Shown: positions 1-32,719 of the stretch, piece by piece
Layout: each line of letters opens with the position of its first letter
Position numbering within the stretch: the stretch's first letter is position 1
Source: Armatimonadota bacterium
Lineage (GTDB): Bacteria; Armatimonadota; UBA5829
DNA: 32,719 nt
Direction of reading: 5' to 3'
Assembly: GCA_026392045.1 (NCBI GenBank)
Contig: JAPLCU010000112.1
Coordinates: 1 to 32,719 of the forward strand
The notes under the pieces: generated by a model
The model's input: the letters and a program-made list of their open reading frames with translations, nothing else
Told to the model about the DNA's origin: nothing
Databases searched by the model: none
Made by a program: the position numbers and the translations under genes

Positions 1-6
1 AGTTAG

Positions 7-177
7 ATCGCATTATTTGAACACCAAGTCGCTTTCGGCAAACGCAAGAAACCAGACACTGTCATCCGCTGGCACAACAAGACATTCCGCTCCCCAACAA
101 ACCCAACATTGGCACGGATCGACTTTTTGAAGTCCACAACAGGGCTTTACCATGGCTACCAAGCAAAGGCCGCTTAG
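7..177 (+). pseudogene. Decayed transposase fragment (left copy)
   Basis: An open frame of about 57 codons follows an in-frame TAG at 4-6, has no plausible start and ends with TAG at 175-177. It contains KPDTVIRWHNKTFR, which resembles the KPxTVxRWHRxGFR segment of integrase-core (DDE) transposases. The stretch 52-124 matches the reverse complement of 2613-2685 at about 54 of 73 positions, so the two are fragments of related elements in inverted orientation. Only a small part of a transposase is present and the family cannot be named. A chance open frame is possible, but the nucleotide match to the second copy argues against it. Confidence 0.4.
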
Positions 178-536
178 CTTACTTCTGATCTATGACTTCC
201 AGCAAACCTGCTCAATCCACCGAGCGGATGTATGGTCACGTTTGCTAATCTCGCAAACCCAGGTTTTTGGGGCATGATGCCAAATAATCAGGTCAGATGT
301 GCGTTTATATAGACGTTCTCAGCTCGCCCAACCTAATGCACAGCTGCCTTACAATCACCGTAAATCGTCCGGATGTATTATTGTGAGCCACAGGCGGAAC
401 TTTAGCAAAAGTTTTCAACATACCAAGAAAAGAGGATATTAACGCCTAATGGTAGAATCGGATATTAGAACATATCAACTCTTGGAAAACTTTTTCCCGC
501 ACAGTCTTACGCAAATGCAACCAAGGAGAAATATCA
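178..536. other. Intergenic region upstream of the GH2 gene
   Basis: There is no convincing gene here. A weak candidate promoter for the glycosidase is TTTCAA at 413-418 and ATATTA at 436-441 with a 17-nt gap. An imperfect palindrome around GCAAAAGTTTTC near 405-416 is loosely like a LacI-family operator, but it is too degenerate to call. The left end borders the decayed transposase fragment. Confidence 0.3.
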
Positions 537-2327
537 ATGAAGCTACGTTGTGTTTTGGTTTTGGGCGCAGCGTTATTTATTTCGCTGCAGATGCAGGTGG
601 TCGCTGCGGAGGATGCTGCATCCACGTGGAAGCCGGTCCCTAATGTTCTGCTGTCGAAGTTCGCGAAAGATGTCGATCCGAAAGCCCCGCTGCCGGAGTA
701 TCCGAGACCACAGATGGTTCGCAGCAAATGGCAGAATCTGAACGGTCTCTGGGAGTATGCAATTCTACCTACAGAGACGCAGAAGTTTGAGTCGCAGGGT
801 CAGATTCTTGTTCCGTATCCTGTTGAGTCGGCGCTTTCCGGTCTCAAAAAACACCTTGGCCCCAATAACAACCTCTGGTACAAGCGTAAGTTTGAGATTC
901 CGAAAGACTGGAAAGGCAAGCAGATATTGCTGCATTTCGGCGCCGTGGATTGGCGGACGGAAGTTATTGTCAACGGCAAGATCGTCGGAAAGCACGAGGG
1001 CGGATATACTCCCTTTGCTTTTGACATCACGAGCGCTTTGAAAAAAGACGGGGCGCAGGAACTGCTGGTCAAGGTCTGGGACCCGACGAATGGAGATAAG
1101 ACGAATGCCTGGTGGCAGCCTCGCGGCAAGCAGACGAACAAGGAGTTTGATGCCGCCGGCGGCATCGTCTATACCTCCACTTCAGGCATTTGGCAGACGG
1201 TGTGGCTGGAACCGGTCAATAAGTCCCATATCACCAGCATCAAAGCGGTCTCTGATATTAAGGGCAAAACCGTTACTTTTACCATTCAGGCCGCAGGCGA
1301 CAAGTCCGGCAAAGTAATCGTCGAGTGCAAAGACCTCGCCGCCAAGGCTTCGGGCAAGATCGGCGAACCCATCGTAATAAAGGCTCCCAAGGCTGAGCTC
1401 TGGTCGCCTGATACGCCCAAACTTTATCCGATCACCGTGAGCCTCGGCAAAGATGACAGCGTCAAGAGCTATTTCGCCATGCGCAAAATCTCCATCGGCA
1501 AAGACGAGAAGGGCATTACGCGCATGCTGCTCAATGACAAGTTCGTCTTCCAGCACGGCCCGCTGGATCAGGGCTTTTGGCCGGACGGCCTTTACACCGC
1601 CCCCACTGACGCCGCCCTCAAGTATGATGTTGAGGTGATAAAGCAAATGGGGTTTAACGTCCTGCGCAAGCACGTTAAGGTCGAACCCGCACGCTTCTAT
1701 TATCACTGCGATCAGCTCGGAATGCTCGTCTGGCAGGATATGCCCAACGGGGAGGCCAACAAGAACGATGAATCAAAAGCGGACTATGAACGCGAATGGA
1801 AGGAAATCATCGAGAATTTCCAAGTCTTTCCCTGTATCATCATGTGGGTGCCTTTTAACGAAGGATGGGGGCAGTTTGACACGGAGCGCATTGCAGCGCT
1901 GACCAAACAACTTGATCCGACGCGCCTCGTGGACAATGCCAGCGGCTGGGACGACAAGAATTGCGGCGATGTCATTGACGTGCACAAATATCCCGCTCCC
2001 GAAGTCGCAATGCCTCAGCCTGAGGAAAAACGCGCTGCAGTTCTTGGTGAATACGGCTCCATCGGTTTTTTGGTCAAGGGGCACTCGTGGAACGATAATG
2101 CAAACTGGGCAATGGTCGTGGTGAACAGTTTGGAAGAGGTCTTTAAGAGATATGACGAGACGAACAAAGCCTTGCGTCCGCTTATTGAAAAAGGACTTTC
2201 CGCCGCCATTTGCGCCTGCAGCACAGACATCGAATCTGAAAATGACGGGTTTATGACTTATGACCGCGAAATCATGAAGATGCCGATTGATAAAATGAAA
2301 AAGTCCAATGAGGCGCTGATACGCTGA
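537..2327 (+). CDS. Secreted glycoside hydrolase family 2 protein
   Basis: This is a probable retaining beta-glycosidase (galactosidase, glucuronidase or mannosidase type) acting outside the cytoplasm. The start is supported by AAGGAG about 7 nt upstream. Residues 1-24 form a signal peptide ending VVAA. A jelly-roll sugar-binding domain (about 40-220) precedes an Ig-like domain (about 225-315) and a TIM barrel (about 325-590). The barrel shows the GH2 pattern GFNVLRKHVKVEPARFY. The likely acid/base is E442 in PFNEGWGQ and the likely nucleophile is E505 in LGEYGS. At 596 residues it is a compact family member. It stands alone between two inverted transposase remnants, which suggests past mobility. 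The sugar specificity cannot be read from the sequence. Confidence 0.93.
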   Translation: MKLRCVLVLGAALFISLQMQVVAAEDAASTWKPVPNVLLSKFAKDVDPKAPLPEYPRPQMVRSKWQNLNGLWEYAILPTETQKFESQGQILVPYPVESALSGLKKHLGPNNNLWYKRKFEIPKDWKGKQILLHFGAVDWRTEVIVNGKIVGKHEGGYTPFAFDITSALKKDGAQELLVKVWDPTNGDKTNAWWQPRGKQTNKEFDAAGGIVYTSTSGIWQTVWLEPVNKSHITSIKAVSDIKGKTVTFTIQAAGDKSGKVIVECKDLAAKASGKIGEPIVIKAPKAELWSPDTPKLYPITVSLGKDDSVKSYFAMRKISIGKDEKGITRMLLNDKFVFQHGPLDQGFWPDGLYTAPTDAALKYDVEVIKQMGFNVLRKHVKVEPARFYYHCDQLGMLVWQDMPNGEANKNDESKADYEREWKEIIENFQVFPCIIMWVPFNEGWGQFDTERIAALTKQLDPTRLVDNASGWDDKNCGDVIDVHKYPAPEVAMPQPEEKRAAVLGEYGSIGFLVKGHSWNDNANWAMVVVNSLEEVFKRYDETNKALRPLIEKGLSAAICACSTDIESENDGFMTYDREIMKMPIDKMKKSNEALIR

Positions 2328-2506
2328 AAACTACCTGTGGGTCGCAAAAACTCCATCTGGGAACTTATGCCTGCTTTTTGCCAATGATAGCGCTGATTCT
2401 TGGCGTTGTCGCTTAGATGTGACTGGGCAAACGATGCTAATTTGATCAGTGACTATTCCAAAACTGAGGATATGTGGGCTGAGAGATGTGACGATGCTTC
2501 CACCGC
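2328..2506. other. Intergenic region after the GH2 gene
   Basis: No gene or clear rho-independent terminator is visible between the glycosidase stop codon and the transposase remnant. The larger gap up to 3116 holds decayed mobile-element material. Confidence 0.4.
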
Positions 2507-2690
2507 CTATAATGATTTGCTGTTTATTTGACCCATGAGACCCTCAACTAAAGGATTTTGCCAAGGTGAGCGATAGCTTGTTCGGGCTTCGTTTATCTCA
2601 GCGGCTGCAATAATGCAGTCCGTGTCAATGTGGTGGTTGTTGGGAAGCGGAATGCCTTATGATGCCAGCCGATAATGGTCTCGGGCTTCA
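2507..2690 (-). pseudogene. Decayed integrase-core transposase fragment (right copy)
   Basis: On the minus strand one frame reads KPETIIGWHHKAFR and a second reads EARTSYRSPWQNPLVEGLMG. The second is the typical end of an integrase-core (rve) transposase, where SPWQNPxVERLIGSIRRE is the usual pattern. The two pieces lie in different frames with stops between and around them, so the gene is dead and internally deleted. Its 2613-2685 segment is about 74% identical to 52-124 in inverted orientation. It lies just past the GH2 gene. The IS family is uncertain. Confidence 0.55.
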
Positions 2691-2786
2691 CGACTATGAT
2701 CAGTGATTCCCAATGAGTCCAATATCGAGAGATCATCACCCATAGCTGTCGGAATGCCGGAGTCGGCAACCGTTTAGGACTTATGT

Positions 2787-2857
2787 TGGCCGTTGACGGT
2801 TAGCGGTTAGCGGTTTGGGAACTGTCAACCATTAACTGTCAACCGCCAACCGTTCAC
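2787..2857. repeat. Imperfect inverted repeat of GGTTAGC / GTCAACC units
   Basis: The left half has GGTTAGC-type units (GACGGTTAGCGGTTAGCGG). The right half has their approximate complement as GTCAACC and GCCAACC units. The arms could fold into an imperfect hairpin. It lies between the transposase remnant and the intron remnant and may be mobile-element debris. No function is apparent. Confidence 0.45.
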
Positions 2858-2924
2858 GTAGATAACGAATAATGCGTCTATTGTCTATCATACTTTCAGG
2901 ATAGCACAAACTGGGCTTTTTGTG

Positions 2925-3001
2925 CTCGGTCGCGGTAGGGACCGAAGTCACCCTCAGCCCCCCGCACAGATCCCAGCGTGCGAGACTATCGCACTGGGCT
3001 C
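2925..3001 (-). mobile_element. Probable group II intron 3' remnant (domains V-VI)
   Basis: Read on the minus strand, 3001 to 2969 begins GAGCCCAG, continues TGCG, a short loop, CGCA, and ends CTGGGATC. This is the size and shape of group II intron domain V, whose usual form is GAGCCGU..UGCG-GAAA-CGCA..ACGGUUC. One base pair near the catalytic end is mismatched. Downstream, a G-rich stretch and a hairpin at 2938-2953 (GGGTGAC, TTCG loop, GTCCC) followed by CTACC resemble domain VI and its branch-point side. No reverse transcriptase is present, so this would be a truncated dead copy. Other structured RNA is possible. Confidence 0.45.
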
Positions 3002-3027
3002 CTGCCTCAGATAGTGACGCGCAGACG

Positions 3028-3075
3028 CATACTTCGTCCTTCGTCAGGCTCAGGAGAGCTCAGCATGCTCACGTT
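3028..3075. repeat. Dispersed CCTTCG/CTCAGGA repeat copy
   Basis: The segment contains CCTTCGTCAGGCTCAGGA and then a diverged AGCTCAGCATGCTC. It belongs to the same loose family as the tandem units at 20740-20816 and the coding repeat at 18608-18740, which share CATCCTGAG/CTCAGGATG and TCGAAGGA blocks. This copy is intergenic. Confidence 0.45.
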
Positions 3076-3116
3076 ATACACACCATTTGCTCTCATTTCT
3101 CGATCTACATCCAAAC

Positions 3117-3836
3117 CTATTTCCCGTTCGAGGCCATGTGACTGTTAAGCTCCTCCATTAGATCGGTCTGAATCTGCTGAATCTCGAGCAACCTCTGCCA
3201 TTGGGTATGCAGAAGGTGGTCCATTTTCTCACTGAGCGCGCGTATCTCCAGCTCGGCTTTAAGGTTGACTTGATAATCATGCTCTGAGCGGAGGCGGTCT
3301 TTGGCTTCCTGCCGGTTTTGGCTCATCATGATGATCGGAGCCTGAATTGCGGCAAGGCAGGAAAGGACGAGGTTTAGGAGAATAAATGGAAATGGATCGA
3401 ATGGACGCCTGAGCAAAGCTATCGAGTTGACTGTAATCCACAATACCAGCACCACTCCAAAGCCAATAATAAACTTCCAACTGCCGCCGAACTCTGCAAC
3501 TTTATCGGCAACTCTCTCGCCGGTTGTGGTAACAGTGTCAAATTCTTTATTGAGGTTCTTGGCAACCGACTCTTTCTCACCAATTTTCCGAATCACCTCA
3601 GATTCCAGTTCGGTAAGCTCTCCCTTATCAGCCTCAAGGCTTTGTTTCACATACTGCATACGATACTCATCAAGATCATGAATGCATATAAAACCGGCAG
3701 GCGACCAATCAGGGTGATCAGCTTTTATCAGCTCGACAATTCCTTCGCGCACCGCTCCTCCCGCAATTACCTCACCAGGCTGCTTTTGCTGCCCACACAC
3801 CTGGCATTTCACTGTCTCGATTTTTGTTGTCGCCAT
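3117..3836 (-). CDS. DUF1003 family membrane protein
   Basis: The start is supported by TAGGAG about 9 nt upstream. The N-terminal part has CQVCG (about 11-15) and a later Cys in FICIHD, the arrangement usual before DUF1003 domains, possibly metal-binding. The DUF1003 core (about 115-210) has GSWKFIIGFG, two closely spaced membrane segments, FDPFPFILLNL and APIIMMSQNRQ, then DYQVNLKAELEI. The C-terminus is helical, LLEIQQIQTDLMEEL. Known members are cytoplasmic-membrane proteins of unknown function. It lies 39 nt after the TrmH gene on the same strand and probably shares its promoter. Confidence 0.9.
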   Translation of the reverse strand: MATTKIETVKCQVCGQQKQPGEVIAGGAVREGIVELIKADHPDWSPAGFICIHDLDEYRMQYVKQSLEADKGELTELESEVIRKIGEKESVAKNLNKEFDTVTTTGERVADKVAEFGGSWKFIIGFGVVLVLWITVNSIALLRRPFDPFPFILLNLVLSCLAAIQAPIIMMSQNRQEAKDRLRSEHDYQVNLKAELEIRALSEKMDHLLHTQWQRLLEIQQIQTDLMEELNSHMASNGK

Positions 3837-3875
3837 ATATCTTTTCTCCTATGGATGAATCTACATTCAGTTACG

Positions 3876-4691
3876 TTACAAAGTCTGCTTTAGTTCCCTT
3901 TGCCTCACGGCCTCATACATCACCACACTCGCCGCCACGGCTATATTCAGCGAGTTAATCTTGCCCCGCATTGGAATTCGGACGACCCAATCCGATAGCT
4001 CGCGGACAGTATCCGAAATGCCCGTGTGCTCATTGCCGACTATAATCATAGTGGGCTTTGAGAAGTCCACATCGGTATAATTCTTATCTGTATTGGCTGA
4101 GGTTGAAACAATCTGCAGACCATTCACGCGAGCTTCATTGATTATGCGCGTGGAATCCGGGTGGATTGCTATCGGCATGGTGAAAACCGCGCCGCGAGAG
4201 GCGCGCACAACACGGCGGCTGAACGGGTCTGTGGTATTGGCGGCCAATATTACCCCCGTCACACCAGCAGCATCCGTTGAGCGAAGCAGCATCCCCAGAT
4301 TATCCGCGTTTTCGCAGCTTTCGACCATCATAACAAGCGGCCGATCCGCTGCAAGTATCTCAGAAACAGGAGAAACCACGCGCTCGATTATAGCCATGCA
4401 CTCAGGTGTGGGCTTGGCGTCTAAAATCTTTGATATAAGCCCCTCGGTGGATTGATAGACGTCTGTACCCGCCATCGCGGCGCGCTCGATCAGCTCTGCC
4501 GCTTCCGGGGTCTTGGCGAACCGGTCGGTGATAATCAAACTCTCGACCTTGCCCCCGAAATCAAATGCCCGCCGAACGATCTCCCGCTCCTCCACAAAGT
4601 ATCTGTTACTGCGTCTCCGCGCTTCTTCCGATTGCAGTTCCCGCAGAAGTTTGATAACGGGGTCTTTTTGGCCTGATATTATTTGAAGCAT
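3876..4691 (-). CDS. TrmH/SpoU family RNA 2'-O-ribose methyltransferase
   Basis: This is a SAM-dependent SPOUT-fold enzyme expected to methylate a ribose in tRNA or rRNA. From the ATG at 4691 the protein has 271 residues: an RNA-binding substrate domain (about 10-105) and a SPOUT domain (about 115-265). Motif 1 is NADNLGMLLRSTDAAGV (128-144), motif 2 is VGNEHTGIS (218-226), and motif 3 is the RIPM...NSLNIAVAAS region (238-255). Its knot, SAM and dimer residues are all present. A TTG 36 nt upstream is in frame, but ATG places the domain start normally and leaves a 40-nt leader behind a strong promoter. The RNA target cannot be assigned. Confidence 0.92.
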   Translation of the reverse strand: MLQIISGQKDPVIKLLRELQSEEARRRSNRYFVEEREIVRRAFDFGGKVESLIITDRFAKTPEAAELIERAAMAGTDVYQSTEGLISKILDAKPTPECMAIIERVVSPVSEILAADRPLVMMVESCENADNLGMLLRSTDAAGVTGVILAANTTDPFSRRVVRASRGAVFTMPIAIHPDSTRIINEARVNGLQIVSTSANTDKNYTDVDFSKPTMIIVGNEHTGISDTVRELSDWVVRIPMRGKINSLNIAVAASVVMYEAVRQRELKQTL

Positions 4692-4737
4692 AAAATCTAC
4701 TTTCTTGAATGTTGTATGGTAACTCAAAACCTGAGCC

Positions 4738-4766
4738 AGTTTACCCTCTGGGTATAGTTATGTCAA
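4738..4766 (-). promoter_or_regulatory. Sigma70-type promoter for the TrmH-DUF1003 pair
   Basis: On the minus strand TTGACA (4761-4766) and TAAACT (4738-4743) are separated by exactly 17 nt. Transcription would start near 4731, about 40 nt before the TrmH start codon. The -35 is consensus and the -10 has four of six matches. Confidence 0.7.
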
Positions 4767-4987
4767 GCAAACATTGGCGCTTTTAATCTGATTCAAGCTC
4801 CATTCCTTGATGCATGATGTGACAAAAAAGTGAGCTATTAAAATATAGCGCTTCCTTCCTTCAGCGAATATTGAACGCTTGTCGAGTATTGATCGCCAGG
4901 TTTGCAGGCATGTGCCCGTGGGTAACAGATTTGTGATTCTGCCTGTTGGTAGAAATTACGGATATCAGCTCTTAAGCTCAAGGAGGC
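4767..4987. other. Intergenic region between divergent genes
   Basis: This stretch lies upstream of the helical-repeat gene. I see AT-rich sequence around 4828-4852 but no confident promoter. The structured motifs of c-di-GMP or other common riboswitches are not recognisable. Confidence 0.3.
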
Positions 4988-4993
4988 ATGAAG

Positions 4994-6058
4994 ATGCGAC
5001 TTCTGGTGACGGTTTCTGTGTTGGTTCTTGCATTTGCCGCTCTATCGATGGCGGCGGAAGTCTGTCCCCCGGGCGCTACGCCTGCGACTACTGCGGCAGG
5101 GCCTGCCCCAAGCGTGATCATGGCAACCAATGACACGTTCGACTATTGCTTTGCGCGTTCGCTCGGCATTACCTGCGCACAAGTGACTGCTTACCGCAGC
5201 CTTGGTCTGAGCAATTCAGACATAACAATGGCTGCAGCTATCGCAAAAAAGAGCGCTCTGACCATCGGCACAGTTGTAGCACAGTATCAGCTGACACCTG
5301 ACTGGAACACCGTTCTCCAGTATTACAAACTGTCCTGTGATCAGTTGGGGTTAATCCCTGACCTGATGAACAAGGACAATAACGTCTACAATGCGGCGCT
5401 CATCTCGCAGATGTATGGCTTCCCAATCGCGGACATCCAGTCGCTCAACAGCCAGGGGTTCTCTTGGGGTGAGGTCAACATGATTACAAACGCCGCCGCT
5501 CGCACAAGTCAGACCCTGCAGCAGATCGCTTCTATGCGCAAGAATGGCGCTACATGGGAAGCGATAGCAACACAGTTCAATGTGCCTTTGACACGCCTGA
5601 CGGAGCCTTGCCCTATTTCGGCGCCGCGAGTCTCAGCGGCTTCAGGCGCCGGGCCGGTGTGCACGAAACCTGTAGCCCCGGTTATGTATAACAATGCTGG
5701 AAATGTAATGATCACGCAAGAAGAAGCCCTCAGATATTATGCCATGGGCAATGACTGGACAAACGTGGCAATAGCCGTCAACATTGCTCGTGAAACAGGA
5801 TATCCGATTTCGCAGGTTCTGTCCGATCTGAGATCGGGGCAGACTTGGGAATTAGTGGCTTTGACCTATGGTGTGCCTGCCAGCAAGGCATTCGATGTCA
5901 GTTGCTATCCATTCCCGCAGAAGAGCATATATTCTGCTTCTATGCAGGCAAAGATCATGGCAAAGCTTGCGCAATATCAATCAACGACAAGCGTTGCAGG
6001 GCCTTCTCCAATAATGCTGCCAGGGGTGCCGTCGGAAGGCAAATCACCTGTTTATTAG
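4994..6058 (+). CDS. Secreted protein with three helical repeats, function unknown
   Basis: AGGAGG at 4981-4986 is 7 nt from the ATG at 4994. It is only 1 nt from the in-frame ATG at 4988, so 4994 is the better start (354 residues). Residues 1-21 are a signal peptide. Three related units of about 45 residues are visible near 70-115, 154-198 and 251-295. Each has a Trp or small-residue turn, an Ala-rich helix and a second helix, as in GFSWGEVNMITNAA, then MRKNGATWEAIATQFNV, and GNDWTNVAIAVNIA, then LRSGQTWELVALTYGV. Cys pairs lie between units. Similar G-x-x-W-x-x-V/I-A repeats occur in uncharacterised exported bacterial proteins. A role in binding or scaffolding is only inference. Confidence 0.85.
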   Translation: MRLLVTVSVLVLAFAALSMAAEVCPPGATPATTAAGPAPSVIMATNDTFDYCFARSLGITCAQVTAYRSLGLSNSDITMAAAIAKKSALTIGTVVAQYQLTPDWNTVLQYYKLSCDQLGLIPDLMNKDNNVYNAALISQMYGFPIADIQSLNSQGFSWGEVNMITNAAARTSQTLQQIASMRKNGATWEAIATQFNVPLTRLTEPCPISAPRVSAASGAGPVCTKPVAPVMYNNAGNVMITQEEALRYYAMGNDWTNVAIAVNIARETGYPISQVLSDLRSGQTWELVALTYGVPASKAFDVSCYPFPQKSIYSASMQAKIMAKLAQYQSTTSVAGPSPIMLPGVPSEGKSPVY

Positions 6059-6082
6059 AGAATGGGCAATATGAGGTAAGGC

Positions 6083-6136
6083 GGGCTGGATTGCAAATCC
6101 AGCCCGAACCTTTGCTGGATTGCAAATCCAGCCCGA
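6083..6136. repeat. Two tandem copies of a 10+3+10 palindrome (family A)
   Basis: The first copy (6083-6105) is exact: arms GGGCTGGATT and AATCCAGCCC around GCA. The second (from 6114) repeats GCTGGATT, GCA, AATCCAGC and CCGAAC. They lie in the gap between two convergent genes. Related copies follow stop codons near 7786, 13733 and 31235, so a REP-like or terminator/RNA-end role is plausible. Confidence 0.8.
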
Positions 6137-6194
6137 ACTTTCCCCATTCACGAAATCAGCGCATATTCGCGACATTCGCGTTTCAGGAGCGAGC

Positions 6195-6213
6195 AGGCCG
6201 CGAGTAGCGGCCT
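6195..6213. repeat. 7+5+7 palindrome
   Basis: AGGCCGC and GCGGCCT form perfect 7-bp arms around GAGTA. It lies between convergent genes just past the family A pair. The 5-nt spacer resembles the palindromes at 30112-30235 and 31069-31189. Confidence 0.7.
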
Positions 6214-6259
6214 ACAACCCCCGTCAAACGGCTACACGGCCAAAGCGCAAACGGCAAGA

Positions 6260-7696
6260 CTAGCGGACTAAACGGAACCCGCGGTGGCTGCTATAGTTGT
6301 ATGGGGGGTCGAGGCCACGGTAGGCGCACCGGCAGGTGTTGTCGTTGCCATACCAACCACCGCCCCGCAAGACACGATAGCTGCCACTTGTAGGCCCCTG
6401 TGGGTCACTTGACGGGCTTGTAGAATAGTAGTTGCTCTGGTACCAGTCCTTGCACCATTCCCATACGTTACCAGCCATATCCTGACAGCCGGAAGGACTT
6501 CCATAACTCGAATAACTGCCAACAGGGGCGGTCTGATACTTTTGGTAGCCGCCGCTTGCAGCATTACTATCATACCAGTTGTTACAATACTCATTGTTCC
6601 AAGTATCGCCCCAGGGATATACTCGCGCACTGCTCACCGTCCAACAAGCAGCACGTTCCCATTGAGCCTCAGTAGGAAGATGACCGCCAGCCCAATTACA
6701 GAATGCCTCAGATTCATAATAGCTAACGCCAACCACAGGGAAGCTATCGGTTTGAGTAAAAGGCTGACCACCATACCAATCCTGTGCAGCAGCCCAGTAA
6801 TATGGCTCGGTGGGGCTATAACTTAGTTTCCAAGACCAACCGGCTGTTGACCAATAAGAAGAGTTAGTATAGCCGCCAGAGTCCATAAATGCCTGATACT
6901 GACCTCGCGTTACCTCATACTTGCCTATACTATAGGCGCCAAGGGTTACTGAGTGCTGGGGGTTCTCGTCACCGCCCGTTCCAACTGTTCCCATAACGAA
7001 AGAACCGGCGGGGATATCGATCATTTCGATAACGTAAATAGGCGACACCACTTGGATATCACGAACCATAATTGTAGGCCAATAAGTTGTGCTGTTTGGC
7101 TTATAAATGGAGCATATCCCTGTCACAGCGATATATTGCCACTCGGAATAAAGAAAAGTGCCTGCTGGAACGGTGCATTTTATATACAGTCCCGAACCAT
7201 CATCCACTGTGAAATTTGTGGAATCGATCAGCTGATACTTGCCCCAAGTTTTAACAAGCAAGCCTATGTTATTCAGACCGATTGAGCTGCTTGTTCCTTT
7301 TTGACCGCCTGTTCCAACAACATTCCAGTTACCTCCGCCGAGCGCAAGATTATTCGTACCAACAGGCGCAACCGTGCCGTCGCCGTTATGCGCTGCGATA
7401 GCAGCAAGAATAGCTCGCTCCCTGTTGCTATTAGTCTTCATTGTGCCTGTGACATCAGCGCGCATGCCCACCGTCAGTCCGTGCGCGGTCTTCTCAACTT
7501 TGATGCCCATATTCCGATTATCTTCTTCAATATAGAAATAATTGGCAGAGGCATAAGTCACAACCTTGGCTTTAAGGCTTATTGTGTTTGTAGGTGAATC
7601 AGGTAATAGCTTTGCTGCTGATATAGAAATATCCGCGGCGGCACACGGTAAAGCGCACCAGATAAGACATAGCGTTGTAAGAATACTGTTTCTCAT
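6260..7696 (-). CDS. Secreted FGE/SUMF1-fold protein with N-terminal OB-like domains
   Basis: AGGAG 8 nt upstream supports ATG 7696 over an in-frame ATG at 7723. That gives 478 residues with a signal peptide ending CAAA (about 1-20). Residues about 25-215 hold two similar beta-rich units (SANYFYIEEDNRNMGIKV and NFTVDDGSGLYIKC), like the OB-fold units often linked to exported proteins. Residues about 220-478 are an FGE-sulfatase domain: MIDIPAGSFVMG, GKYEVTRGQYQAFM, CNWAGGHLPTEAQWERAA, YPWGD, DMAGNVWEWCKDWY and RVLRGGGW. In true formylglycine enzymes two active-site Cys follow the RGGS motif. Here the first position is Gly (WYGNDNTC) and only the second Cys remains, so sulfatase activation is unlikely and a binding role is likelier. 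Confidence 0.9.
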   Translation of the reverse strand: MRNSILTTLCLIWCALPCAAADISISAAKLLPDSPTNTISLKAKVVTYASANYFYIEEDNRNMGIKVEKTAHGLTVGMRADVTGTMKTNSNRERAILAAIAAHNGDGTVAPVGTNNLALGGGNWNVVGTGGQKGTSSSIGLNNIGLLVKTWGKYQLIDSTNFTVDDGSGLYIKCTVPAGTFLYSEWQYIAVTGICSIYKPNSTTYWPTIMVRDIQVVSPIYVIEMIDIPAGSFVMGTVGTGGDENPQHSVTLGAYSIGKYEVTRGQYQAFMDSGGYTNSSYWSTAGWSWKLSYSPTEPYYWAAAQDWYGGQPFTQTDSFPVVGVSYYESEAFCNWAGGHLPTEAQWERAACWTVSSARVYPWGDTWNNEYCNNWYDSNAASGGYQKYQTAPVGSYSSYGSPSGCQDMAGNVWEWCKDWYQSNYYSTSPSSDPQGPTSGSYRVLRGGGWYGNDNTCRCAYRGLDPPYNYSSHRGFRLVR

Positions 7697-7785
7697 GGTC
7701 TTTTCTCCTATTGATCTTCTCAAATGTTTCGGGTTTTTGGTTTTATCATGGCTCTTGGGATCACATATCCCAGATGGCCCATTAC

Positions 7786-7812
7786 GGGCCGGATTGCAAA
7801 TCCATCCCGAAC
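7786..7812. repeat. Family A palindrome, diverged copy
   Basis: GGGCCGGATT, GCA and AATCCATCCC, then GAAC, match the family A layout with two arm mismatches. A partial copy (GCCAGCCCGAAC) follows near 7823. The element lies just downstream of the membrane-domain stop codon at 7842. Confidence 0.65.
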
Positions 7813-7841
7813 TTTATTTGTTTGCCAGCCCGAACCTTATT

Positions 7842-8756
7842 TTATGTTTCCCCACCAAATGGATCCATCACGCGCAAAGCCATTAACGACCACAGCAACA
7901 CCATGCACGTTGCGGCGGCCAATACGCCGGAATCGTTGAACGCAAACGCTCCCGCAGCGGCAAAACAGGTGGCCATAGCCATGGCGGATTCCTCTTTAGA
8001 GAGCATTTTTTCGGCATTATGGTTCTTGCCCCAAATAAACAATATCAGGGTTCCGACAACACTAAGACCGAGTAATCGGCTCCAGAAGCTGGTCACCACA
8101 AGCAGCATATTCAGGGTGAACTTGCGCTCCATCAGTTGTATCACGCCGCTGAAGTCGCCCCCCGCCGCCTGCCCGATCAAGCGTCCAATGTGTGACTGTG
8201 CAGCGCCGCTGCGCATTGAATCTATGGCAAATAGCGAGCCGAGAATTATAACCGTCATCAATGCTACAAACGCGAGCCCGCGCGCGTTCGGCCTCCAACT
8301 TCGGCGCGCAAGCAGCGCGATGCCCATAGCCGGAACCACGGCAATAGCCCCTCCCACTTTTGCGCCAAGCGGCGGCAGCGCAATGACCAAGAACACAATT
8401 GCAAACACAGCCAGTATAATGATCGTTCGCATTCTCGCGCTCAGCTTGCTATCGGCAAATACCAATCCTAGCCCCAAAAGCATCGCGCCAATCATCGTGC
8501 CCATGAGTTCGTTGCCGATGCCGTAATACCGCGCTCCTTCTATGATGCTATATCCGGCAATCGACGATGACATCAGCGGCGCGCCAAGCAGCAAATCAAC
8601 GGTCAGCATCGCAACAATCGCTCCAAAAAGCCAAACCAGCGCTCGAAGCGGCGATTTGAATAATATTACGCATAGACCAAGAATCGCCGCAGTGAGCAAA
8701 ACGAGCATAGCTCCCACCACGCATCGCCACCAGCCGCTGCTGCTGAAGGCTCGCAA
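7842..8756 (-). CDS. Polytopic membrane domain, probably the frameshifted C-terminal half of the phosphatase protein
   Basis: The 304-codon frame opens at a TTG directly after an in-frame stop and has no Shine-Dalgarno. Its first hydrophobic helix overlaps the 3' end of the preceding phosphatase-like gene by about 160 bp in another frame. It carries about eight membrane helices and the motif GARYYGIGNELMG near residue 75. From memory, that motif marks proteins in which an N-terminal alkaline-phosphatase-like domain and a C-terminal membrane domain form one chain. Removing one base from the A-run at 8755-8759 would join the frames. It may be a broken gene, a programmed frameshift or an assembly error. 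Confidence 0.75.
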   Translation of the reverse strand: MRAFSSSGWWRCVVGAMLVLLTAAILGLCVILFKSPLRALVWLFGAIVAMLTVDLLLGAPLMSSSIAGYSIIEGARYYGIGNELMGTMIGAMLLGLGLVFADSKLSARMRTIIILAVFAIVFLVIALPPLGAKVGGAIAVVPAMGIALLARRSWRPNARGLAFVALMTVIILGSLFAIDSMRSGAAQSHIGRLIGQAAGGDFSGVIQLMERKFTLNMLLVVTSFWSRLLGLSVVGTLILFIWGKNHNAEKMLSKEESAMAMATCFAAAGAFAFNDSGVLAAATCMVLLWSLMALRVMDPFGGET

Positions 8757-9969
8757 AAATGTTTAATTTCAGCAGATTTTCGGTGGAATTCGGCCCGGGT
8801 TTGCTGGTTATGCTTCGCCCCACCATATCCACGGGACTCTTAATTCCGAAGATGCTCAAAATGGTCGGCGCAACATCGCTCAGAGTGACTATTCCAGCTT
8901 TTCGCGTGGACGGCGAGGAAAGAGTCCCTCTTTCAAATCCTTGACCCACGATAAGAATCGGCGCGAGCCTTTCCTCTTCGATATCTGTCCAGTTGCGCGA
9001 ACTCGGCGAGAGCAAAATGAGAGTATCCTTCTTAAGATCAAGTTTCGACTTAAGCGCGCCGATAAAATAATCCAGTCGAAGCGCCGCCTGATGACGAACC
9101 AGCGCGGCCCGGTCGTCCGTGCAGGATTCCGAAGCGATATCGGCGCGATAAGTGTCGCCGAAGTCCACAACAATAAACCGGCTCTTCGGCAATACCATCC
9201 CTATCGCCTGCATAAGGGCTGCAGGGTCTGTGCGCACGCCGTAGGGAGTATTTTGATCCGGCTTAACGAAACACGAATCCACGTCCCCGAAATCTACGGC
9301 GCCTTCGCAGTTCATTGCAGCCGCCACTGCCTCGCGATGAATCTGCGGCACCTGAGATGGAAAGTGCAGAGTGGAGGGTGGAGAGCTGAGAGCCCGGAAG
9401 GGACCTGGCAGGTCTGAGTTGCCTATGACCGCCGTTTTGATTCCTCTCGCCTGAAGTGATGAGCCAAGCCCGCCCGGCAATGCATGGTAAGACGCCGAAG
9501 CATTAGCCTTAACAATTCTGCTGATCTCCGTCTGCAAAACCTGGGCATTACCTGCGTCTTTGCCGGTTCTGAATGAGTAAAGCGATCTTGTATTGAGATC
9601 ATCTATGCAAGCCGATGCATTCGCAGCCTGCCACACTTCCATCCCGCCCACAGCCATAGCGCCCGCGCCAAGCGCAACGCATCCAGCCTCCATACCCGGT
9701 TGCTCGATCAATAACACATCCTTGCCCGGCCTGCCGGTATGCACGTTCATCAGCGCCCCGGAGCCGATATTAAATAAGTGCGTTAAATTCGGCAGCCCCG
9801 GGCCGGTTATGTCTCTTATACTGATATTCGCAGCTATGACAAGCACAACATGCCCGCCGCTGTCAGCCACCGGGTTTCGGGAAAAGGGTTTCCCGAAACA
9901 ACTGGAACAACCGCAGCCAATCAATAATAAAGCTATGCACAATGCAAGGATTTTAATATTCAAGTTCAT
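8596..9969 (-). CDS. Alkaline-phosphatase-superfamily-like lipoprotein domain
   Basis: From ATG 9969 the protein begins with a lipoprotein signal, lipobox LIGC at residues 16-19. In-frame ATGs lie upstream up to 10062 with no clearly better ribosome site, so the start is uncertain. The domain resembles the phosphatase/sulfatase fold: VVLVIAANISIRDI near the N-terminus, FIVVDFGDTYRAD and DTLILLSPSSRNWTD in the middle, then LSDVAPTILSIFGI. Several classic metal ligands are not obvious, so activity is doubtful. The last 54 or so codons (after TENLLKLN) look like out-of-frame reading of the membrane domain. Two repeat-derived insertions lie in frame: a palindrome just after the lipid-attachment Cys (9874-9899) and a purine-rich stretch (about 9360-9403). 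Confidence 0.75.
   Translation of the reverse strand: MNLNIKILALCIALLLIGCGCSSCFGKPFSRNPVADSGGHVVLVIAANISIRDITGPGLPNLTHLFNIGSGALMNVHTGRPGKDVLLIEQPGMEAGCVALGAGAMAVGGMEVWQAANASACIDDLNTRSLYSFRTGKDAGNAQVLQTEISRIVKANASASYHALPGGLGSSLQARGIKTAVIGNSDLPGPFRALSSPPSTLHFPSQVPQIHREAVAAAMNCEGAVDFGDVDSCFVKPDQNTPYGVRTDPAALMQAIGMVLPKSRFIVVDFGDTYRADIASESCTDDRAALVRHQAALRLDYFIGALKSKLDLKKDTLILLSPSSRNWTDIEEERLAPILIVGQGFERGTLSSPSTRKAGIVTLSDVAPTILSIFGIKSPVDMVGRSITSKPGPNSTENLLKLNIFASLQQQRLVAMRGGSYARFAHCGDSWSMRNIIQIAASSAGLAFWSDCCDADR
9874..9899. repeat. Palindrome inside a lipoprotein gene
   Basis: Arms GTTTCGGGAA and TTCCCGAAAC flank 6 nt. The element is read in frame as part of CFGKPFSRN (about residues 24-32), directly after the predicted lipid-attachment Cys. 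Nearly the same palindrome, with the same arms and a 5-nt spacer, lies in frame in the FtsX-like gene at 16241-16265. Confidence 0.8.
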
Positions 9970-10102
9970 ACTTCCTGTTTGAGCGCTAGATAATTCCATG
10001 AGAGACATTTTCCTCAACAACTGATTTTGCTTTACACTCGGCATGATATCATTTTTTTGCATACTAATCTATTCGCGCAAGAGTTTGTTATCACATGATG
10101 GC

Positions 10103-10131
10103 TTGAAAGTGGGTGGCGCGCCGTGTATAAT
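10103..10131 (+). promoter_or_regulatory. Sigma70-type promoter giving a leaderless mRNA
   Basis: TTGAAA (10103-10108) and TATAAT (10126-10131) are separated by 17 nt. The next seven bases end at 10138 and the metallophosphoesterase ATG is at 10139-10141. Transcription should begin at or within a base or two of the start codon. No Shine-Dalgarno is present. Confidence 0.75.
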
Positions 10132-10138
10132 CGTAAAT

Positions 10139-10822
10139 ATGCCTATATATGCGCTATCTGATTTACACCTGTCATACGCCAAGGACAAACCGATGGATAT
10201 CTTTGGGGAGAGCTGGAATGACCACGAAACACACGTCGCCAGCAACTGGGACGCGATTGTTTCGCCGGACGATACTGTTTTGATTGCAGGGGACCATTCC
10301 TGGGCGATCAAGTTTGACGACGCCAAGCCGGACCTGGATTACATCGCCGCAAGACCCGGCAAAAAAATCTTGATTCGGGGCAACCACGATTACTGGTGGC
10401 GTCGGGAATCGACAAATCGCATGCAGGCACAGCTTCCTGAGAGCATCACGCTGCTGCAAGGCAAGGCAGTTGTTGTGGAGAATATCGGCATAACCGGTAC
10501 ACGCGGCTGGCGCATTGAGCTTGAAGAAGACAAGCAAGCCGGCGACTCAAAAGTGATGAACCGTGAGCTTGGTTACCTTGAACGCGGGCTGCAGGCAATT
10601 CCAGATAGTGTCGAAAAAAAGATCGTAATGCTGCATTATCCGCCATTCGACTTGGACCTCAAGCCCAACGCATTCGCAGACTTGCTGCAGGAATACGGCG
10701 TCGATATACTGATCTACGGCCATATTCACACAGGCCAATATTTGGTAGGCGATGTAAACGGCATCGAATATAAGCTGGTTTCTGTGGACCATACTGATTT
10801 CAAGCCGGTCTTGATAGCGTAG
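10139..10822 (+). CDS. Predicted metallophosphoesterase (COG1768-like)
   Basis: From ATG 10139 it is a 227-residue cytoplasmic calcineurin-fold phosphohydrolase. The metal-binding motifs occur in order: SDLHLS (7-12), IAGDHSWA, ILIRGNHDYWW, MLHYPP and YGHIHTG. An upstream in-frame ATG exists at 10043, but the MPIYALSDLHL start is normal for the family and sits exactly where the promoter predicts the 5' end. The KPMDIFG segment and length fit the COG1768 group, whose substrates are unknown. It is divergent from the phosphatase-like lipoprotein and convergent with the cyclase gene, with a 10-nt gap. Confidence 0.93.
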   Translation: MPIYALSDLHLSYAKDKPMDIFGESWNDHETHVASNWDAIVSPDDTVLIAGDHSWAIKFDDAKPDLDYIAARPGKKILIRGNHDYWWRRESTNRMQAQLPESITLLQGKAVVVENIGITGTRGWRIELEEDKQAGDSKVMNRELGYLERGLQAIPDSVEKKIVMLHYPPFDLDLKPNAFADLLQEYGVDILIYGHIHTGQYLVGDVNGIEYKLVSVDHTDFKPVLIA

Positions 10823-10826
10823 TGTT

Positions 10827-10847
10827 CCGCCCTTACAAAGGCGGGGG
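10827..10847. repeat. Short hairpin in a convergent gene junction
   Basis: CCGCC and GGCGG pair around a loop of about 8 nt. The stem overlaps the final codons (Pro-Pro-Pro-Leu) and stop of the cyclase gene and begins 5 nt after the metallophosphoesterase stop. It lacks a T-run, so it is a weak terminator candidate at best. Confidence 0.4.
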
Positions 10848-11498
10848 ATCAATATTGCGCCCTTCGATTGCGATTACGCGCATTGGGGAACCGTCCATGC
10901 CCACCAGGTTCAACGGAAGCGCAACGAGATATACGCGATCCTGGGTGAGGCTGTGGAGGTTGGCTATGGATTCGATAATAACGGTTCCGGTGGAGAGAAG
11001 GGCCTTATGGGTGGTGGAGCTGCCGTCGATATCTACTGATGGCTGCTCGACGGCAATTGTTTTCACCTTTCGGCCATTGAGCCACGCGGCGGCGCCTTCG
11101 CTGATACCAGGATAATCCATAAAGAACTCCGGCTCGCCGAAACGATTGGACCAATCTGTACGCAAGAGGATTCTGGCGCCCTCGTGTATTCGGTCGGTGA
11201 ACTCATCCAGATCTGCGGCTGTGATTTCCTTGCCCAGCCGTTTGCCGGAAAGGTCCAGGACATCCGCCCAGCCCACCAGAGCATCCATTGGAATAGAATC
11301 AACTGCGCTGTCGGAAAGCAAGGCATGGTGAGGAACATCCACATGGGTTCCTGTGTGAGTGCCAAAACAAACCTGGGAAATGTTATAACCAGACTTGGTT
11401 ATGGTGTTTACCTGGGTAAAAGTTACCTGTGGGTCGCCGGGGAACACCGGCATTTGTGCTGTAATTTTATGAGTTAGATCGATAATTGAGCTCAACAT
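10833..11498 (-). CDS. Cyclase-family metal-dependent hydrolase (kynurenine formamidase-like)
   Basis: AAGGAG 8 nt upstream of the ATG at 11498 fixes the start, giving 221 residues. The defining metal-binding motif HxGTHxDxPxH is present at 48-58 (HTGTHVDVPHH). Other family features are DLTHKI near the N-terminus, MPVFPGDP (16-23), LLRTDWSNRF, and VEQPSVD near the middle. Members hydrolyse N-formylkynurenine or related amides. No tryptophan catabolism genes lie nearby, so the substrate is open. It is divergent from the small membrane protein gene across an AT-rich gap. Confidence 0.92.
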   Translation of the reverse strand: MLSSIIDLTHKITAQMPVFPGDPQVTFTQVNTITKSGYNISQVCFGTHTGTHVDVPHHALLSDSAVDSIPMDALVGWADVLDLSGKRLGKEITAADLDEFTDRIHEGARILLRTDWSNRFGEPEFFMDYPGISEGAAAWLNGRKVKTIAVEQPSVDIDGSSTTHKALLSTGTVIIESIANLHSLTQDRVYLVALPLNLVGMDGSPMRVIAIEGRNIDPPPL

Positions 11499-11609
11499 GT
11501 AGTTCACTCCTTAATATCTTTTGCTTATGGCAAGAAAAATGCAATATATTATTATATACTATGGAGCATTTTGGGCGCGAACGTCGTCTAATAAGTAGCA
11601 AAAATTTTC

Positions 11610-11639
11610 TTGAGGTTATGTGGTGACTTCGGGTATTAT
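11610..11639 (+). promoter_or_regulatory. Candidate promoter for the small membrane protein gene
   Basis: TTGAGG (11610-11615) and TATTAT (11634-11639) are 18 nt apart. Transcription would begin near 11646, about 50 nt before the likely ATG at 11695. Confidence 0.4.
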
Positions 11640-11694
11640 ATACTAGGAGTAATCTTATTGAGAAAGCTCTTGGCAGATGGAAGGTAGTGATAGT

Positions 11695-12117
11695 ATGCAT
11701 AAAAACAATCGCATGGATGTTAGCGGTGACCTCGATACCCTGTTGCGCGACGTACAAGCTGCCACCGAAGAGGTCAAGCAACGTCAGGATGAAAATAAAC
11801 AAAAAGAAATTCAGGCCGCAGAAAAGCAAAGGACAAAAAAGTCATCTTTTATGATAATTGCGGTTGCTACTATAGTTTTGTTGGTGGCAGCGTATTTTGT
11901 AGTGTTTGCTGGACCCAATGAGAAACAAAGCCAGACATTAACGGGGACAAGCAGCAGCGCGCCAACACCAACGCCCAATATCTCTGGATTTACAACCACA
12001 GACAATAACACAAGACCTAACATTACAATGCCTATGCCACCTGCTCAGCCCCAACCTCAATGGGCGCCTCAAACCAACGCACCGCCGACTGATTATGAAC
12101 CGTCGACGGGTATGTAG
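11695..12117 (+). CDS. Small single-pass membrane protein, function unknown
   Basis: GGAAGG about 10 nt upstream favours ATG 11695 (140 residues); ATG 11677 is in frame and possible. Residues about 10-48 are a charged, helical, possibly coiled-coil cytoplasmic segment (VQAATEEVKQRQDENKQKE). A membrane helix follows (50-73). The outer tail (about 75-140) is Pro, Thr, Ser and Gln rich and looks disordered. I do not recognise a family. The divergent neighbour is the cyclase gene, and the gene ends at a strong hairpin terminator. Confidence 0.75.
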   Translation: MHKNNRMDVSGDLDTLLRDVQAATEEVKQRQDENKQKEIQAAEKQRTKKSSFMIIAVATIVLLVAAYFVVFAGPNEKQSQTLTGTSSSAPTPTPNISGFTTTDNNTRPNITMPMPPAQPQPQWAPQTNAPPTDYEPSTGM

Positions 12118-12137
12118 CGCCCCTAAAAACAAATTTT

Positions 12138-12176
12138 AAGGCCCCGATCTTCATTGAGCTCGGGGCCTTTTGTTTT
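12138..12176. terminator. Rho-independent terminator between convergent genes
   Basis: A perfect 10-bp stem, AAGGCCCCGA with TCGGGGCCTT, encloses a 12-nt loop and is followed by TTTTGTTTT on the plus strand. On the minus strand the stem is followed by a weaker T-containing tract, so it may act in both directions. Confidence 0.85.
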
Positions 12177-12192
12177 AGATATATTGTTGTAG

Positions 12193-13584
12193 TTACTTAA
12201 GTTTTGCTGCTCTTTTGCTGATTCTTGAGTCCAAATCCTTGAGCATAGTTTCGATTGCCAACGTTCCTTTTTGTATCTGGGCGTCTGATTCCTTGAGTTT
12301 GCCCAGAGTCTCGGCAGGTGATCCTTCAGCACTTTCAATGGCTGCCTTGCGGATAAAAAGGCCTGATAAAAGGTTCTCTTTTGCTCCTGCCAGACCAAGC
12401 GGCGCAGGCATTTCGGTGATCTCTACCAAAATATCGTCCGTAACATCTCTTCCTATGGCGGAAGCTATGGATTGACTGTTTCCGGACGCAACGGCGGATA
12501 TTACGACCGCAACATTGGAATCAGAGCGACACAAAGCCGCCAGAATCTTAGCGTTGTAATCGAGAATCTCTGTATACTGTTTGCGAAGCAGGCTTGCGCT
12601 GCTGGTAATTTGATCTATGTTAACCACCACGACCGGAACCGGTTTCTGCTGTTGGAGCGGCCCTATGATGGCGATACCAAGCAAAACAACAACAGTAAGT
12701 ATCCCGAAAGCCACCAGAATTTTGTTCGGTCCACGGCTTCTGTACCCAGGTTTGGGCAAGTTAGGATTCGGCCTGAACTTAGGTTCGAGATCTATCTTTA
12801 CTTCAGGCTCCGATTCTACAATAGCTGCCAAGGGCTCTGGCGCGGGTTTGAGTTCCGGAATTGTCTCAATTATCGGCTGGGCGACCGGCTGCTCATGCGC
12901 TTGCGAGATGGCTGCCGGAGCCGGCGTCATATCCCCATACATTTCCTCGGCCAATGACTTAGCCACTCTTCTGCCGCGAGGTTTGGCTGGCACAGGCTCA
13001 GTAATTTTTGCAATGACATCAGGCATGGGTTCAGACACAGGTTCGGTGGTTTCGATCATCTGAGCTTCTAGCGCCGGGGCTTTCTTGGCAGCCCGCTTTC
13101 CAGGAGCTGGCGGCGCAAGGGCTTCGTCAGCAGTGGGCACAGGCGCGGCGGCAGCCTCTGATTTGGAATCTATACGCTCTACGGGGCTGCCGATTGCTGC
13201 CTCTATCTTCTGCGCTATGGTTTCACAGCGCTTTACTTTTTCAGCTCCGTTGAACACGACCAGATTTTCTGGCGGCCTCTCACCCGGCGTGAGCTTGGTT
13301 TCACTGCCGCATACCTGGATCACAGCGCCCATCGGGCCTTTGCGGACTGATATTTTCGTAATATTACCAAGTGGACAAACGCTGATCTTTCGACCGTTGA
13401 GCGTGCCCGTGGCCGTAATACCCACTTTTAGTATGATGATGCGGGAATCGGTCAGCACAATCGCCTGGCCCTGATCGGCTGGCTCCTGTGCCACTATTCT
13501 TTCCCCTGCCAGAAGCGCCTCGTTACGCGCTTCTACGAGGCGTTCATCCAATTCTTCCGCGTGAGCGCCCTTTTCCGGGACCAT
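12193..13584 (-). CDS. PH-like domain membrane protein, function unknown
   Basis: GGAGG 8 nt upstream supports ATG 13584 (463 residues). The N-terminal part (about 20-130) resembles a bacterial PH domain: GERIVAQEPADQGQAIVLTDSRIIILK, then SVCPLGNITKISVRKG. A long Pro/Ala/Glu-rich linker (about 135-285), a membrane helix (about 289-309, ILVAFGILTVVVLLGIAII) and a 150-residue outer domain follow. The outer domain is helical at the end, ETMLKDLDSRISKRAAKLK. The layout suggests a cytoplasmic membrane-binding head and an exported tail. It converges on the small membrane protein gene. No specific function can be stated. Confidence 0.8.
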   Translation of the reverse strand: MVPEKGAHAEELDERLVEARNEALLAGERIVAQEPADQGQAIVLTDSRIIILKVGITATGTLNGRKISVCPLGNITKISVRKGPMGAVIQVCGSETKLTPGERPPENLVVFNGAEKVKRCETIAQKIEAAIGSPVERIDSKSEAAAAPVPTADEALAPPAPGKRAAKKAPALEAQMIETTEPVSEPMPDVIAKITEPVPAKPRGRRVAKSLAEEMYGDMTPAPAAISQAHEQPVAQPIIETIPELKPAPEPLAAIVESEPEVKIDLEPKFRPNPNLPKPGYRSRGPNKILVAFGILTVVVLLGIAIIGPLQQQKPVPVVVVNIDQITSSASLLRKQYTEILDYNAKILAALCRSDSNVAVVISAVASGNSQSIASAIGRDVTDDILVEITEMPAPLGLAGAKENLLSGLFIRKAAIESAEGSPAETLGKLKESDAQIQKGTLAIETMLKDLDSRISKRAAKLK

Positions 13585-13732
13585 ACGAACTACCTCCGCT
13601 TTATTGCCTTAAACAAAATGATCTGCTTATACATACTTAATTGTGGCGAGTTTTGAGCAATCCTGTAGGAGAAAATTAAGTAGAGTTCAGAGTTTGTGGG
13701 TTTTGCGTCATGCTGAACTTGATTTGGATGGT

Positions 13733-13756
13733 CGGGGATTGCAAATCCGCCCGAAC
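13733..13756. repeat. Family A palindrome after the 3' propeller gene
   Basis: TCGGGGATT, GCA, AATCCGCCC and GAAC fit the family A pattern. The element ends 6 nt past the stop codon of the last gene of the 11-gene cluster, where a transcript end or RNA-stabilising hairpin would be expected. Confidence 0.65.
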
Positions 13757-13761
13757 GATCA

Positions 13762-14874
13762 TTAGCTTCCAAAACAATAAATTGCGCCGTCGCCTGAGCC
13801 GATGATCATTTTACCCTGTGCGATGGCTGGTGACGCTGTAATATCGGAACCGGTTTTGAACTGCCATTTTTTTTTGCCGGTGGCTAGGTCGATGCCGTAG
13901 ATTTCGCCTGCATTGCAGCCTACATATACTCGGCGGTTGCTGATAACCGGCGAGGAATCGACGTCGCCTTTTGCCTTGAAAACCCACTTGATTTGGCCGT
14001 TGGCTGGATCAACTCGGAAAACGGCCCGAGCACGTGAGCCGAAGACTACTGCGCCCTCACTCACCGCAGCGCTTGCGTATATGCCGCCCTCGGCATTTTT
14101 ATCTTTCTTCTTCCAAACGACACCCGCGCCATTTGCTCGCACAGCCAGGTATTCGCCATTTAGGGTGCCCACATAGACCGTGTCCGTAAAGTAGGCAGGG
14201 CCAGCGGAGAGGTTGCCTTCCAGCTCCGCGGCGGCTTTTTCCTTGCCGGTTTCGATGTCTATAAAGCGTGTTTTGCCGTCGCAGCCAGCAATTATTGCCT
14301 GACCATTCGCCACGCACGGCGAGCAGTGAACCTGAGCATCCGCTTCAAACTTCCATTTGAGCTTTCCGCTGCCGGATTTCAGGCAATACAGATTGTGATC
14401 ATAAGAGCCAAACAATATAACGCCTGGCGCTGAGTTTGCAGATGAGATGATTTTGTCATGCGCTTTGAACTTCCACAGCATCTTGCCGTTGGCGCGGTTG
14501 ATGGCGTAAAATGTGCCGCCCTCATCGCCCACAAAAATCGCGTTCGAGACCACGCACGGCGACGCGCTGACAGGATCGTTTGTTTTGAACTTCCATTTGA
14601 GCTTGCCGTTAGCAAGGCCCAGCGCGATCACCGAGTTTGCGTCCGTGCCCACATAGACGATGCCGTCGACAATCGCGGCGGTGGATTTGACGGGCGCTTT
14701 GGCCTCATAAGTCCATAAGAGCTTGGGGTTTGCGGGGAGCGCGGTGGTGGTCGCGCCGGTCATTTCTGGGTTACCCCTGAAACTGGGCCAGTCACCTGGT
14801 TTAGCGATGGCTTGGGAGCCGATAAGGCAAGTAATAGCAATCGACAACGCGATAAATCTTTGAATTGTGTTCAT
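13762..14874 (-). CDS. Exported PQQ-like (BamB-type) beta-propeller protein
   Basis: This 370-residue protein has a signal peptide (1-24, ending AIA) and begins WPSFRGNPEMTGA, as many PQQ_2 propellers do. At least five propeller strand motifs repeat: GKLKWKFKT, GKMLWKFKA, GKLKWKFEA, GQIKWVFKA and GKKKWQFKT, each about 40 residues apart with VYVG or AIF strands between. Nothing indicates real PQQ or metal binding, and no CXXCH haem motif is present. It is the last gene of the minus-strand cluster, 8 nt after the permease stop. A likely role is an extracytoplasmic scaffold or sensor for the transporter or redox module. Confidence 0.92.
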   Translation of the reverse strand: MNTIQRFIALSIAITCLIGSQAIAKPGDWPSFRGNPEMTGATTTALPANPKLLWTYEAKAPVKSTAAIVDGIVYVGTDANSVIALGLANGKLKWKFKTNDPVSASPCVVSNAIFVGDEGGTFYAINRANGKMLWKFKAHDKIISSANSAPGVILFGSYDHNLYCLKSGSGKLKWKFEADAQVHCSPCVANGQAIIAGCDGKTRFIDIETGKEKAAAELEGNLSAGPAYFTDTVYVGTLNGEYLAVRANGAGVVWKKKDKNAEGGIYASAAVSEGAVVFGSRARAVFRVDPANGQIKWVFKAKGDVDSSPVISNRRVYVGCNAGEIYGIDLATGKKKWQFKTGSDITASPAIAQGKMIIGSGDGAIYCFGS

Positions 14875-14882
14875 AATGGCAA

Positions 14883-17800
14883 TTATTCCTCTCTAAGCGC
14901 CTGCACCAACGCGTCGTTTACGACATTTCTGGCGGCGATGGCACATGATATCAAACCAACCGCAGCAATTGCGGCGAGCAATGCGAATATTATACCCCAG
15001 TTGATTTTAGATTGGGTGGATGCGATATGGGGCGCGACCGCAACCAGCGCGGAAATTGTGCCGCAGATGAGGCCAATCAGCAGCAGACCCGCGTTTTCCA
15101 TTATCAGAATACGGGATAAATGGGCTTTCGTGAAGCCGGTTGCAAGCATCAGCGCGAACTCACGCTTGCGCTCAAGCGCGCTTCGAAGAACTACGGCCAC
15201 AAGGCCGACCGTGCCCAGCAGCAACCCCAGGCCGCCAAGCGCGAGGAATACCGACAGATATGTGTTTTGCACTGCCATGTATGAGTTCAGAACCTCGCGT
15301 GTGGATCGAACTTCCAGGCCCATGTCGCCGAGGTTTGCCCTGAGCGATTCCGTAACTTTGTTCTCCATGCCCTTTGGTATTTCTACTAAGAAGTAACGGG
15401 GAGCGCTGATGTTTGGAAAGAGTTGCCTGAAATTGCGCTCGGAAGAGAGAATTTCGCTTGCAAAGATGCTTCCATTCAGAAGACCCTCGAATCGGACATT
15501 CACCGGGCTGCCGCTCTCATTCTTGAGCGCAAGCGTCTTTCCAAGCCCCGAATGAAGCGACCATTGCACGCTGCTTGCATCTCCAAAGACCGAGATCGTG
15601 TCGCGTTTGTTTTGATCGAGAGCCGCCCACGGGCTAGTCACGTTGAAACCGCCCCGCTCAATAAATTCTGGGCTTACTCCGAGCATGCGCGGCTGAGTGG
15701 TTTTTGCGAGATTAAGGCAACTGATGTCGTCACCGGGGCTCATGAGAAATTTATATACATGCACATTTTTGAATATCTTTTCGTCTTCGGCTGGAAAACC
15801 CAACGCCTCGCGGCCTGCCGGGGCGCCGAAATCGTAACGGATTGGTAAAGACGAGATTGCTCGGAGCGCAAAACCGCCTGTGCCTGAGGATTTCTGGGTG
15901 TAATCGGTGCGGGTAAAATCCCACGTGTTCGCCGCCACTGCAATTATCATAAAGCTCGCGGCAGCGATCAAGCCAACCACCAGCAGGCTTCTTCCGGGGT
16001 TCGCGGCGGCGCTTCGCAGGGCTAGCATTGATGTCGATATCGGCCTGAATATGCCGCAAAGAGCGCGGGCTAAAGTTAGATCAACAGCAGCGATTCCTGC
16101 GATCAAAAGCAGCGCGCCGCACCCGAAAAATGCGCCTGTGGGCGGAATTGTTTTTGCAATGGTGGATATCGAGAAGAGAACTATCGCAACGGCTAGGGAG
16201 GTTGAAAATACGAGTAGGGATCGAGTGTAATGTTTTGTTAGTTTCGGGAACGAGTTTCCCGAAACACCGGAGCTATTCAGAACTCCCATCGCCTGCCATC
16301 CTGCGAGGAGATCAAGAACTCGGGTTTTGCTGAGGCCTTTAATCCCCCATGCGATTGATACAATCCCGACCGCCAGACCCGATATCGCACCCATGAGAAC
16401 ACTTGCGGGGGTCACATGCAGCCAGAGCGCGGATGTGCCGACAGCGCCAATCCACCATGATCTCAGCGCGGCCATAATTGCCCAGGCGTATAAGATTCCT
16501 AACGGAACCCCTATCAGCATGCCCGCTGCAGTGAGGCAGATCCCCTCGCCCATCACAATTTTGCCTGCCTGGCGTGAATCGAACCCGCACGCCATCATAA
16601 TACCGGTTTGCGATGCGCGTCTGTCTGCCGAAAGGCGCATTAGCGTCCCCGCGAGACCTGCGCCTGCAATCACCAGAAAGAAGCTCATACTCAGGAAAAG
16701 CTGGCCGAAATCAGTGGCGCCGGCGGACGCTGCAAGCGCCAATTGGCGGACGGGCTGGAAAACCATTCCGGCGGCGGCGGGTTTTGTCTTGGCTATAAAT
16801 GAGCTCGCGAATTTATCTTCAATTGCAGATATATTGGGTTGCAGACGGATAGATGTGACCCATCCGGCATTTTCGCCGCTCGTGGAACCTTTAGCCCACA
16901 GCTCTTTTGCCGTTTCCATGCTCACATAAGCCTTGGGGGTGGTCTTGTAAGCTTCCCAATACACTTCATCCTTTGGCCGAATACGGTTCATATCTATGGG
17001 GAAGGGCGCTTTCCATTCGTCTATGCTATCGGCATCGGTAATTCCCTCGAAAATCGGCACGAGGTCGCGATTGTTTGCCGGGTCAGACATATCAATTATT
17101 CGGGCAAGGGTGAGCGTAATCGAAGCATCATGATAAGTGCCGTCTGGAGCCGAAACCAAGTAGGTGAGATCGATCTTGTCGCCAATCTTTGCGCCAATAT
17201 CACTCGCTGCCCAAGAGTTTAAGCGAATGTCGTTTTTGCTTTCCGCTTTCCACTTTCCACTTTCCACTCCTTCTACAGCGGCAATTATCGAATATGGGAT
17301 GCCGTTCGCCGTGCCGTGCTTTTTGATTGTTGTTGCCAGATAAACAGATGCGAGCGCCGATTGGATGCCACAATCAGCAGCAGCGCTGCGCGCGATGTCT
17401 ACTTGAGAATCGCTCAGCAGCATCCCCTCACTTTGCAGGGAAACGGAATCGTTTTTGGAGTCCCGAACCAGTTTAAGACCGTAATCGGAGAGTGTGCATG
17501 CTGCTGCGAGCGCAGCCTTTAGATTTCGTTCGATATCGCCTGAATCGGAGTTGGATTCTACGAGCATTGCGTTCGCAACATTCTTTTTGCCTATCTCAGA
17601 AAGAAGCCATTCGCGGGAGATAAAGACATTGCGCGGGGTGTCTGTGCTTGCACTCAGACGAAAACCGCCAACGCCATTATCAGGCAGAATCGCGGCGACT
17701 TCCAAGCGAATTGAGCTGAGCGCTTCATCGCGTGATCTATGCTCAAAGAGTGTGCCTGAAGGGATGGCGCTCTGTTTATCGATATTTATGAGAAGGCTGT

Positions 17801-18251
17801 CTCCGATTTTGAGATTGAGGTCATTTGCAAGAGATTCGCTGATTGCTGCCTGGCGTTGGCTCAGCGGGAGCTTCGCCCTCCCCCACAGTTGCCAAAACGA
17901 ATCATCGACGCCGATCACACCGGCGTTGGGAACAGATGCGTTGCTCATGGCGTTCGCAGCCGATCCTCTGGTGATTACGATAGGCGCAATAAGCTTCACT
18001 TTGCTGGCGAGATTGTTATCATGAATGAGATCATAGGCCAGGGCTTGCCTGAAAAAATGCGTAGACACCAGCGCGTAATCGGTATTGCCGAGCCGTGCTA
18101 GCGCTGTATCGCGAAGACTGCCTTTGACTGAATCCCCGATCACCAGCGAACCGACTATCACCGCAGCCGCTATCGCAACGCCAAACGCCACCATCACGCC
18201 CGTGCGCCAATAATAGAGCAAGCTGCGCATGATCAATCTTCGAGTGTTCAA
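14883..18251 (-). CDS. FtsX/LolCE-like ABC transporter permease
   Basis: The 1122-residue protein starts at TTG 18251, overlapping the ATPase stop (CATTGA); ATG 18230 is an alternative. It has an N-terminal helix (about 16-40), a large extracytoplasmic domain (about 41-510), an FtsX-type helix block (about 515-730), a second extracytoplasmic domain and a C-terminal FtsX block with LALGGLGLLLGTVGLVAVVLRSALERKREFALMLATGF. Two FtsX blocks match MacB/LolC-type or duplicated permeases that move lipoproteins or act as mechanotransmitters. In-frame repeats are the palindrome at 16241-16265 (SGNSFPK) and a purine-rich repeat at 17238-17270 (VESGKWKAESK). Confidence 0.93.
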   Translation of the reverse strand: MNTRRLIMRSLLYYWRTGVMVAFGVAIAAAVIVGSLVIGDSVKGSLRDTALARLGNTDYALVSTHFFRQALAYDLIHDNNLASKVKLIAPIVITRGSAANAMSNASVPNAGVIGVDDSFWQLWGRAKLPLSQRQAAISESLANDLNLKIGDSLLINIDKQSAIPSGTLFEHRSRDEALSSIRLEVAAILPDNGVGGFRLSASTDTPRNVFISREWLLSEIGKKNVANAMLVESNSDSGDIERNLKAALAAACTLSDYGLKLVRDSKNDSVSLQSEGMLLSDSQVDIARSAAADCGIQSALASVYLATTIKKHGTANGIPYSIIAAVEGVESGKWKAESKNDIRLNSWAASDIGAKIGDKIDLTYLVSAPDGTYHDASITLTLARIIDMSDPANNRDLVPIFEGITDADSIDEWKAPFPIDMNRIRPKDEVYWEAYKTTPKAYVSMETAKELWAKGSTSGENAGWVTSIRLQPNISAIEDKFASSFIAKTKPAAAGMVFQPVRQLALAASAGATDFGQLFLSMSFFLVIAGAGLAGTLMRLSADRRASQTGIMMACGFDSRQAGKIVMGEGICLTAAGMLIGVPLGILYAWAIMAALRSWWIGAVGTSALWLHVTPASVLMGAISGLAVGIVSIAWGIKGLSKTRVLDLLAGWQAMGVLNSSGVSGNSFPKLTKHYTRSLLVFSTSLAVAIVLFSISTIAKTIPPTGAFFGCGALLLIAGIAAVDLTLARALCGIFRPISTSMLALRSAAANPGRSLLVVGLIAAASFMIIAVAANTWDFTRTDYTQKSSGTGGFALRAISSLPIRYDFGAPAGREALGFPAEDEKIFKNVHVYKFLMSPGDDISCLNLAKTTQPRMLGVSPEFIERGGFNVTSPWAALDQNKRDTISVFGDASSVQWSLHSGLGKTLALKNESGSPVNVRFEGLLNGSIFASEILSSERNFRQLFPNISAPRYFLVEIPKGMENKVTESLRANLGDMGLEVRSTREVLNSYMAVQNTYLSVFLALGGLGLLLGTVGLVAVVLRSALERKREFALMLATGFTKAHLSRILIMENAGLLLIGLICGTISALVAVAPHIASTQSKINWGIIFALLAAIAAVGLISCAIAARNVVNDALVQALREE
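16241..16265. repeat. Palindrome inside the FtsX-like gene
   Basis: Arms GTTTCGGGAA and TTCCCGAAAC flank CGAGT. It is translated in frame as part of SGVSGNSFPK (about residues 662-672), in a hydrophilic loop between helices. It shares its arms with the element at 9874-9899 and its 10+5+10 geometry with 30112-30136. Confidence 0.8.
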
Positions 18252-19099
18252 TGTGCTCCACCAGCCTCAGATGACGTGTTGACTGGTATCAGTGTGCCGT
18301 CGGAGATCATGAAGATCTTTGAGAATCTGGCGGCATGGGCATGATTATGCGTGACCATAATTACTGTCGCGCCCTGCTCAGCGGCAAGTTCCAAAAGTAG
18401 ATCGATAATATTTCTACCAGCCTGCCAGTCAAGATTACCCGTCGGCTCATCGCACAAAAGCAGCTTCGCGCCGTTGATAAGAGCTCGGGCAATCGCCACG
18501 CGCTGCCTTTCGCCGCCGGACATCTGCGCGGGAAATGCATCGGCGCGAGGCAGAATGCCTACACGTTCAAGGAGAGCTTGGGCCTTTGCTGTGATTTGAC
18601 CGCGTCCTTCGACGGAGCTCAGGATGCTGGGCTTGTCGCTCAGGATGCTGGGCTTGTCGCTCAGGATGCTGGGCTTATCGCTCAGGATGCTGGGCTTGTC
18701 GCTCAGGATGCTGGGCTTATCGCTCAGGATGCTGGGCTTTTTGTTTGCGGAGGCAATAGTAGGAAGCAAGACATTTTCCAGCGCCGTGAGCTGTGGCAAT
18801 AGATGGTGGTCCTGGAATATGAACCCGACCTGGTTCGCGCGAAACTCGGCCAGTGACTTGCCCTCGAGCTTATTTATCTCAATATCACCGATTCGCACAG
18901 AGCCGGAGGTGGGTTTATCCAGCGAACCTGCTATGTTCAGCAGTGTGCTCTTGCCCGAGCCGGATGGGCCGACAATAGCCACAGTTTCGCCAGGCATAAC
19001 GCTCAGCGACACTCCATCGAGTATCGTAACCTCTGCCTGGGAAGTTTTATAAATCTTTGCGACCTCGGTGAATCTCAGGTCCCGCGAGGCATTGATCAT
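18248..19099 (-). CDS. LolD/MacB-like ABC transporter ATPase with a KPSIL repeat insertion
   Basis: AAGGAG 7 nt upstream of ATG 19099 sets the start. The ATG overlaps the preceding stop (ATGA). The 283-residue protein has Walker A GPSGSGKS (44-51), Q-loop Q96, signature SGGERQ (194-199), Walker B LLLCDEPT (213-220) and H-loop H251, so it should be active. Between the Q-loop and the signature lie six copies of KPSIL (121-160) joined by Ser-Asp, an expansion absent from usual LolD proteins of about 230 residues. The gene pairs with the FtsX-like permease in a 4-nt overlap, pointing to one lipoprotein or envelope transporter. The repeat is detailed separately. Confidence 0.93.
   Translation of the reverse strand: MINASRDLRFTEVAKIYKTSQAEVTILDGVSLSVMPGETVAIVGPSGSGKSTLLNIAGSLDKPTSGSVRIGDIEINKLEGKSLAEFRANQVGFIFQDHHLLPQLTALENVLLPTIASANKKPSILSDKPSILSDKPSILSDKPSILSDKPSILSDKPSILSSVEGRGQITAKAQALLERVGILPRADAFPAQMSGGERQRVAIARALINGAKLLLCDEPTGNLDWQAGRNIIDLLLELAAEQGATVIMVTHNHAHAARFSKIFMISDGTLIPVNTSSEAGGAH
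18618..18740. repeat. 21-bp tandem repeat inside the ATPase gene
   Basis: Five full 21-bp units (CTCAGGATGCTGGGCTT plus GTCG or ATCG) and one 18-bp partial unit run head to tail. On the coding strand each unit is read as SDKPSIL. The flanking block at 18608-18617 with CGACGGAG (TCGAAGGA type) links the array to the intergenic repeat at 20740-20816, which has the same period and the shared word CATCCTGAG. Units differ only at a synonymous Asp codon position, so the expansion is recent. Confidence 0.95.
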
Positions 19100-20667
19100 T
19101 TTGAATCTCCTTGAAATTGCTCTTTCAACGCAAGAGCGCCGGTTGGGCATGCTTGAGCGCATTTTTTAGCGGCCTTACGAAGGCCTTTTGAGAGCGGTTC
19201 GCTGAATGGCACTCCTACTTGCACATCAAAGCCTCGGCCTATGAAAGTCAACCCCAAAGGCTCACCGGCATCTTTGGCAATTGCAATACAGATTCCGCAT
19301 GAGATGCATTTGCCAGGCTCGAAAATGATCTCCGGGTGGTCATCATAGCGCTCGAGCTTTTTTGATCTGCCTTTGATAGTATTTGGGCTGGCGTCGTATT
19401 CGATAGCCCAATCGCGCAGCTTGCAGGCGCGCAGCTTTGAGCATTCGCAGTGCAGGCAGCGTTCGGCTTCATTGCTGGTATCGTTCGGTGTAAGGCCATT
19501 CCCAGAATGTTTTGTTCTGCCCGATGAGCTGGCGTAGGCCATGAAAACAGCCATTTCTTCGTCTGTGATATGGCCCATGCGCACCGTGAACGGCCTGTCG
19601 TGAACTTTTATCGGCTTGCCGAATATATGATGAGCTATGGCATGAGCGGCAGCCCTGCCTTCACCGACTGATCTCACCGCCAGTTTCGACGGAACCACAG
19701 CCGCACCCGCCGCAAATATGCCCAGAGCGCCGGTCATCATAGTGTGCTTATCCACCTTGACCCCATGCGCTGTCATTTGAATGTCGAGCGCCTGCGCGCG
19801 CTCCGGTTCGATTTTGCCGATGGCGAGCAGCACGGCGTCATAATCGCGATGCAGATGCTCGAGAGTTGCGCCCGTCACAGCGCTGTTAAGCTCGAACTTG
19901 GCGCCCATTTTTTGAATAATTGCTATTTCGGCGTCCAAAACGTCATTTGGCAGGCGATCTTTCGATACTTCGTAACGCAGCGCGCCGCCTGCTTCGGGTC
20001 TGCTATCGAAAATCGCGCAGGCGATTCCCTCTTGAATCAGATAATACGCGGCGGAAAGCCCAGTCGGACCGGAGCCGATGATCGCGGCGCGCTTACCTGT
20101 GGCTGGTTTGCATTCAGGCATATACGGGGAGCCGGATTGCAGGTCAACATCGGCAGCGAATCTCTTTAGTAGGCAGATAGAGACCGGCGCGTCGTGAATG
20201 CCGCGCCTGCAGACCTTTTCGCATATCTCCGGGCAGATTCGTCCCAATGCAGCGGGAAGCGCTATGCGGTCTTTGATCACTTTGATTGCTTCATGATGCT
20301 CGCCCCTGGAAAGATGCGTAATCATCAGCGGGATGTCCATGTGCGCCGGACAAGCGCTCTGGCAAGGGCCGACACAGTCGCCGGTGTGATCGCCCAAGAG
20401 CAGTTCAAGCGCCATTCGTCGGGCGCTATGGACGTCATCAGAATCACTTTCCACCGCCATGCCCTCTTGAGCAACAGTCGCGCACGCAGGCACAAGATTG
20501 GACCCGCCGTTGACCTTTACCACACAGATCATGCAAGAGGTCGTGGCGGAATGCCCGCGCAAATAGCAGAGCGTAGGAATCTTTACCCCGAGCTTATTAG
20601 CGGCATCTAGGATAGTCGCGCCTGGTTCTACCGATATTTGTTTGTTGTCTATTGTTATGTTTGGCAT
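19096..20667 (-). CDS. 2Fe-2S/GltD-like iron-sulfur flavoprotein
   Basis: The 523-residue protein most likely starts at ATG 20667; upstream sequence in frame is dispersed repeat. Residues 1-75 are a 2Fe-2S ferredoxin domain (C34, C45, C48, C62). GltD-type cluster Cys follow (C98, C102, C106, C145, C149, C153). An FAD Rossmann motif IIGSGPTG lies at 196-203 and the closing FAD motif GIFAAGAAV at 316-324. Only about 30 residues separate the single AIG (282-284) from this motif, so the NAD(P)H-binding domain of ordinary GltD is missing. The C-terminal part has CLHCEC, C415 and a ferredoxin-like cluster (C454, C457, C460, C503, C507). It follows the NuoEF fusion gene and overlaps the ATPase gene, so it is a likely electron-transfer partner of the fusion. 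Confidence 0.9.
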   Translation of the reverse strand: MPNITIDNKQISVEPGATILDAANKLGVKIPTLCYLRGHSATTSCMICVVKVNGGSNLVPACATVAQEGMAVESDSDDVHSARRMALELLLGDHTGDCVGPCQSACPAHMDIPLMITHLSRGEHHEAIKVIKDRIALPAALGRICPEICEKVCRRGIHDAPVSICLLKRFAADVDLQSGSPYMPECKPATGKRAAIIGSGPTGLSAAYYLIQEGIACAIFDSRPEAGGALRYEVSKDRLPNDVLDAEIAIIQKMGAKFELNSAVTGATLEHLHRDYDAVLLAIGKIEPERAQALDIQMTAHGVKVDKHTMMTGALGIFAAGAAVVPSKLAVRSVGEGRAAAHAIAHHIFGKPIKVHDRPFTVRMGHITDEEMAVFMAYASSSGRTKHSGNGLTPNDTSNEAERCLHCECSKLRACKLRDWAIEYDASPNTIKGRSKKLERYDDHPEIIFEPGKCISCGICIAIAKDAGEPLGLTFIGRGFDVQVGVPFSEPLSKGLRKAAKKCAQACPTGALALKEQFQGDSK

Positions 20668-20677
20668 AATTGATTTT

Positions 20678-20719
20678 ATCGCGAAAACCCGAAAGGCCGA
20701 AAGCCCGAAAATTCTCTTA
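20678..20719. repeat. GCGAAA...GGCCGAAAG dispersed repeat copy
   Basis: ATCGCGAAAACCCGAAAGGCCGAAAG is split here as ATCGCGAAAACCCG and AAAGGCCGAAAG. It matches the two near-identical copies at 30048-30090 and 30268-30310 and the inverted copy at 30339-30381 over the GCGAAA/GGCCGAAAG core. It lies upstream of the flavoprotein gene. Confidence 0.6.
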
Positions 20720-20739
20720 ATTAGGATACAAAGCATCTA

Positions 20740-20816
20740 CCACTTCGCCATCCTGAGGCTCCACTTCGCCATCCTGAGGCCCCACTTCGCCATCCTGAGG
20801 CTCTCGAAGGATGAGC
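20740..20816. repeat. Three tandem 21-bp CATCCTGAG units
   Basis: CCACTTCGCCATCCTGAGG units of 21 bp repeat three times (20740-20760, 20761-20781, 20782-20802) and end in CTCTCGAAGGATG, which pairs with CATCCTGAGG-like sequence. The array fills much of the 224-nt gap between the NuoEF fusion gene and the flavoprotein gene. It has the same 21-bp period as the coding array in the ATPase gene. Confidence 0.85.
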
Positions 20817-20852
20817 AGCATGATAACGTTCCAGACAAAAACAATTCCCTTC

Positions 20853-20890
20853 ATTCAGAACTCATAATTCATAACTCAGAACTCAAAACT
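20853..20890. repeat. Short AACTCA/AATTCA direct repeats
   Basis: CAGAACTCATAATTCATAAC and then CAGAACTCAAAACT form imperfect direct repeats just before the stop codon of the NuoEF fusion gene. The run is simple-sequence type and has no evident function. Confidence 0.45.
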
Positions 20891-20891
20891 T

Positions 20892-23288
20892 CTATTCCAC
20901 CCTTATCGAATCCACCGGGCAGACCTGCATGCAGGTGTCGCAGCGGATGCATTTTTCCTGGTCGATTTCATGCTTTTCAAACGGCGTCATAGAGATTGCC
21001 TGGACAGGACAATGCTGCGCGCATTTTGTACAGCCTATGCAATCATCGGTGACGCTGTATTTTATCAAAGCCTTGCACCTGCCTGCCGGACATTTGCCCT
21101 CCAGGTGCGCCTTATATTCGTCGCGGAAATAATGCAATGTGGAAAGCACCGGATTTGGGGCCGTTTGGCCTAGTCCGCAGAGGCTTCCTCGTTTGACCAT
21201 GTGCGCCAGGTTTTCCAGTGTTTCAAGATCGCCGTGCTTGCCGTGGCCAGTGCAGAGCCTGTCTAAAATATCCAGCATGCGCCGGGTTCCCACTCGGCAG
21301 AAAGTGCATTTGCCGCAAGATTCGTGCTGGGTAAACTCCAAAAAGTAACGCGCGATGTCCACCATGCAGTCTTGATCGTCTAAGACAACCAGCCCGCCGG
21401 AGCCCATAATCGCGCCTGCTGATGTGAGCGCCTCATAATCAACCGCCGTATCCGCCATTTCAGCAGGAATGCATCCGCCCGAGGGTCCGCCGATTTGCAC
21501 TGCTTTGAACTTGCGCCCGCCCGGAACCCCGCCTCCGATCTCCTCCACGATTTCGCGAACGCTGATCCCCATCGGCACCTCTATAAGCCCACCACGCGTG
21601 ACCTTACCCGCGAGCGCAAAGACCTTTGTGCCTTTGCTGGTCATTGTGCCAAACTTGGCGAACGCTTCCGCGCCATTTTTCACGATATACGGCATCAGCG
21701 AATAGGTTTCCACGTTGTTTACATTGGTTGGTTTGCCCCAAAGTCCGCTTTCGGCGGGGTATGGCGGCCTCAGCCGGGGCATTCCGCGCTTGCCCTCGAT
21801 GCTTGCAATAAGCGCCGATTCCTCGCCGCAGACAAACGCGCCGGCGCCTTCCATAATACGCAGTTTCAAGCTGAAATGGCTCCCAAAGACCTTGTCTCCG
21901 AGGAGACCGCGTTTTTTGCAGCGTTCAATTGCATCGCGGATTCGCTTGACGGCAAGCGGGTATCCCGCGCGAATATAGAGGTAGCCCTCGTTCGCGCCGA
22001 CCGCAAACGCCGCAATCGCCATCCCCTCCAGCACCCTGTAAGGGTACGACTCCAAAATCATGCGGTCCATGAACGCGCCGGGGTCGCCCTCGTCGCCATT
22101 GCAGATGACATATTTAACATCACTCTTGACCGCGCGGGTGAGCTGCCACTTATTCCCGGTTGGGAAACCGGCGCCGCCCCTGCCTCGCAAGCCTGAGCGT
22201 TTCACGATATCTATGACCTCTTCGGGCTTGCCGGTGGTCACGCATTTTCTGAGCGCTTCAAAGCCGCCAAGCTCAATGTATTCGTCCAAATCCAGCGGGT
22301 CAATCTGGCCGCAGAGCTCGGTGGCGATGTGCTTCTGCCGCCCGAGGAATGCGCAGACAGGCTCGTCGCGGACGTCGATTGCGTAGCGAGTGACCGGCGC
22401 CCAGCTTTCGTCCGTGAGAATGTTATCTAAACCAGATGAAAATGCGGCCTTAATACGCCGCAGAATGCCGCCAGGCTTGAAGTGTTTTCGGACGATTCCG
22501 CGCGCGTCTGCGGGGTCTACTTTTGCGTAGATTGCGGTCGATCCGTCATTATTTGTGCCTGCGATTTCCACCATCGGTGTCTGATGGCACATACCCACGC
22601 AGCCCACGGGTTTCACCGCAGCCGGTATGGCAAGCTCATTCACCGCCTGCTCAAGGGCTGCGCGCACATCCGCGCTGCCGCCCGCTATGCAGCAGGAACC
22701 CATTCCAATTCTTATCTCCGCCAGGCCCTTGATGTGCTGATTCGGCAGATCGAAACGCTTGGCCACAAGCCCGCGCCGCTCAAGTTCCAGAAAATCATGC
22801 AGCGCATTACCTACGGTATCGTGCGTGAGGTGGCCATAGGTGACGCCGTCTATTTGCATGGCGGGCGCGAGGGTGCAGCAGCCGAGGCACACGACCTTTT
22901 GCACGGTAAAGACGCCGTCCGGGTCGGTGTCATCATCGTCGGCGATACCAAGCTGCCTGCGTAAGGCATCGTGGACCAGTTCCGCGCCTTTTACATGGCA
23001 CGCGGTGCCATGGCAGACGCTTACCAGGTGCCGCCCAACGGGTTTGTGGCGGAACTTCGAGTAAAATGATGCCACGCCTATGATGGCGGAAGGTGTGATC
23101 TCGCTGATCTCGCAGACTCGGCGCATCGCCTCCTCCGGCAGGTAACGATACTGCTTCTGAATCGCCTGCAAGATCGGAATTGCGGCGCTGGGAGACGTGC
23201 CGAGGCGCTCGACAATGGAGTCGACAAACGAAAGATCGATCTCGGACGCAATGGGACACTGCATCCGAACATTTGAATTACTCGGCAT
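20892..23288 (-). CDS. NuoE-NuoF (HydB/HoxF-like) NADH-binding iron-sulfur flavoprotein fusion
   Basis: ATG 23288 overlaps the upstream stop (TAATG) with GGAAAG before it, giving 798 residues. Residues about 15-170 are a NuoE 2Fe-2S domain (C92, C97, C134, C138). Residues about 185-270 are a second thioredoxin-like 2Fe-2S domain (C199/C200, C230, C234). The NuoF core has the FMN loop RGRGGAGFPTG (368-378), NADH-site residues GAFVCGEESALIASIEGKR (483-501) and a 4Fe-4S site (C658, C661, C664, C704). Two ferredoxin clusters end the chain (C750-C760, C780-C790). NADH oxidation with FMN is expected. Such a fusion is the core of electron-bifurcating hydrogenase and related complexes, but no hydrogenase is visible here. 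Confidence 0.93.
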   Translation of the reverse strand: MPSNSNVRMQCPIASEIDLSFVDSIVERLGTSPSAAIPILQAIQKQYRYLPEEAMRRVCEISEITPSAIIGVASFYSKFRHKPVGRHLVSVCHGTACHVKGAELVHDALRRQLGIADDDDTDPDGVFTVQKVVCLGCCTLAPAMQIDGVTYGHLTHDTVGNALHDFLELERRGLVAKRFDLPNQHIKGLAEIRIGMGSCCIAGGSADVRAALEQAVNELAIPAAVKPVGCVGMCHQTPMVEIAGTNNDGSTAIYAKVDPADARGIVRKHFKPGGILRRIKAAFSSGLDNILTDESWAPVTRYAIDVRDEPVCAFLGRQKHIATELCGQIDPLDLDEYIELGGFEALRKCVTTGKPEEVIDIVKRSGLRGRGGAGFPTGNKWQLTRAVKSDVKYVICNGDEGDPGAFMDRMILESYPYRVLEGMAIAAFAVGANEGYLYIRAGYPLAVKRIRDAIERCKKRGLLGDKVFGSHFSLKLRIMEGAGAFVCGEESALIASIEGKRGMPRLRPPYPAESGLWGKPTNVNNVETYSLMPYIVKNGAEAFAKFGTMTSKGTKVFALAGKVTRGGLIEVPMGISVREIVEEIGGGVPGGRKFKAVQIGGPSGGCIPAEMADTAVDYEALTSAGAIMGSGGLVVLDDQDCMVDIARYFLEFTQHESCGKCTFCRVGTRRMLDILDRLCTGHGKHGDLETLENLAHMVKRGSLCGLGQTAPNPVLSTLHYFRDEYKAHLEGKCPAGRCKALIKYSVTDDCIGCTKCAQHCPVQAISMTPFEKHEIDQEKCIRCDTCMQVCPVDSIRVE

Positions 23289-25255
23289 TACTTCTTTCCT
23301 ATGCAATAAAGGCTCTTGTCGCCGCGGATGTAAATCCTGCCGCCCACAAACGCAGGCGTGGCGCTGGCGCCTTCTGATAAAGCTGATTTGCTGACTTCTT
23401 TGAACGTTCTACCCGCCGCAATAACGCGCATCACACCCTCGCTGTCCAGCAGATAAACATTGCCGACGACGATGCTCGGCGAGGCTTTGAACGCGGTTTC
23501 GTAAGCGTGTTCCCAAACTTTCTTGCCCGTTTTTACGTCCACGCAGGTCACATTACCCATGCTGTCTGCGAGGAACACCAGATCGTTGTTTGCGACCGGG
23601 CTTGAGATATCCGGCAGGCCATCAGAGGCTTTCCAGGCGATGCCGGTTTTGCTCAAATCTCCGCTGCCAGGCTTGATGGCTGCCAAATATGCGCCTGTGT
23701 TGCAAGAAAGCGCCATCCCGCCGGCGACTATCGGCGAGGGGACAACATCACCGCTCATAACATCGGCCCGCCAATATTCTTTTCCGGTGAGCGGGTCATA
23801 GGAGATAACATACGGGTTCGCGTTGGTGAGCATTTCCAGGCGGCCGCCTATGGTGGCGACGACAGGAGTGGCCCATGAGTTTGCAACAGGTCGCTTGGCA
23901 TACCAGACGATGTTTCCGGTGCCGCCCTGAAGCGCGTAAAAGATGGATTTGCCATCGCTGCCGCCAGAGCCCTGGTCAAATAAGATCATGAGAAGACTGC
24001 GGAACATAGTAAGCGACGACCCATGGCCATAAGTATTCTCGGGCACTCCAAGGCTCTTGGCCCAAATCTGCTTGCCCTCGAAATCGAAACAGCCGAGGTC
24101 GCCATTTGGGAATATCGCAAAAATGCGCTTTCCGTCAACTGCAAGGGTGGATGGCGCGTAACCCGTGTCTTCCATAACATCGGCCTGCTTGGCAATCATC
24201 GCAAAAGGCTGCTTCCAGATTATCTTGCCGCTCGCGGCGTCAATGCAGTAGATTTCGCGCTTGGTTTTATCGGCCCCAACCACAAAAATCTTATCGCCCC
24301 AAACAACAGGCGAGTTCCAACCAGGCAGCGGAATTGCAGTTTTCCAGATGATGCCCTCGCCGGACTTACCGTCCCATTTAAGGGGATAATCACCGGATTC
24401 TATCACGCCCATACCTGTTGGCCCGCGGAAAACCGGCCAGTTTTTTGCCCATTCTTCAGCGACGGGCTGGTAATCTGATTCATCCAGCGCAACGGTCTCG
24501 ATCTTTGACGCAATTGGCTTTTTATTGCCCGTTTGTGTATTCTTAACGAGCTGAATTTGAGGAGGCGAAAATGGCCCGATGGTAATCTTCGAGCTTGATA
24601 TCGGCGGATTGCCTGCAGCTGGCGCGGGCATCGGCGTTGCGGGAGCGAGTGCGCTCTGAACCGCCTGCGATGCCGCGTTTACTTGACCTGACTCGGCAGC
24701 TTGCCCGTGATAGCCGCGAACGGCCTTTCTATATTCAGAATTCAGATTTCCCTGTGAAGATACGACGATAACCATAAGGCTGAGAGCTGCGATTACCCCA
24801 AACACTCCAACCGAACGGCGCGCAACGCCTGCCGAACGCCTGACCGAATCCGAACTTTGCTCCTCAAGGCCGGGCATAGGAATCTTTTTATTATACGCAG
24901 CGGCGGAAGCTCCTGCGATGAGAAACAGCACAACTCCCAAAAGCAGAACATAGCTGCCCTGATTTGCGAAAGTGAGCCTGAATAAATACTCATGACGCAG
25001 CTGAGCATCGAGCTGACGTATTTCGTTTTTCAGACTCTCATTTGTTGGCGCCTTAGCCAGCCGCACCTGCATTGCCTTGAGCGGCGCCGAGTTTTGCGGA
25101 TTAGCCGACCAGGTCGCATCGCGGTTTCCCACCAAAAGCCCCAGCACGAGTATGCAAAATATTCCCGCAATCCACATTCCGCGCATAGCGGATTGGCAGC
25201 CGACTTTCGCGCTCTCCTCAAGAGATTTTATTTTATCTACATCGTTTTTAAGCAC
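23288..25255 (-). CDS. Multi-helix membrane protein with PQQ-like beta-propeller
   Basis: GGAGG 6 nt before GTG 25255 supports that start, which overlaps the NapH-like stop by 8 nt. The 655-residue protein has a helix near 27-46, two more near 95-120 and 147-165, then a Pro/Ala-rich linker. A PQQ_2-type propeller runs from about 275 (WPVFRGPTGMGV) to the end, with blades such as YCIDAASGKIIWKQ, GCFDFEGKQIWAK, YDPLTGKEYW and CVDVKTGKKVWEH. The propeller is expected outside the cytoplasm. The RRSAGVARRSVGV stretch (about 140-152) is a short duplicated segment that may also be repeat-derived. It is coupled by overlap to the genes on both sides. Confidence 0.9.
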   Translation of the reverse strand: MLKNDVDKIKSLEESAKVGCQSAMRGMWIAGIFCILVLGLLVGNRDATWSANPQNSAPLKAMQVRLAKAPTNESLKNEIRQLDAQLRHEYLFRLTFANQGSYVLLLGVVLFLIAGASAAAYNKKIPMPGLEEQSSDSVRRSAGVARRSVGVFGVIAALSLMVIVVSSQGNLNSEYRKAVRGYHGQAAESGQVNAASQAVQSALAPATPMPAPAAGNPPISSSKITIGPFSPPQIQLVKNTQTGNKKPIASKIETVALDESDYQPVAEEWAKNWPVFRGPTGMGVIESGDYPLKWDGKSGEGIIWKTAIPLPGWNSPVVWGDKIFVVGADKTKREIYCIDAASGKIIWKQPFAMIAKQADVMEDTGYAPSTLAVDGKRIFAIFPNGDLGCFDFEGKQIWAKSLGVPENTYGHGSSLTMFRSLLMILFDQGSGGSDGKSIFYALQGGTGNIVWYAKRPVANSWATPVVATIGGRLEMLTNANPYVISYDPLTGKEYWRADVMSGDVVPSPIVAGGMALSCNTGAYLAAIKPGSGDLSKTGIAWKASDGLPDISSPVANNDLVFLADSMGNVTCVDVKTGKKVWEHAYETAFKASPSIVVGNVYLLDSEGVMRVIAAGRTFKEVSKSALSEGASATPAFVGGRIYIRGDKSLYCIGKK

Positions 25256-26696
25256 GATATTCCTCCAGAATCTTTATTGCCTCGGCATCGCCATGTCTAA
25301 ACCGTTCAACAGGACAAGACAGATAACACCTGCCGCATGCCACACAGCCTGCAGAGTCCGCTTCGTAGTCTGATCTGCGGCGGCGTATTGAAAGACCGAT
25401 CAGCCTCAGGCCAATTACAAGCCCAATCCATCCTCCAAGCGCCAGGCTGCCGTATCGATATTTTTTGCCAATAGCCAGCGATTGCAAGTATACTTCTTCT
25501 TTTGGCGTGTCATGCTTGCGGACGGCATCGGTTTCGAGTGTTGTGCCCTTTACCTTGCCATGATCCTCAAGCCACACGCGCTTCGCAAGGCTCACAGCGG
25601 GGTCCACCTGCGCGAGCTTGTCACTTGCCAGATAACCCAGACCTGCACCCATGCCGATGAACACCGGCAGAAGAAGAATAAGTGCGGCAAGGCGGCTCTT
25701 GCCTTCAGTTCGGCTGATTCCGCCATCTCTTGGAGTTGGGTATCTGATCTCGCCAAAAGGGCAGGCATCTTCGCATAGGCGGCACTGCACGCATTCGTCC
25801 GGTGTGACAGTAACTTTCCATTTGGCGAGCGGCGAAACCAATCTCAACAGCGCGCCGTAGGGGCATAAAAATCTGCAATAGGCCCTGCCTACAAACATCG
25901 ACAATACAAGCATACCCCCGCCGAAAACCAGCATCGGCACGCTTCCGCCGAATCTGAAAAATGCCACAAACGGGTCATATCGGCAGATTATATATGCGCT
26001 GCCGATTGCGGCATACATCACCGCTGCACCCAGATAAATCCAGGGCAACACCCCCAGGCATTGCGCCAGCCAATCTGGCGCTTTTGATGGTTTCATCAAC
26101 ACAATATCCTGCGCCGCGCCCAGTGGACAAACCGCCGCACAGAAGACTCTTCCGCCAAACAGCGCAAAAATCAGAGGAAGCAGGAAGAACGCGCCCGCTA
26201 CCACAGGCAGCACAATATTTGGATCGGCTATACTCTGGGCCACGTTTTGAATAGCGCCAATGGAACACACGCAGCCATGGCGATAGAAACCAAAATACGC
26301 AAGCGAAAATATCGACAGCCCGCCAATTGCTCTGCGATTGCGTTTCCACAAGACAAAATACGTCGCCAGCATCAACGCCGCAATCAGCACACCAATATCC
26401 ATATACGCGAGCCATTCAGCGCGCGGCGGCGGGGTGGCGGTCACCGGCAGCTTGTGGCCGGTTGTGAAATCCGGCGGCGGGAAGTGCTGGACGGCATAAG
26501 CGGGAAGGCTTAGCAGAAAGCAGAAAGCAGAGAGCAGAGAGCCCGGAAGGGAGGCGCGACCTCCGGTCGCGGCTTCGGCATCAGGATACCGAAGCAACTG
26601 GAAAAGCGTGGTTTGGTTGCTTCGGTTGCATGCAGCCGAAGCCGGGTCCGCAGGACCCGAGGCAGCTTTGTTGGGAGCAATCAAAGATCTAATCAT
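25248..26696 (-). CDS. NapH-like polytopic 4Fe-4S membrane protein
   Basis: ATG 26696 overlaps the previous stop (ATGA) and has AAGGAG 8 nt upstream, so translation begins here (482 residues). The first 70 or so residues are unusual: they are encoded by palindromes and a purine-rich repeat that gives an apparent signal peptide, SLLSAFCFLLSLPAYA (53-68). The rest matches NapH/NosR/CcoG proteins: about six helices, membrane-face Cys motifs CVCSIG, CAAVCPLGAAQD and CRFLCPYGALLRL, then ferredoxin motifs CVQCRLCEDACPFG and CVACGRCYLSCPVE. The family passes electrons between quinol and Fe-S proteins. Its NapG-like partner is encoded just upstream. Confidence 0.92.
   Translation of the reverse strand: MIRSLIAPNKAASGPADPASAACNRSNQTTLFQLLRYPDAEAATGGRASLPGSLLSAFCFLLSLPAYAVQHFPPPDFTTGHKLPVTATPPPRAEWLAYMDIGVLIAALMLATYFVLWKRNRRAIGGLSIFSLAYFGFYRHGCVCSIGAIQNVAQSIADPNIVLPVVAGAFFLLPLIFALFGGRVFCAAVCPLGAAQDIVLMKPSKAPDWLAQCLGVLPWIYLGAAVMYAAIGSAYIICRYDPFVAFFRFGGSVPMLVFGGGMLVLSMFVGRAYCRFLCPYGALLRLVSPLAKWKVTVTPDECVQCRLCEDACPFGEIRYPTPRDGGISRTEGKSRLAALILLLPVFIGMGAGLGYLASDKLAQVDPAVSLAKRVWLEDHGKVKGTTLETDAVRKHDTPKEEVYLQSLAIGKKYRYGSLALGGWIGLVIGLRLIGLSIRRRRSDYEADSAGCVACGRCYLSCPVERFRHGDAEAIKILEEYRA
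26505..26659. repeat. Cluster of palindromes and a purine-rich repeat in the 5' coding region of the NapH-like gene
   Basis: Elements in order are: AGCAGAAAGCAGAAAGCAGA repeats (from 26515); the shared 16-bp word GAGAGCCCGGAAGGGA (26537-26552); CGCGACC/GGTCGCG around TCC (26555-26571); GCTTCGG/CCGAAGC with a 10-nt gap (26572-26595); the same arms around TTGCATGCAG (26619-26642); and CGGGTCC/GGACCCG around GCA (26643-26659). All lie within the open frame between codons 13 and 64. Confidence 0.85.
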
Positions 26697-27262
26697 GCAT
26701 TCTGCTCCTTGTTTTTGAGCAGATATGGCTTGTCGGCGGGCACACGGCTTATGGCTTGCGATGGGCATGATTTTGCAATCGCGCATTCATTGCAATTAAT
26801 GCAGCGGTCGTGACGAATTTGCATGAAAAGCGAGCCATTGCCGAATGCTGTACACCCTTTCACGCAGACCGCGCAGCCTATGCAGAGTTTTTCGTCTATC
26901 ACATATTCATAATATGGATCTTCAACATAAGTTCTTTTGATTGCGCCCATGGGGCACTGCTGGTTTTCGGCGCCTTCATTGAGTTCGTTAGGAGTTGGCA
27001 TGAAAAAGCCCAAGCACAGCTTGCAGTAGCCGCACATGGCGTGAGCGTGAACGCATTTTGATGCCGAAGGCGATATCACGCATTCCAAGGCGCATTTGCC
27101 GCATTGGATGCACTTATTTGGGTCGATCTGCCATACCATGCGCTTCTCCGAATTGCCGAAAATCCACCCGAACACGCCCCCGAGACCGATCAGCCCCACA
27201 AACCACCCGCCGTTAATTATAAGCTGCCGTCGGCTTATTTTGTTGTCTTGATCGTTGCTCAT
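26693..27262 (-). CDS. NapG-like Tat-exported ferredoxin with four 4Fe-4S clusters
   Basis: The 189-residue protein has SRRQL at 10-14 followed by a hydrophobic stretch, a Tat signal or signal anchor. Four cluster-binding regions follow: CIQCGKCALEC (51-61), CVHAHAMCGYCKLC with a distant CP, CIGCAVCVKGC, and CINCNECAIAKSCP. This is the arrangement of NapG/DsrO-type periplasmic ferredoxins, which accept electrons from NapH-type membrane partners. AAGG lies 6 nt before the start. The stop overlaps the NapH-like start. Known NapGH pairs donate to nitrate reductase, but no molybdoenzyme gene is present here. Confidence 0.92.
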   Translation of the reverse strand: MSNDQDNKISRRQLIINGGWFVGLIGLGGVFGWIFGNSEKRMVWQIDPNKCIQCGKCALECVISPSASKCVHAHAMCGYCKLCLGFFMPTPNELNEGAENQQCPMGAIKRTYVEDPYYEYVIDEKLCIGCAVCVKGCTAFGNGSLFMQIRHDRCINCNECAIAKSCPSQAISRVPADKPYLLKNKEQNA

Positions 27263-27284
27263 TTAATGCCTTGAATCATTCTTA

Positions 27285-27500
27285 TCACGAATCCGATTGC
27301 CTATAAGAAAGCGCTTGCGGTAGGCCGCAGGCTTTCAGGTCTGAACAATTGCTGCAAATGCCATCGCTCACGCAGGTCTCGATGGGTTTATCGCCTTTTT
27401 TCATAAGGGAACCGCCGCCGAGCACCAGCAGCCCAAGAGTGGCTCCGCGCCCAAGGCTGCGCAAAAACTCTCTTCTATTTTCGCTGTATTTTTTGCTCAT
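27285..27500 (-). CDS. Small Tat-signal protein with four Cys, function unknown
   Basis: The 71-residue protein carries NRREFLRSLG (8-17), a strong Tat motif, and a short hydrophobic run (18-30). The mature part has four Cys, C43, C49, C52 and C58 (C-x5-C-x2-C-x5-C), enough to bind one Fe-S cluster or a metal. The ATG overlaps the NHL gene stop (ATGA), so it is translated with it. It lies 22 nt before the NapG-like gene. Small Tat proteins in NapGH-like loci are often electron carriers or maturation partners, but no family name can be given. Confidence 0.8.
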   Translation of the reverse strand: MSKKYSENRREFLRSLGRGATLGLLVLGGGSLMKKGDKPIETCVSDGICSNCSDLKACGLPQALSYRQSDS

Positions 27501-28519
27501 GATTTGGTCTTCCCCTTAGCAATATATACTCGTATCGATTTGGACGCCGGGTCCAATACGTAAATATGCCCCTGAGCGTCTGCGGCCAAATCAAGGCCAA
27601 CCACTTCAGGCTTGAATGTTTCAAAACCAGCGACTACACCCTCAAACTTGCCATCTGAGGCGTATACTTTCACCCTCGGAATGCCCTTTTCGCTGGTCGC
27701 AAACTTCCCGCCCGGCAGCAGCGCGAAATCCGTAGGGTTGCAGCAGCCGCTGAAGCCATCTATTGTAAACGAGTTCTTTCCCCACGCGCGTTTGAGCTTA
27801 CCGTCGGCGGCGTAAAGTTCCAGCTCGTGCCTGCCGGGGTTTGCAACCCAAACCCCGCCGCCACCAGCCGAAGCAACGTCCAGATGCGGGCTCGGGACAA
27901 TTATCCCGGGCGCACCGGTTGCGCTGTCTTTTTTGCCGACCAAAGCCATCACCTGGCCATCCGGGTTATACTTTAATATGACGCGATTACCGGCGTCACC
28001 TGCCCAAATTTCGCTGCCATTCGCAGAGATTGATGTTAGATATGCGTTTTTGCCGAGCGATGCCCAAACTGAAATCAGCTTGCCTGCACTGTCATAAACC
28101 TCGATATGATCCAGCATACCAACGTAAATCTTCCCATCTGGTCCGATTGACATACAATACGGCGTCCCGTTCAGCGTAAAGCTGGATTGTTTATTGCCGG
28201 TAATGCTATCGTAGACCTCTACGATCTTGTCGCCCGCGGCATAAAGCTTGCCGTCCGCGCCCAGTGCAATAGCGCTCGAACGCCGCAAGCCCAGCTGGAT
28301 TCGTTTCAGCTCGCGATATGTCACCAATTTGCCCTCGGTCTTGCCGAGAATCGCCAAGCTATTATCGGGGCTGTAATCATTCGTCCCGCAGCCGGGGAGG
28401 CCGCATGTGCCCAAGATGCCGGTGACGCGCGCCGCCACGAATAGCGCAAAAATAACCGCGGCTATCTTGCCAAAAGTGGCCAGGCGCGAAGGTTTGTCTG
28501 TGGTTTCTTCGGGGCTCAA
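27497..28519 (-). CDS. Membrane-anchored NHL-repeat beta-propeller protein
   Basis: GGGAGG 7 nt before TTG 28519 favours that start, 1 nt after the upstream stop; GTG 28543 is possible but has no good ribosome site. The 340-residue protein has a helix at 16-37, Cys in GTCGLPGC (C39, C44), and NHL-type blades such as AIALGADGKLYAA, CMSIGPDGKIYVG, GGVWVANPG and LAADAQGHIYVLDP. A conspicuous GFSGCCNPTDF loop puts C259 and C260 side by side. The propeller should face outward. Adjacent Cys in a propeller loop next to exported Fe-S proteins suggest metal or redox chemistry, but this is inference. Confidence 0.88.
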   Translation of the reverse strand: MSPEETTDKPSRLATFGKIAAVIFALFVAARVTGILGTCGLPGCGTNDYSPDNSLAILGKTEGKLVTYRELKRIQLGLRRSSAIALGADGKLYAAGDKIVEVYDSITGNKQSSFTLNGTPYCMSIGPDGKIYVGMLDHIEVYDSAGKLISVWASLGKNAYLTSISANGSEIWAGDAGNRVILKYNPDGQVMALVGKKDSATGAPGIIVPSPHLDVASAGGGGVWVANPGRHELELYAADGKLKRAWGKNSFTIDGFSGCCNPTDFALLPGGKFATSEKGIPRVKVYASDGKFEGVVAGFETFKPEVVGLDLAADAQGHIYVLDPASKSIRVYIAKGKTKS

Positions 28520-28520
28520 T

Positions 28521-29948
28521 TTATCGCCTCCCAATATCAACACACACCATGCGCGTAAGGTTGCGCGCGATCAGCCTGCCGCCGGCAATCGCCATAGGCC
28601 CCCAGGAATCGGCGCCATTGAGGATTTTTGCCTGGGCAAGCTGCTTGTAGCCCGATGGATTTGCTGCAGCCAGCGTCAATACGCCGGAATCGTTCATAAT
28701 ATATATATTTCCGCCTGCAAGCGTATATGGCCCTATTCCAAACCTGGCCGCGCCGCTGTCCCACAAAACCTTGCCATTGAGGTCCAAACATACGAGCTGC
28801 CCGCCGGGCCTCACGCCGTAGATATACCCTTTGTAAAGGATAGGGGTCTGCTGGTCCGAGCCAAAAACGCTCGCTTTCAGGCTATATAGAGTCTCAACGC
28901 CAAACTTACCACCCTGCCCTTTAACGCGAATCATCATTGCGCCCAAATTATAGCCGCTGCAGAGGAAGATTCTGCCGTCGCCGATCACCACCGGCGTGGG
29001 GACGTTTGCGATCTTATTCTTCCACGCGTCTGTTTTCCATAGAATGGAACCATTCGCTGCGTCTACACCCACAACTCCGCCCGTTGAGCAATAGATATAC
29101 ATCTTCTTGGAGTTAAGGGTCATTGGCGCGATTGAGCTATGCGTCATTCCCCATCTGTCAGGGTTCGGGGTCTGCCATACAATCTTGCCGGTCGCGCAAT
29201 CGACGGCTATCATAAGCGAGCTCCCGCCAGGCGCGATTATCGCCTTGCCGCCGTCAATAATCGGGCATTGGCCAGCATACCACTCGGGTACCACCGTGCC
29301 GAATTGCTTCACCAAATCCATCATCCAAAAAAGCTTACCGGTCTTCGCGTCTGCGCAAACTACATGGCACTTCGGCCCCAGGCTGACCACATACTGGCCG
29401 GAAACCACCGGGATTGTGCGAGACATTCCGTGGTTGCGCTTGATTGCAACCGGGTAAGAGTATCGCCAGAGCTCTTTAGCGTCTGCAAATGCAAGACATT
29501 TCAAAACATCTGCCTGCGCCGTGCGGTCGTAGTCCAAAATATAAACTCGGCTGTTTGCCACTGCCGCGGCCGCGTAACCCTCGCCGACATCGATCCCCCA
29601 GAAAATCTTAGGTTCACCCGCTGCCCATTTGGTGGAAAGCGGCGTGGTTTCGGTGTTGATGGCGTCAAAATTAGCTCCACGGAACTGCTGCCACGAGCCA
29701 GCAACGGCAGGCGGTTCGGCTGAGGATGTCGTCAAAGGGGTTCCGCCAGGAACATTCGCAGGAGCGCCGGGGACGGTTGTGATGGGAGTCGCCGGAGTTT
29801 GCCCTGATGCCGCCGCGGGCACAGGTTCAGGCACGCGCTCAGACACCATGCCCGCCCGCCTGCTGCTGCTGAACCAGAATGCAAGGGAGAAAACGCATAG
29901 CACGAGGATGATACCGGGTATTGCTTTGGCAAATGCCGTAGATTTCAT
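28521..29948 (-). CDS. Membrane-anchored PQQ-like beta-propeller protein, first gene of the cluster
   Basis: ATG 29948 follows GGAG at about 10 nt; a TTG at 29966 is a weaker choice. Of 475 residues, about 10-28 form a signal anchor, about 30-85 a Pro/Thr-rich linker, and the rest a PQQ_2-type propeller beginning WQQFRGANFDAIN. Blades include VVCADAKTGKLFWMMD, IAVDCATGKIVWQTP, VGVDAANGSILWKTD and LVCLDLNGKVLWDSG. It is clearly similar in blade order to the protein at 31286-32485, which points to duplication. The gene starts 32 nt from the predicted transcription start of the cluster promoter. Confidence 0.92.
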   Translation of the reverse strand: MKSTAFAKAIPGIILVLCVFSLAFWFSSSRRAGMVSERVPEPVPAAASGQTPATPITTVPGAPANVPGGTPLTTSSAEPPAVAGSWQQFRGANFDAINTETTPLSTKWAAGEPKIFWGIDVGEGYAAAAVANSRVYILDYDRTAQADVLKCLAFADAKELWRYSYPVAIKRNHGMSRTIPVVSGQYVVSLGPKCHVVCADAKTGKLFWMMDLVKQFGTVVPEWYAGQCPIIDGGKAIIAPGGSSLMIAVDCATGKIVWQTPNPDRWGMTHSSIAPMTLNSKKMYIYCSTGGVVGVDAANGSILWKTDAWKNKIANVPTPVVIGDGRIFLCSGYNLGAMMIRVKGQGGKFGVETLYSLKASVFGSDQQTPILYKGYIYGVRPGGQLVCLDLNGKVLWDSGAARFGIGPYTLAGGNIYIMNDSGVLTLAAANPSGYKQLAQAKILNGADSWGPMAIAGGRLIARNLTRMVCVDIGRR

Positions 29949-29986
29949 ATTAAACACGCTCCACAAAATGAGCTCTTACAATGCTA

Positions 29987-30015
29987 ATACTAACTTGTGA
30001 GCGCTGAAGTGTCAA
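29987..30015 (-). promoter_or_regulatory. Near-consensus sigma70 promoter of the 11-gene cluster
   Basis: On the minus strand TTGACA (30010-30015) and TAGTAT (29987-29992) are separated by exactly 17 nt. Transcription would start near 29980, 32 nt before ATG 29948. This is the best promoter match in the window along with that at 4738-4766. Confidence 0.75.
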
Positions 30016-30047
30016 GTTTTTGAGCTGAGACGAAGATTGGGAAGGGA

Positions 30048-30090
30048 GTTTTTATCGCGAAAGCGCGAAATGCCGAAAGGGACGAAAAGG
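30048..30090. repeat. 43-bp direct repeat, copy 1
   Basis: It is identical to 30268-30310 except for one base (GCGAAAT versus GCGAAAG). The core is ATCGCGAAAGCGCGAAA and GCCGAAAGGGACGAAAAGG. Confidence 0.85.
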
Positions 30091-30111
30091 TCTAAGAAGA
30101 TCATCGAAGAT

Positions 30112-30235
30112 CGTCGGGGAAATCCGTTCCCCGACGCACGTTTTGCGGATATCCGATCCGCTAACTCACCTACAAGGCTATATTGGCGGAATAGATTTCC
30201 GCAACACTTACGCCCTGGAACAGATTTCCAGGGCG
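30112..30235. repeat. Four palindromes with ATCCG/ATCTG-type spacers
   Basis: They are: 30112-30136, arms CGTCGGGGAA and TTCCCCGACG around ATCCG; 30145-30161, GCGGAT and ATCCGC around ATCCG; 30186-30202, GCGGAA and TTCCGC around TAGAT; 30211-30235, CGCCCTGGAA and TTCCAGGGCG around CAGAT (ATCTG on the other strand). Arms are perfectly complementary within each copy but differ between copies. Confidence 0.9.
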
Positions 30236-30267
30236 ATCCAGACGAGATATTCCAGAGCGATCCAGAG

Positions 30268-30310
30268 TTTTTATCGCGAAAGCGCGAAAGGCCGAAAGGG
30301 ACGAAAAGGG
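30268..30310. repeat. 43-bp direct repeat, copy 2
   Basis: The second copy of the repeat at 30048-30090 has one mismatch. An inverted partial copy (GGGCTTTCC, CCCTTTCGCG, TTTTCG) follows at 30339-30381. The pair could recombine to delete the palindrome block between them. Confidence 0.85.
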
Positions 30311-30338
30311 ATTTAGGAATTTCAAAATAAAAGCAATT

Positions 30339-30381
30339 TCGGGCTTTCCTCCCTTTCGCGTTTTCGTGATTAAGAGAAGAA
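30339..30381. repeat. Inverted partial copy of the GCGAAA repeat
   Basis: On the minus strand it reads TTAATCACGAAAACGCGAAA followed by GGGAGGAAAGCCCG, matching the core of the two 43-bp copies and of 20678-20719. It ends 3 nt before the stop codon of the isomerase gene. Confidence 0.6.
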
Positions 30382-30383
30382 AG

Positions 30384-31028
30384 CTACTCAAAAAGCTCCT
30401 GCTCCACCATCAGACAGATAGTGTGATAAATTGGCAGGTGATATTCCTGTACTCGGTAGGTTTCTTGCTCAGGCGCTTTAACGACTATATCGCAGAGTTT
30501 TTCAAACTCCGGGTTGCCGGAACCTGTGAAGCCAACCGTCGGAATCCCCATTACTCGGGCCACTTTCAGAGCGTTGCAGACGTTTTTCGCATTACCTGAT
30601 GTGCTCAAACCGATCAACATATCCTCGGGTTTGCCGTAAACATAAACCTGCTGAGCGTAAATCATATATGGGTCGATGTCATTCATGATGGCTGTCACAA
30701 GCGCCGTATGTCCGCTGAGCGAAATCGCCGGGACGCCACGCTGCAGTTTCTTGGAAAGAAATCCCCAATCGGCGAGCCCTGATTTGCTGAAGAGATCGGC
30801 GTGAGATTTCGGCATTTCCCGCTTTGAAAGAAAACCCTTCATCAGCTCGGCAACAATATGCTCGCTATCCGCCGCGCTCCCGCCATTTCCGCAAACAAGC
30901 GCCTTACCCCCGGCACGATACGTTCGGCAGATCAATTCAACGACCTGTGCCACAGCTTCTTTGGTATCAACAAGCTCAGGATTCCGCTCAATCAGCTCAT
31001 CCAGCAATATCAGCGCGTTTTTGTTCAA
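30384..31028 (-). CDS. GmhA-like SIS-domain phosphosugar isomerase
   Basis: GGGAG 8 nt before TTG 31028 sets the start; an in-frame TTG further up lies inside a palindrome and is unlikely. The 214-residue protein has the phosphosugar motifs VCGNGGSAADSEHIVAELM (about 46-64), SLSGHTALVTAI, and IGLSTSGNAKNV, and the family end VQEYHLPIYHTICLMVEQ. This fits D-sedoheptulose 7-phosphate isomerase (GmhA) for heptose or related sugar nucleotide synthesis. A separate family member with another phosphosugar is possible. No other heptose gene lies in the window. Its own candidate promoter lies upstream, within a palindrome block. Confidence 0.9.
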   Translation of the reverse strand: MNKNALILLDELIERNPELVDTKEAVAQVVELICRTYRAGGKALVCGNGGSAADSEHIVAELMKGFLSKREMPKSHADLFSKSGLADWGFLSKKLQRGVPAISLSGHTALVTAIMNDIDPYMIYAQQVYVYGKPEDMLIGLSTSGNAKNVCNALKVARVMGIPTVGFTGSGNPEFEKLCDIVVKAPEQETYRVQEYHLPIYHTICLMVEQELFE

Positions 31029-31068
31029 TTGAATATCTCCCAAATGCAATTTGATCGTCACTTGATCG

Positions 31069-31189
31069 TCCGGCAAATCCGTTGCCGGATGCCGTCTCGC
31101 GGATATCTGATCCGCAAAAGAACGTTTGCAAAGTATATAGTGGAACAGATTTCCACCAAAGCCACGCCCTGGAACAGATTTCCAGGGCG
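31069..31189. repeat. Second block of four palindromes with ATCCG/ATCTG-type spacers
   Basis: 31069-31089 has TCCGGCAA and TTGCCGGA around ATCCG. 31099-31115 has GCGGAT and ATCCGC around ATCTG. 31140-31156 has GTGGAA and TTCCAC around CAGAT. 31165-31189 has CGCCCTGGAA and TTCCAGGGCG around CAGAT and is identical to 30211-30235. Partial copies (CAGGGCGATC, AAGGGCGATC) follow to 31230. The block covers the 5' leader and promoter of the isomerase gene. Confidence 0.9.
31132..31159 (-). promoter_or_regulatory. Candidate promoter of the isomerase gene, containing a palindrome
   Basis: TTGGTG (31154-31159) and TATACT (31132-31137) lie 16 nt apart on the minus strand. The palindrome at 31140-31156 overlaps most of the spacer. 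The leader to TTG 31028 would be about 97 nt and contain two more hairpins. Confidence 0.4.
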
Positions 31190-31234
31190 ATCTAAAATTT
31201 CAAGGGCGATCTAAGATTTCCAGGGCGATCCCTC

Positions 31235-31283
31235 TGTTCGGGCGGATTTGTCTGTTCGGGCGGATTTGCAATCCTGCCCGCAA
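31235..31283. repeat. Two partial family A palindromes
   Basis: GTTCGGGCGGATTTG occurs twice, separated by TCT. The second is followed by CAATCCTGCCCGCAAC, giving the family A palindrome layout with one mismatch. The element ends at the stop codon of the downstream propeller gene (31286). Confidence 0.7.
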
Positions 31284-31285
31284 CT

Positions 31286-32485
31286 CTATTTCAAACTAAA
31301 ACACGCCAGCGCAGACTTATTCCTCACTATCAGCTTGCCGTTTGATATAACGGGGGCTGTCCAGCTTTGACCGCCCAGCGGTTTGAATCGGTCGAGCTCA
31401 TGATATTTATCCGGCGAGAGCTTCACCAATACCAGGTCGCCGCTATTACCCGCAAACACCAGCGCGTTTCCATCTACCATTCCCGTCGCAGGTCCCCACT
31501 CAAAACCAGGCTGCTTCCACCGCACTTTGCCGCTCGCCGGGCTTATACAGACCAGGTTTCCGGAGTCTTCCGTGCAATACATGAACCCTTTGTAAAGCAG
31601 CGGCGTGCCGAACCTCGACTGTAAATCTTTATTTTCCCATCGGATTTTGGCGGAGCTTGCCGTGAACTCGACCAACCCCGCGCCATGCCCATAACCGCTG
31701 GTAATAAATGCTTTGTTGCCCATCACGATTGGTGTTGCGCCATTGACATCATAACTGGTGCTCCAGGGGATTCTCCAGCACAGTTTGCCGTTATTAGCGT
31801 TGACTCCAATCAAGCTGACCCCGGTAAAGACAACGTAAAGCTTCGTCCCGCCAACCTTCGCGGGAACAGGCGTCGCATAACCGGGAATGTCACTGCCGCC
31901 GCCCTGCCAGATGGTCTTGCCGGTGGCCTTGTCAATCGCCGCAACTGCCGCATTCGGGCCGCCCGGGCAGACAATTATCTTGTTGCCGTCTATAAACGGG
32001 GACATGGAATACTGCCACTTCGGCGCAACGCCATTGAACGTATACTGGAAGTTTCTGAACCATATTTTCTTGCCGGTCTTAATATTGACGCAGTGGAGCT
32101 GTCCCAGCCTCCCAATTGCATAGATCCTGCCTCCATCGATTGTGGGGGTAGACCTGGCGAAGCCGGAATTGGAACTGCTATTATCGCCATAGCTGAACTT
32201 CCAGACATCTTTGCCGGTTTTGATATTGATAGCCCGCAGAACATCGTTATTGCCCTGGTGGTCGATTATATAGACCTTTCCGCCCGCAATCGATGGCCCG
32301 GCATAACCATTATCGCTCAGAGACACTTTCCAGAGCATTTTGGCGCTCTTTAATGATTTAACGCCCATCTCCGGGGAAAATCCATTGCCATTGGGGCCGA
32401 GGAATCGAGGCCAATCCGCCGCATTAAGCACAACAGGCGCAATGGCCAGCGCAGTGATGATAAATAGCGTGGTCAGTCGATGCAT
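31286..32485 (-). CDS. Exported PQQ-like beta-propeller protein (paralogue)
   Basis: AAAGGAG 7 nt before ATG 32485 sets the start (399 residues). A signal peptide (about 1-22, ending LNA) precedes WPRFLGPNGNGF and a PQQ_2-type propeller with blades such as LRAINIKTGKDVWKF, LHCVNIKTGKKIWFRN, AAIDKATGKTIWQGG and VCISPASGKVRWKQ. Blade-by-blade it resembles the protein at 28521-29948. The gene is separate from the 11-gene cluster and has its own candidate promoter. Its role is unknown; the family is common among exported scaffold proteins. Confidence 0.9.
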   Translation of the reverse strand: MHRLTTLFIITALAIAPVVLNAADWPRFLGPNGNGFSPEMGVKSLKSAKMLWKVSLSDNGYAGPSIAGGKVYIIDHQGNNDVLRAINIKTGKDVWKFSYGDNSSSNSGFARSTPTIDGGRIYAIGRLGQLHCVNIKTGKKIWFRNFQYTFNGVAPKWQYSMSPFIDGNKIIVCPGGPNAAVAAIDKATGKTIWQGGGSDIPGYATPVPAKVGGTKLYVVFTGVSLIGVNANNGKLCWRIPWSTSYDVNGATPIVMGNKAFITSGYGHGAGLVEFTASSAKIRWENKDLQSRFGTPLLYKGFMYCTEDSGNLVCISPASGKVRWKQPGFEWGPATGMVDGNALVFAGNSGDLVLVKLSPDKYHELDRFKPLGGQSWTAPVISNGKLIVRNKSALACFSLK

Positions 32486-32533
32486 AGTTTCTCCTTTGCA
32501 AAGCTTTGAAGTTGTCAATATCATCAGCATAAG

Positions 32534-32561
32534 GTTATCATCGGCTAGGGTTGGAAGTCAA
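32534..32561 (-). promoter_or_regulatory. Candidate promoter for the 3' propeller gene
   Basis: TTGACT (32556-32561) and GATAAC (32534-32539) are 16 nt apart on the minus strand. Only the -35 is a strong match. Confidence 0.35.
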
Positions 32562-32589
32562 GAGGTGATATGGCAGCCTGTCTATGCAA

Positions 32590-32631
32590 AGCGAATTTGA
32601 CCCCTGTTAACTGCAAAGGGAAAATGTCCCC
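32590..32631 (+). mobile_element. Likely IS left end upstream of the transposase start
   Basis: AATTTGACCCCTGTTAACTG, then CAAAGGG and AATGTCCCC directly precede the transposase start codon. This layout is typical of an IS end in which the inverted repeat region lies just before the gene. The right end is outside the window, so the boundary is not proven. Confidence 0.4.
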
Positions 32632-32719
32632 ATGCAGAAAGAGGTTATAAAGATAAATCAGAAGGAAGCAACTCGTTATGATGTTCTTCGTCGTGTTTTG
32701 GATGGCGTAGTTTCTCTTG
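32632..32719 (+). CDS. ISNCY-like transposase, N-terminal fragment cut by the window end
   Basis: The frame opens at ATG 32632 and runs off the window after 29 codons (NQKEATRYDVLRRVLDGVVS). The pattern ...RYDVIRRxxxGxxxxxEAA is typical of the helix-turn-helix N-terminus of ISNCY family transposases. It is too short for certainty, and whether the full gene is intact lies outside the window. Confidence 0.6.
   Translation, partial: MQKEVIKINQKEATRYDVLRRVLDGVVSL

Follow-up and report, generated by a model that had tools for sequence, protein, structure and literature searches.

The eight palindromes near the end of the window, by which we mean the whole stretch of 32,719 nucleotides analysed here from an Armatimonadota bacterium, are very probably REP hairpins, each block of four forming a REPIN, that is, a RAYT element reduced to its two inverted ends, with the transposase gene missing. 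RAYTs are REP-associated tyrosine transposases of the HUH-type Y1 class, and REPINs are miniature non-autonomous elements. The hairpin family, its tag, the covariation of its arms, the inverted composite and the homologous ends at RAYT genes in relatives are established in this analysis; that a RAYT moved the hairpins, and that the strand carrying the tag GAT is the one bound, is what we infer.

Direct reading confirmed the eight palindromes listed in the initial annotation, each of them perfect and with a 5-nt spacer, at 30112-30136, 30145-30161, 30186-30202 and 30211-30235 in block 1 and at 31069-31089, 31099-31115, 31140-31156 and 31165-31189 in block 2. They are not eight equal copies but two copies of one four-hairpin composite, the two blocks being homologous and about 125 bp each. 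The order in each block is outer hairpin A (+), inner C (+), inner D (-) and outer B (-), an inverted arrangement in which ATCYG is read on the plus strand in A and C and on the minus strand in D and B, with about 25-30 nt separating C from D. GAT stands at the 5' foot of both outer hairpins, so that the composite starts with GATC and ends with GATC. The spacer is ATCCG in three copies, ATCTG in four (three on the minus strand) and ATCTA in one (minus strand).

By direct reading of block 1 (30109..30238), hairpin A (30109..30139, plus strand; R1 match of 48.3 bits) consists of the GAT tag, arm CGTCGGGGAA, loop ATCCG and arm TTCCCCGACG, followed by C (30145..30161, plus strand), which reads GCGGAT ATCCG ATCCGC. 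On the minus strand, D (30186..30202) reads GCGGAA ATCTA TTCCGC, and B (30208..30238; R1 match of 47.3 bits) has the GAT tag, arm CGCCCTGGAA and loop ATCTG. In block 2 (31064..31192), hairpin A (31064..31094, plus strand; R1 match of 45.3 bits) has the GAT tag, arm CGTCCGGCAA, loop ATCCG and arm TTGCCGGATG; if its one G.T pair is allowed, the arms of the palindrome at 31069 reach 10 bp (31067-31091). Hairpin C (31099..31115, plus strand) reads GCGGAT ATCTG ATCCGC, and D (31140..31156) reads GTGGAA ATCTG TTCCAC on the minus strand, a matched change from C-G to T-A relative to block 1. Hairpin B (31162..31192, minus strand; R1 match of 47.4 bits) again has the GAT tag, arm CGCCCTGGAA and loop ATCTG. 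Composites homologous to these two REPIN-like structures are present on many contigs of the genome.

Between the two blocks lies an ORF for a SIS-domain (GmhA-like) protein (30384..31076, minus strand), which we take as a bystander outside the element. Its listed TTG start overlaps hairpin A of block 2, and the true start is therefore probably located downstream. Block 1 lies between the two copies of a 42-bp direct repeat (TTTTTATCGCGAAAGCGCGAAANGCCGAAAGGGACGAAAAGG; 30049-30090 and 30268-30309), and tandem copies of the 3' half of hairpin B plus GATC (ATTTCCAGGGCGATCTAAA, 19 bp) trail each block (31178-31230 and 30222-30266), as if partial ends had undergone repetition. The window also contains a palindrome family with the core GGATTTGCAATCC, present in five copies versus 0.12 expected (6082-6132, 7791-7803, 13736-13748 and 31262-31274), as well as a 21-bp unit (SDKPSIL) repeated six times in frame within an ABC-transporter ATPase ORF (18617-18739) and a second 21-bp array (20740-20803).

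The core GGAAATCYGTTCC, with at most one mismatch, has 176 matches in the 3.55-Mb host genome, compared to 4 for the reversed pattern. A more detailed hairpin survey covered about 1.6 Mb of this genome, fetched piecewise. In 1.58 Mb of readable sequence, 224 palindromes had perfectly paired arms of at least 8 bp around a 5-nt spacer, versus 27-38 in five resampled genomes, and the spacer was ATCYG in 105 of the 224, versus 0-2 in each of the resampled genomes. The fetched sequence holds 228 AATCYGTT sites, at 121 of which at least 8 of 10 pairs are formed; the foot bases of these 121 copies are strongly kept (G in 119, A in 117 and T in 116). A covariance model of the hairpin was built and used to search the host and other genomes of the order, and with this model at least 145 hairpins were identified in the host genome (150 candidates scored).

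The elements occur as singles, as tandem arrays (with 43-bp spacing on contig C77) and as many inverted composites, in which the distance between the outer hairpins is mostly 97-101 bp, a conserved spacing as in REPINs. In some composites, an unrelated palindrome (TCCCGATT ... AATCGGGA) stands where the inner C hairpin would be. The genome scan and the tabulation of arms, context and strand suggested in the initial annotation gave 38 distinct arm pairs among the 115 GAT-tagged hairpins in 1.6 Mb, a mostly extragenic location (of 118 elements, 92 fall outside the ORFs of a crude caller that takes 86% of the sequence as coding) and no strand bias, with 7 single hairpins oriented with the gene strand and 7 against it. 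Most clusters sit between genes of the same direction, and no mobile gene recurs among the neighbors of the elements. The features characteristic of REPs that are found here are the high copy number, the mostly extragenic location, the unpaired and conserved 5' foot motif and, in relatives, a RAYT with inverted flanks; a cognate RAYT was not found in the same genome.

A second abundant family in the host genome has the form TGTC-ATTCCGAA-CTTGA-TTCGGAAT, paired with ATCCTGAA-TCGAG-TTCAGGAT-GACA, and was recorded at 44 places (for example L188:1501 and L189:1501). With its TGTC tag, 8-bp stem starting with AT and 5-nt loop, it fits the CGTC/TGTC superfamily of REPs.

The only constant parts of the GAT-tagged hairpins are ATCYG, the adjoining AA/TT and the 5' GAT tag. 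The claim that the arms differ between copies yet match within each copy is borne out, with a covariation score of 0.493 compared to 0.137 in shuffled arms and 0.04-0.16 when the partner was slid by 1-3 columns (at most 0.160 in any of these slid controls). In the 38 arm forms, 96.8% of the cells are paired, versus 77.7% in shuffles, and both partners have changed in 60 cells, versus 14.4 in shuffles, such changes being seen in 6 of the 10 pairs. The copies come from one genome and are non-independent, and these figures therefore show pairing rather than counts of events. They support the conclusion that it is the pairing, and not the arm sequence, that is kept. Departures from pairing on the GAT strand at pairs 1-8 comprise 7 G.T and 0 A.C, and this G.T excess mildly favors folding of the GAT strand. 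We discounted the bias as strong evidence for the strand, because at pair 9 the departures are G.T only but the 5' G is invariant; once this pair is left aside the excess is modest, and at pair 10 it is reversed (2 G.T versus 5 A.C).

Among the other genomes of the order, the covariance model has 29 matches in G017, 1-6 in eight further genomes and none in nine. The relatives' hairpins keep GAT and the two-hairpin end, and differ in the loop. We had considered a family restricted to the species, as a strict pattern matched just the host among 291 genomes of the phylum, but this was rejected when the covariance model found the relatives; a scan of 84,980 genomes with the strict pattern gave three matches, all with 4-bp arms and explained by chance only.

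The initial annotation was right to advise a search for an associated transposase of the REP type (TnpA-REP), since RAYT loci in relatives are flanked by model hairpins. Matches stand in inverted orientation on both sides of four RAYT genes of one clade (G007:C3, G011:C174, G017:C137 and G015:C162), and a fifth (G002:C66) lies between a hairpin with the loop ATCTG and another with ATCCG, one of the two carrying GAT. These RAYT proteins exceed the NCBIfam cut-off for the REP-associated tyrosine transposase. None of about 20 other RAYT loci of the order, outside that clade, has a flanking pair of model matches. At least three model matches were found in each of the six genomes with a RAYT of the clade, and any match at all in 3 of the 12 genomes without one (the host genome aside), a contrast that is confounded by kinship. 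The scores at the RAYT loci are moderate (13-26 bits), and the proposed link to the relatives is drawn from these matches together with the shared architecture.

The reading of the composites as RAYT elements that lack the gene has its most direct evidence in genome G015, in which a composite of 107 bp corresponds to the left end (50 of 56 positions identical) joined to the right end (42 of 52) of the RAYT element in the same genome. The arms of the composite and of the RAYT ends differ by matched changes, a G-C pair being replaced by A-T on the left and an A-T pair by T-A on the right. With such a joined pair of RAYT ends in a relative, the blocks in the host genome are best read as REPINs.

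The host genome holds several RAYTs and RAYT fragments, none of which belongs to the relevant clade, also according to the tree; the best match scores 105 bits, versus 213-300 bits for the clade. We considered the host RAYTs on contigs C179, C107 and C65 as partners but did not adopt them as such, their readable flanks carrying other terminal hairpins of the TTCGG type. The assembly is 98% complete in 206 contigs, so that a gap is possible. The partner gene may since have been lost or be unassembled, or another RAYT may serve the hairpins. One RAYT-bearing element of the host with GTTTCGGGATTTGAGTG... ends, present in full at L180 and L181, has internally deleted copies at L183 (C42:47084), L185 (C172:2719) and L186 (C142:1212); this element seems itself to have moved, unlike the usual single-copy RAYT.

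The mechanism that we propose is that replication would expose one strand as single-stranded DNA, allowing the GAT-tagged strand to fold, and that the RAYT would then read the unpaired tag and the ATCYG loop, requiring of the stem only that it pairs well. Mutation of one arm would weaken an element, further mutation of the opposite arm would restore its function, and the restored element would be copied onward, so that the copies would come to share the tag, the loop and the loop-proximal AA/TT and to differ in their matched arms.

Arms may also come to match without selection if a mutation in one arm is transferred to the other during replication, by template switching or by hairpin-templated repair. 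Such a mechanism is established for quasi-palindromes, and the many variants and the perfect pairing of most arm pairs over 10 bp are what it would produce. Yet it leaves unexplained the constant tag, loop and AA/TT, the spacing and many copies of the composites and the relatives that flank RAYTs, and the G.T pairs that persist at pair 9 in many copies should have been removed by such repair. We therefore regard it as unlikely to be the main explanation, although it may contribute to the arm changes.

A selected pairing could also act in RNA, if the hairpins served mainly as 3' end stabilizers, terminators or processing sites. Roles of this type have been proposed by Di Nocera et al. for many REPs, G.T pairs do occur, and the majority of the clusters lie between co-directional genes. 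Against this, hairpins A/C and B/D face opposite strands within a composite and in the B hairpins the G.T pairs are on the strand of the hairpin itself, single hairpins show no preference for the gene strand, and there is no match in Rfam; a role as terminators was rejected in view of the absence of T-runs after the hairpins. A mainly RNA-based function is thus quite improbable in our view. The missing cognate RAYT could instead be taken to mean that the composites are MITEs of another transposase family that uses hairpin ends, which we find very hard to accept, as no transposase recurs beside the elements and homologous ends flank RAYTs in the relatives. The match to RAYT elements also led us to set aside a role of the integron attC type.

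The initial annotation knew of no named family with the matched-arm rule, but the published record says otherwise (PMC3733652; PMC3116915; PMC8266576). In the GTAG and CGTC superfamilies of REPs, complementary stem changes define subfamilies, and G.T pairs, inverted heterodimers and spacers with two stem-loops have been described (PMC3733652). Compensatory changes have been reported in REPINs (PMC3116915), group-3 REP transposases read the loop, accept varied stem sequences provided that the stem is paired and lose activity upon mismatch (PMC8266576), and some RAYT subclasses are flanked by atypical structures (PMC6006769). The matched arm change is thus the ordinary and already known REP rule, as a RAYT may read tag and loop and require of the stem only its pairing, and the GAT tag and the orphan state are the new details.

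Like the REPINs of Pseudomonas fluorescens SBW25 (Bertels and Rainey 2011, PMC3116915), the composites are inverted REP doublets with fixed spacing, many extragenic copies, compensatory changes and a link to RAYTs; unlike them, they have two hairpins per end, a GAT tag and no partner RAYT in the host genome. They share with the GTAG superfamily, including the SMAG repeats of Stenotrophomonas (Di Nocera 2013, PMC3733652), the unpaired tag at one foot, the inverted heterodimers, the copies flanking RAYTs, the 6-13-bp stem and complementary changes between subfamilies, but the tag is GAT rather than the GTAG/GTGG carried by known RAYT-linked REPs, and the loop is ATCYG, of 5 nt. In the CGTC superfamily, the unpaired tag is CGTC, the stem starts with AT and the tail is CCA-like, whereas here CGTC is found inside the paired arm, and in some copies only; in comparison with this superfamily, especially the CGTC-3 dimers of Agrobacterium, relatives of the GAT family do flank RAYTs (PMC3733652). 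A loop that is read and a paired stem of relaxed sequence are also features of the group-3 REPtrons Sm and Mb (Corneloup 2021, PMC8266576), which are GTAG-tagged and biochemically tested, whereas the GAT family is known from its sequence and the rule is deduced. No description of a GAT-tagged REP family was found in the text, as distinct from the figures, of these papers. As its tag matches neither GTAG nor CGTC, the family appears to be undescribed as such, although its kind is known.

A wider proposal, which we put forward tentatively and rate at somewhat less than an even chance, is that GAT takes the place of GTAG as the foot tag read by a RAYT clade of this order, at two-hairpin ends, making this a third class of REP tags, and also that the about 150 host hairpins without a detectable partner were either orphaned by the loss of their RAYT or are driven by another RAYT of the host. 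The GAT family leaves the general picture unchanged and widens the RAYT-linked REPs past the GTAG tag. The host's REPINs appear to be orphans, whereas relatives still hold the enzyme, a situation that bears on the dependence of REPINs on the RAYT, and the 38 natural arm pairs with a fixed tag and loop already provide an experiment on the features that a REP transposase recognizes.
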